From: Druceiella hillmani
Lineage: Eukaryota; Arthropoda; Insecta; Lepidoptera; Hepialidae
Direction: 5' to 3'
Assembly: GCA_039881145.1 (NCBI GenBank)
Contig: JAYKKI010000038.1
Span: forward strand, 5,940,501-6,004,500
Length of the DNA stretch: 64,000 bases
The notes under the pieces were generated by a model, which was not told the origin of the DNA, did no database searches, and saw nothing but the letters and a program-made list of their open reading frames with translations. This document shows, piece after piece, positions 1 to 64,000 of this stretch. Numbering within the stretch: the first letter of the stretch is position 1; the number at the start of each line of letters is the position of its first letter. The position numbers and the translations under genes were made by a program.

Positions 1-1741
1 GCACGGATGCACAGCGGCGGTGTGCTACGCTGAAGCTGGTACGAATACAGCGTTAGCTACTAAACTGGTTTCTCTGGACTTGGTTCTTTAGTCACCGTGA
101 TGTGGTTGAGAGTGGATAGATCTTTGAGTCAATGAGAGCGTTTTAAAAATATGGGGATCATAAATGGTTTATTGCGGAGGGATAGTATTTAGCCTTGTGA
201 GGTGGAAGCGTTTAATGGTAGATATGGAACACTATTAGAGGACCTTTGAAGGTCTCCCTTTTCGTATAATATTGGGTCGTTACGCGTCCCAGGCGGGGCC
301 TTGAGACAACCCGGATGGTGGTGGGAATAGTACTTAAAAGTATAGTCTGATAATTAAGAGAGTACGTATTCCTATAAAGAACTTAGTATAGGCACTTACT
401 TACATATATTTAATGAAGTAACTGAGCTTACAAATTTGAAATTCACTTATCCAAATATAACTGGAAACAAAAAATCGAGATTCATTAAAATTTTGTAAAT
501 TTATTCCCCAATCGAACATACAATCGACATTGCCGGATGTTACCTACACATTGTTACTTCCATTTTTCTGCGTTAGTAAAATTTGTTTTTGTTTTATTTA
601 TAATATACTTATTCAAAAAATGTTGTACCATATTATCACATAGAAAAAAAAACATAATGTTTCTTAATTATTGGATTCTAAATTTGTTTGTTAAAATATA
701 CGCGCTCAATGTTGTCATACGTTGTCACTGCAATTATAATGATGTTTTACCTGCTGTAGACTCGCATATCCGATTTGACGTTATCTTAACTCTGTGTTAC
801 GATAATATTATGTATGATGTATTAGACTAATGTCCATGCAATGTTCATTCGAAATATTTAAGTATCCCTTCTATCAACAAGCCAAGTTCGTGAAACTTCG
901 TCATAAATAGAAACGACTCAGGTCAATTATGGCATTTTAATGATATTTCTATAATGACATTTCGTTTCGGCAGCGCACAACGGGTTCATTCCGTTTACTA
1001 AACTTGGTACAAATAACTAATTACACTTTATATGGTAATTTTAAGGCAACAACTTAATTTTACGGACAGATCCAAGGGCAGATCTACATGAAAGCTAATG
1101 CATGTATTGCGACTGTATGCATAACAGTCGGCAATTGTCGGGGCTACTTCATAAGACGGCTAGGCTTATTTTAACATTTGTTTTGAAGGACTTCTCTATA
1201 TTGTCCCAGATACCCTTTTAGGCGTATAAGGTTCCACCTCGTGGCACACGACCGTTCAGGATATTTCGAAGGCATCTACAGTCTTTCACATGTACATGGG
1301 CTTCCATTTTTCCAAAAACGCATGTAGCTCACGACAATGATAATAAGATTTGCAACATTGAAATATATCGTCGAAAAATTTTACTTAAATTTAGTTGCGT
1401 TATCTAACCATAGTTCATTATTTAAGTTAGACATTCAAATTGTCTCATCAGCAGACTAAGCTCTTTACTGCCGTTTTGAATTGACGAATTTATGTTTATA
1501 TGTATTAGTATTTATAAAAATTAGTTTGGCAATGTCCATGATAATTAGACAAATATTATATTGAGTGTTTTGAAAATCTTAATAAGTTTTATGTACTCTT
1601 TAACATTGCCCGCTCGAACTTTAATATACATAAAAATAGTAAACTGTGTATGGTTAACGAGTTAGACAATACTTATCGTTGCAACTGATGATTGTCACGT
1701 GACATTGGTATATCGGTAAAGAAATAATTGTGTATATTTAC
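1..1741. other. RSPH3 intron 4 (partial), no gene seen
   Basis: AT-rich sequence after the exon 4 donor. The first 330 bases are less AT-rich and repeat-like (possibly the 3' part of a LINE), but no reading frame supports this. The 97-codon open frame at 537-830 is AT-rich, low-complexity and not convincing. Confidence 0.5.
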
Positions 1742-1870
1742 ATCGCCGGGGTATATCTGAGTCCAGGCGTCGCGGCCGGTCTTGGCGGGTACGAAGACCG
1801 GCGTGGCGGGTCGGTCGAGGAACAGGTCCGTCTGCACGCCCACCTCCATCTCCGCGCCCTTGTCAAACAG
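1742..1870 (-). CDS. RSPH3: RSPH3 exon 4
   Basis: A 129-base, 43-codon exon in phase 0. The acceptor is TTTTGTGCAG ending at 1871 and the donor is GTAAAT at 1741-1736. It encodes VGVQTDLFLDRPATPVFVPA followed by KTGRDAWTQIYPGD, nearly identical to the RSPH3 core (QTDAFLDRPPTPLFIPAKTG then KDVATQI). This is the strongest single piece of evidence for the gene. The next part of the family (EGELFDFDLEVKPVLE) is not found in the remaining 1741 bases, so it must lie outside the window. Confidence 0.95.
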
Positions 1871-2352
1871 CTGCACAAAAAATCATTCGCGGTGAAAGGT
1901 AAAACAACATCAGGCTGTATCAAATAGGATATAAGCGTACGTTAATTTTTCGCCTACAGCCCTTTAAGCTTTACCCTTACGTATCAAAGATAAAAACAGC
2001 CGGTTTAAATAAAAATATAGTGTTTTTGGCTAGCTAGCTAACATACAATTAATCTCAAATTTATTAAATATGTATATGTTTCCACCATTAGACTGCTGTT
2101 TCAAGCCACTGTTACGAACGCTGGTCACACGCAGCGATTAAGAACTACTACGAAAATCATCTATACATATAAGTAGTAAAATTGTTTACGTAGTATATAA
2201 ATTCAAATTAGTAGGTGTATGGATAGAGAATTGTACTTACATTGAGCCGCTGTGAAGATAAAATTGTAATATTTCGGTATCGGGTAAACTAAAATTTATT
2301 GGCATTTTAAAGGCTGGTTAAATCGAATATGATATTTGTGCGGGTGACTGAC
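1871..2352 (-). other. RSPH3 intron 3
   Basis: A 482-base intron between exons 3 and 4, with GTCAGT donor and TTTTGTGCAG acceptor. AT-rich, nothing else seen. Confidence 0.85.
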
Positions 2353-2496
2353 CTCCTCGAGGTAATGCTCGGTCTGTATGGGGTGGTGTCGGCGGCCGGG
2401 CGCAGGCGGCGGCGTTCCGGGCCGGCGGGCCGCGCGCCTCGCGAGAGCGCGCCGTCTCGTCTCCGCCGCACGAGCCGCTGCGCTTTCGCCATCGCC
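2353..2496 (-). CDS. RSPH3: RSPH3 exon 3
   Basis: A 144-base, 48-codon exon in phase 0 at both ends. The acceptor is CTGCAG ending at 2497 and the donor is GTCAGT at 2352-2347. The reading frame is GC-rich and Arg-rich (ETRRRALARRAARRPGTPPP) and then HHPIQTEHYLEE. This matches the family pattern QREARKRALARKQAQEQLRP followed by HVDVQTELYLEE. Two other open frames overlap here and are shadows: only this frame carries family similarity and joins in phase to its neighbours. Confidence 0.9.
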
Positions 2497-3404
2497 CTGC
2501 AGCCCATAAAGAAGATTTCTCCAATTGCTGCATCGATGTTTACCTATCTAATATTCGCCTATACCATCAACCATCTTCGATAATGTGGAATAGGGGAGAC
2601 CAATATATGCACATTCAAACTCTGTTATCTGGAACTCTGTGGACATGTTGCATGTAGCATTTCCGATTTGAGTCAGATTCGAACTCACGCTAGATCACAT
2701 AATAAAACTTATAATTATATTTGGTATACTGACAACACCTGGTGACTATCCCATATACTGCTCGCATATAATAGTGCAATGCAAAACAATGGTTAAGATT
2801 TATTTTTAAGCAAATTTAAAATTAAATCTAATTTATTACTATTAACTATTATTTATAATAGAATTTAAGGAGAAAACTTAATAACTACATTATATGTAAA
2901 TTGTTTAATTATTAATAATATTGTAATGCCATCGATACTTTGCATATTCATTAAGCGTTAAGTATACCTATATTTAAAGAAAATGTGTTAAGTTCTCTAT
3001 CAAAATATAAGTAAAATCCGGAAAACAATTTCAAAATTAAGTGCTTGAATCATTTAGGCTTTACCGATGACATGATATTATTACATGAAAACCTTAAGCA
3101 TCTTGAATGTTTGTTACAACCACTTGACACATAGACAAAAATGTGGTTTGGAAATGAACGAAAGCGAAACAAGCTTAACAACGAATAGAGGAAGAATGCC
3201 GATAATAATAGGAGCAAATAATATACTCACTAATGGATCAAAGGGTTACCGAAGTGTAAGGAAGAATAGGCTATTTGACTTTTTAAATTGTTCTATTTTG
3301 CATTATAAGCACACTACATTTATATTTCCAGGATATACGCCGTATTTTTTATATAAATCACTTTTAAAGTTTGTATTTTCGAACTCGCGATAAAAACGCA
3401 ATTT

Positions 3405-3690
3405 ATGTAATGGCGGCTAATGTGACGTCACACACAATGTAAACAAACAGTACTACCCGCTGAAGGGGATTATTATTTATTTTCATATTAAAATGGTGTA
3501 TAAATAGTATGTAGTGACACAATGTACAAATACGTCTATAAAAAGTCGACACAAGGTGTTCGTTTCAGTGCCAACAAATCTTAAAATACGAAAAAAGTGG
3601 CTGCAATTAGCCCAAACAGCATTGTAGCTCACTCAAATGATTTTATGTGTGAAGATCATTTCGATATAAATAATATTTGTGTTTTAAACA
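3405..3690 (+). pseudogene. THAP zinc-finger domain fragment of a transposon
   Basis: The stretch starting at the ATG near 3493 reads, across one in-frame stop and one frameshift, as the start of a lepidopteran THAP repeat: CTNTSIKSRHKVF, then VPTNLKIRKKWLQLA, then (shifted) CEDHFDI. In THAP domains the C-x(2-4)-C, the W and the C-x2-H zinc ligands are fixed; the W of KKWLQLA and the C/H of CEDHF are seen, and the first ligands are partly lost. A TGTGACGTCACA palindrome lies just upstream at 3421-3432. THAP domains are DNA-binding parts of P-type and related transposases. No catalytic domain follows. Confidence 0.6.
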
Positions 3691-3899
3691 TTATTATCGA
3701 TATCAATGTTAATAAACTAAAAGAATAAGAATATTAAATTTTGGTATGAATGCGTTTTAGTACCAATGATATTTTGACAATAGTTAGTAATTATCTAAAT
3801 TTAAATTTTTGATATGATATGAAAGAATTTACATTAAAAGCGATATGCTTAAAACAATTCTGTAGCAGACGATTATTTATTATAAAAAAATCAATATAA

Positions 3900-4440
3900 A
3901 AAATTTCATATCTGATGACTTTTGTTTGCGAGAATATGTTTTAACCTTTTTTCCCAGTTCTCTTTATCTTTTATCGCTAAGCACTAATTACACAATTAAA
4001 AATATAATTTCTTACAAATTGTTAACTGTTTATAATATAAATATAGTAAATTTAATTATCCAACTCGAATATTTACTTAGTCTGTCAATTTTAACAATAA
4101 CATCTTGTTTATCCAAAAAACATTCAGGAAAAGTCTATTTGTCTATGATATATGTTTGGAATAAAATTATAGGGCTAATATTATACATTAGCATATGCAT
4201 TGCATGGAAATTAACCTTTTTTTATACATTAGTTATGACCGGAAGTTATTTTAATTAAATATGTCATTTATAATGTATTTCTTTTTATATAATATAAAAC
4301 GTAATGAATAACATACGTAATGAGTTCATATTATAAACAAATTATATTAAATGCAAAAGGTGTGAGTCATAAATTAAAAAAAAAAAGAAAAAAAGGACCA
4401 TCATTTAAAGATTTAAAAACTTGTCTGCGACGTCATCTGA
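3900..4440. repeat. Dispersed repeat, copy 1
   Basis: About 500 AT-rich bases that resemble 16690-17165 over much of their length. The best-kept stretch is around 4230-4285 (TTATTTTAATTAAATATGTC) against about 16955-17000 (TTATTTTAGTTAAATATGTC), followed by similar A-rich tails (AAAAAGAAAAAAAG). It lies just after the THAP fragment and may belong to the same element. The 110-codon open frame inside is AT-driven and not a gene. Confidence 0.45.
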
Positions 4441-7101
4441 CTTTTAACCAATAACAGGGCGTTTGTGATGCTGATTAAATAAAAAAAAAATATTCTGATT
4501 TCTTTACGTTTTTTTATGTAATATAAACTTATTCTTCCGAGAATTAAAAGCATTATGCTTATTTACGTTATAATCTAACAGGATGACCCCGAAATGTGGT
4601 ATATTTTCGATGTTGTCAAATAGCCTATTAAAATTGCCTGGACAAGATGTAGGTCATTACAAAAAATGTTTAAATCCCTGTTACTGGCCTTTTTAAAGAA
4701 ATAAACATTTATAGTTGTTAAACCCGCTGTATGTTATGGTTGTTAAATTGCTTACAATTTTTAGTCTTACTTTATTGTCATATTGTGTTATATATTGCTA
4801 TTTGGTGTTCTCGTCTGTTATAATGGCATTTAAATAGTTCGATTCGATAGCGATTTTGTCATAGGCACGCTTGATATGTGAGTTGTTCGCCCTTACATGG
4901 GAGATGGTTAGTTATGCTTTCGTTTCACGACAAATTTCCTTCGTTCACAGCGGTCTTCAGCGACTTTTCACCACTGGCTGGTGCCGATTTTAACATAGAA
5001 TCTTGGTAGATTTTAATGTAGGTAAATTTTTTATTAAGGAAAGATTATAAAGATAGTAATTATTTCCCCATTTAAAAACGGATTTATGTTTACATTATTA
5101 TCTTAAATAATGTTGATCGATTTGTTGGATCCTCAGATAGAAAGCTCACGAAATGTTTGCTAAGACTAGAGATCAATATATGAAGTAATAAAGTTTAGTC
5201 ATAATCCAATTTACTAACTGTCGGGATAATGGAAAAGTTTTCCTTGTGTTTTGCGTTGTTACGATTAATTCGAAATATATCAATATTTTATATTTATTCA
5301 AGATCGCTACTTACGTAGCAGGATTCAAAGGAACATTATTTACATAAAATAGATCGTAAACACGTCAATCGATCGTGCAAACGAGAACCGTATCGCGGTG
5401 ACACGCTCTGCGGCAGTTGTCGTTCATGCATGTCGTGCCGGCGCGCAGTAAAGCGCGCGCTGTGGCGCCTCCCGCGCCACCTTCGTTTCGCAACGACTTT
5501 GGAAAAGTTTTTGTCCAAATATGCGACGAAGCTCATCTAAACAGTTCATTATTACGTCAATGGAGCAGTTGTAGCTTTGGACGTGCACAGCAGTGATTAT
5601 AGACAGGCGAAATCTTGGAATAAATTTTCAATCACGAATTTAATTCGATATACAAATTTGCTTCATTTTGCGACTGAAGCGGACTGTTTGTCATAAGGTT
5701 AAGTTTCAAACGGGTCACGATTGAACAATTCTCCAAATACTGCAATATGAATTAAACACAACGCAACTATCTATATGTTTGTTAAAAGTAACATTATATA
5801 TGAAAATATATTATTTTATGGGATTCAAAATGACGATGAGAAAACATACTGGCGATAGAGTTATGCGTATGAATAATCGCTTGCATAATCAGAAAGGTGT
5901 GTGCAAAATATAAACACCACAGTAATGGCAAATTATATAAACAAATGAAACACAATCTAGGAATCAATAAAAGGGAATCACGTTAAGAGCCATGATGATA
6001 GAAAACTTTGAAAGTCTTTTATTTAAGGATGTGATCAACTTGTAGAGTTGGATGGCATATCGGCTCTGTTTTTTTCTACACAGGCAGAAAATGCATATTT
6101 TTTAATAAAATTTGAACTGGCTTCTAAACAGTGCATTATTTTCGATTTTTTCCAATTATCTACTTACTCAATTTTCATATTTAATAAGCAAATTAATCAA
6201 TACAAAAATATGGGCATTAAAAGATTTTAATATTGGCAATAAATCTACAGCCATGATGTATTTCAGGTATATCAAAGTTAGTTATTGTTAAAAATGAATA
6301 GTTAAGACCAGCAGTAAAAGTTAACGTTGACTACTTACTAAAGTACCTAACTGCTATTAACCGTTGTAGTGGCGCGTGCAAACATAAGACGCATTTAATA
6401 TTTAGGAGGCGACGCCTGTGGGCGAACGTTCTCGCGCGCAGAACTCCGCCGAGGATGACAAACTACTCAGGGGCGGGTCTTTTGTTTTTGGAAAATGGAG
6501 CGTTTGAAGCACCTACGCGTGTGAACGTCTTTGTGAACTCTATAGGTCTTATTGGCGACGCGAGCGTGAACTTTATACTGTTACAACTATTATTTTCTTT
6601 TGTACGTAACAATAGAACACGAAAAAAATACAAAAGAAAGTTATGCAAAGGAAAAGGATTGGATGTTTCCATAATTTTGCACGGTAAGAGCACGGCACAA
6701 TAGTAAGATTTAACAGGGAAGTAAAATGTGATATGGTATGCTGTGGACTGATTGTTACGTGTGTGGAATGATTGTTACGACTATTCAACAATAATACAAT
6801 TTCTTCATCAGAATCGCCACTCCTATTTTTCATTTCGTTTTGATTAACTAATAATACAAACCTATCAATATTTTAAAGAATTTTCTAAACAACGATTGAA
6901 TAATATGTCGTTGCGTTGGTGTGTTGCTCTTCCTGCTTCTCTATTTGTTGTTGTTTAAAATTATTTCATAGATTTGATGTCGTAATTTGACAAATAATAA
7001 AAATAATTATTGTAAAATTGCACATAACATCAAAAAAGTATTGAAAAATTCGATCAATAGATTTATATTTCTTTCAGTAAAAGGTAGGTTCCTTTTTCCC
7101 G

Positions 7102-7148
<47 letters not shown>

Positions 7149-7170
7149 AACAATAACAACAATAATAATG
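7102..7170. repeat. (AAC/AAT)n microsatellite
   Basis: Trinucleotide run of about 69 bases, AAC units grading into AAT. It accounts for the poly-Asn and poly-Leu reading frames here. It sits directly left of the first MITE copy. Confidence 0.95.
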
Positions 7171-7214
7171 AATATTGAATATATTTGGCGTTAATTTTGT
7201 AGGAATTCATTATT

Positions 7215-7359
7215 CACAATTAAATGAAACTACGTGATGTATTATTTCTACTATCTTTAATTTCTTTACCACGACCTAGGTTTCGTTGTATTACAACATC
7301 TTCAGGTGGGATATTAGGAAAGACGTCTTTGCTAATATCCCCCCTGAAGATGTTGTAAT
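7215..7359. mobile_element. Palindromic MITE copy 1, left part
   Basis: Left arm and centre of a hairpin MITE. The arm starts CACAATTAAATGAAACTACG and includes ACCACGACCTAGGTTTCG; its inverse is at 11624-11709. A hAT element (7360-11623) interrupts it. Removing the insert and one TSD copy leaves a MITE of about 223 bp that folds along its whole length. Copies 2 and 3 are at 22118 and 45306. The roughly 45 bases left of the arm (GGCGTTAATTTTGTAG and neighbours) are also shared by all copies. Confidence 0.85.
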
Positions 7360-7598
7360 TAGGGATTGCAATCTCGCAAAACGGGATCCAGCATTCCCGC
7401 GGGATCCCGCTCCACTTATTAATGTGCTGGATCCCGCACCTTCAAAACGCGGATCCGCGGATCCCGCAAATTTAAATTTTCCGCTAAAACGTTCTTGTAG
7501 TTTCGTGTAAGAAAGCGAGTAGCGCGAGTGCGACGTTGGCGTTTCGCACAGTGGCGGGAGTTGGCGGGCGGCTTCGTGTCGGTTCGTGCAGTCAGTTG

Positions 7599-8767
7599 CA
7601 GGGGTCTGACACTAAGATAGGCACTTTCAACTTTTAATTGCGGTCAACTAGGACTCTAATACCAACAAAATAAAAGCTACGTATACTTTTTGTATGGTAG
7701 CACTGACTTACTACTGGCGCCTTGATTAATAAAATAATTTTAGTTTTATATTTCAATTAATGCGAACAGGTGCTCAAGATTATTACAGAGTAATATTTTA
7801 AACTGTAACCCTAAACATCACTGTTAGATGAACAATGATGTATAACTTCATTGATAGTTACGTTAAAATTGCTTCTAGATAATTTTTTACTATTCATTAT
7901 CAAAATGATAACTTTTAAATTAAAATTTTTATTGTAGTTTGACAAAATTTCAAATTTATATAAGGAAAAAATTAATAAAGAATACTTATTATTAAAACAA
8001 CATTTTTGTTCATGTCCTCTGCCTAGTATATATAAATATATTTAATTAAATGATTAAAAATTATTTTTAACTGAAAATATGATTTAACAAATCTCAAAAA
8101 TATCAATGCAGTATCCACTTGTAAAACTAATTTCAACGGTCCCAAATTTTCATTTTTCATTAAATTTCTGGATTAATCACTTGCTTAATTATTAATTGAA
8201 TAATATTTAAATTATAAAAATCGTCATAAAAAAAAATATTTAATATTTTTTAACAATTTACTTTGAAAACATTAATCAAAAATTTAAATTCAAAATTACA
8301 AGTTAAAAATTAATTTTTTTAATAAAATAAAACCTCGTTAAGAACATTAACAAATCTATACGGTTACTTTTTTATTAATTTTCAAAAAGAAAAATTTTCA
8401 AGATATGGTAGAGATTTTTTAATTTAAAATTAGCTAGTGTCCGTTAACTTTAGAGCCATCTAATATTTTATAACAAAAAATTTAATTATATAATGAGTCG
8501 ATTACAATCATTTAATATTTAATATTAATCATTTAAGATTAAATAATTTAATTCAGTGCAGTTTCGTTTTATTTTATTTTGTATTTATTTTATTTAAGGC
8601 AATAATATCTTATTTGAACACGAGATGGCTCTGGTGTTATAACGTACCAACATACTCAAGCTCAAATTTCCCGAACATTCTCACTTTCCCACATTTAAGT
8701 TGGCAACGTATTCCTAGTTGATGGCAAATAAAAGTTATAGCTTAAAGCATTGAGTGTCAGACCCCTG
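7599..8767. mobile_element. Non-autonomous hAT-type element nested in the first hAT
   Basis: A 1169-bp AT-rich insertion with 15-bp perfect terminal inverted repeats, CAGGGGTCTGACACT and its inverse AGTGTCAGACCCCTG, flanked by the 8-bp duplication GTCAGTTG (7591-7598 and 8768-8775). The 8-bp duplication and CAGGG ends are hAT hallmarks. It contains no coding sequence. It lies in the upstream region of the host hAT's transposase. Confidence 0.92.
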
Positions 8768-9143
8768 GTCAGTTGCAATAGACTCGCTGTGCGCTTCGCG
8801 CGCGCGTCGTTTCTGTAGGTGACAGACAGTGTTTTCGTATTCACCGTCCAGCGAGCGTTCAACGTAAGTATATTAATGATTTCGATTTAGTTTTTGATTT
8901 GTGCTCTTTCTCTCCTTTAAATGCAGATTATGCTGTAAATAGCAATATGATGTTGTAATGATAATGTAATGTTGGACATTCACGTATAAGTTCTTTTTGT
9001 TTTAATTAAAATGTTTTTTGTTATAGTTCACCAATATACATTGCTTTTGCTTACAGATGAACACATAATATTTGTTATCGATGATAATAGTTATACATTA
9101 GACTTTATTAAAAACATATTTGCAGGTAACGAATGAATGAATT

Positions 9144-11164
9144 ATGTCCAAGTCCAATGAAACTGATAATTTTGAGAGAGAGAATAAAGGCGACGGTGAT
9201 GGCGACGGCAGCGTCGGCAGCCAAATTGGTAAAGGTCTGTGGTGTTATTTCAAGAAAAATGACAAAGGTGGCAAATGTCTTCTGTGTTCAGATGAACTAA
9301 AAATTAGTCAACGTTCTACCAAAGGCTTAAAAATACATTTAAAGACTAAACACAATATCGATACCAATTCTCGAAACGATGAGACTGGAGAAAAATCCTT
9401 ACCAGTTGTACCAAAGAAAAAACCCAAAACTATGGACAGTTTTGTTATCAAAGAAAACTCCATGGACAAAATGATCTCTAGGATGGTATGTAAAGACGGA
9501 TTCACCTTTAGTTCCTTTTGCACGTCTTCGGATTTAAGAGATTTATTTTCTAAAAGCGGACACAAATTACCTAATTCGCCAAATACGATAAGATCTATCG
9601 TAACAAACTTCAGCAACACAGTCAAAGCTGACATGATTATAGAATTTGAACGTCTCAAGAAAGGAAAACAGAGATTTTCACTCACATTTGACGAATGGAC
9701 GTCACAAAAAAATCATCGATACTTAAATATGAATGGACGTCACAAAAAAATCATCGATTCTTTCACCAGAAAGAAAATCATTTCAATCTGGGTTTGGTAC
9801 GTATACATGGCTCGGCTACCGCAGAACATTGCATTAGCGTAGTAAAAGAACGCCTCGCGAGTTTTGGTCTAGACTTAGACACAGATATTATCGCATGTAC
9901 AACGGACGGCACTAGTGTGATGGTGAAGGTTGGCAAGCTTTTGCGTTGTTCCCAGCAGCTTTGTTTTACACACGGCTTGCAGCTAGTGGTAGTTGATACA
10001 CTGTATAAGAAAAGCAATTCACCAATACCAGAATGCCCAGCAGTCTCAATTACGACGGAATCTGATAATGGTGACGACGATGATATGGACGCGAATGAAC
10101 AGGGCGTAACTGTAAATATAAATTCACCACCACTTGAAATGACTTCTACATATGACGATTTATTGAAGAAAGTGCGAAAAGTGGTCAAGATTTTTAAACG
10201 GTCACCGACCAAAAATGACGTCTTTTTACAAAAATATGTAAAGGAACAAGAAGGCCCTAAAAAAGAATTGGCATTGATATTAGACTGCCGGACTCGCTGG
10301 AATAGTCTTTTAAATATGTTAGAACGATTCTATAACTTGAAGAATTGTATCGATAAGGCATTAATCGATATTGAATCTGAAATTAAATTCAGCGATAATG
10401 AGTGGTTCAAAATCAATGATCTCATTGCCAGCTTGCAGCCTTTTAAGTTGGGAGTTGAGGTACTGTGTAGGCGAGAGTCAACGTTTATAACTGCGGACAC
10501 AATATTTCGATTTATTTTGGATAAATTGCAACAACAAAATACGGTGTTGAGTAACCAGTTAACTCAGAGTCTACAAGAATGCATTAAACAACGCCGCACT
10601 GACTTGACAGGAATTTTGATTTATTTGTAAAATCCGAAAAAGTACGACCAAGAAGCCAAAAATACAGATGTAACAGATCGTACTCAAACATTCTTCATGC
10701 CAAAAAAAGCTGCAATACGCCAAGAAATAAAGAAAATAATAGAGAGAGTCAGTACAGTTGAAGACGATGAAATGTATGCAGGTGGCGACTTCGAAAATAC
10801 ATCTATAGCTGGAACATCCGTAACTGTAACTGACACAGCTTCTACTCTTACGCTAAAAGAAGAATTAGAAAAACAGCTTCAACAAGAAAAAGAAATATTT
10901 AAGAAAAAGCTAGACAATAAGCAAAAGGATTATGAAACAATTTTGAAGAAAGAAATGGCATGTTTTGAGTCCGATGGTATCAGAGGAGAGTACCTGACGC
11001 TCGCCTATGAATATATCCTGACTGTTCAGTCTACTAGCGTAGAAGCCGAGAGAGCGTTTTCGGCATCAGGATATATTTGTAGTTCACTCAGAAGCAGGCT
11101 TGGAGATGATACTATAAATGCAATTTGCTTTTTAAGAGCGTATTTTCAAAAGTCACAGTCGTAA
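9144..11164 (+). pseudogene. hAT transposase (ZBED-like), broken
   Basis: Starts at the ATG at 9144. An N-terminal BED zinc finger is visible at about residues 30-70 (W-C-Y-F, C-L-L-C, then HLKTKH). The RNase-H-like catalytic region follows (RFSLTFDEWTSQKNHR; later NLGLVRIHGS and DIIACTTDGTSVM). The C-terminal hATC dimerisation domain is at the end (SVEAERAFSASG). Two lesions break it: a 38-bp tandem duplication at 9693-9768 that shifts the frame, and an in-frame TAA at 10628-10630; the frame after that stop (through 10697-11164) is unchanged. Length is near that of intact relatives. Apart from the duplication it looks young. Confidence 0.9.
9693..9768 (+). repeat. 38-bp tandem duplication in hAT transposase
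   Basis: GAATGGACGTCACAAAAAAA begins at 9693 and again at 9731; the second copy diverges after the next few bases. The unit is 38 bp, not a multiple of three, so it breaks the transposase frame just after the catalytic DEWTS motif. Confidence 0.9.
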
Positions 11165-11623
11165 TAATACCATTTAGTTATTTAGATAAGAGAAAGTTGT
11201 GTTTTGACAATGATTAGTGGTTATTGTTTTTGTTGTTGTTGATTATTTGTGATTTTTTTAGTCATTATATGAATAATACTGAATAACAAAATATCATAAA
11301 ACTGTTGTTAGATGTAAGGGTAAAATTAAACAAAACTTTGATGCCAAACATTTAAAAGCTAAGGTTAATAAGACTGATTACTAATTACTCGTACTGAATT
11401 ATATAATTTAATTGTTATTTTGTTCGAAAACAAATAATTTTTGTTGCATAATTTGAGACGTTTAATTAATAAAACTTGATTTTTAAAATAAAAACCTGTA
11501 GTTTCAATTCGATTTTATAACATAATGTTAAAGATGCGGGATCCCGCGGGATCTTGCGCGGGATTGAGCAATCCCGCATATCAATCCCGCGGGATTGAAT
11601 GAGCTGCGGGATTGCAAACCCTA

Positions 11624-11709
11624 GTTGTAATACAACGAAACCTAGGTCGTGGTAAAGAAATTAAAGATAGTAGAAATAATACTACATCACGTAGTTTCAT
11701 TTAATTGTG
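11624..11709. mobile_element. Palindromic MITE copy 1, right arm
   Basis: Right arm of the MITE split by the hAT element, the inverse of the left arm and ending TTTCATTTAATTGTG. Its first eight bases, GTTGTAAT, are the right copy of the hAT target-site duplication. A (TAA)n microsatellite follows. Confidence 0.85.
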
Positions 11710-11711
11710 AC

Positions 11712-11791
11712 TAATAATAATAATAATAATAATACTAATAATACTAATAATAATATTAATAATAATACTAATAATAATATTAATAATAATC
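11712..11791. repeat. (TAA)n microsatellite, imperfect
   Basis: Run of TAA and TAC units directly right of MITE copy 1. Confidence 0.9.
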
Positions 11792-13689
11792 GCTTTTCCT
11801 ACAATAGCAAGGAGAAAATTTAAAATAAGTCAAAATCTCGAATGTTCATGATTACATCGAAAGTATGTTGATTTTAATCTAAATATATCTGAAATTTTTA
11901 AGGAAAAAAAATATAATTTCTTTTTAAAGGTCTTTCCAAATAATATAGATCCATATCAGCATAACTTTTATAACATTGACATTACTACAAAAATCATAAT
12001 AAAAATGAAAGAATACTTAAACTTTTGCATATTTATTACGATTCTAACTTTATAGCCATTACAATATGAAATTGGCAGAGCGATATAGTTTCATATATAT
12101 TGTTATGTCAATGTCCTCAACGTCATTCAACGCTACGGATAAAAAAAACAATAAATAACGGCAGGGGGCTAATCAAGAGCGACGCCCGCCTTAACCTCCA
12201 CGGAATAAAAATAAGTCAAAGTAATTTAACCGAGACATTAGTTTAGGCGGGCGGCTGGCGGCCGGCGCGTTCCCCGTGCACCCGTCCATGTCCGCCTGCT
12301 ATGGCGATCTTTTCACCACTTCGCTCATGGCGCGGAGACTTATGGCCAGTGCCACGGATTGACCGACATTATATTACCTGATATATGTTTATTTATACGC
12401 TTTAATATGGTTTCCATTTAAAATATCCTGATTAGTATACAGATGTAACAAAATGTGTGTACATTGTGAGAACGCACAGAGTGTAAAACGTACAGTGTCA
12501 CAACAAAGAAGCAACAATTTCGAGTTTTTTCATTGTCGTCAGTAAAGAATTTGCCAAAATGTTTCTTAACATAAAACACATTAGAGAAATAATGTAATTG
12601 TAATTGTCCAAAAATAAATAAACTTGTAATAATTAGCTATATACGTCGTTAAATATTTACGTAGATATTTGAATTGTCATTATATTCACATTATATTCAT
12701 ACACTATTTTAACATAACTATAACAGTTTAAAAGTTTAACTCAAAATGCGCATATAGTATGGCTCGATTTGCTCCACTTAAATAGTTATTGCTCGTTACT
12801 CGCGAGTCGCGGGTTCTAAAAAGATATACATCCTACTAGCTTTGATCCGCCGCTTGGCCCGCGTGGAAAAAGGAAGACAAACTGTAGTGAAATAAAAAAA
12901 AATATTTGAAACACTGAAAAGAGTAAGTAATTTAAGGTACACATAATATGGGAAATGGTGTGAAAAGAAAAAATCCTGCGCTCTGCAGTGTCTTCCCGTG
13001 ATATATTTTTGTGTTCACGCTCTTTTCCCTAAGAGAGATTGTTTAATTATTAAAAAAAAAAGAAAAAAATCTGTTTTCAAATAAATATGTATCCTCGATT
13101 CATCTCCATGACATATGAACAACATGACGGCGGAACACATGAATAAAAAAATTCATTTCGAATTTATGGTATTAGCTATAATATTCTAAACTATGTTGAA
13201 GGTATCATGTTATGAAGGTATCATGTTTACGGACACAATAATCTAAACTATGTTGAAGGTATCATGTTATTGGATTGGATTGGAGTCCTTTTTGCGAAAC
13301 GCCTTAAAAACAAACAAATGACCGTAACTTTCCTCTTTATAAAATTAGATTGAAGTGAGATAAAGGTCCTTCTTAATCAATGTATGGAATAGTAATGTTA
13401 ATACTTTTTTCACGTGGCAGTAAATAAAGAAAGAAGAAGAGAGGTGAAAAAGTTCCACTATTCGGTAATGTCGGAGGCATGTGGCCAGTTCCACATTGGG
13501 TTCGAGTGCTTCGAATTTTTAAGTTCCAGTGCGCGGACTCAATAACTGGTAACGAGTGAGGGGGAGAGAGCCCTAGCGGACGTTGACCCCTATCGGGGGG
13601 CTGATAATATCTCACACATAGGTTAGCTTATAGGAATGTTTGCTGGTACATTCATCACCTCTAATTCAGCTTTACATAAACCTTATCTT
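11792..13689. other. Intronic sequence, no gene seen
   Basis: AT-rich, with a GC-rich patch at about 12170-12370 without a convincing frame. A 27-base segment (CTAAACTATGTTGAAGGTAT and following bases) is duplicated at about 13187 and 13243. The stretch 13270-13620 looks like an old repeat, but I cannot name its family. Confidence 0.45.
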
Positions 13690-13893
13690 TTATTTATTTA
13701 TTTATTTACTTTAATGTATCTAATTGATACACATGGCGGACTAACTGCTACGAGAGCAATCTATTACAGTCAATCAGTACACTAGTCCACCCTCGCTCGA
13801 CGAGCGGCTGGGAATCGAACCCGGGTCCCCACGGTGCACCGAGATGTCAAAGGCCATATGCTTGTGATCAACCCAACACACCACGGAGACGAC
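13690..13893 (-). mobile_element. tRNA-derived SINE
   Basis: On the minus strand a tRNA-like head contains a perfect polymerase III B box, GGTTCGATTCC (complement of 13811-13821), preceded about 50 bases upstream by an A-box-like TGGTGTGTTGGG. A tRNA-unrelated body follows, and it ends in a TAAA/TAAATA repeat tail (13690-13710). This is the standard layout of insect SINEs. It is not a functional tRNA gene: no cloverleaf can be completed. Confidence 0.8.
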
Positions 13894-15068
13894 ACTATAT
13901 AGGATTTTAATACTGGTTTCAGCTCAACTGATGACTAGAAATAGATTAGGGGCTTTTTAAACTGATTAGAAAGAGATTAGGGGATGATTAGGAAGAGATT
14001 ACTGTTCAAAATTTACTTTTCTTGTATCATTTTCTAAAACGTAAACTTTCTTCATAGATATTCTAAAATCTACTTGTATGGACTACAATATGCTGTCAAT
14101 GTTTTTCATTCATCAGGTTAAATCAAATTTTACCGTATAGTTTACTTGCTATAGTTAGTTGGGTAATTCTTCCGTGGTGCTTGCAATGTTTTGAGGCTCT
14201 TTTCTTTATATAAGAGCGCTATAACAGACCCAGTGCTGTTTCTTGACTTTTTACTGAGCCTTTCTGTTCTGTACGTATACGTTAGTAATCATATAAATAG
14301 TGTCATGATTACTGATATATAACTTGATGTACAGTTTTACCATTATTCAGTCTGTTTATTGCTCAATTCTTTCTCTGTTAATTCCATTATATTACTGTTC
14401 CAGGTCTCATTCTTTACTCTGATATGGATGGGTGATATCGATACTATCATTTTTCACGAAAAAGTGTAGTTTCTATTACTTTATATACTGGATCTGTCTT
14501 TTACCAGCCATTTTGACATTCTCATTATGACAGTCATTCTGCAATGTCTACTAAATTTTCTAAAGGGATTTTAGAAGAGTTTGGAAATTATTCTACTTAC
14601 TGTAAACTAATATTTTTCTTTTGCTCATTCTTTTTTTTCGTAATATTTTCTTAACTCGCCTTTTAGTCACCTTAGGTTCTTTTTTGAACTTCCCATGTTA
14701 GTTATTTGTCAGGACATTTTGCGTGAAGCTTCTATTTTTCTCCTCCGTTATTAGAAATATAAGTGAACCAAGAAATCTTTATAACCTCGCCAAGTCAATC
14801 CGTCTATTTGACATGGTTTCATAGTTTTAATCCTATTTATATGAATTTTGTAAGTCGGTACTTTAGTTGGAGAAGTAGATGTTAAATTAATATGTAGCAC
14901 AATGTAACAAACATACTTAAAGTGCCTCCTTCACACGTAAAGTGGAAGCGATAGTTTTTAATCGCACATCGTATTGAGTGGAATATCATTGAAAAGGGTA
15001 TTTTAATAAAATTGAGCTTCCATTTATTATTTTTAATTTTGAAGTTTCTTTTGTGAAATATCGAGTTT
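13894..15068. other. Intronic sequence, no gene seen
   Basis: AT-rich. Read on both strands, no family-level similarity was found; a Lys-rich minus-strand stretch near 14620-14700 is low complexity. Confidence 0.4.
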
Positions 15069-15344
15069 AAAAGTGATGTGTTATGTCCCGCTTTAATAGT
15101 TCAACCGAGCGTTTGAAAAATATATATGTTATGTCCCGCTTTAAAAGTGATGTGTTATGTCCCGCTTTAATAGTTCAACCGTGCGTTTGAAAAATATATG
15201 TGTTATATCCCGCTTTAAAAGTGATGTGTTATGTCCCGCTTTAATAGTTCAACCGTGCGTTTGAAAAATATGTGTTATGTCCCGCTTTAAAAGTGATGTG
15301 TTATGTCCCGCTTTAATAGTTCAACCGTGCGTTTGAAAAATATA
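15069..15344. repeat. Minisatellite, 72-74 bp unit, about 3.8 copies
   Basis: Units start at 15069, 15143, 15217 and 15289 with AAAAGTGATGTGTTATGTCC. Each unit holds the phrase TTATGTCCCGCTTTA twice and AGTTCAACCGTGCGTTTGAA once. Copies are nearly identical, so the array is recent. Confidence 0.95.
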
Positions 15345-16689
15345 AAAAAAATTTTATTTACTAACATTTGATTAGAGCTCTCTAATAAAATCATGATTAT
15401 TTTTTTTCTGGTGTCAAGAATTTCAGATGATATAGATAACCGAATGCTACTCTACTGTGTGTGTTTTGTACATCTACCCTGTTTCGCTCTTCGTCGATTT
15501 TTTTTACTGTGAAATTTCTTACATCATTGCCCCACAAAATATATTTTCGCAGGCAAATTTTATCGACAATATTTATTTTTTTCTTTCTTTATTATTCATT
15601 TTAACACCCTTCCTCTACTTTTACAAGTGAATTAACTTTATAATTGTGTTATTTTCCTACCTGTATCCATCAACTTACTAAACATACTTTCCGTCTCGAT
15701 TTTTTTTTATTTAACCTGTGACTAAGTAAGAGTCCGTATTATTTGTTTACGCCAACGCTGCAATACCATGATCATTTATAGTCGGTTGATAATTTGCTTA
15801 TCAACGCAATTTAATATTTCGATTTTTCGATGTTTGTGTCTTATAACATTTTGAAAACGAACTTTTGATAAACATAAGTCAAAATAATTTTATCAATACT
15901 CTATGTTAGTGACGATTAAAATGTAACACGAAAGCATTGATCGTAATTCATGCGCTCGCTAAATAAAGCCCGGCCATACCGATGTCGATGTGGAAGCACG
16001 CGTGATTATATCGCAATAGATAACACCGTCATATCGGGGAATCGTCGTGACGTAGCGATACGATTGTTAACCCCCGCATTTATATTACATGCTTGACATG
16101 GCACTCGATGTTTCACTTTAGGCCTCGTTGGCGGATCTCTCGACTAGAAGATTTGCATTGGTAGAAACGATCTTCTAGACTTGAGATACACTAAGGAGGC
16201 CTGTTGAATTGTTAGAACGGGTCTATTATTCGAAACATTATAACGGCTTGTCTGACAAATGCTAGCAAAAGATAATTTTGATACAGGTACGAATATCATT
16301 TCTACTGGTAAGATTTGGAGTGTTATCGTTAAAATGTGAAAAAATAGTATGAGTAGTTCTTTCGAAACGACTTGGAGATGAGAAAAGAGAGGACACTGCG
16401 CTAGCTCCCTTCAGCGCCTGTAAGCAATGTGACGATCATACATCGAGTTCTAACAAATAACATATTATTTATACTAGATTCAGTGGTGATGGTGTGCGGC
16501 TGAATCAATCGACCAAAATGTTACCTTTTATTTAATTTGGGTCCCGTAGTTTTTATGCAAAACTATTGTAATTTCGTATTATTCGTTGGCCTGTTAATCC
16601 TAATTTATAATTTTTTCAAAAATGTTTAAATTAATAGTGTCCAATAAATTTAAATAAACTTAAGTGGAAATAATGACGATGATAATTTA

Positions 16690-17165
16690 AATAAGCCAGA
16701 ACTTGCCAAGCGCAATTAGCGACAGAAATATTAAAAAGTTGCCTCCTACGTACATCGTATTTCTGAAAATTGATTTGAAATTCAGAAATAATTTGTCAAA
16801 ATAATATACTATAAATCCAATAAAGTGGAAATACTTATAAAGTGGAAATTTTTTATCATATTTAAAACTTTTTACAAAATTTAAATTATATATATGGTAA
16901 CACTTTGCATAAAAACTATTTTTCAAATTAATTTTTATAATACGTCAATAACGATCAGAAATTATTTTAGTTAAATATGTCAATTTAATGTATATTTTTT
17001 CATGGAATGTATAAGAAATAATGATTTCATATCATAAAACTAAATCACAATTATTATGTTACTTGAAAGTTAATTTTTTTTTCATTAATTTTTTATTGTT
17101 AATTAATTTCTAAAAAGAAAAAAAGTTGGATCAATTAAAGACTTAAAGCTGGCGGAACATTTTAC
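16690..17165. repeat. Dispersed repeat, copy 2
   Basis: Diverged second copy of the repeat at 3900-4440, in the same orientation. Shared blocks include the AAATATGTC-centred stretch and the terminal A-rich run followed by a CTTAAAGC-like segment. No THAP fragment is seen beside this copy. Confidence 0.4.
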
Positions 17166-18838
17166 TTAAGTTATTTTAATTGATTATTTCTTATTTTGCC
17201 ATTATTTAACGTCGTAATTTTTTACTTTTTTAATGAATCCTCAATGTATATTTTCACTTTATTTAATTTCATTTATTCACGTTTATTCTTGTGTGTAAAG
17301 TTTAATGATTATTTCATTGTGAAATTAGTGAAAAATAGTTAGAACTATGTAAATTTGAAGATTGTTTTATATAATTCGTGAGCATTTTTTTGTAATAAAT
17401 AATGGCGAGTCGCAATATTTTTTCCTAAATTTGTCGTTTATAATCTTTCATGTAATATAAAAAAAACATTTTAAAATATCACCGGTCAAACTATACTTAC
17501 TCCGATCGTTTTTAAATTTATTTTTATTTACGTCATGCGATGTTTAAGAATCACAGAATTGTTGCTTCTTTTTTATCTTATAAACCTATATCTTTTAAAA
17601 TAACGCATCCTTTTTGTGCGTAGCCAACCGAAGTCCAGTACTCGTTTTATTGTTTGATCGCGGTTCAGAAAATAGCTCTGCCGCTTTGAGGGTTACGGGC
17701 GGGCGGGCCGCCCCCGTGCCGGCGCCGGATCGATGTGCGTGCGTCTCGTGTCGACCGATAAAAGTGAAACTAACTCACTGCACGCAAGTACACTTTCTCG
17801 GACTGCGCCTTATAGCCGTTCGAAAAAGTCGTTACACTGGACTATTACATTTCTAAAGTGTCAACTGCTAATTAATATGCACGTTCGACTGATGTAATAT
17901 TTGTAACTTAAATTGTTCGAAAACCGATCAGCCGAACAGTATTTTAAGCCTAACTTGAAAAGCTGATTGATAATACTTAACTCGACAGTCGTTTACGAAT
18001 GGTTGCACAATTTTTTTGCATGGGATCTTTAATGTCGTTCATCGATCGAAACATATTTAAAATTTTAGGCTGATTTTAAAAAATAGTAATTGTAATTTGG
18101 TTTTGTGAAGATTTAAATTTATGGTCTGAACATTACACTGCAACAAGATGTTAAATAAATGTAAAAATGTTTTTTCCATTGTGTCAAAAATGAAATCTGT
18201 TTTGATTTTTTAAAATTTCGTACTAAATATAAATACACAGAAGTTAATAATTATCTACAAGGAATTATCAATATTAAATTAAGCTTAGATATAAATTATT
18301 TCCCAACGGAGCAAAAGCTAAAGAGTCACCAATTATCGCAAAATATATTATTTCTATATCTGTATTGTCAGTCCGATATAGAATTGATATTTGTTTTTAA
18401 AAGTTTTGGTTGGAAATGTGTTGTCTTTTCTTAACTGCAAACTATTTTTGTTCTTCACTAAACTATTTTTGTTTTGAATTGAGTAAACTCATCTTCAAAG
18501 TTCGTGTTTTTTTAAACAGCTACTAAATGCTCATTTAGTCTAAGGAATATTTTGATGACATAAGATATGGCTGCATTTATCACTTTCGGAGGAAGGTTTG
18601 TATATTTCGCGATAAATGTATTGATTTTGTATTCTAAACAAAGATTATCTTACAACGTTTATGAACGAAAACAAAAAATATTTAAAAGGAAATATAATAA
18701 ATATATAAATAATATAATAAATTCGGAAAATACTACCACTCCCTTTTCGATAAAGTTTTATGTTTGAAAAATATTATCAACTATTCTTACCTTACATGAA
18801 ATCCATGTCAATTGCGACTAAACATTACTACACAGCAG
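17166..18838. other. Intronic sequence with short CpG-rich patch
   Basis: Mostly AT-rich. A CpG-rich patch at 17690-17770 gives a small open frame with no recognised product. No gene is supported. Confidence 0.4.
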
Positions 18839-18912
18839 AAATTATTACTATAGTCACGTGTAATTATTACTATAGTCACGTGTAATTATTAATATAGTCA
18901 CTTGCAATTATT
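18839..18912. repeat. 22-bp tandem repeat, three units, with E-boxes
   Basis: Units ATTATTACTATAGTCACGTG start at 18841, 18863 and 18885. The first two contain the palindromic E-box CACGTG; the third has CACTTG. It is intronic in RSPH3. Function unknown. Confidence 0.85.
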
Positions 18913-21900
18913 ATTTAAAGTTTAATTGTCGATTTTGCAGAAACTAGAGGAAGAGTTTAGTAATATTTTCGTTGTTGCAAATTATCGGAGAATTTGCACT
19001 TTTTTCTTACGTTGCACTTTGACTTATATTCATTTTGATTTATAATTTTTAAAGTTTTACTTTAAATAATTAATACTTTTCATATGACAAACCCGAATTT
19101 GCACCAAACATCGTAACCGAAGACGGTCCTACGGTACGTTAAGTCTAAACAAGGTTCGTTACCATGGTTTTCTGTCGACAGCGTACTTAGGCAATTTTAT
19201 AGATCTAGTAAGGATAATTTTTTTACGGAACTGGCTAGCCTCTAAATTGTGTGGAGAATGGAATTATTCAACACCTAAGGGTACGGTTACGTGCTATCGT
19301 TTAAACCATCGATATACTGTTTAGTTCTGTCAGTTCAGTATCGATTGAATATCGCATTGTATTTTTGATTGAATTTGGGCTTACTATGATATCGCCAAAA
19401 GAAGTATGATATTAATTCGAATGAAAATTTACTAATAGACGATGAAAGTGTCGTCGATAATTAGGTAATTACGTTGTAACTAATATTTGCTTGACTTTAA
19501 TAAACTTTACTTAGCTAAAGGTCAATATTTTCTTTCTAAATTTTAACACTAAAAGAGAAAAAAAAATTATAAAAGTGATTAGGGATAGCAATTAAAATCT
19601 GCGTACTTTAAGTACGTTACGGAAAATATAATAATAATTTATTTTGGTCGATGGAATATCGACAAATAGATTTAAAATTAATTTTTCCTTTTTTTCCTTA
19701 GCTAACCGTAATGTAAATGCGCTTACATACCTATTGTGGGTTATCTGTTACAAATAGTGGGTAATATACGGTAATATGTTATAGCGAATATCTGCGATAT
19801 TCCTATTTCTAACAGTTGTTTATATTTGTTTACCGTTTTAGGCACCGTATGAGATATGAAATATATAAAGAATAAACATTTTAGTTATTTGTCTCCATTT
19901 TTATTCTCACTTTTCAATCCTCTGCTCACAAAATAGACAATGCAAAGCATATAGCATGAAACTTTACGCACAACGGAGCAATCAAAGTTTTATTTTATCT
20001 GAAAGCAGTGTCTGAAAGAAGAGAAAAGAAAAAAATGGCAATGTGCCGCAGACAAAATGTCGATCTGTTCGCTCGGTAAAGAGTGTAGAGTTAGATTTTC
20101 AGAGTTTACGCCTTTCTTTAATAGCTTTCCGAGTAAATCTTCTACTACATTTGTTTTTAGAATCAATTAATTATTGACTATTAAGAGATATATCATATCA
20201 TATAAAAGTAGAATTTTTATGAAAAATATTTTTATTTCCGAACGTCTTCGCAACTTTTTTTTCCTTCTTATATTTTGTATGAAAATATTTCGATAGGGAA
20301 AGATAGATTAGCAGACAGACGTGCAAGTGGTTTACTCGTCTTTGTTGGTTGAAACATGTTAAATGACTTGTTTTGGTACCTCGTAAAGAATTTGTATGAT
20401 ACCAAGCGCAATACCGAAGCAGAGTTTCGAAGAATGAGTGGCGATTTCTTAATACTTCCATCACAACGCGAGGTGGCATCTCCTGTCGGACGAGCATTAC
20501 ATTTTCCAAATACTTATCTATTCATTATAAAAATTATCTATTCATACATTTATGAACTGAATAGATATCAATAATAGTTATTCATTCACGAGCTTTACAT
20601 AACAAAATGTAAATCGTTCACGCTAGTAAATGTACTCGTAGCGAGAGGGGTATGTTAAGAAGACATTTATAATACTAATATTTTATATTATAGTATATCA
20701 TAACATCAAACACTGTAAGTAAGCAACTTAAAATGTATACGAGTATGAGCGGTAATAGCACGGTGCCGTTTACGCGGTTCACCTCTGAGTTCTCACATTC
20801 ACGAGGATATAGTGACGTGATGTAAATTATGAATAATAAAACTTACTTATTTAAATCCATAAAAAATATATGTGAAACTGATGATCGATCATAGGTCATA
20901 CTTAATCTATTAACAGAATCAAAGGTTTACAAGTGACGGTTATGTGTATTACGGAGCGGGTACACCCAGAAGGAAAATTATGAACCTGCATTCACCCTGA
21001 CCGACCTAACAATTATCAGGCGGCCCGATCATTCCGCTTTACTATTAAACGGGTGGTGGTTTGGAACCGATTCTAATCAATTACTTAGATAATGTTAGCG
21101 CACTAAAATAATACAGGTAAAGAAAATAAAATGGAAAACAATCCTCACAACAATGCTGTTTCTATTCCGAAGTCCAATTTATATTTTTATTACAGATGGT
21201 GCACGGCAATCGGGCCTTCGACTGTGGAAAAAACAATATTATTATATAGATATATTTTCTATTTTATTGTTTTTAATTTTCTAAGCCGTATACATATTTT
21301 ATTGCGCGCAAAAGCTCTTAAGGCTAGTTTCGTGTTTTTTCCTAGCCGAATTTAAGTTTTTTAAACTTCTATATTATTTGAAATAATATACATTTTTCTG
21401 AATAATTCTTTGTTAATAGGCCATTAAAGGTACTACACATTTCCTCCGCGAAACCGTTCTCAAATTGATTATATATAGAGTGTTAATAACATTAATTACC
21501 TTCCTTTTGGACTCGTCGCAGTCGGGTATTAAGAAAAAATATTATTGGGAATTTATTACGGTTATTTACTTAAAAAAAGCATATGCCAGTTCACCTAGTA
21601 GGTGAATGTATTTTTTGTTTTTTTATTATTTATTGGTGCTTAATAATTTTTATGGGAATATAATAGTTATCATTGTAATTTTCCCATTCAGAGCTTTAAT
21701 ATCAGTGTAGCTTTATTATATTCGCTCTTAATATTGGGATGAATCCAAGGATACCTAATTTGTTAAAAGCGCTCCAGTATCTTTATCTCTAGGAAGGAAC
21801 ATCTACATTCACCTACCGTTTCACGTATATAGCTGTTTTACTCTCGCTCTTGCCGTAGGCGAATGAAAACTAACATTCAACATGAGCAACGAGAATTTGG

Positions 21901-22117
21901 AACAGCCCCGGCATATTAAGTGTGTCTTTTCATCCCTGTCATTTTTTTTCTTTTCGCGATTCTCAATATTACTAAATAATTTTTCATCTTTTTGTGTATT
22001 AGAGGTAGGTACTGTACGGATTGAATACAAGACAACCTGACAACTAACTTATAATATTGATGGACATATTTGAAATATTGAATATATTTGGCGTTAATTT
22101 TGTAGAAATTCATTATT
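18913..22117. other. Intronic sequence, no gene seen
   Basis: AT-rich. A repeat-like block at about 19270-19860 (GGTACGGTTACGTGCTATCG at its left) may be an unclassified transposon, but I could not match inverted ends. Short frames near 20200-20570 and 21130-21360 have no recognisable product. The 45 bases left of 22118 repeat the left flank of MITE copy 1. Confidence 0.4.
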
Positions 22118-22299
22118 CACAATTAAATGAAACTACGTGATGTAGTATTATTTCTACTTTCATGTTTACAACATTATATTATAGCAAAGATCTTTGCTAA
22201 TAGCCCACCTGAAGATATAATACAACGAAACCTAGGTCGTGGTAAAGAACTCGAAGAAAGTAGAAATAATACTACATAACGTAGTTTCATTTAATTGTG
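22118..22299. mobile_element. Palindromic MITE copy 2 (182 bp)
   Basis: Uninterrupted copy of the hairpin MITE. It starts CACAATTAAATGAAACTACG and ends in the inverse, CGTAGTTTCATTTAATTGTG. Part of the left arm centre is rearranged relative to copy 1, while the right arm keeps ACAACGAAACCTAGGTCGTG. It sits in RSPH3 intron 2, about 360 bases from exon 2. Confidence 0.85.
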
Positions 22300-22660
22300 G
22301 ATATATTTTACCTTGGCCTTTTCTGTGTTCTAAAGTTTGATACTTACTTTCGAAATTTGTATATTTTGTAATTTTGTGGTCAAAAGAAAAAGAAATGTGT
22401 GATAATATTCAATTAATGAGACATCCTCCTTTAGCGGTGGGTACTTTATACGGAGCCTACGGTTAATTTATGTGACGATTTCTAATATAAGATATTAGAG
22501 ACAGGTGATTAAACATACGATTATCACATTAATAGTCTCGTAGACCACCGCAATTAAAGTTCATTATGGAAATATATAGAAAACGTCAACGCACAAGTTC
22601 GTACCGTTCTGCTCTTTCTAGTAAGCGGCTTCAAGGAATTTCACAATGAAGATTACTCAC

Positions 22661-22751
22661 CGCTCCTACGGGCTGTTGCGCGTAGTTGCTGCCGCGCACC
22701 ACTCGTTTGTCGTGCATCAAGTTTGCATAGGGCAGACCCGTTTGGCTTCCG
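22661..22751 (-). CDS. RSPH3: RSPH3 exon 2
   Basis: A 91-base exon too short for ORF finding. The acceptor is TTTCAG just above 22751 and the donor is GTGAGT at 22660-22655. One base completes the split Ala codon from exon 1, followed by 30 codons. It reads PYANLMHDKRVVRGSNYAQ, a direct match to the RSPH3 signature YGNIMYDRRVIRGNTYA. It begins the conserved core of the radial spoke protein 3 domain. It ends in phase 0, and the next exon is about 20 kb away. Confidence 0.93.
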
Positions 22752-23206
22752 CTGAAATCATCATGAGCTTGTATAATTTATATCTAAACACCAATAATTA
22801 ACACAATTTTAATCAATATCAGGAACAACTAAGTGAAAAATAGAATTTTTGGTTTCGGTTGGAGAATGTTTGATTGTTAAAGTTGAATCGTAAAATTTGT
22901 TATTTCGGTAAATAAGCGACATCCTATTGAAGTATATTATTGTACACGAATAAAAATATACAGCTAGCATAGCTTTTTTGTATTATTTGAAGCAGGTTTG
23001 CAGCTTTAGTAAATTAAATCTCCGCTACATAAAAAAAAGTTAACATTACGCAGATAAAATTACTAAAAATATTTATGTTCTGAACACAATGTATACAAAA
23101 TAAAAAGTATTATTAACAGTATTGAAAGATTAATTTAACAGTATTGAAAGTATTTCAATCAAATAGTTGTTAAATAGGTAAATGAGATCTAAGTAATCGG
23201 TCTTAC

Positions 23207-24330
23207 GCGTTCGAGCCCCTTTGATTGAGATTTGATTTGAGTCCAATAATGCCAGTGACAAGTGATCGGACACCGCCGAACATATTTCCCAGTTTGTGCT
23301 TTGCTCCGGCGTCTTGGATACGAGTCTTTTGCTCGTCGGGCTTTAGCGATTTACCTCCCGAAGAGACGACTTTGGGTTTGCTGGCGTAGCAATACACGAT
23401 TTTGGGTCGCTCCTCGTTCGGGTATAAGGTTTCCAAACCTAATAGAGACGCCACTTCTGGAGGCGGTAATAGAAACTGACCTTTTTTAACGGTCGTGACG
23501 AATCGTGGTTTATCCGTAATGTCCTTTGAATTAGGTGACTTTTTACTTTTAGTCTTCCCGTCTGGAGAAATTGGACTCTTGTCGTACGTACCCGTGGATA
23601 TTTTTGAGGCGTCGTCTGTTTTCTTTTCCTGCACGCTGGCTAGGTCAGAAGTATTCTTTCTATCTATCGTATCGATATCGGGATTGGAAGTACTCATTTT
23701 CTTTATATTCTTATTTGCATCTCCGACACTAACGTTTGGATTGGAACCGCCCACGAAGCGGTTGGTGGAACGAAATCTTGACGGTCGTCTTAAGTTCGTT
23801 TGTAAAATTTCTTTGTCTTTCAGACGTCTTAACTTATAATCTAGAGCTTTGGAAAATTTTGGATCCATAATAGTTTGAGGTATTACAACGGAACCTGTCA
23901 TATTATTTCGGTTTCGAATATCTTCTTTAGTTGCGCTATTGTTGTGATTTCGATCGTCGACACTGTTTAATAATTTGGAAACGAGATTATTTTCTAATTT
24001 TGGTTGTTTGTTATTCAGACCAATTTCGATTCGCTGGACCGGTTTGACGATATTGACGTTTCTTTTAAGAGGTCCGTTATTATCCGTACTCATATTATTT
24101 ACTGCATTATCAAAATGATCCGCAGTCGTTTCGGTGTCGACCCCGCTAATCAAGTTATCATTGCCGAGTACGGTGAAAGAGTCCGTGGGTCCCGGTATCT
24201 TTTGGGGTGTGATGCTGGATACTGGTGGCATTATATTACTCTTCGTCGCTTTTTTCCACTCATTTCCATACGAGAATTGAGCCAATCTCGCATTTATTGA
24301 CTCAAAAAGTCGACGCGGTAAGTCAACCAT
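23207..24330 (-). CDS. RSPH3: RSPH3 exon 1, N-terminal 374 codons
   Basis: First coding exon. The ATG at 24330-24328 is the first in its frame after a TAA five codons upstream. It encodes 374 codons plus two bases and ends at a GTAAGA donor (23206-23201). Reading through the donor would give a stop after two codons, so the apparent 375-residue ORF is an exon. Most of the segment is polar, rich in Lys, Asn, Asp and Ser, and looks disordered. Near the end (about residue 310) YCYASKPKVV matches the YTYTSRPRAL-type motif found ahead of the conserved core in animal RSPH3. RSPH3 forms the base of the radial spoke stalk in the 9+2 axoneme, and the family binds the RII subunit of protein kinase A. 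In a moth the likely site is the sperm flagellum. The N-terminal region appears longer than in the human protein; the start could also lie in a later in-frame ATG. Confidence 0.84.
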
Positions 24331-24425
24331 ACACTTGTCTAATAATTATCGAAGTCCACTTGGAACTGCGACACTTTTCAAAATAGCCCACAAGCGTTCC
24401 ATAAAAAGGTCGTCGCGATCGTGCG
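24331..24425 (-). promoter_or_regulatory. RSPH3 immediate 5' flank / 5' UTR
   Basis: Minus-strand sequence just above the RSPH3 ATG. It holds an in-frame TAA 15-17 bases upstream of the ATG and an AT-rich CTTTTTATGG stretch near 24400 that could serve as a weak TATA-like element. No clear initiator can be fixed. The flank beyond 24430 becomes CpG-rich. Assignment as promoter is inference from position. Confidence 0.4.
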
Positions 24426-25038
24426 GACGGGCACAGGCGCTACGATTTGGACGGTGGGCGTAAAATATGAACGATACGGCCACGTCGAAATAACAATGAG
24501 TGACAGGACTGGATGTATAACTGAATTGGCGTATATTTCAATTAATTTTGACAAAAGCAGCCAAAGGACCGGCGAAAGAAAAGTCTACGCGGGCTGGCGG
24601 CGATCGGCGAAGGCGATCAGCACGCCACTGCCGCGACGGTCTGCGCGGCTAGTGGTGGTCACCCGCTGCACGGACGTGAACGTGTACCAGGAACGTAAGG
24701 CCCTAAGCGTCGCGCGGGGCGCAAGTCATTATGGCGCTCGTGTCCGCGGTGTGACCACTGCGACGTCCAGCCGCGCAGGCGCCGCGCTGTGCGCTGACCT
24801 CCGCCGACTACCACTAATCTATTTACGAATCGGCCATGTGGGCGTCGTGGGCCGCCGTACCGTCCTTCGTCTCTCAGCTGATAGTTCGCTGCAATACTTT
24901 TCTGACCTCATTCTTTCCGATGGCCGAGAAGATATTAGTAAACGAATGGCTGATAATGAATATCGTTTTATTATCGAGCGACCCAAACAGCCCGCCCCAG
25001 TTGACAAGCTATACTGTTACTCTTTAAGAGTCGTATAA
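24421..25038 (+). other. CpG-rich region with 205-codon open frame of unknown meaning
   Basis: GC- and CpG-rich stretch immediately upstream of RSPH3, in the divergent direction. It is open for about 205 codons on the plus strand, starting at a GTG. The translation is rich in Arg, Val and Ala and shows no domain I recognise. High GC alone makes stops rare, so this may be chance openness in a promoter or CpG island, or a 5' exon of a divergent transcript. I do not call it a protein gene. Confidence 0.3.
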
Positions 25039-26186
25039 AAAGTACGAATTTGACAAAATAGCTGCGTTTGCTGCTTCAAATTTAATGATATCTCTTTAAT
25101 TATATAGAGTTAGTTACATCACGACATAATTGGTCACATTTTGGAAGAATAAATGTACAGTAAAATAATTGATATAAAAAATAGGTTACCAAATCCTTGA
25201 CTTCAAGCAATTTTGATAGAAAATGATGCGTTCTTTTCGTTTAGCGATCTCATAATCTTTAATTTTTTATAATGTCATATATAATTCAAACGTGAAAAAA
25301 CATTAATTTCGAAAAGGAACTCACTTTTTATTAATACCAGGTAATAAAATACAGCCACTGGCGAATTAATAGCCCAAATCTGCTACTGCATTACTGAATT
25401 TAAGACGAGATTGTAATTAAGTAGCGAAAACATTACATTGTCAGTAACTCCTTTGGTTCTATTGAACAAGTTCTCCTGAACTAATTTTAAACATCTAATT
25501 AATCTGCAAAAAGCATCATTCTAGTATGTTATTTGGGAATAACGCTTAAAGTTTGTTTCCTCAAAACATTAAACTGAAAAATGAAACAAATTCTCTTTAG
25601 ACTATCATTTTAGTAAAAAAAACATTTGAAATGTAATGGATTGGGATATAGTGTATATTTAAAAAGTACAAATTTAAATATTTTAATATGGTACAATCCT
25701 TTTGTTTTAGTTACTCTTGCTTTTTAGGTACCATCAAACAATTTTAACGTTATAATTCGAATGGGTACTGATTTAAAGAGGGGGGTCAATAGGTATAGAA
25801 ATGGTTCGTTTAAATAGTGCACGGTGTGAATGTAGCTAATTCGTTTAGAACTTGTCCGGCGCAGCCACGTTCTTCAATTTAATACTGATAATCGTCATTT
25901 TTGTCGTAAAGCATCTTGACCTTGCATATTTTTTCCATATAATTATTTTCCGATACTGTAATGACCATTAAAGTTTGATACATATGATTACTCTATTACA
26001 CATAACTTAGATGATCGGAAGATGTACTTAATGTAATAGGTACGTTTTATTTATGATTTCAAAAAAGACATATTACAAAAAAGAAAGTATTATATAATTG
26101 TTTAATACTGTTACTTCTTTTATAAAAAACATTCAGATTTCAAATATAATGTTTATTTTATAATGATATTTTACGGTTTAATTTTA
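25039..26186. other. Intergenic, no gene seen
   Basis: AT-rich, beyond the RSPH3 5' flank. Nothing recognisable on either strand. Confidence 0.45.
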
Positions 26187-26350
26187 CTAGCTGTGCCCCA
26201 CGGTTTCAGTCGCATGCATTTCGGGATAAGAAAAGTTATTAGACCTTTTTTCTCTCATATGTTGCTCTTAGATATAAATTATTACCATATCAAATTTTAT
26301 GAAATTCCGCCCAGTAGATTTTGTGCGTGATTGGCAAACAAATTAACAGA
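26187..26350 (+). repeat. Lepidopteran dispersed repeat fragment
   Basis: Begins ACTAGCTGTGCCCCACGGTT and runs through CAAATTTTATGAAATTCCG to CAAATTAACAGACAGACCGG. This resembles the common moth and butterfly repeat CTAGCTGTGCCCCGCGAC, which has an AAATTTCATCAAAATCCGTT-like centre. Classification (SINE, RTE-like or other) is uncertain. Confidence 0.6.
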
Positions 26351-29011
26351 CAGACCGGCAAAAATGCTAGAAACAGGTTTTCTAACTTCTATTATCATTC
26401 TTTATACTAAATCAATCACTCTTTAAAATATTTTTCATGTACAGAATTCACTCTTAAATTTTATTAATAGTATAGATTACCGGAACGAAACTCGCATAAA
26501 AATGTCTTTAATTTTAATTAGTTACTTGCTTAACTTTTATAAATTACAAAATGTCATTAAGCAAGTGTGCCTGCAGATGAGTTACTGATGAGCTCGAATA
26601 ATCACTGATGAGTTTGAATACTAAGTATACTCGTATAAACTTTGTGTAGCGGTAAAAACTGGTTTTACCAGTGCGTCACTTGCTCTTTCATATATATATA
26701 AGATTTCTTTTGGGGAAATTCTTAGTTAAACTCAAGTACTTATTTGTATCGATGTCGACTTTGATATAGCACACTACTATAAAAACGATTTCTTCTTTAA
26801 GATATTCGCATTTGCATTGTGTACAGAGCATACAAGTACATTTTTAGGGTTCTTTCGAAACGAAAATCTCCATTAGCTAAGACTTCTTCGCATTATAAAT
26901 TATTTAAAAAAAAAAAAGAAATAACTTGTATATTTGTTTTTTGACAGGGAACCCTATCTTACACGCTCTGAACACGAGCGAAGCCAAAAGTGTAAGTACC
27001 GGCGATCGCTTGCCATTCAGTCTCTCGCAGACCGAGCACCACGCCGCATATGTCTATTGATAGAGGACAGATGTGCAATCACCTGAAGCAAAATTAAAAT
27101 CATATCCGGTGGTGATGTCATAAGTCATGAGTCACCGCGTATGAGTATTTTTTTGTACAAAAATTTCTTGCGAAACAATTTTTAATCGCTTATAATTTGT
27201 AACAAATTTTGATACAGTTCTAAGTAACGTGTCGTTGCATAGTGCCTGAAATAGTGAATCTTGTGATAGAAACAATTTATAAACATTTCGTTCCTTTGGA
27301 AATAACGAGCCGCTGAAGTTTGGTAAGCAGCAATGACGCGCACAAAATCAAAGAATGTGAAGCGGGATGCAAGTTAAACACAAAGAGGCTTCGATTAAGC
27401 TAAAGATCATTGAAATCGGATAATGTGAACCCAGCCAATTTGTCCACGATGAAAATTTTAAGCCACGCCCCAGTACAAGTGGAGTGACGTTATCTTCGAC
27501 TCGTATAACAATAGTGAATAGTGAACGAATCATTTTATTAGGAACGTTTCTCAATTGGGAGCAACTTGTCTAGATCTTACTTTCGTGCGAAATACGAATC
27601 CCGTAATAATGGCATATGTTAGTTACTTTAGTTACCATAGACCGATAGTTCATAAGTTAACGATGTAAAGAGAAAAAAAATGAGAAATAAATATATTGAA
27701 TAATGGAAAATGTGTTTCGTTTATTGTCATAAAGTAAAATTGTGTCATGAAATTCCCTCGTGTATAAAGAGAAGGGTTCCCTAGAGAACTCCTGCACGAC
27801 CAGCCCCCGCTCACGCTCAATTTTTTTTCATTGAATTTGTAACTTTTACGGATTCCTGAGTAGGTACAAGAAGATAAACAATAAGACGATAACAATAAAT
27901 AAAATTGAATTACTCCTCATCCCATTACCGAGACACACTATTTCAACCTTAACTAAGGGGTTAAATGTCATGCAGTGTATGCACGCTGGGTGTTGCGTGG
28001 CACCATAAAAGCGATACGATGCGACGCGAAGGCGGCGATTATAATAAAATAAAATAAACCCCTTATAGGCATTTGAATATTAAGCGATACGGTTATTACT
28101 TTATAGAAAGTATTATCGATATATTGATAATCCAATATTATTCTTAAGTTGTTTCGCAAACTTTCTGTTTATTATAATAAAACGACTTAAATTTATAATT
28201 ATGATTATGAAAATGCCATACAAAAGAAATATTTTTTAATGGAATACAAATTATATGTCGGCGACAATTTTCTAAACTATTTTTGTTATATATTTTGAAA
28301 AGAAATTGGAAAAAAACAAGAATTAACAGTTAGTCAAGAAACTTGTCCTTTAAAAAAGTGACAAATGTTGAATAACAAAAATCGGGTAACTAAAAGCGGA
28401 ATTAGCTGACTAAAGATGATTAAATGATTATACGCGATGAGGGTCGTCGCTTTTCTTTGAACGAAACATAGGACTTAACAGCTTAAAATATTAGTTCTTT
28501 TTGAGAAAATGAGGAAAAATACCATGGAGTTTTATGTTCCATTTATTTTTCCATACATATTTGGCGTTAGTTTTTGCCTTAGCAAGAAGTTATAAGTTAA
28601 AAAAAAACTATTTCATTTTACATGTTAATATAAATTAACAATTATAGTGCCTTTATATAAGTTTTATCTTTTCTACTCTCCGTTTTAATTGCACCATCGC
28701 AAACAATTATTTCTAGAATACGGATGTTGCAAAATTAGAGAGAAGGGGGTGGCAGTTTTTTTAAACATTATGTAAATCATAATCAGTGATTCAGGAGTGC
28801 AATTGCTATTTCTTAGAGGAACTTTTAGCATTAAACTTTATTTATATATTGAATTATTTAATTTACCAGTATCGTTTCTCAAAATAAGTCATAACTGTGT
28901 AAAACGTGAGTACTAGCTCTGCAGCAGTTAATAAATTGTTAGAATCAGGCAGGGATGAACAAGAAGATCTACTTGAATGCAAACTCATAGGAGAAACCAA
29001 GAAACTGTTGC

Positions 29012-29012
<1 letters not shown>
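26351..29012. other. Intergenic, no gene seen
   Basis: AT-rich with small GC-richer patches at 26940-27080 and 27960-28040. No coding frame has family similarity. A 48-base segment bounded by AG and GTAAGT at 26948-26995 was considered as an exon and rejected. Confidence 0.4.

Positions 29013-29104
<92 letters not shown>
29013..29104. repeat. (AT)n microsatellite, 92 bp
   Basis: Dinucleotide run interrupted once by a C at about 29044. It produces the spurious Tyr-Ile reading frame. Confidence 0.97.
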
Positions 29105-29106
<2 letters not shown>

Positions 29107-29390
29107 TCTTTAATATAATTTATAGTCGGATCACCATTCACTATTAAAATTTCGAAGATTTCTCTTCATACTTTGTTTTGAGCATATTAGGCGTAATATA
29201 TTCGTTATTTTCCACAGTTTATTTTTATTAGATTCGTTATTTACAATTTCACCTTTTATCAATAAAAAAATAAAAACAAAAATAAATTATGCCATGGAAA
29301 TCAAAACAAAAATATATTCTCCAACAGTTACGTATAATATAGAAGGTTAAACGTGTTTGCTCTCCAAAATTCCTCCATACGATAACATTT

Positions 29391-29697
29391 AGGTACATTC
29401 GTATCTTTTAGTCTGTAATTAAGTCTAGAAAAGTTAATTTTTCACCTTCATATCAGCAGTTATGCTAGTGCAATAGCACGACAATTTAATTAACGATATA
29501 AATACAGTATTCTGCGTGCCATGTTTGTTCTCTATAATGTACGGTACAATAGACTTAGATACAGTATAGGTACATTCGTATAACGAAATTATTACGTTTT
29601 GTTTATTTTAGCATGCAATTAAGTATAGAAAAGTTAAATTTTTTGGCACATTCGTATCAGCAGCTATGGTAATTAATTATCGATAGAAATATAGTAT
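29391..29697. repeat. Diverged tandem repeat, about 177-bp period
   Basis: AGGTACATTCGTAT starts at 29391 and again at 29568; both are followed by a T-rich stretch, then AATTAAGT.TAGAAAAGTTAA, then ATCAGCAG.TATG. The copies are clearly related but diverged. A third partial piece near 29915 (TGCGTGCTATATTTGTTCTC) matches 29512-29531. Confidence 0.6.
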
Positions 29698-29698
29698 G

Positions 29699-29909
29699 TC
29701 TTATGGATTCCATTGCTCTATTTTTGGTAAAACTGTTCCCAAAATTTTCCAACTTGATTTAAGGCGCTTGCGTACTTGATGCGAAGGAATAAAATTTTTA
29801 AACAGATTTCAATCAGCACGGATAGTACCTATATATCAACGTAAGCTATAGACCAACTCATACAAAAATTAAAAATTAATAACATCATTTATTAAAAAGC
29901 CTTGGGTAT
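29699..29909. repeat. Direct repeat left of the Helitron
   Basis: About 210 bases closely matching 35917-36151, including GGCGCTTGCGTACTTGATGC, CAGATTTCAATCAGCACGGA and CATCATTTATTAAAAAGCCT. The Helitron relic lies between the two copies. The right copy carries an extra 23-base palindrome-forming insert. Confidence 0.85.
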
Positions 29910-30350
29910 CTGCGTGCTATATTTGTTCTCAATAATATATACAGCACAACTGACTGAAATACAGTACAATACTATTATTTTGCACGGGTGCCAACCCTAG
30001 ATGTGATGCCCTAAATGCCAATTTTATTAATACGTTGGAATAGCATAAGGTACGTTTGTTTAAATGAACGGCACGATTTCTAACGAAACACTTTTGTACG
30101 GCCAGTCATTACTTTTTTATTTTCGGAAATTTCACCAAAAATATTGTCATAAAAATTTAAGTTCTTCTTTAAAAATATCTTTTATTCACTACCAGCTGGG
30201 ATACCGGGCTTCGTTCAGAGAGCTGATATGAGTTTGTGCCGTAGCTGGAATAAAAGGATAAACTTTAAAATATAAGAGGTAAACATTTTTTATTGAAAAC
30301 ATGTTCTAACTATTTACAATACTTGTTTATAAACAGCATTTTTCATTTTG

Positions 30351-33300
30351 TTATCCGGGGTATATTTGTACAAAATTTTTCGAATTTTCTATTCGAGAGC
30401 AAGCTACGTATAGTTGATCGTGAGAGAGTCGGGATTCTTTGAGATTGATGCCGCAATGTTTTAAAGTTTGTCCTTGGGCTTTGTTAATTGTAAAACTGTA
30501 GGCTAATTCGATTGGAAATTGCAGTGTTTTAAATCGCAGTTCTGGCAGTTCAGTAGAGATCAGTGGTATTCTGGTGATAAATACTGTGTGTACTTTGTCC
30601 TTTCCAGTCATAAGTTGGGCTTTGATGATGTTATTAGATAGCTGTTTGACGATCATCCTTGTTCCATTATATAATTTTGATAAGTTGAGATTTCTGAGTA
30701 GTATGATCGGAGATCCAATTTTCAGTCGAACCAGTGTAATGGCATTCCTGGTATTTACAAAAAGTTTAAAAATTCTGTAGGGAAGTTGACACTTTCCGCA
30801 ACGTTTACCATCGTGTCGATCGATTTGTATATTCTCTCTTCACCGGGAATTTTTTTTTGAATATTAAAGTTGATATCATCGATAATATTATTTTTAGTTG
30901 CCAAAATTGCCCTCTGAAATAGCCACTCCGTATTGGTATAGTCGTGAATAATGTTTGTATAAATTTGGTCGATGAGTTTGTTCTCAGTAGTAGCAATGTT
31001 GCAGAAATCATTGTTCAGTTCAATGACGCCGATCGTCTGGTCAGTAGGATATGTGCCTTCGCCTATTTGTAAAAGTTTTTAGCAAAATGTGCTGTTGTTT
31101 TGTCTGTCGGTAGTTCAACTCTCACATTTTTTGTTAGTCGCAGTATATGTTGTATGACCAGAGATGTGATTTTTTAAGCGTGAATTGATTTCGTTTGATG
31201 GTGTTGACTTGGGGATAACTGGAAGTATTTGTCGAAAATCTCCTGAGAGTATAAGTAGAGCTCCTCCCATCAATTCAGAGTAGAGCTCTTCCCATTTCCT
31301 CGCAACTCTTGTAATGTTCTGTCCATGGCTTTGAATGATTTTTTATGTGCCATTGTGCATTCGTCCTAGAAGATAATTTTAGCTTGTTTTAGAAAATCAC
31401 GCCGTCCGGATGTTCTTGACATTTTACATACTGGGAATTGTTCTTCGGCTATATTCAGATAGGGCGGAAATATATAGAGCGGATTGGGCAGTTCGTCCTC
31501 CTTCCATAAATGTGGCGGCAATGCCGTATGATGCCATTACAAGTGCGATGTGTTGTTTAGCACGTATTTCTGCCAACAATAGATTTATTAGAAACGTAGA
31601 TTTTCCAGTTCTGCTTGGTTAATCCAAGTTTTTAACTTAACTTTTTTATTATCATTGAGTAGTGGTTTGTTGTGAGCAATGTATTGAAGTAGTTCGTTGA
31701 TGTTGTAAGTTTTTCCTTTTTATTTAGAAGTTTAGTACACTGAAAGCATCTTGTCGTGGTGCATCCATCCCAAGTAGTTCTAAGGTTTGTTTTTTTTAGT
31801 GCTCAACATTTATGTTCTATGAGAATGAGAGTTTCATTGAAGATGTCATCGTTGAATTCCATGGCCAGTTCTGGATGAGCTTCTGGGATTTGATACAGTA
31901 TGTCATCACTCATACTCTCTTTGAAGGAGTCCCATAACTGTATTAGATTCTATGGGTCACATGTTGCTGGTATTATGGCCAATAAGTCTCTGATTTGTTC
32001 AGCCGAGACTGTGAGTGAGGTTTCTTGTAGTGTTAATTCCCAGTGGTTGTCTTTTCCAGTAGTTCTAAGCGTTGATATGCTTCTCTGTATGTCTGGCATA
32101 GGTAACCGTCAACAGTCTTGAGATCTGTGAAACTTGTTGGTCCTCGTATTTGGTGTCCGTGATTTGGAGTTAGAAACATTCGGCATTGTTCGGATGTACG
32201 GTGTATATTCGGCATAGTGCGTTAGTTTTTATGATTCCTGGATGATCCTCTATTGGAATTTCTTGTTTTCATCGTTGAAAGATTTTTTTATTTGTGTTCC
32301 ACGTATAATATTTAGGGACGTCAACATATAGTAATATTTTCGCGAATGGATCAATTTGGCACAGTTGGAAAAAAGCTGTTAATGTTCTGTTCTTTGGTGG
32401 GTCGCTTGCAATTTTTCTGGCTTTGTCTTTTGTGAAGTAAACTCTCTGTCCATTCTTCAAATGTATTGCTAGATGTTGTACAGTTGGTTCGTGATCGTGT
32501 ATGGGAAAACCGAAAATCCGCCACGCTTCTTCGTTACTGTTGATGTATCTTTCCATTTGGTAAATGAGGATCTCGTCGTTTGTTTTATTGTTCGCTGTCT
32601 TTGGCTATTTGAAATATTGCCATGTCACTGCTTTTGTTCACATACTTACAGATATATTAAATGGATTTCACTGAATTGCAGTATTGCACGTTCAAGTGTG
32701 CTTGGAACATTTTGGAAAGTGGTAATATGGTACTACCCAATGATTATCTATTTCCAGTTCGTCTCTGGCTCGTATTCGTATTTTTGCTGTGAAGCCACTT
32801 TTTTTGGGTGATCGTCTTTTGTATATGGGATAGTCATCAGCTCCGGTTTGTGTGTAGTCCAAATATGATTTTGGGTATTTTTTGTACATTTTCTTTTGTA
32901 CCTTTACACATACATGGCGAATTGGAGTTTAATGATCCGCGTGGTCGTTGAATCATGTTTTTCACTATGTCGTACAGCTCCGGATCTTCTTGTGGATAAG
33001 AATATTTAGCTTGGACGATTTTGTCGATATCCATGAGATGCATTCTGTCGTGTAGCCATATGAGATTGTCCGAGTGAGGCAGTCCTCATTTTTGCCATTC
33101 GATTGTGTACATCCAGCATCTAACGGTTCCAAATATGTGGTATTTTGTGATGACTTTGATAAATTTCATCTGTGTTTGTCGAAAAACTCGGGTTATTATG
33201 TCGTGTTGATCCTTGGGGGCTTATGCGTATCTTAGTTGTTCTTTGATTTCTAGCCACGATGACTTACATGTCAATATTATGAAGAGGTCAGGTCGTTTAT

Positions 33301-34740
33301 ATTTTCTTACGTAGGTCGTGGCATCCTGAGTGTATTCGTATATGCGTCTAGGACTTCCTGTGTAAGATGCGGGTAAGATTACCATTGTTTCAAAATCGTC
33401 AATGTTTTCGTCATTTATGATGGCGTCTCGAAGGTGGCTCTTCTGTGCGTAGTTTCTTGAGATTCAGTTTTATGTAAAGCATGCGTTTGCTTTACGGTTC
33501 TATTTTTGCATATATATCTACCAGGAATTGTTGGAATAAACGGCGAGTGGTGAGAAGGTTGATTGTATGTTTCATTATCTCTGATCATTTAGCGGTAAGC
33601 ATATAACTCCTGGGAAGTTACTTTTTTTTTGTTTATACGCCTGTTTCAGGTTGGATTTCTATCACATTAAAATGGTATCCGTCCTCTCCGTGCAGAAATT
33701 TTAATGGATATTGGAGGGCATCATATGAACGGAGTGTTTCTACAGTGCGTTGTAGTCGTTCTCTTCTTCGTTGTACAAGTATGTCACGGATTGTGTTTCA
33801 CGGTATTGCCCACAATTACGATGCCGACTTCGCCTATCTGAGGTGTTTCCAGGTTCGTGTTTTCCAGGTGGTCTCTTGTCGGCTCCAGTTATTACTTTAT
33901 AGTTATCAGAAATAATTCGGACTAGTGCTGTTTTGAATATGTGAATAAGTTGATTGTATTTGTGTAAGGACCTCTGTACATCTTGGGTAATTTTTATCTC
34001 AATCCACTTATATTTGTGCACTGTTGATCAATTTATATTTCTTTATTTCCGATGAAACATACTTGCAGAAATGTATAGTCTTCGTTGGGTAGTGGTAGTA
34101 ACGATCTCATTTTGTGATAAATTTGCCCTTGGATGGAAAAAGTATTATCTATTTCATCTCTGTTAGTGAAAACCTAAGTGAAAATCTAAGTGAAATCGAA
34201 AGAAGTCATTTGGAAGCCGGTGTTGTACGCTTTTATATTTTGAAGTAAGTGTCTTGATTCTGGTGTTTTCCCGGTCATCTAATGTAGAAATTCCTGCGTA
34301 GGTGGAATTTTTGCTTGGTGTTTCTCTACGGAATTTTTTTGCATTGCGAAATTGGCAGATATTATCCAATTTTCCGATTACGACGTGTTTGTGCTTGTTA
34401 TATTCTTTCGTCGCGTCATAGTGGAATGCTTTCAGTTGTTAGGTTGTACCGCGTACTTGTCCTCGTCTGCGCTTCTCGTAGGGTGATCTTTTCATGGGTG
34501 GCATATGTTCGTATTCTTTTATTATAATATTGTATCGCAATTCTTGATTCTTTAATGCGTTCATTTCGTTATTCTTTGGTTTCTCTTTTTCTAGAGATGC
34601 TCATTCTCGTTCGTTTGGAAACGTGCTTCGCGCTCGACTCTTTCGTTTTTTCGCTGTTCTTTTTGTTTTCGCCGTTTTGCTTCAGAACTGGCAAGTTTTC
34701 CTCAAATACACTAAGTACAATTTAAACATTTTTTCACATT
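30351..34740 (-). pseudogene. Helitron Rep-helicase (RepHel), broken
   Basis: Read from high to low coordinates across many stops and frameshifts. N-terminal segment: HKHVVIGKLDNICQFRNAKK then FRRETPS near 34330-34410, a standard Helitron start region. Rep region at 33050-33400: PASYTGSPRRIYEYTQDATT, RPDLFIILTC and, after a stop, GLPHSDNLIWL where family members have PHAH. Two-tyrosine motif YICKY at 32642-32656, with a stop three codons before. Then WRIFGFPIHDHEP and AFFQLCQIDPFAKILLYVDV (32300-32540). Pif1-type helicase: Walker A PSRTGKSTFLIN at 31580-31618, GDFRQILPV near 31215-31242, and the C-terminal INKAQGQTLKHCGI and YVACSRIENS (30370-30500). Function in life: nicking, strand transfer and unwinding in rolling-circle transposition. 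This copy is inactive. Confidence 0.93.
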
Positions 34741-34822
34741 TTATTTTTATTTACGTAACTATATCACTTTGATTATTCACATTCCACTGTTTGTTTTTAT
34801 TCACTCACTGCACTTCACTGAT

Positions 34823-34868
34823 AAAAAACTGACGTTTGAGCCCATGACGGATCTTGCTTTATATATCT
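34823..34868 (-). promoter_or_regulatory. Core promoter of the Helitron: TATA box and initiator
   Basis: On the minus strand ATATATAAAGC (complement of 34856-34866) is a strong TATA box. About 28-35 bases downstream is TCAGTT (complement of 34827-34832), the arthropod initiator hexamer. A 5' leader of about 100 bases runs from there to the first Rep-helicase sequence. Spacing fits arthropod core promoters. Confidence 0.75.
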
Positions 34869-34933
34869 CTACCAATGGGTAGCCACACCCATACAAAAAG
34901 TTTGGAAATTTTGAATTTTGAAACAAAGGTTTG

Positions 34934-35086
34934 GAATGTTTCACATTGTTCGTGAACATTCTACAACATTCGAAAATGTTCTGAAACGTTCCATAATGAT
35001 GTGGGATGTTCCCAAACGTTCCAGACTATTCCCAAACATTTCACAACGTTCCAGAATGTTCCGAGATATTCTGGAATGTTGTGGAA
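34934..35086. promoter_or_regulatory. Heat-shock-element array, 31 pentamer slots in one register
   Basis: Every fifth base position from 34934 starts a slot. Exact TTC falls at 34949, 34959, 34969, 34979, 34989, 35009, 35019, 35029, 35049, 35059 and 35069. Exact GAA falls at 34934, 34954, 35054, 35074 and 35084. Other slots are mostly one or two mismatches off (TTT, AAA, AGA, GGA, CAA). Perfect three-box heat shock elements are TTCGTGAACATTC at 34949 and TTCCAGAATGTTC at 35049. Heat shock factor trimers bind alternating GAA/TTC pentamers. The array lies about 70 bases above the Helitron TATA box. Confidence 0.8.
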
Positions 35087-35102
35087 TGCTATAAATACTC
35101 GA

Positions 35103-35135
35103 GAATGCTCTGGACTGTTCTAGAAATTTCTAGAG
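35103..35135. promoter_or_regulatory. Second heat-shock-element block
   Basis: Seven consecutive pentamers in a second register, starting GAATG at 35103 and centred on TTCTAGAAATTTCTAGAG at 35118. The centre is a perfect alternating four-box element, except for the last GAG. It lies further upstream of the Helitron promoter than the 153-bp array. Confidence 0.78.
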
Positions 35136-35588
35136 CGTGAAACTTCCAGCCCTTAAGCACGCCTTTCAGGTAAAACGGGAATTTTCTTCATGGATGGGGG
35201 ATAGAGGGCTACCACCCATATAACTCCCTTGTTCGTACCGGGACTCATTTCTGAGTTTTAGCGGCACGCACATTGTACACTTACTTTTATAAAATATATT
35301 GATTGTTACAGAACTTGAACGCGGAGGACAGTTTTCGGATTTTATTACTTTGATAGCCAAAATTAGGCAAATACAAATTTCTAGTGGTTTTATAGTATAT
35401 ATATATATAGAATTTAGTTTTTCCATTATTGATATCTTAAACACTAAAATGTGTCAAATTTTAAGGTTCTAGCTTTTCTGGGACTGACCTATTAGTTTTA
35501 ATGATCTATCAATGAGTAAGTGAGGAAGCTACGAAATTGATAATTTGTTATGTCAAATATCACGGAAAGTGCTATAGATACAATTTAT

Positions 35589-35970
35589 AACTTATAATAA
35601 ACAAATATTGACCTTTTCACATGCTAAAAGTCAGATTTCGAACATTGACTGTAGCTGGGTTATTTAGTGTCAAAATTACAAAAAAACGCTGGCGACGTCT
35701 TGATTTATGGACAAATGACTGTCTGTTGTCTTATAGAATTCGTTGCTCTATTTTTGATAAAAGTGTTCCCAAAAATTGTAACTTATAATAAACAAAAATT
35801 GTCCTTTTCACATGCTAAAAGTCAGATTTCGAACATTGACTGTAGCTGAGTTATTTAGTGTCAAAATAACAAGAAAACGCTGGCGACGTCTTGATTTATG
35901 GACAAATGACTGACTGTTGTCTTATGGAATCCGTTGCTCTATTTTCGATAAAAGTGTTCCCAAAATTATC
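35589..35970. repeat. 191-bp tandem duplication
   Basis: AACTTATAATAAACAAA starts at 35589 and at 35780. Each copy continues through AAGTCAGATTTCGAACATTG and AACGCTGGCGACGTCTTGAT to GTGTTCCCAAAA. The second copy runs directly into the direct repeat at 35917. Confidence 0.92.
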
Positions 35971-36151
35971 CAACATAATTTAAGGCGCTTGCGTGCTTGA
36001 TGCGAAGGAATAAAATTTTTGATTTCGCCGAAATCAAAATTTTAAACAGATTTCAATCAGCACGGATAGTACCTATATATCAACGTAAGCTATAGACCAA
36101 CCCATACAAAAATTAAAAATTAATAACATCATTTATTAAAAAGCCTTCGGT
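35917..36151. repeat. Direct repeat right of the Helitron
   Basis: Second copy of the repeat at 29699-29909. It contains an extra GATTTCGCCGAAATCAAAAT insert that forms a short palindrome (GATTTCG/CGAAATC). The two copies are in direct orientation and more than 6 kb apart. Confidence 0.85.
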
Positions 36152-39100
36152 ATCTCTTTCAAAACATTACCTCGAATAAAGTTTTTGGTGCTAGAAAGTG
36201 TCTTTAGTCGGTTGCTATTGCGCTAATTAATTTGTCTTATAAATTATATATATTTCTTTTGCACAATCGAATAGAAGGAAGTTTTAATTCAAGCAATTCC
36301 TTAGGTCACGTGTCAATACTCGCCGACGTACAACTAAGGTGATTACATTACACTTTAGTTGAAAACTGAACATGTCGTGACCTAGCAACATTTTATTCTC
36401 TACCAAGGGTATTAATTTCGGCGACCAACGGACCGCTAACCATAATCGAAAAGCTCCTGCCACTTGTGACCTTGAGTGCGGCGCAAAAGGCGCACCGGAC
36501 GTGCGTCACGGATACGCCCCTCAGCCGGAACAGATTTTTTTTAATTTGCATAGGTTTTATTAGCTAAGTGGCCAGTGGAAACTTGTCGGGTCAAGGCATC
36601 GATCGAATGTCCAAGTATGTGTGAAAGCCAGTCGGTGAATTTTTGAAAGGAGGTTTGTCTCTTGTTTATTCTATTCGTTCTAATTTGTTTTGTTAAGGTA
36701 AATAGAGGCTTTGATTAAAATTATTTTGTTGAGTAGTCCCCAACGAAATTATTTAATGGATTATACTTGACTTTACATTGCGATAGCTTTTTATTTTAAC
36801 CTTTGCACGTAACATGGATTAGAATTTTGAAAGAAAAATTATTCGATACGTTGTAATTATCGATTAATACATTTTTAAAGTTTGTACAAACAGTAATGTT
36901 TTAATTCAATTATTTATTTATTTTTTTGTGATTTTAATGCCGAAAAGTGTAATAAATAAAATGAGTTATAATAATTGACGACAACAAAAAAATTAAGTGA
37001 TAGTTTATAATTAGACGAAAGTTAAACAAACATTTTAAATTATGTCTAATAATAACTATCTACCACGTTCCATGGTAAAGTTATTTTTGTTTATCCCATA
37101 ACGGGATAGCGCTAAGGTATTCATGTAAGTATAGCGTACGAAACAGTTTATGTACATATAGGCACAGTTATATTTTTAACTTACATGATTTGACGAAGAA
37201 ATTAATTACAGCGATACAAGTTACTGTGTCCAAATATTTAAACTGTAGCATAAAGGAAGTACTGAACTGAATGTTCTAACAGACGTAACTTAGAAATTTT
37301 AGACGAATGGTGTTTAAAAACGATTGTAATCGACTTCAGCAAATATTAGGTAAATAAGTAACACAAAGCTAATGTAATAAACACATGTCGCTGTTTCTAA
37401 CTTTTGCAGATTATTATTTCACGGATCTCTCACCTTGTTATACGATCAATTATGAAAAAAACAAGTGTTTTTAAACGATACGTTTCTCCTTCCCATTAAT
37501 GTCTTGTTATGGTTATTTAAAGTTATGATTAATTCTTGAATATCATCATGGGTAGCAGGACACCATTTTGTGGAGTTATCCTTGGTTTTCCATGCTTATT
37601 TATCCTTCACTAAATTCTTAACATTTTGTTGATTCCTTCATTTATATACGGGCAAATTTTTGCTTATATTGGAAATATGTAATTGACATATTCATGTTTC
37701 CATTATCGTTGTTAACTTTTTTTCTAAAAATCATAAATACACATAAATTCCTAGAAATTTTATTTTTTATGTTTCAACTTCAACATTTGATGTTGGTACT
37801 ATAATATACACGAAAAAAGCGTAGAAATACATGGAATTATATATTTTAAGTGTTAGGATAAAAAGAGCGAAGTCTATGAGTATGTTCGGTACGAGGCGGC
37901 GGCGTCGAGCAGAGGGAGCACTCGCCTAGCAGCTTATCTGAGGCCATCTGGTGGTGCCCGAGACCTTGAAGCGTTAGGGGGCACCGCCCCGACGTCGAAT
38001 GACCGCCACGACGTCTTAACCGCATACTTGCAACGTAGTATTATCGACTTATCATCACTACCCGAGCTTTATTACATTTATTTATTCTTTGTTTTATGTT
38101 CATACAGAAAGTTGACCGTTGTACAGTATGTTTCTACGAAATAAAATTTAAATACATTTTATACATTTCCTAATGAAATATCATTCATTTATCTAATTTC
38201 ATTTTTGTTAGAAAATGTAATCTTTTGTGATATTAATTTCGGCTCTTTTTTTGAAAACATTTACCTATAAACAAGACACCTTTTCCTTTAAAATTAAAGA
38301 TTAATTTTTTCCTGAGCACGTCATCTCATCGTTTAATGATAATGCTACGAAAGGAAAGTGCTGTATTTTGTTAATTTTAGATAAATTATCAGTTATACCT
38401 GCCATGACTGATTAAACAAATTGTTCGGAAGTATTTTTTTATTATGGAGAGATAGAAGCTGTTTTGGATTTCTAAAATATTAATTTAAGGTCAAAATTAT
38501 TCAGAAAATTGTAACTTTTTAAGAGTGAATAATTAGTCATAACTACTACTATTTCGTCTTCCTGTGTCGTACCAAATCGAGAATGTTTCTGTCGTGGCCA
38601 CAGTCGTTATCTTGCGTCTGAATCTATCGCTCAGCTTTTTATCTGATTATTCTCTTAGTGAAACCGCAGAATAAAAGTTCAACCAAATAAATTATCGTTA
38701 AAACTTGGAAACGTAAATCCAGCAACGCCACCCCCATTCGTCATTGTCGCACCGTTTTCGTTGCGCTGCAATCCTTCGACCTTAACTTTGCCATCGGTTT
38801 TTTGCTCACTTTACGCAATTCGTTAATAACGCTAAGGCCAGTTCTTTACGAGCCGTCATTTCACAACATAATTACTAGTCCTTATGTCTAAGGACACAGG
38901 GCAAAAACCTTTGTGTTAACCTCCCGATCGTGTAGAGATGTGTTATTAAGAAATTGAATTTATTTCACGTTCATTTGGAGCTATAACTATCGTATAATAA
39001 GAGTGCATAGTATTACATTTTACTTCAAAGCACGATAAGATTATTGAGCTATTAACAATAGCAGAATCATAGTAAACTTTTGGAGAATTGTACGATATAT

Positions 39101-39194
39101 ATAAAGTCTTACATTATCATAAAAAATATAAAATTTATTGCTGAATCAAGAATCAAAAATAAATAGAGCACAACAAAAAATCAAAACAGTATAT
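36152..39194. other. Intergenic, no gene seen
   Basis: AT-rich with GC-richer patches at about 36400-36540, 37890-38030 and 38720-38860. The 37890-38030 patch is open on the minus strand for about 40 codons but matches nothing I know. No gene is supported. Confidence 0.4.
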
Positions 39195-39253
39195 GTAACG
39201 TGCTTGTAAAACAATAAGCAGTAACTGGGCTTATTGTTTTACAAGCACGTTAC
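39195..39253. repeat. Perfect 25-bp inverted repeat with 9-base loop
   Basis: The arm at 39195-39219 (GTAACGTGCTTGTAAAACAA and five more bases) is exactly inverted at 39229-39253. The loop is AGTAACTGG. It is isolated in AT-rich DNA. Confidence 0.95.
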
Positions 39254-41187
39254 TCTGCCCGCGTAATGGACAGCATACTAACATTGCTGCGTCTATCAAT
39301 AGGATAATACGATCTGTAGCCGAATTAAATAAAAAAGTGAAAATTAAATACTCTGTTTTAAATATTTTATTTCTTTGTTAAAATTTTGTAATAACAAGGG
39401 ATCATTCAGAATTTATGTTTGTCGATAAAAGCATTGTTACAAAATTTGCATATTTTTTAATTTTTATTAAATAAAAATAATATAAATAAGCTGTGAGCGA
39501 AATGAATTTTGTTGAAGTTTCAATCGTGTGCGAATTTTGTTGAAGTTCAACATTTTGTTGAAATCAAATGAAAATGAAATGAAATCGCCGATAGATTTAG
39601 GGTCAAAAGGTGTATATAGTAAGATATGTGCATGCAATACAAATATATCTGTCGCGTTCTTTGTCATGACTGTCGTTGCTACGAAAGTATTATTGTTCGA
39701 CCATTTAAGATTCGCGTGTTGGATGATCTCTTCGCGTATTGGGTGTACTCTACGTTTTGATGTCGTTCTTTACAGCAACGCAGTCTTTATAGCAAAGAAT
39801 ACCTAACAAATATTATGGCATGGCGCGGACTACATAACAAATATTACAATATATACTGGCACTTTGAATTTAATGTAAAGAAATAAATAAAATAAACTTA
39901 ATTAACTAATCTATTAATCAAATTTACGCCACTGAATTACAGCGACAATAAAATTTGGATGATTTCTTTAAGCTGAATCGAGAGATTTCCGTACTATTTT
40001 ATATGTATATAAAACAGTAATGGGGATAAAAAAAAACAGTTTTTTTATTTCATGACGCATCATTTTTTTCACTTTCAAATCACACGATAACTTTAAGACG
40101 GACATGTTTTACCGGTAAAAATATTTGTTTTATATATTTATTCAATTTTATTTTAAATACGTTGATAATGGTTTCTAAGTTTTAGGTAAATTCCAATGAA
40201 TCTTCTTTACTTTTAGAGTCAGAATTTTCTAACACAGACAAATTTAAACTAAATTAAAATAGTGTTGTGATCTGATATAAACAACGACAGTGTCAGTGCT
40301 TAATAAGACTCCAAGCAAAAGGCTCTTCGTATTTTTTAGAATACGTGCTTTTAGAGTATTATTACGGAACAGAAATAATCCAGAATGATTACACTCTCAG
40401 ATGGGATCTAATATTTCAAATCTGAAAATTTGAAATTGTCTTGATTTCATCTAAAATATTAACAAGATAAAGGAAAATATTATCTAAGATGCAGGTTTTA
40501 TTCGAAATTTTAAAAAAATGGAAGACACAGAATTTTCTCTTTCCACTTGTATAATTATTATCGTTTATTGAAATGAATTGCAGGAATACCGCATAACTTG
40601 AGAAACGAATAATTCTAAAACTGCCTAATATAACAGAAATAGCTTTCATCTAGTGATAGTCTTAATGGGAAAGGAAATGAGACCGCTTGACTAATTAAAC
40701 AATTGCTTAAAAATTTACAAACGGGACATTTAACAGCAAAATAAAATAAAATGGTTCATAGTTCAGGATGTCGCATGATGCAGACACATCTCAAACAAGA
40801 ATAGTATACACTAAGGTACGGGTGCTCTTCTCTTTTAGAGGAGTAACCAATATGCTTAATTCGTGTATGGATGTTGATCCGTGGTATGGAGACTAATTTG
40901 GAAAGCGGGTGATTTTTTCACTTGTATATATTATTCTATCTAGGCTTGCAACATATATAAAGACAAAGTTACGTGGCGCACGGCGCCGCCGATAGGCGGC
41001 GGTGCCGAAAGGCTTTAAAAGTAAGAAAATTATATAATAAAATTTGCAACGATGTAAAATAACAAAGAGAAATTGCAATGTATTACATTTTCTTACTTAT
41101 TTCTTTAGTTAGTTGTTATTTATTTTTATTCTTTGACAAGTAGAAACCGAATTACATCATTCAAATTTATAATTATCGATGTGGTTT
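39254..41187. other. Intergenic, no gene seen
   Basis: AT-rich. A short GC hairpin (GGCGCCGCC/GGCGGCGGTGCC) lies at about 40980-41006. Small open frames near 39470-39810 and 40416-40649 have no recognisable product. Confidence 0.4.
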
Positions 41188-41730
41188 TTAGGGTTCCGTA
41201 GCCAAATGGCAAAAACGGAACTATAATTTCGTCCTGTTTGTCTGTCTGTCTGTCTGTCCATAAGCCTGTCCGTATGTTACAGTAAAATGTTGCTCGGAGA
41301 CTATTGGCACTAAACAGATGGAATTTGAATGTTAGGTGTCTTCTATGAATTGCTGTACAATGAAATAGAGGAATTATGAAAAAAATAATATTAGGGGTGG
41401 TACTCCATACATGTAACTGAGGGATGAAAAAAATCCAGTGCACATAGACGCGTCGGATATCCTTAAATAGGTCTTAAAAATGATACAGAGGTTACAAAAT
41501 AGCTTTTTTATTTAATTCAATAGAGTTGATAAGGTATGAGCTTCTAAATTCTTTAAAAGTGTGGGGGACACATGCGCCTATGTCCTTTTAATTTTTCAAG
41601 TAACGTGTGTAAAATTCTGAAAAAATGTAAGGTAGCAGAACTCAAAATAAACTTTCAAAGAAAATTTGGTTTGAATAAGACATGTTGTGTAGTTTTTGTG
41701 AAATGTGATATTTTCGGTACCGACCACAGC
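41188..41730 (+). repeat. Lepidopteran GGGTTCCGTA dispersed repeat
   Basis: Begins GGGTTCCGTAGCCAAATGGC followed by AAAAACGGAA, then a GTCTGTCTGTCTGTCTGTC microsatellite (41240-41260), and continues through AATAGGTCTTAAAAATGATA to AATTTGGTTTGAATAAGA. This order of blocks is that of a very common moth and butterfly repeat. The open frames over it are shadows. A smaller inverted piece of the same family lies at 58100-58191. Confidence 0.8.
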
Positions 41731-42299
41731 AATAATTTGTTTTTCACAGTGTCTTTGAGAAATACAAGTATAAATATTGTTTTAGATCTCAATTAAATTG
41801 GCTAACTTCCATATTAAAAAGGCGCATAATGAAAGAAATGTTTAGTTTTCAAAACTTAATTATTTATAATTATTCAGATATGGTAGTGGTGTTCTTGTGT
41901 TGAACATATAGTCAATAAATTTCATCTTTGTTTTTTTTTACAGTTATTGATATTTTTCGTATCATTACATAAATAAAATTGTTGTTGACCTAAGTTCAAA
42001 CAGGTCCCTTGATAAATATTAATGTTTATGTTTATAAACATTTTCAAAAAGTTTAATCTATGATGTGAAATATCTACTGGCGCGTTTGGATGGGAGTTAA
42101 AACGCTCTGATGGCACGTCGAGACGTGCCATTTAACCAGATAAAAATATTTTTTTAATAAAATGTTAAAAATATTTCTGTGATCAATTATTTCATAAAAA
42201 TAAAATATATTTAATAATATGAATATTTGTATTTCGTTCTCAATTCTTTCAAATAAAAGTATTCCGATATAAAAATGTAGACAAATTTAGTTGTTTCAC
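41731..42299. other. Intergenic, no gene seen
   Basis: AT-rich. GGCACGTCGAGACGTGCC at 42112-42129 is a perfect short palindrome. Nothing else noted. Confidence 0.45.
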
Positions 42300-42349
42300 A
42301 TCTGCCAGGCGTCCCATGATGACTCAGAATGGTTTTCATTTAAGTCGGC

Positions 42350-42466
42350 CATGGCGAGTGGGTATCGGATAAGAACCACATGGCGAGTGGGTATCGGATA
42401 AGAACCACATGGGGAGTGGGTATCGGATAAGAACCACATTGCGAGTGGGTATCGGATAAGAACCAC
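42350..42466. repeat. 29-bp tandem repeat in the left LTR, four copies
   Basis: CATGGCGAGTGGGTATCGGA starts at 42350, 42379, 42408 and 42437, with one or two changes per unit. The right LTR has one related unit only (CATGGCGTGTGGGTAT at about 44533), so the expansion came after insertion. Confidence 0.93.
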
Positions 42467-42739
42467 AATGGCGACTGAAATTACGTACAATATAATTTGT
42501 ATTGGATTTTACTATTAATCATAAGAATAAATTCGATACTAATTTAATCACTTTGAATGAAATATAGACATAGATTACGCAGAATTTAGCGATTCTTCAA
42601 GGATGTGGTGGGCGACCCGCTCCTTCAAAGAAAAGTTCCTTTCGACATGGCCGTCACCCACCATCGACACGACGCTACTACAGAGAATGACAGTTATCAT
42701 CTTCGAACATAAGCACCTTGGTGAATATTTTATAACAAT

Positions 42740-43707
42740 TGATTTTGTCGTTTGAAGTACTAATTGCTCGTTGATGTCTTAATGTCGCTCAATATTTTAT
42801 TCGAATCCCTTTCAATAATTGTTAGCAAGCTCTTAAGCGCACGCGTAACACATTCTACCTATTCGTTGTTCGTTGCAAAAAAATAGAAATCAATCTTATG
42901 TTCAGCATAGAAGTTTTAAAATTCTGCACTGACATAGCACCAACCCTGATCGGAAATAATACGCTTAGGTGCATCAAAAAGACAAACAGCTTTTTTAAGA
43001 GCTAACGAAGCACTGGATGCATCTAATGGTGTATGCTCTAGCATGATGAACTTATAAAATGAGTCGGTAATAACCGAACGATACTCTTTACGGTGGCTTT
43101 CCTGTTAGTTTTTTGCTGAAGTCTATATGAATTGTGTGCCTAGGCGCCGACATTTTTTGAATCAGATGTAGTAGAATGAGTTGTCTGAAGAGCCTTTTGA
43201 CGTCTTGCAAATGATACGAGACTTTATAAACTTTCTTACATATATTTTTCGTAAAATTTGTTTAGAGTCTTGCCAGTACCAAAATGTTGAAATTCATTAT
43301 GAACATGATTTGATGAGGACCCAAATCAGTGAGCGCGGAACCACGGGTAGCCAGGAGATAATCTTATTTCGAACAACTTTTCTATAAAGTATGCCGTCAC
43401 GAACGTCGTACGTGTACGTGACAGTATCGGGGAAGCTGTTATTAATTTGATTCACAATTAAATGTAAGATCTCACTATCGACTTCTGTGTTACTTAAAAT
43501 TTGAGATGTATATTTAACATCATCACTCCCAATATCCGTAAGGTGAATGAGAGTTGTGCTCACAGTACCTAGAAATTGACTACAGAATCTCTTTTTCAAA
43601 AGGAAGCAAAATGAGTCACTATCAAATAAAAACGTTACTGGCTCACTGGAAGACGTGTCGAGGTGAAGTGCTCGCATAAGTTCACTACCTTTACTGCAAC
43701 ACCACAT
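42740..43707 (-). pseudogene. Gypsy integrase fragment
   Basis: From high to low coordinates: an upstream segment with a 136-codon open frame (43707-43297) ending in VRDGILYRKV and WLPVVPRSL, the zinc-binding lead-in of Gypsy integrases. Then, across frameshifts, FQHFGTGKTLNK (the HH part of the HHCC finger region). Then the catalytic core segment RIISDQGWCYVSAEF at 42967-42913, where the D of ISDQG is one of the DDE acids. Stops and shifts make it inactive. In life it would insert the element's DNA copy into the genome. Confidence 0.75.
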
Positions 43708-44102
43708 TTATTATTTGAATAAACAGGCACTAAGTAGCCCGGGTTGTTGCAGAAATAGTACGTAACTGGAGCAGGCATCTTCTCGGCATGGCACGCTGAT
43801 CATCATGTTTCAGAGAATTTTGATGTTCTAAACTCTCCTCGTGTTCTTCTATTGAATTAACGATATCCAGCTAATCCACGGTAATTACATTTACCAAAAA
43901 ACCTCTTGATTCGTTTTGCATCAGAGTCTTGAGTCTCACTAACATCCAGTCGACGTTTGAGTAAAATGCCATCAAGAACAACTAAGCTCTAATGGTTACA
44001 GTATGTGCGTTTAATTTGCGGCGTATTACGCCATCCTTGTGAGATAAAAGCACTTAATATACCTAATACTTCCTCTGGCATCTCAGTCTTTGATATACAT
44101 GC

Positions 44103-44155
44103 GATCATATCCAATCATATCTAATCATATCCAATCACATCCAAGCACATCCATA
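44103..44155. repeat. 10-11 bp tandem repeat inside the Gypsy relic
   Basis: About six diverged units of AATCATATCC / AATCACATCC. Confidence 0.8.
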
Positions 44156-44815
44156 ATCGCATGGTAGATTTAGAAACAGTTTCTTTCATTACTATTTGAA
44201 ATCGTAATATATCATCAAAGTAATCCTGCATTAATTTTGGCTTCGCAAATCTTGCTAGTACCGTTTGCTTTACTATGTCAGTTCATTCAAATTCAATTTA
44301 GTGGAGAAGGTAGCTGCTCGGCATTTAAGTGCACCAATCAGAAAAATAAGCAATTTTACACCTTCATTGGACACAACAGTATTATTACTGTTATTATTCC
44401 CTGTGGTCGGTTGTGACGTCGTCAAAAATAATGAAAGTAGATTATTCTAATCTGGTAGTTTTTCTTCCTCTTGCTCTCCTTGTTTAATCCCATTTCTGAT
44501 ATAAACCCAAGATGGTTTTCATTTAAGTCGATCATGGCGTGTGGGTATATCCAAGAAAATATAAGTAATGGCAGTTGAAAATCATGAACAATATAACTTG
44601 TATTTACCAATTCGACACTAATTACGATAATGTGCACACTATATAATTTAATCGCTTTGAAGGAAATATAGACATAGATTACTCAGAATTTTGCGATTCT
44701 TCGTGGACGTGGTGGGCGGCCCGCTCTTTCAAAAGAAAGGTGGCGTTCAATATGGCCGACGCCGACCATCGACATTACGCTCCGCTAGAGAATGACAGTT
44801 GTCATTTTGCGTTCT

Positions 44816-45305
44816 GTCGATGTAACAAAGATGGCGCCTTTATGTAAATTGTGAAGTACGTAATAGTGAGGTATTATACTTTTTGAGTTTGAGATCTTAA
44901 AATAATTTCGTGCAGAGCTGAGGGGCGTTTTTCAGAAAACACTTCTAATAATTAGATTTTTACTGGTACGTACTTCAAATAAATGCAGTACTTAAATATT
45001 TTTTTCTATATAATTGTAACACTTTTTAATCTAAGAAGTAAAATTAAACATTTAAATATACCAAAATTTTTGAAAACTCTGGTAGATACTGCATTCAGCA
45101 ATTATAACTTTAGATCTACATTTTACATGCATCGATATATGAATTGAAAAATTATATTTATACTATAAATTTGCAGCGAACAAAATAAAAGGAGTAAGTA
45201 AGATAATATATTATGATGAATGAGAAGAATAGTAAGGGTAACGAGGAACATTTTTTAAATAATTGTTAAATATATGTGACGTTAATTTTGTAGAAATTCG
45301 TTATC
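44816..45305. other. Intergenic, with MITE left flank
   Basis: AT-rich. Bases 45270-45305 repeat the conserved left flank of the MITE family (ACGTTAATTTTGTAGAAATT). Confidence 0.5.
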
Positions 45306-45751
45306 CACATTTAAATAAAATTACGTGATGTAGTATTATTTCTACATTATTTAAATTCTTTACCACGACCTAGGTTTCGTTGTATTAAAACTCTTAGGAA
45401 CTTGCAACAGCATTTAAAAATTACACAAAACAATAACGGAAGCCGGGTTGGCGAGGGTTTTCCCATTGCTTACGTTAGTGAATTTATTATCGGGTGTAAG
45501 CGGTGTATTTTTTATTGTATTTTCGAAAGTTATGCAATATACAAGAATTTTGTGAGTGTAATAAATTAAATTGATGTTATTCTATGAGGTAATACGATTC
45601 AAATTTGCCGGTGTACGTAATAAAATTAAATGGATATTATTCTCTGTAATATATTTATACAATAGCAAGGATATCTGATAGTTGGAATAAGGTTATCCAA
45701 CTAATTATACATATCTCCCATATTTTGTTTCCTTTTGTGATGTGTCTCCTT

Positions 45752-46200
45752 AGATGTGTAGCCGGGCTGAAACAATTTGAATTGTACTGACTGCAGTATC
45801 AATGTTCTCTAACTATATTATGTCTAGAAGGTATTAAGTATGGGGTGACGACATTATATTGAGTTGTTCATTTAATATATTAACGTTGGTGTCTCTTTTA
45901 TGTCTGTTTATTTCTAACGTTTCTAGGATATTGAGTTTATTGTCTTTTGTATTTATTTGTAATATATATGGAGCATTGTCGGTATGAGGGTGATGGTTAT
46001 TTTCGATGAGATGTTTTGCAAAGTGAGATGTGCCTGGTTTGTTATTTCGGCACTAGCAATATGTTCTTTGTATCTTGTAGTAAAATCTCTTCCTGTTTGA
46101 CCTGTATGTACGCTATCACACTTGTTGCATTTATGTTTATAGATATCATACTTATATTTATCTACTTTTTTCTTTATTATTAAGAATGATTTTATCAAAG
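45752..46200 (-). pseudogene. Penelope-like element, GIY-YIG endonuclease end
   Basis: Minus-strand frame (46198-45953) reads YDIYKHKCNKCDSVHTGQTG then RDFTTRYKEHIASA. This is the Penelope GIY-YIG endonuclease with its CxxC zinc knuckle (CNKC). YIG is changed to HTG, so the fold is recognisable but probably inactive. Further left are remains of the C-terminal tail (INRHKRDTNVNILNEQLN). Bases 45752-46065 are the diverged inverse of 47021-47318. Confidence 0.8.
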
Positions 46201-46398
46201 TTATTTAAAGTACTATAGACACACGTGGTATTATTTATATTTTTATTACTAGTTAAGGGTTTTTCTAGTTTAATTGATATATGGGATGTAATGTATGGGG
46301 TCCAATATATGGGATATATTTATAGTAAATTTTATCAGTATTTGGTACGACCGGGTATATTTCTTGGATTAGTATTTTTCGTAATTTATTCTTGTACA

Positions 46399-46475
46399 GT
46401 TTTGTGACCATTGATACCCATCAATATAATTATAATAAATATAATTATAATCCATCAATGATCACAAAACTGTAT
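46399..46475. repeat. Inverted repeat at the centre of the Penelope pair
   Basis: TACAGTTTTGTGACCATTGAT and its near-inverse ATCAATGATCACAAAACTGTA flank an AT-rich core (AATATAATTATAATAAATAT). It marks the symmetry centre between the two Penelope fragments. Confidence 0.85.
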
Positions 46476-46559
46476 CTATTGTATCAAATTCTATAGGGTG
46501 AAAGAGATATAAAATTATAAATGATAGACTATAAAATAAGAAATGATGTCAGTGCCATA

Positions 46560-47318
46560 ATGAAAAACATAACATATAAATAATTAAACAAAATTAAAAA
46601 ACTAAGAGCTAAAACCCTGAAACCAAATGTTATACCCAAACAAACGTTTTATCCTTGAACGATAAACCCTTCAAAATCAACATTTAATAATACAGAAATA
46701 GAACTTTTAAATAAAGGATTTAAATATAATATACCTATCGCACCCTCCGGAAAAAAACATAGAATCACTAGTAGTGGATACCATGATTGCATTCAGTAAT
46801 CAGGACGCACTTACTAAACACAAAGCTGCTGATATAATATGTAAAGAATATTCTGAAGCCAAAACACACATCAATGAAAAAATACTGACACAACGTAAGT
46901 TACAAAATAAAATTAATAAAGATAAACTCATCCTAGCTAAAGCAGATAAAGGCAACACTATAGTTATTCTAGACCAGCATTAGTAGAATAGAATTTTACT
47001 ACCAGATACAAAAAAAAACACGTTGCTAGTAGCTGGCGAAATAACAAACTAGGCACGTCTCACCGTGCAAAACATCTCATTGAAAATAACCATCACCTTC
47101 ATACCGACAATGCTCCCTATATATTACAAATAGATATAAAAGGCAATAAACTCAACATTAGAAATAAACAAACATAAAAGAGACACCAACGTTAATATAT
47201 TAAATGAACAACTAAATACAATATACTCATCCATACTTAATATCTTCTAGACATAATATAGTTAGAAAACATAATACTGCAGTACACTTCAAATCATTTC
47301 AGCCCGGCTACACATCTA
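46560..47318 (+). pseudogene. Penelope-like element, deleted copy
   Basis: The plus-strand frame at 46774-46983 reads through a Lys-rich region to LILAKADKGNTIVILD, the motif ahead of reverse transcriptase in Penelope-like elements. Immediately after it come TRYKKKHVAS and ENNHHLHTDNAPYILQ from the far C-terminal endonuclease and tail region. The whole reverse transcriptase core is therefore deleted. It stands head to head with the minus copy. Confidence 0.78.
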
Positions 47319-47616
47319 AAGAAGTAGAAATATACTGCATTACGTAATTTAATTGTGAAATAATCGTGTTCTAGAACCAACCAACAATCATCAAATCCAG
47401 TTCAATGAAAAATATTAAAAAAAATGTCAAATAAAATATTCGTAGGCTTACAATATTATACGAAACACTCAGTCTGGATAATAAGTTTGGAAAAAAAATT
47501 TAGTCAAACTTTTTTTTACTTGTAAATTCTTTGTGTAAAATGGATATTCCTCCATTATATTACCAAGGTGTACATTCAGTTTTGTCAGTTTTCTTAGTTT
47601 TATTTAATATACACAC

Positions 47617-47620
<4 letters not shown>

Positions 47621-47699
<79 letters not shown>
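47621..47699. repeat. (AT)n microsatellite, 79 bp
   Basis: Perfect TA run preceded by a short (AC)n. Confidence 0.97.
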
Positions 47700-47702
<3 letters not shown>

Positions 47703-50425
47703 GCTTTTCGTGATTACACTGTTATAAAAATTGATTTTAAAAAAGTTTACTCGTATTGGATATTTTATATTTTTATCTAAGGTTTTTTTTAAATATTTTT
47801 GCTTACAATTTAAAACTATATACTACACTCTCAACAAACATGTAAACAGACGAATTAACATGTCTGTTAAAAAATAAAATAAAAGTTAAACTAGAGAAAA
47901 ATAAGAATTGACAAGGTATTAAAAAGGTAAATGATTAAGACGTTTAAATATTTAGTTTATGATATAGAAATTTATAAATGATAAATTATGATTTAATGAT
48001 AAATTATATTCATATGTTTGTTAAATATGTAATATAATAAAATATAAATTAAAAGTGAAAATAGTGAAAAAATTGCAATACAAAAAATGGAGGTATTATT
48101 GTATTTTTTATCCAATCAATTTTTCAAAATAAAATAATCGCGACCAGGACCTATTTTTTTCATGAAAAAATCAGCGGAATTCGTATTTACAGAAGTAAAA
48201 ACAATATACGTAAGCAAATTACATTATCTATAACACAATTTTACGGGAGCCTTTCGAGATTTCCATTTCTGCTACAGCGAGTGCTGCTGTCGATTTCGTT
48301 GCCTACACTCCGTAGTCCGCACCCGGCCAATTACGTTCTCTCTCTTAAGCATATGAAATCTAATTTCGCTTCTGGGTGTTATTGAAAACCCTCTTTTTTA
48401 TGGTATTTTTATAAATATGTTTAATAAAATGTAGTATGAGCGCTTATACAAGTTTCATCCTGCTAGTATCTGTTCGTGTAATATGTCATAAAATATAATA
48501 ATAAGAATAAACATATTCAAATACTTTTTAAAATTGTTTTTCAATGGTTTCCAACATTAAACTTTACCTTTATTTATGTACCAGCGTTTTAATAATTGTT
48601 GACGAAATGTATTAAAATACAGAGAGCTGCCAAGAAAGCCAAATCTGGCCAAACCAATATTATATATTGTAGAGTTTATTTCCTTCCAATGCCAAGTTAA
48701 ATTATTAAATTTTCGAATGAACGTTAGATTTTATAACTTGTGAATGTCATTCCAAATTATATAATATAATTTTTAACAAAAACAAAAAAAATAGGTAATT
48801 TAAAGCAATATCTACGACTGAGAAAAATTATATATCTGTAAATGCATATCACTTCACTGTCTAAAAAACTGAAAACCACTATAGAAGAATTAATAATACG
48901 TCTACTAATAATAATATAAGATTTTGGAATTATTAGGAAAAATATCAACATTTTTATGTAATTGGGGAATAGAGATATTGGGCTATAGCATTGAGTAATT
49001 GCAAAATAATAAAAAAATTTTTATCGTAATTGCAAAAAAATATTTAGATTATTATAAGTGATATACAAAGAAGCACAAGCTTATTTTTATGATTAATATT
49101 ATAATCCAGTAACAAAGTCGCGAATATACTATGCGGCACTCACGTGTTCTTTCAAGAGTGAAAAATACTTTTGCAGTATTAGGAAAAGCAAATGTGCGTT
49201 TTGACCTGCACCACTGGCATGGTATATGTAAGCCTACTCGACACTATCCTCATATTTATTACTGAGCTTATTCATTTTGTTGGGAAAATGTAAAAATGTA
49301 GAGGGTAAGGCATAGTGCAGTTTAAAGAAAATAAGTTAAAGTTTTAATAAGCGGCCTATCAATAGGAACAACATTTTAAATATAACGATATCGTTCGTCT
49401 GCAAATCTCCGCAACTGCTTGAACTTAGTGTATTACTTTTTGAATGACGTTATTTATTATTTTTAATTTCTTCCTAATTTTTATTAAATTTTGTCGTATA
49501 CATTTATTACATAAGGCTCAACTAGCTCAACAGTACCTAAGTACTACTTGCCCAATAATACCATCCGAAAAAGCATAAATTTCACCTGCTACTTTATCAC
49601 CGCGTGTTAAGTTACAACATCTTATTGATTGATGCCGAATCCGGTGGTTCGAGTGAAATTTTTACTTAGGCCATGCTGAGTACAAATATCACTACTAGTG
49701 TTGTTAGAAATTCGCAGTAAATGGATAAGTTTTACGATGTGTATAAAATGTAATATTTATTTGATACTTAAGCATGGATACAATCGGTCCAATAACGTAT
49801 GAAATTAAAAATACTTAAAAGAATCTTCATTATGGAAATCAAACTTAAAATTCATGAATTAAATAGTTTAGGCTTTTAATTATGTTGAAATGTGTGATGT
49901 TTTTACTTAAGACAACTTTATATAAATATTCCCGTTCATATAAATATTTTTCATTTTAAAGCAAGAATTGCAAACACCCTTCAGGAACTTTGTGGGTTGC
50001 CTCCGTACCTTGTCAACTAATCTATACTGACATGATAAAAAAAATAAGTTTGAGAGTTTGTTACTCCGAGGTAATTTCGAAAGCTACTGAATCAATTTTC
50101 AAAAATCTTTCACTGCTAGATAGGTAATAAATACCCTATGTTCTAATATAGGCTACATTATTCGCTTTTATGCTGCAAAAGGGTGTTGAAATAATAGAAG
50201 CCCGAAAAAAACACCAAATTTTCACAAGAAGATTTCCAGCAAGTTGAGATCGAATAAGTCAAAGTTTGAATTGTAGATTTAGAGGCAATTTTAACAAAAA
50301 GATAAAATGTGAGATAATTATTCTAAATTTAAGGGTTGTTTTAAGAAAGTACCCTTATGGGGTAGTTTTATGCGTGGAGTATCTCAAAAATGGCTTTCCA
50401 TCGTATAAATTAATTCTATAGTTAC
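47700..50425. other. Intergenic, no gene seen
   Basis: Very AT-rich. A GC-richer patch lies at about 48240-48340 and has no coding frame. Nothing named on either strand. Confidence 0.45.
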
Positions 50426-51595
50426 TAGAGATGTGCCGAATCGTTAAAAATGTGTGTCCGCGAATACTGGGAAGCAAAGTGTGGGACAGTAAAATACCCA
50501 AATCAATAAAAATTGACTATTTAATTGCAGAAATTATAACTTGATCCGATTTACCTTTTCAACGTTCAGAAAATTTGGGGTTTTGAAGATTGACCATGTT
50601 ATTCCAAATTATGTTCTAAAAGGCAGGAAATGTTTTACAGAATTTATTTACAGTAAATTTTACTATAAAGTGTCATGAAAAATAAAGACCATGTTGAGGA
50701 ATTTTGAAAATGTTCGTCAGGAGTTTCATTAATACAACATCGACTAAATTAAAGAGTTCTAAAAGTTTTGCAAGATTCGCCGACATGCTGGAATTCCAGC
50801 CATTATATGTTGGAAATACTTGATCGCTTTAAGGATTCGTCGTCACTTTATTCTATTGATAATAAAATAGTATAGCTTGATGCCGAAGAAAGAATTTTAA
50901 TTCAAGAAACTTTCAACATTAGCACATCGGCCGTCCTTGCTTTTTTGTTTTTTTTTTTAATGAACTAGATTATCGTTTTTCTGAAATCGACAAAAATATA
51001 TTGTTTCAAATAGGAGCTTTTTTAGATCCACGTCACAAAGGTAAATTCATCAGTGATTTTTTTATAAGAGACAGAAATTATTTACAGCTTTAGAAACAGA
51101 AGTACATCTCAACAGAACTACAACTAGCATAGAAAAACTAAATGCTGTAAAAAAGTAACTGCAATAATTTAGAAGATTATGGCCAATATGTTATCCAATA
51201 CTGATGCTAATTTGCCCACAGAATATGCCGAAGAAAAAATATTATGAAGAGACTAAGATCTTTTGAAGTTTGGCAGATAGATATTAAAAAAATTGGAGGT
51301 CAAGCCACATGCTCGCAAATATTTACCGTCACCTGCAACGAACGTTCCAAGTGAGCAGTCTTTCAGCGCAGCACTAATTATTCACTATTCATATTACCCT
51401 TTTTAAAGCAGTCAAATTACCCTTTTTGAAGTATAATTTACCATTAGTTAATTTGAATTATGACATTTAATTTTTTTTTAAAGTTTTGGAAAAAGTTATA
51501 TATTATAAAAAATCCGGTAAAAAGTAATAGATGCGGATAGATCTTTTTCACCCCTCGGATATCCGCGGATACTGATACGGATATTCGCTACATAA
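50426..51595 (+). mobile_element. hAT transposon relic
   Basis: The left end TAGAGATGTGCCGAATCG resembles hAT termini. Inside are scattered transposase remains in order: QDSPTCWNSSHYMLEILDRF near 50771, then IGAFLDPRHKGKF near 51013 and SPATNVPSEQSFSAA near 51327 (start of the hATC dimerisation domain). Many stops and deletions. The right side ends in CGGATATCCGCGGATACTGA without a matching inverted end, so it is probably truncated. Confidence 0.75.
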
Positions 51596-54160
51596 CTAAT
51601 GGTTATGTCATCTAAAAATTTACTTCCCGTCTATCTGTTCTTCTATCTCCACCTGCACGTTCCATTCGCTGCAGAGCAGCTAGCACAGCTAGCAGACTGC
51701 CGCAGCATACCCATATTCTGCGATCCGACCGCTGTACCACTTACTTTTAAGCGATTGAAGTTTCCGGTGAAAGTATAATTTGCTTTCACGATAAATAAAT
51801 CCCAGGGATAAACCTTTAGAAAGGTTGGAATTGATTTGAGGTCAGAGTCGTTTTCTCATGGGTAGCTAACTATAATATGTCGGGTTGTTTAGAGTGGCAA
51901 TTTAAAAAACGAGTTAACTTATTCCCAAAAAATAATAAACCTGTATTGTGTATATAGCGTTCATCAATATAAAAAAATATATAAAAAATACAACCAAGAA
52001 ATATAAAAAAATAAGAATATATATAAAATATCTTATTAAAAAAGTAAAAAAGAATTAGATAAAAGTATAAAAAATAAATCCAATAACCAATTTCTGTTAT
52101 CCACGCTAACGAAGTCTCGGGTAAAAGATGGTTAGTGATAAATTAGACTCCTTGGAAATAAATTCATGCTAACTACTGGGCATCGGGCGGGTTTTTCGTA
52201 TAATTAAGAAAAAAATCACGTTTACAAGAAATGTGTATAAGAAAAAATTAAGGAATACAAACAGCCAACATTTTTCTCTGTACAATTAGTACGTTAAATA
52301 TATTCACATTGAAGTGGAAAAACGCATGTCATTCCCTGTCGCTAAAAATAGCTCGTCCAAAAGCCCAACATTTACTTATAACAAAGATTCCAATCTGGGC
52401 CATTATCAATATTACCACGTTAAACGATCAGGCTTTTTACGTATTGTTCGCTTATATAGAACCTCTTTAGTTAAATTAAGAAGTTGTGAGAGCCGAGTTT
52501 TTGTTTTGTTCATATGAATATAAGCCAAGTAATATGTAATGATTTCTTGTTATTCGTGGTGCAATGGATACTGATATAAAAGCAGAAATAGAAACGGATG
52601 TATTAAATTTTATTTAATTTTAGCATAAGCGGAAATTGAAAAAGAAAACTTTTAATAAAAAATATATGATTATAATAAAAATTTATTTTCAGACAACTTT
52701 GGAATAATTAATATTAACTCAGTAACCAAAATTTAGTAACGTTAAGTTATATTTTAACGAAACAAGTCAAGCAGCCTTTTCTATTTATATCTTCTGTATC
52801 TTCGTTTGTATTAATATGTTAAGGTTGCTTCATTAACATTGTTTCTTATTGGCATCATTGCTGGGCGCAGCTGATAGAAAATCTACTGGTCTCAAGGAGC
52901 GTTTAAATAAACATGTTAAATATAGGCCGAAGTCGCACTACGCTTGTCTCATACACTCTTAGGAATATGTAGCCATTTATTAACTGATATAGTAAGAATT
53001 GTATTAGGATTCGTTTATTATGTATGACATTTTATTATTTACGCCTTTATTAGTTAGAAATATTTTATTGCTCAAAAACAAAATATTCCAATATTTTGCG
53101 AATCATACTTATATTTAAACGTTTCATTAACACAAATATATCCTCCATTCAAAAAAAACTTAAGAAAAATTAGCGCTATTAATTTGTATTGATTATTTTT
53201 ATTCCTCAATATTCAAAGCCGAATAAGGTGTTCGCCGCATACATAGAGTAAATAACAAATAGAACAACTGTAACCAGCGACGCGTTCTACCGCCTACACG
53301 TCAAAAATGACATACAATACTATACCTCGATCGTATCGTAGAGTTGATGGCAGTTTTACCGAGAATGCATTTGTTGCCATAAGGCATAAAGTACAATCTT
53401 ATAATAATAGAAAAATATTAGAAGTTTGTACTTGACAAAATGACCATACGTATTGAGTGGGATAGCAACGATTTCGTGGTTAAGAATATATAAGAGCAGA
53501 TTTGGAAAGTGATTTCCTTAAGTAAGCTAAAGAAATGTTAATTTTCTTTTCTTTCGGTGCTAAACGATAATTAGAAAATTCCAGCGGGCTATTTTTGGTG
53601 GACGGCATTTCGGGTGAACGGCGAGCCGACTAAGTATTGCAATGCTTTTCAGAACTCAATAAAATGGGTGTTCAGGTGTTACTTTCGATGATTGTCCGGC
53701 CATCGTTAACATGATTCGAATGGTTGTGTTATTCGGGAAGTTTTAAAACTAGTTTCACGAATCCAGTTCAGAATATATCCATTTCAAAAATAATATAACG
53801 AAAGTAAAATTAGGTAGCTAACTTTTTGGTCACAATTTAGCAACTGTGCTCAATTTTTGTGACAAACAATTGAAACTCTAAGGTTGTGGGTGGAATTGTA
53901 CATTTTTCAAGAATAATTCATCATCTACTTGACATTTTAAATTTAAAACATTTGAATGAATAGGTTTTAAAAAATCCATAAATGTTCGGAACGCGGATAC
54001 AGTATTACAATTTCTGTCAGAAAGCGAAAATTACTTAAAAAATCTCGAAGTAAACGAAAGTAAAATAAATGGAAGAACTGAAAACCCGGAAGAAAAAGGA
54101 AATAAGTTGATACCAGAAAGACAGGATTAATAGGACTTTGTTTGTGTATTGCCTTTGTTA
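51596..54160. other. Intergenic, no gene seen
   Basis: AT-rich. GC-richer bits at about 51640-51730 and 53580-53640 show no supported frame. Confidence 0.45.
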
Positions 54161-54196
54161 AATTGTTATCAGGGCCGCGCCGCCCTGATAACAATT
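54161..54196. repeat. Perfect 14-bp palindrome at the left end of the hAT
   Basis: AATTGTTATCAGGG and its exact inverse CCCTGATAACAATT surround CCGCGCCG. It coincides with the hAT left end. Confidence 0.93.
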
Positions 54197-54652
54197 AGGG
54201 GCACCGCTATCAAAATTATTTTTGTTACACTTACACAACAACATATTTCTTTGTAGTGGAGTATCGATAAGTAAGTAGGTATAATAGGAGCAACAAATGC
54301 CTCGTAAACAACAAAACATAATATTGCGTTTATTGTACAATTGTCCCAAGATAATATTCACGTTTGTGGTTTAATTTTACGCCTTGGGTTTTAGTTCACG
54401 ATAATTATGAGCTCAGCGTTAAAATCAAAAGAGCCGCCATGAGTTTGCATGAGACGCAAGCAGGGTGGGGTCACGGGGATTCCCCGACAGCCCGACTTTA
54501 AGGAACGAGAGAGCCAAAACGATTGATTGAACAGTCATTCAATCGAAAGTGTGGGCAAGGTGCGCATTATTTTTTCATAATAAGGAGAAGTTCTAGCACT
54601 AAAAAGAATAAAATAGTTTGTGTGTTACTGATTGTTTTACCGTGTTTCCACA

Positions 54653-57152
54653 ATGAGTGATAGTAATCAAGATAAAAAAAAGAAATTATCTGGTTACCAG
54701 AATTTAATAAGGAAAAGAAAACAAGAAGAAGAACGTGATAAAAATACAACTAAAATAAGTAAATATTTTACGGCTCTACCGTCCACTTCCAAAGAATCAT
54801 TAGAGACAGAAACCAGTCATTTTATCGATGAAGGTGTTGTAGAATCTGATTCAAAAAACGCTTCATGTAGTGGTATGTGCTTTATGTAATTTCCATACAA
54901 ATAAATATAACTTTAGTCTGTTTGTGATGTCAAGATAAAAAAAACACTTTTCTTTCTTAATTCCTGTCAGTCTTTTTTTTAATCGTCGAAACGCCTCACC
55001 GATTTTGATGTGGCGGATAGATGCCGTGACTGTTTTATTTTATACAACTAATCGCTGCCGGAAACCATGGGTTCGATTCACACAAGGTGCTTTAAAAAAA
55101 CTTTGTGTTTGTGTGTATGTAATATGAATTTATTTGCAGAAATAAGTATATTAGTAGTATTTCAAATTCAAATTTAAAATGCTATAAATCACATTTGCAC
55201 GTTAGTTGTCTAGTATCCATAATTAAAAGCCCTGCTTAGTTTGGGACTAAACGGCGGAGTTTAATTGTCGAGAAATATTGATTGATTTATTTATTTAATT
55301 TATATTTATTATACATAATTATTCATAGATCGACAAATCAGTTTATTCAGACAAGTAGATTAGATATGTACGAGCAATATTATGTTTTTGTTTGTCTGTC
55401 TTTAATTTAAGATGATGCCGCCGAAGTTACGTTTAAATGGACAAATTTGTGTCACGCTCTTAAAAATAAAAAAACTATTGATAGTATAGAACAAAAACTT
55501 TTAGAGGTTGAAAAGCAGAGCTGGTACAATGTAATCAAAAGACTAATATATGTGGTCCAGTTTCTAAGTACACAAAATATGGCTTTTCGTGACCAAAGCA
55601 ACAAATATACAATCGTAACAATGGTAATTTTTTAAAATGTATTGAAATGTTAGAAAAATTCGATCTTTCAATGACTGATTCGGATTTCAAAAATATGCCG
55701 ACTTATCTTGGAGATAAGATCCAAAATGAAATCATTTACATACTAGGTAACCAAATTCAACAATTTATTTTAAATTTATGTAAAATTAATAAATATTTTT
55801 CAGTAATACTGGATTGTACTCCTGACGTTTCACACGTAGAGCAAATTAGTATTATAAGATTTGTCAATTTTAACACAGAAACTAGAAAGTTGGAAATAAG
55901 GGAGCATTTCCTAGCCTTCTGTCCAATTCGATACAACTGGCGCTGGATTAATGTCATTCATAATAGAAAAACTAGACAAAATTAATTTGGACATAAACAA
56001 CTTAAGGGGACAGGGCTATGATAATGGATCAAATATGCGCGGTAAAAATAATGATCTTCAAAAAAGATTGCTGTATCTAAATCCTCGCGCTTTCTATGTA
56101 CCGTGCGCTAGCCATAGTTTAAATTTGACAGTAAACGACGTTGCCAATCTCAATCATCATACGACTGGATTTTTTAGTATTGTGCAAGAATTATATAAAT
56201 ATTTTTCGTCTTCTACCAAAAGATGGGACTTATTAAAAAAATATGTCATAAATCTGACCTTAAAACCATTGTCTGAAACAAGATGGTCAAGCAGAATAGA
56301 TGCTATCAAACCGCTGTTTATAAATTTACCAGAAATTTATGATGCATTATTTGAAATATCAAATGGTGTATCATATGATCAGAACGCAAAATATGACGCT
56401 AAATGTCTAGCAGAAAAAATATGCTCCTTTTCATTCATTTGTTCACTAAATATATGGCATATAATATTGACAAAAGTAAGTTTTGTGAGCAAAATGTTGC
56501 AGTCCGTCGATATGAATATGCAAGTTGCTTTAGATGCTTTAACGGAATTAAAGAAGTTTTTGATAAAAATTAGAACCGACGCAAATTTTGAAGAAATTGT
56601 AAATGAAGCCATGAAAATTGCCGAAAAATTAGATATCGAGCCTGAATTTGAAACTTCCAGAACCAGACCCCTAAGACGTCGTAAGACTCCAAAGAGTTTT
56701 GATTATGAACACGAAGACCACACTATAAATGATCCGAAAATAGCTTTTAAAAATGTATTATTAATGTATTTTTTTATATGTTGGATCAAGCTTTATCCTC
56801 CGTAGACGAAAGATTTAATTTATTGAATAATCACAATGACGTGTTTAATTTTTTATTTAAACTAAGTGATGACCAAGAACAAAGTCAATTAACAATTAGC
56901 TGTCATCGTTTGCAGGAAAAACTTACAGCAAATGATTCATTGGACATTAACGCCGATGATTTGTGTGAAGAAATTATATCATGTCAATCTTTTTTCAAAA
57001 AATTAAATTATGATGTGGCGAAAATTCTCGAATTTATATATTTAAACAATTTGACAGCTGTATGCCCTAACATCACAATAGCATTACGAATTTTGCTAAC
57101 TATGCCAGTTACCGTAGCAAGCGCGGAAATCTTATTGATGATTCTGTTTTGA
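54653..57152 (+). pseudogene. hAT transposase (DUF4371), broken, with intron
   Basis: Starts at the ATG at 54653: SGYQNLIRKRKQEEERDKN then ISKYF, typical of ZMYM1-like hAT proteins. The donor GTATGT at 54873 and acceptor TTTAATTTAAG ending at 55411 join in phase to give an Asp codon and then AAEVTFKWTNLCHALKN. The catalytic region follows: NKYFSVILDCTPDVSHVEQI, then GYDNGSNMRGK and FYVPCASHSLNL. The C-terminal VASAE is cut off before the RSFSKLK that normally follows. Frameshifts lie near 55604, 55935 and 56780. Inactive. Confidence 0.85.
55015..55140 (+). mobile_element. SINE fragment inside the hAT intron
   Basis: AATCGCTGCCGGAAACCATG then GGTTCGATTCACACAAGG is a B-box region (55069-55080), followed by an AACTTTGTGTTTGTGTGTAT tail-like stretch, as in a common lepidopteran SINE. 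The head is incomplete. Confidence 0.55.
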
Positions 57153-57160
57153 TTTCAATA

Positions 57161-58099
57161 CTCTTAAACTGTGACTTTGACTAAAGTTGCTGAGGGTTAC
57201 TGTTTACTTTCACATTAGAATTGCATTTAATTTTGTCGATTCTGACATTTTATTATTTTGGTTGGATTTTGAATATTTGTATTACAGGCATAGCAAACTA
57301 TCGACATTTGTTCCGATTGTATCAATAAAACAAGCTGACTACTGAAATAATATTCTCAGGTTTTCACATGTGTTCAATAATATATTATCGAAAAGGCTAA
57401 TAAAACGATCATTTCGGTTTCGAAAATGTTAAGAGATTTTTGTACGTAGGACGCTACGGCTTGGCCGCTCAACCGCCGCGTTACAGAATTAAGCTTTATG
57501 ATTTAGGATTAGCTCACCACCAAGTACGTTTTCTATTATATATTGTACTGACCACGGTTTGGAAAGTAATTGTAATTACTAGATAATTAACAGATAATAC
57601 ATAATTAACAGATAATTATCTGTCTACACGATTTAATACAAATAAAAATGTTAAGTACGAGTAGAACACGCACTACGACGGTTCCGTTGACTCATAGATT
57701 TATATAAAATTTTAAACTATTAATGATACGTTGCATTTCCATTAAACTACGAATATTTATAAATTTTGATATTATTTTTCATTATGTGAATATAATTGCC
57801 AGTGACAGAAATACTTTGGCTGCTTAATCTAGAATTTATATATTGATGCATATTGATAGAAACAATTTTGGACTGAAGTGTCTATTATTGTAAATAGCGT
57901 TATCCTGGCTTCTTTATATTTTTGGCAGACCTGGTTAAGAAATATAAGTTGGTTCTGGTGGTACTTTGGAGACGTATCTTGCAATGGAGATGTCGTATCA
58001 TAAATATTACTCGACACTTTTGATTACATATTAAATTAAAACACTTTTGTTATATTTTTGCATAATTTTAATATTTCTTTCTGAATAATTGCATCACAA
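57161..58099. other. Intergenic, no gene seen
   Basis: AT-rich. Three close units of TAATTAACAGATAATTA occur at about 57583-57620. No gene. Confidence 0.45.
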
Positions 58100-58191
58100 T
58101 CGATCCCAAATGGAAAAAACTATGTTGCTATGACCTAGGGAATAACAATCGGACAGACGGATAGAATAAAATTATAAGGGTCCTGTTGCTA
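58100..58191. repeat. Fragment of a lepidopteran dispersed repeat
   Basis: GTTGCTATGACCTAGGGAAT, CGGACAGACGGATAGAATAA and ATAAGGGTCCTGTT in order, as in the tail of widespread moth repeats ending in AAGGGTTCCGTTT. It is related to the repeat at 41188. Confidence 0.55.
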
Positions 58192-58466
58192 ATTTATTGA
58201 TAAATTTTAAAAATATAACATAAATGAGTGAAATATGCTGGAAATATACCCTTTTCCGCCAAAGGAAGAACTTTCTCGTATATAGCAGACCAAAGGTAGT
58301 CTATCGTACATACCAATAGCAAACGCATTATATCATCTCATAACTGGGGTTTAGGAAAGGATGAATTTGCTCGGACCTTTTCCACTAAAATTTATGACTT
58401 ATTTGTTGATTGTATAACAGTATAGCCGTTTATTTAATATACGTCTTTGCCTGCATCTCGATCATA

Positions 58467-58709
58467 TCAGGTCATCATAATTAGGTTCTGATCGTAACCG
58501 ACTTTGGTTTTTGGCATGGATATGTCTTTTGTGTCATGTTTCCTAAAATGTTGTATTATAGTTTCGTCTATCAAAATGTCACAAAATTCAGCTTTTGAGA
58601 ATTTTTTGGAAATTAAACTGCTAAAGTATTTGCGAACCTTGAAGAATTTATCGTGTTTTGTTGGATTAAAAAAAAGTTGTGAATAACAAAATTGCAATAT
58701 GCCTCTCAC
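58467..58709 (-). pseudogene. piggyBac-like transposase fragment
   Basis: An 80-codon minus-strand frame contains NPTKHDKFFKVRKYFSSLIS then FCDILIDETIIQHFRKHD and SMPKTKVGYD. This pattern (DKLYKIRP..., then SIDE.M..FKGR..., then KQYMP.KP..G) is that of piggyBac-type transposases around their first catalytic Asp, here the D of LIDE. The rest of the protein is not found. Low similarity; another DDE family is possible. Confidence 0.42.
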
Positions 58710-61177
58710 ATGTATATTTTAATTTCCCCTAAGGCATATAAATTACTCACAAATTAGACTATATCTTCATTACATGAAAATCCGAAACGCTGTATAAATT
58801 CGTGCCGTTTCGTAAAATATTTTCTTCTCTCCAAAAAGAAAAGCAAGTAGACTTGTTCAGAGTAAATTTCATTTCTTGAGTTAATTTTTTTTCCTTTTCT
58901 ATGGAATATGTCTACTATTCTAGTTATTATCTAATAAGTTTGCCATTATTACTTTTTGTTTCCCTTTTGATTATTTTTTACACGAACGACATCCGAGTAA
59001 AACAGTTCAGCCTAAACCTCTATACTTTCCAACCAAATATTCCATTAGGAACATGCAAAACATTGTTTAATTATCGCCTGCACTTCTTCACGAGTGACCA
59101 CTGTGTTGGGAGAAAACAAAATTATGTTGTCTTCCGGAACGTCTTCAACGTGTGGTTTTTTGATTATATATTATTGTTACTAATTTCTGCCTGCAGCTTC
59201 GCTCGTGCGGTAAAGGGAAAAATAGTGGAGGTAAGATTCGAAGAAGACGATATTATTCAATTACTGTGTCAATGATACATTTCTATCCCGAACGGGGCGA
59301 TTTCTTACAATTATTGAATAAAACGTCTGTTTATATCTAGTACCACACAAGCACGTATGCCAATTTCACCGAGATCGTTTAAATACTTGGGGAGGGAAAG
59401 CGAGACTTATTATTATTTTACTAGATTCAAATTATAATGTAATGTTTATGATTCAACAATTACATGCAATGGAAAAAATTAATTTACCTACTTTTTAGAA
59501 ATTAAACAAAATATAGAAGAAGAAAAAATTAAAGCTAGAAACAAGTGAAAAAAAAGATGTTGTTACAAATATTACGTATTGAATATTTAATAGTAATATT
59601 GATCGTTGATTTAAAACTAAAAAATTGTTTACGTTTTCTAATTAACGAATTAAAAGTTACTTTAGCTTCGAAAACAATTTATTTGGTGTAAATGGCGTAA
59701 TCAAAATTTCATGTTATTATTACTGACGTGAACCAGGACAATCATTTGGGGCTTACATTTTCTTTTGTAATGATAAATTAATTGTTATCGATTTTATTTG
59801 AAGTTCTGTTTAACAAAAGGTCAATGATTGTGGGATGCTTCAGGGAGATACCGACTGTCTTTAAATAAAAAAGAATAAGCTTCATTTTAGTGTAGGTAAA
59901 CAAGCGGACAGTTATGCCTTATTCACGTACGAGTAAACGATGACAGGTTCGCGCAAATGAAGATACGGCGAATGACTTTCCTTTTACGATGAAATACACC
60001 TGCATTTAGGATACTCGGGTTTACCACGTGGCACTCGTAGAAATTTGAAGATAATTTTTAATGTTGCTGTTTAATGTTTTTGTATATATCAGACTTTGTA
60101 TGTTTTCGTTCGCAGTTATTATGTATACCGAAATGAAGTTATTTGGTATACATACGATCTTATATTCATGTTTATATTGGAGAAAATAGAGTAAGATTTA
60201 ATCGCTTTTCTGGATATCGTCCATAGGCTTTTTGTTTCCATGCACAATTTGCACGCGAGAGGAGAGATGCATATATTTAAAGCATATAATAATTGGTTAT
60301 GTTGGCAATTGCTGTTGGCTTTGCTGCCGTCGGTGTTTTAAACTGATTTTTTTTCTAAATGGTTCAAAAACAAATTTCCGGTCAAAAAGCCGGTGTTTTA
60401 ACATCACGCTCAGATATTAGTGCCGATAGTGTTTATTACGTCACCGTCTATCAGATAAGACTAGCCACAGTGCAGATAAAATTAGAATTACATCACAATC
60501 ACTGTTGAATTTTTGCCGGATATTTTAGTATCTGTTAAAGGATCGTAGAAATACTGAAATATGTGCTAGTTTCATCAATACGTCTTTGAAATAGATTGAT
60601 AGATGGTCGAACAAACTTATAAAGAGCAAAAAACTTATAATAGTCCGCCGTAAATTTAGTCACTTTAGTAATCTTGCATATAAAAATAATACCGGCCAAG
60701 TACGTACGCATAACATTAGGGATCAGTAGATGTATATACGCAGATCAGTACCGGGTCTAAAAGATAGGCAAAAAAGCCAGGTTTGCTAGCATAAACCTAT
60801 AAAGCGTAGATAAAAATAAAAATATTATGAGCATAACGTATTATGTAAGATATTCATTCGTTAAAAAAATGTGGGTGCAGCGCCTTATAATTTACATTTA
60901 ATAAATACATTTAACTACATACCAAAATATTAAAGTTAGATGAACAAAACTAAACAAATATATCTTGCACTATCAAAATGATTTTTAATACAAGTTTTCT
61001 CAACTTGACATAGAGCCAGACCCATCTAGACAGATAATTAAAATATTACAAATTTAAAGTAGCATACGGCAGTAGATTTGTCATCTCAAATGCGTATCAA
61101 GCTTAAAATCATTAAAAAAACCTTCCTTATGCACTTAGGTCGCACGTTTAAATGTGTTTGGCAAATTCGGTGCATGA

Positions 61178-61179
<2 letters not shown>
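58710..61179. other. Intergenic, no gene seen
   Basis: AT-rich. The 124-codon open frame at 58901-59275 has a hydrophobic start and includes repeat-like TGCAGCTTCGCTCGTGCGG near 59190, so I treat it as repeat-derived. No gene is supported. Confidence 0.4.
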
Positions 61180-61229
<50 letters not shown>

Positions 61230-61230
61230 C
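61180..61230. repeat. (AT)n microsatellite
   Basis: TA run ending in TTTATATATATC, directly before the LINE frame. Confidence 0.95.
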
Positions 61231-62055
61231 TCGGTGTAATTATGGACTATCATCTTACGTTTCACAGTCATATCGTGGAAACCTGTCAGAAAGCCTACAA
61301 GGTACTAGGATTTGTCATACGGAATTTTCACTACTTACAAGATACCATGTATTATTAAATTATTTAACTCTTTAGTCCGTAGTATACTTGAAATGAATGC
61401 AGTCATCTGATTTCCATGTGAAGCTACTTATATCTATATGCTGGAGAAACTAGAAAATATTAAAAACAGTTTAATTAAGTTTTTGTATTATAAAATGTAT
61501 GGGTTTATCCTCACTTATTCCCCTCAGATTTCTTAATCAACATGGTCAGATGTAATTTCCTTTGACACCGACGGGAATTGCTTTTGATCATATATTTTTT
61601 TAACTTATTAAATCATTATGTTGATAATCCTTCGATTCTGAGTTTAGTGGCCCTTCATGCTGCTGGCCGTTATATGAGAGGACGGTGCATTGTTTATTTT
61701 ACCTGCTTAGAGCGCGCACGAATATTCAACAGCGTTCACCTGTCTTTCGTGCACTCACATTGCTCAACTCAGTAATGTGAGATGCACCCAGTCCAGATAT
61801 TTTTCTGCTCCATTGACCACTTCAGAAATGGGGCCATAGAGGTGTTTGGTGGTCCACAACTGATTGCTAGATGATATTTATCCAAATTTCTGTGTATTTG
61901 TTTTTCAACTGTATGAATTACTCTGTGAGTGTATTGTCCTATTCTTCATAACTATTTTCATATGTTTTCTACATTCCCAGGGATTTGGTAATACTCTAAG
62001 TTGGTCATGGGGTTTTCAAGAATTAAATAAATAAAATAAACAATAAAATTAAGGT
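61231..62055 (+). pseudogene. Non-LTR retrotransposon (Jockey-like LINE) 3' end
   Basis: LGVIMDYHLTFHSHI then KAYKVLGFVIRNF (61231-61330) is the region after the reverse transcriptase palm domain in insect Jockey-type LINEs. Frameshifted pieces follow: YIYMLEKLENI and KFLYYKMYG near 61420-61500, and LNHYVDNPSILSLVALHAAG then RYMRGR at 61600-61685. It ends in an A-rich AATAAATAAAATAAACAATA tail at about 62023-62050. 5' truncated, as is usual for LINE copies. Confidence 0.75.
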
Positions 62056-62479
62056 TCGGTTCACGCTACCGAGCCACTGAGTTCGCACCAAAGATATAAT
62101 ATTACTTAAATGAATTGTTCGCACTCGGTGAATAAATATTCATATACGATTTATATACGAGCGCATATAAATATTTGCGTAACGCTGCGTCCCATTACCG
62201 CTTCAGTTAACTGCTTCTGGCTTAAGTGTTGGAGTATGGCTTTTGCACATAGCATAGACCGTGCACTGTTTATTGTTATACGTAGTTCTCGTTCAATCCT
62301 GTCATTTTCTTGTGAGGTGGAAAGAACTCTGCACTCGTGACTTATCTCTTTATTTTTAAAAATATTTTTAAACTCACGATTCGGCTATTCACACCCATGC
62401 AAAATTTTCAAATACTTAACTCGGACAAAGAAATAAACCAAGGGCCATGGCTTGTTGTATCCTTGAATAATACAAAATA
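62056..62479. other. Intergenic, no gene seen
   Basis: Unassigned sequence between the LINE tail and the Copia relic. The 76-codon frame at 62110 has no recognised product. Confidence 0.4.
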
Positions 62480-63000
62480 TCACATACCTGAAGTTCCCCC
62501 ATAGGTCAACATATATCACCATATAACATATCTCCAGGTCGAAGTGGACCTTTATTTGACTTCATTAATGTAAATCTAGTCTGCTTGCCATACTGATACC
62601 CTTCACAAGCAAAATTATTATTCCCAATCAGTTGAAAGGGAATTGCACCGTATTTTGTAGCTCTTTATTTTCTTCACTCATATATTGTAAACTCTGTACA
62701 GCACTAAGCACCATCAAAATATTGCGCTAATCTTGATTCTTACGAAGAGATCTGTTTGGTGTGCTACACCTCCTTACAAAATAGCTCATTTTGTTACAAT
62801 TATAGCACTAAAATCTATGACTTGATTTATTTGCAATATTTTTATTACTTTTGTCTGCACTAACGTATTAGATTTGTTTCGTTAGTCACTAAGGCAGCCT
62901 CATCGTTGCCATCATAAACTATGCTTACCACCTCATTAGTTAAATGTGATTTCAGATTTTGAATAGGTCGATTAGCTGGGTCATATTTTAACTAGACTCG
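62480..63000 (-). pseudogene. Ty1/Copia retrotransposon gag-integrase fragment
   Basis: From high to low coordinates: NLKSHLTNEEV-like remains of gag at about 62920-62980. Then a zinc knuckle at 62806-62764, CYNCNKMSYFVRRC, with the fixed His replaced by Tyr. Then ACEGYQYGKQTRF at 62612-62570 and GPLRPGDMLYGDIC near 62530, the GAG-pre-integrase block leading into the integrase core. Protease and most of the spacing between these blocks are missing, so the copy is internally deleted and full of stops. Confidence 0.7.
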
Positions 63001-64000
63001 TTAAAGAGAGCGACGTGGAGCATTTTTCATTTCAGACGTACGGTTTGATATCAACTCCTATTTTAATTTGGCTCGTTGCTTCAGTTACATCTCTGTAAAT
63101 TTTCAGTTCTATGGCCGAATTATTTCCGCTGACGGCCCGTAATTATCGCATTTTAATAACATTTAAAAAGCTTTTACCTTCTTTCGTTATCAAAGATTCA
63201 CATCGTTACGTAATTATTGGTGTTAATACACCAATGTGTACAGCTAATCCCCTTATTTTCCCGTACCGTTGTTTCATCTTTTCATTAGTACGTATGTGAC
63301 CGTTGTTTTTGGTAGCGAGTCTGGCGCACGTGTCGAGGGTTCCCTGTCTCGTTTGAAGTGAAATTATATACTTCATTCACTATAAATGATCATTAACATG
63401 TACTTCTTGGCGCAATAAATACTTAATAATAATTGACAGAATTTATTAGAGTGACATTTGCATTATCATAAAAATCGCAATAACTATGACATCTAGAATC
63501 ATCGTTACAGTTTTTCTACAATCTTTGTGTAGGCTTTTAAAAAGCCTGTTATTACTTATAATTTTAGGTTCAGTAATTTTGGCAATAAGGAACATACACA
63601 CACACGTTCTTTTGAATATTTTTAGTACCTATATCTCTGAAGATATACTGCCTAAAATGATGGAAAACTAGTCCTCTCAAACAATACTCCGCTCTACACG
63701 CACAAATCATTTACGATTTTTTAATTGCACCTCTAAAATTGCCATATAAATATTTTAAAGTGTTAGCTATTGAAATATGTTTTAGTCTAAGAGCCAGTGG
63801 CCGGCTCTCTGTACATAATTGACCAGACCTGGACTTTTGTGCAGTGAGTCTCCTCGATTTAACATACGAGGAGTGGGGGCTCACTAAACCCAGCGCGGCT
63901 GGCGCAGCTGGAGCTTTGGTACGTTAGGTATCAAAATCTGACTAATTTTAAATGTATTTGACCACATCTGCCATTTCAAAATTTTAAAATATATAATTAT
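63001..64000. other. Right edge, no gene seen
   Basis: Less AT-rich than average in the last 250 bases. Small frames at 63111 and 63486 have no recognisable product. A hairpin at 63843-63885 is listed separately. Confidence 0.4.
63843..63885. repeat. Two-step hairpin near right edge
   Basis: Outer stem AGTGAG/CTCACT (63843-63848 and 63880-63885) and inner stem CTCCTCG/CGAGGAG (63850-63856 and 63867-63873), with a 10-base loop. Confidence 0.75.

Follow-up and report, generated by a model that had tools for sequence, protein, structure and literature searches.

A heat-shock-element array before the predicted transposase promoter of a decayed Helitron family in the lepidopteran Druceiella hillmani

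A decayed Helitron at the locus

The window (the whole stretch of DNA that was analysed, 64,000 nucleotides of contig JAYKKI010000038.1) contains a decayed Helitron whose transposase gene is read on the minus strand. The element and its coding remains, in window positions, are as follows.

30192–35302, minus strand: Helitron of family A, decayed copy, 5111 bp, delimited by the ends of homology in other copies and by TC/CTRR termini
33221–33463, minus strand: Rep piece of the transposase (Helitron_like_N, PF14214; Pfam, E 1.1e-13)
31424–31618 and 31115–31342, minus strand: PIF1 helicase pieces in a broken frame (Pfam, E 1.1e-9 and 2.7e-7)
30351–30839, minus strand: Pif1 2B domain piece, close to the transposase end (Pfam, E 2.3e-8)
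30192–30213, minus strand: 3' terminus, where GCC.GGG...CCC.AGC may form a short stem right before CTAG in the consensus (CTGG in the window copy)

The ends were located by BLAST of window positions 29500–36300 against 39 other copies, 20 of which were fetched long (∼8 kb each). The 5' homology limit fell at 35297–35308 in 28 of the 39 other copies, the remaining 11 stopping earlier, and the 3' limit fell at 30181–30191 in 9 of the 20 long-fetched copies, slightly beyond in 2 and earlier in 9. On the element strand, the 5' end of the window copy reads TCAATATATTTTATAAAAGTAAG, with TC preceded by A. By pattern search, 5' TC was found in 26 of 34 ends including that of the window copy, and A preceded it in 21 of these 26. 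Among the 12 other copies whose match gets to the 3' end, 11 end in CTAG and all 12 have T as the next base; the window copy ends in CTGG, then T. The element thus has the termini of a Helitron, namely 5' TC, 3' CTRR and insertion between A and T. The predicted 3' stem was weak (–2.8 kcal/mol, z –0.04) and no better than in shuffled sequences.

A Pfam scan of nine minus-strand frames with curated cut-offs gave matches in four of them, and PF14214, PF05970 and PF21530 lie in order on the same strand, which is the Rep and PIF1-type helicase combination of Helitrons. The transposase frame of the window copy is interrupted by stops, and three other long frames of the window gave no Pfam match. From the Rep and PIF1 pieces, the homology limits and the termini, the window element was assigned as a Helitron of 5111 bp. 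The earlier note, made from the letters of this DNA, had already called it a Helitron, and the Rep and PIF1 pieces, the TC and CTAG ends and the A and T flanks support that identity.

An in-register array of heat-shock boxes

An array of TTC and GAA boxes lies upstream of the minus-strand transposase gene.

34934–35148, no strand assigned: heat-shock-element (HSE) array of alternating TTC/GAA pentamers, with a core at 34934–35086 in one register and the rest slipped; also present in the 39 other fetched copies

By script count, 34934–35086 contains 11 exact TTC and 5 exact GAA boxes, every one at a position equal to 4 modulo 5, together with perfect three-box elements at 34949 and 35049, just as the earlier note had counted. 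Against the 16 boxes in this 153-bp stretch, 5000 dinucleotide shuffles of it averaged 3.55 boxes and never had more than 8, and no separate 153-bp place elsewhere in the window had more than 7. The match to an alternating TTCnnGAAnn template was 81% of letters, compared with at most 48% in shuffles and 52% at the next window place. In the permutation comparison that the earlier note had proposed, shuffled sequence fell short on both scores, and the in-register array is far above chance. The core in a single register stood as the note had described it, whereas its extent did not: the real array is longer and reaches ∼35148, with phase 3 at 35103–35128 and phase 4 again at 35139 and 35144.

The array precedes a predicted core promoter, for which two motifs were recognized.

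34857–34865, minus strand: TATA box TATATAAAG belonging to the Rep/Hel gene, at a distance of 69 bp from the array; kept in the 40-copy consensus
34828–34832, minus strand: TCAGT initiator-like motif whose A, at 34830, is 35 bp away from the T that opens the TATA box; kept in the 40-copy consensus

On the gene (minus) strand, the order is the 5' end of the element, the array from 35148 to 34934, TATATAAAG at 34865–34857, TCAGT at 34832–34828, which we take to be an arthropod initiator-like motif, and the coding region. The array lies ∼150–370 bp from the 5' terminus. As in HSE-bearing Helitrons of the Caenorhabditis type, HSEs are found upstream of the Rep/Hel gene, and the array, lying before TATA, TCAGT and coding region, occupies the position of an upstream promoter region of the transposase gene. 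Array, TATA box and TCAGT in front of the Rep/Hel gene have the layout of a putative heat-shock promoter.

Copies of family A in the genome

The 2.59-Gb genome was searched with window positions 34820–35140, a query that contains the array, and 62 matches were obtained from the best 40 of 1069 candidates. The array was present in 39 of 39 other fetched copies, a figure that would miss array-free copies because the query included the array. At least one perfect three-box element was found in 40 of 40 copies including the window copy, and in 0 of 40 shuffled ones (one shuffle each). The number of boxes per 153 bp across the 40 copies ranged from 10 to 20 with a median of 15, compared with at most 5 in shuffled sequences. 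Multiple canonical HSEs in many copies, another trait of the Caenorhabditis-type elements, are thus seen in 40 of 40 copies fetched with a query that held the array. The suggestion that such an element spread HSEs across the genome is upheld at the sequence level by these 39 further array-bearing copies, and the genome scan proposed along with it found the array in every fetched copy, again with the array in the query.

The mean divergence from the consensus at non-CpG sites was 15.6% (10.5–27.9%), a value somewhat inflated by flanking bases in the alignment, which indicates that family A is, on sequence divergence, old. At least 6 of the 20 long loci (L009, L015, L016, L025, L026 and L027) are internally deleted, and the array is retained in the internally deleted copies. 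Two fixed TTC boxes are 30 bp apart in 17 of 40 copies and 40 bp apart in 15; in the remaining eight copies the distance is 23, 29, 33, 39 or 42 bp. The main change in array length is one whole 10-bp unit.

Slots and spacers

It had been proposed that a register kept over some 150 bases argues for selection or tandem growth, and that slots should be better kept than spacers among copies. With CpG excluded, mismatches to the family A consensus were 6.9% in exact slots, 9.6% in the rest of the array and 14.1% in the flanks; the lower mismatch of the array relative to its flanks may stem from the choice of query. The base-stratified difference between slots and spacers in family A copies was –0.008 (permutation p 0.13). 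Within inserted copies of A, slots were accordingly not significantly better kept than spacers, and the expected difference was not borne out. In the related set B (described below), mismatches were 17.6% in slots, 19.8% in spacers and 16.7% in the flank. Selection on inserted copies was dropped as an explanation in view of the p value in A and the similar slot and spacer figures in B. Since slots and spacers are alike within copies, the insertions appear to decay neutrally, with no clear protection of the boxes.

A different picture was given by the repeat units of the consensus. In the A consensus, the information across repeat units was 1.05–2.00 bits at the six slot positions and 0.49–0.83 bits at the four spacer positions, and in the B consensus it was 1.20–1.81 bits for slots and 0.24–1.38 bits for spacers. 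Among the 210 labellings of four spacer positions, the true one was the most extreme in A, and 5 reached the observed value in B, in a comparison where the boxes themselves defined the register, the segments were chosen manually with slipped stretches omitted, A and B are related, and slot bases are partly A and T, which mutate more slowly. The separation was seen in the consensus only; in the window copy alone, slot and spacer information overlapped (0.25–2.00 and 0.31–1.08 bits). The unit-to-unit slot pattern would fit constraint on the source element, and plain tandem growth would not be expected to give such a pattern. Of the proposal that the register reflects selection, the part concerning the source element thus retains a signal in the consensus repeat units, whereas what is kept after insertion does not point to selection.

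Related array-bearing sets

Perfect five-box HSEs (TTCnnGAAnnTTCnnGAAnnTTC) number 413 in the genome with overlaps counted, compared with 25 for the reversed pattern. Among the matches listed, 100 rows on contigs C1–C10 represent 77 separate sites. Fifty five-box sites were fetched as a non-random sample, 12 being picked by eye and 38 taken by hand from across the list. These 50 fell into clusters D (14), A (11), C (7), B (5) and others (13); in the 38 hand-spread sites the numbers were 10, 9, 3, 3 and 13, respectively, so that A, B or C account for 15 of the 38. For 11 of 11 A sites, membership was confirmed by matching sequence that lies beyond the array.

The 5' end of A was matched by two of the five sampled B members (80% of 41 bp and 87% of 53 bp), and the promoter flank of A was matched by none of the five. 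With one B member as query, 56 matches were obtained from the best 40 of 79 candidates, and a B consensus was made from eighteen copies. It has TATATATAG below the array and TCAGT 31 bp further on, and its array is ∼400 bp long with register slips. The B consensus agrees with the template at 89% of letters in the scored segments and at 96% in its best 78 bp, the A consensus at 88%. There was no Rep match in the flank of the one B member that was inspected, and B is therefore tied to Helitrons by the kinship of its 5' end only.

The C array consists of a short run of good boxes inside a longer degenerate array. At one C locus, L055, two stretches resemble N-terminal pieces of the window transposase, with protein identities of 47.5% and 50% (E 1.6e-10 and 2.1e-7, respectively). 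No Pfam match was obtained in four frames at L055, nor in ten frames beside B and C.

Cluster D, the largest among the sampled sites, consists of tandem units of ∼110 bp that contain five-box heat-shock words and is found at L048–L051, L081, L082, L087, L090, L095, L096, L099, L103, L112 and L113. A Helitron assignment for D was dropped, as it is such a tandem unit with HSE words and no link to Rep was shown.

One further locus, L109 (G000:C8:27195210-27195810), has HSEs followed by TATATAAG, an hsp-like promoter layout, with no long open frame in the 1.5 kb beyond. Its interpretation as a host hsp promoter was dropped, because no open stretch of the joined 2.1 kb exceeded 120 codons, and the one of that length was on the opposite strand.

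Young Helitron families without the array

A search of the genome with Pfam PF14214 was considered for the best 150 of 5330 candidates, 25 rows of which had a stop-free open frame of at least 1100 codons. As a control sample, the 2.2 kb upstream of Helitron_like_N was taken in 14 of the 150 (L063–L076, G000), representing five families. No array was found in these 14 copies of five young families, whose highest counts, 4–6 in-register boxes in 150 bp, stay under the 7–9 reached in shuffles. The array is thus no general Helitron feature and is dispensable for Helitron movement. Open frames of 1116–1490 codons were seen in some of the young-family copies, and the upstream regions were 95–99% identical within three of the five families, suggesting that these array-free families have probably been active recently.

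The N-terminal pieces of the window transposase are 37–63% identical to those of the array-free young families and 47–50% identical to C. With these values, a simple shared-clade explanation was dropped; judged from these sequences, the distribution of the array is patchy and does not track overall transposase similarity in any simple way.

Interpretation of the array

We consider, with a probability of about 0.78, that the array would serve the Helitron as upstream activating region for its own Rep/Hel promoter, where bound heat shock factor (HSF) would drive the transposase under heat. Judged by its position, the array is part of the predicted transposase promoter and has multiplied along with the element. 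Heat induction itself, for which promoter anatomy and analogy to known elements are the best guide, is likewise considered probable. In the ancestor, HSF trimers would have bound the alternating TTC/GAA boxes cooperatively, and the bound factor would have driven transcription from the TATA box and initiator ∼70–110 bp away. Transposase would then be produced under heat or other protein stress, and rolling-circle copying would take the array to other genome sites, including by way of internally deleted copies. The inserted copies would now be in neutral decay. Dozens of related copies with the array upstream of the transposase promoter suggest an element that was once heat-switched and scattered HSF sites round the genome. 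The array and its position, the promoter motifs, the copies and the related sets are observed in the sequence; factor binding, heat induction, any gain for the element and any effects on host genes are what we infer from this arrangement.

The array might instead be a 10-bp minisatellite that grew by slippage in the Helitron, resembling HSEs by chance and having no HSF function. This would agree with array lengths that vary in whole 10-bp units, with spacers that decay about as fast as slots within copies, and with the similar words in the ∼110-bp tandem repeat of D. Neutral growth, however, predicts ten equally variable positions, whereas the consensus slots are less variable, and the arrays recur upstream of TATA in both A and B as well as beside Helitron-like coding sequence at one C locus. 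We therefore regard a chance minisatellite as rather unlikely.

The two remaining explanations would give the array no transcriptional use for the element. Helitrons capture host DNA, and a TATA box with HSEs is hsp-like, so that the array could be the relic of a captured host heat-shock gene promoter, passively copied and never useful to the element; this is very improbable, as the array is present in 40 of 40 examined copies and still longer in B, which fits maintenance better than passive carriage. Least probable of all is a transposase or replication site at the 5' end. Its distance of ∼150–370 bp from the 5' terminus and its presence in internally deleted copies would suit such a site, but fourteen copies of five young Helitron families do without it, and the period and alternation of the pentamer boxes match those of HSF trimer sites.

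Comparison with known heat-responsive elements

An HSF-driven Rep/Hel promoter would be of a kind already known. According to Garrigues et al. 2019 (PMC6927752), the Caenorhabditis Helitrons Helitron1_CE, HelitronY1_CE, HelitronY4_CE and Helitron7_CB carry HSEs, 61.4% of C. elegans HSEs are in Helitrons, and 14 HSEs lie in the promoter of the heat-induced C. elegans Rep/Hel gene F33H12.6, a gene of Helitron1_CE. The Druceiella hillmani element resembles these Helitrons in its dense HSEs, including those in the Rep/Hel promoter, and in the many non-autonomous copies that spread them (PMC6927752). It differs in that HSF-1 binding and induction were measured there, whereas here they are predicted from sequence. 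The wheat Xuan-Feng Helitron (PMC13286980) has a predicted nTTCnnGAAn motif in the Feng promoter regions, and the Feng8 promoter was heat-responsive in a GUS assay. A heat-shock motif in Helitron promoter regions, there a predicted element, is thus common to both; unlike the present case, the wheat element is from a plant, is described with a minimal motif and no 200–400 bp array, and involves Feng8 mobilising its partner Xuan1. ONSEN/ATCOPIA78 (PMC5059998) is likewise reported to be a mobile element activated by heat through heat-responsive elements in its own regulatory region, the difference being that ONSEN is a retrotransposon and no Helitron. The kind is therefore known from Caenorhabditis and, with a simple motif, from wheat, and the Druceiella hillmani element is another genome's case. 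In the literature searched on Helitrons and heat shock elements or factor, a body of text that lay mostly outside subscription papers, no insect Helitron with HSE arrays was found described.

The 2019 survey found HSE enrichment in Helitrons in three Caenorhabditis species only, among UCSC genomes with annotated Helitrons, and its authors concluded that the link may be restricted to Caenorhabditis (PMC6927752). If a further lineage had longer arrays in several of its sets, stress-timed transposition would count as a strategy that recurs among Helitrons. We tentatively suggest, as a possibility short of an even chance, that the hijacking of HSF by Helitrons arose repeatedly (in nematodes, in wheat and here in several sets, namely A and C and probably also B), whereas young families of similar relatedness went without it. 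If true, the A, B and C sets would hold a large share of the genome's strongest HSF sites and could rewire the stress response. Array-bearing and array-free families in one genome would be natural replicates for the question of whether heat control aids transposon spread.

Other repeats in the window

A 191-bp repeat occurs in two tandem copies, 94–95% alike, at 35582–35963, ∼280 bp outside the 5' end of the Helitron. A direct repeat also flanks the Helitron outside its ends, at 29697–29911 and 35918–36155 (two pieces, 91% and 97%). Further away, 42327–44808 contains 29-bp tandem units in a run, together with two more direct repeats ∼2.1 kb apart.
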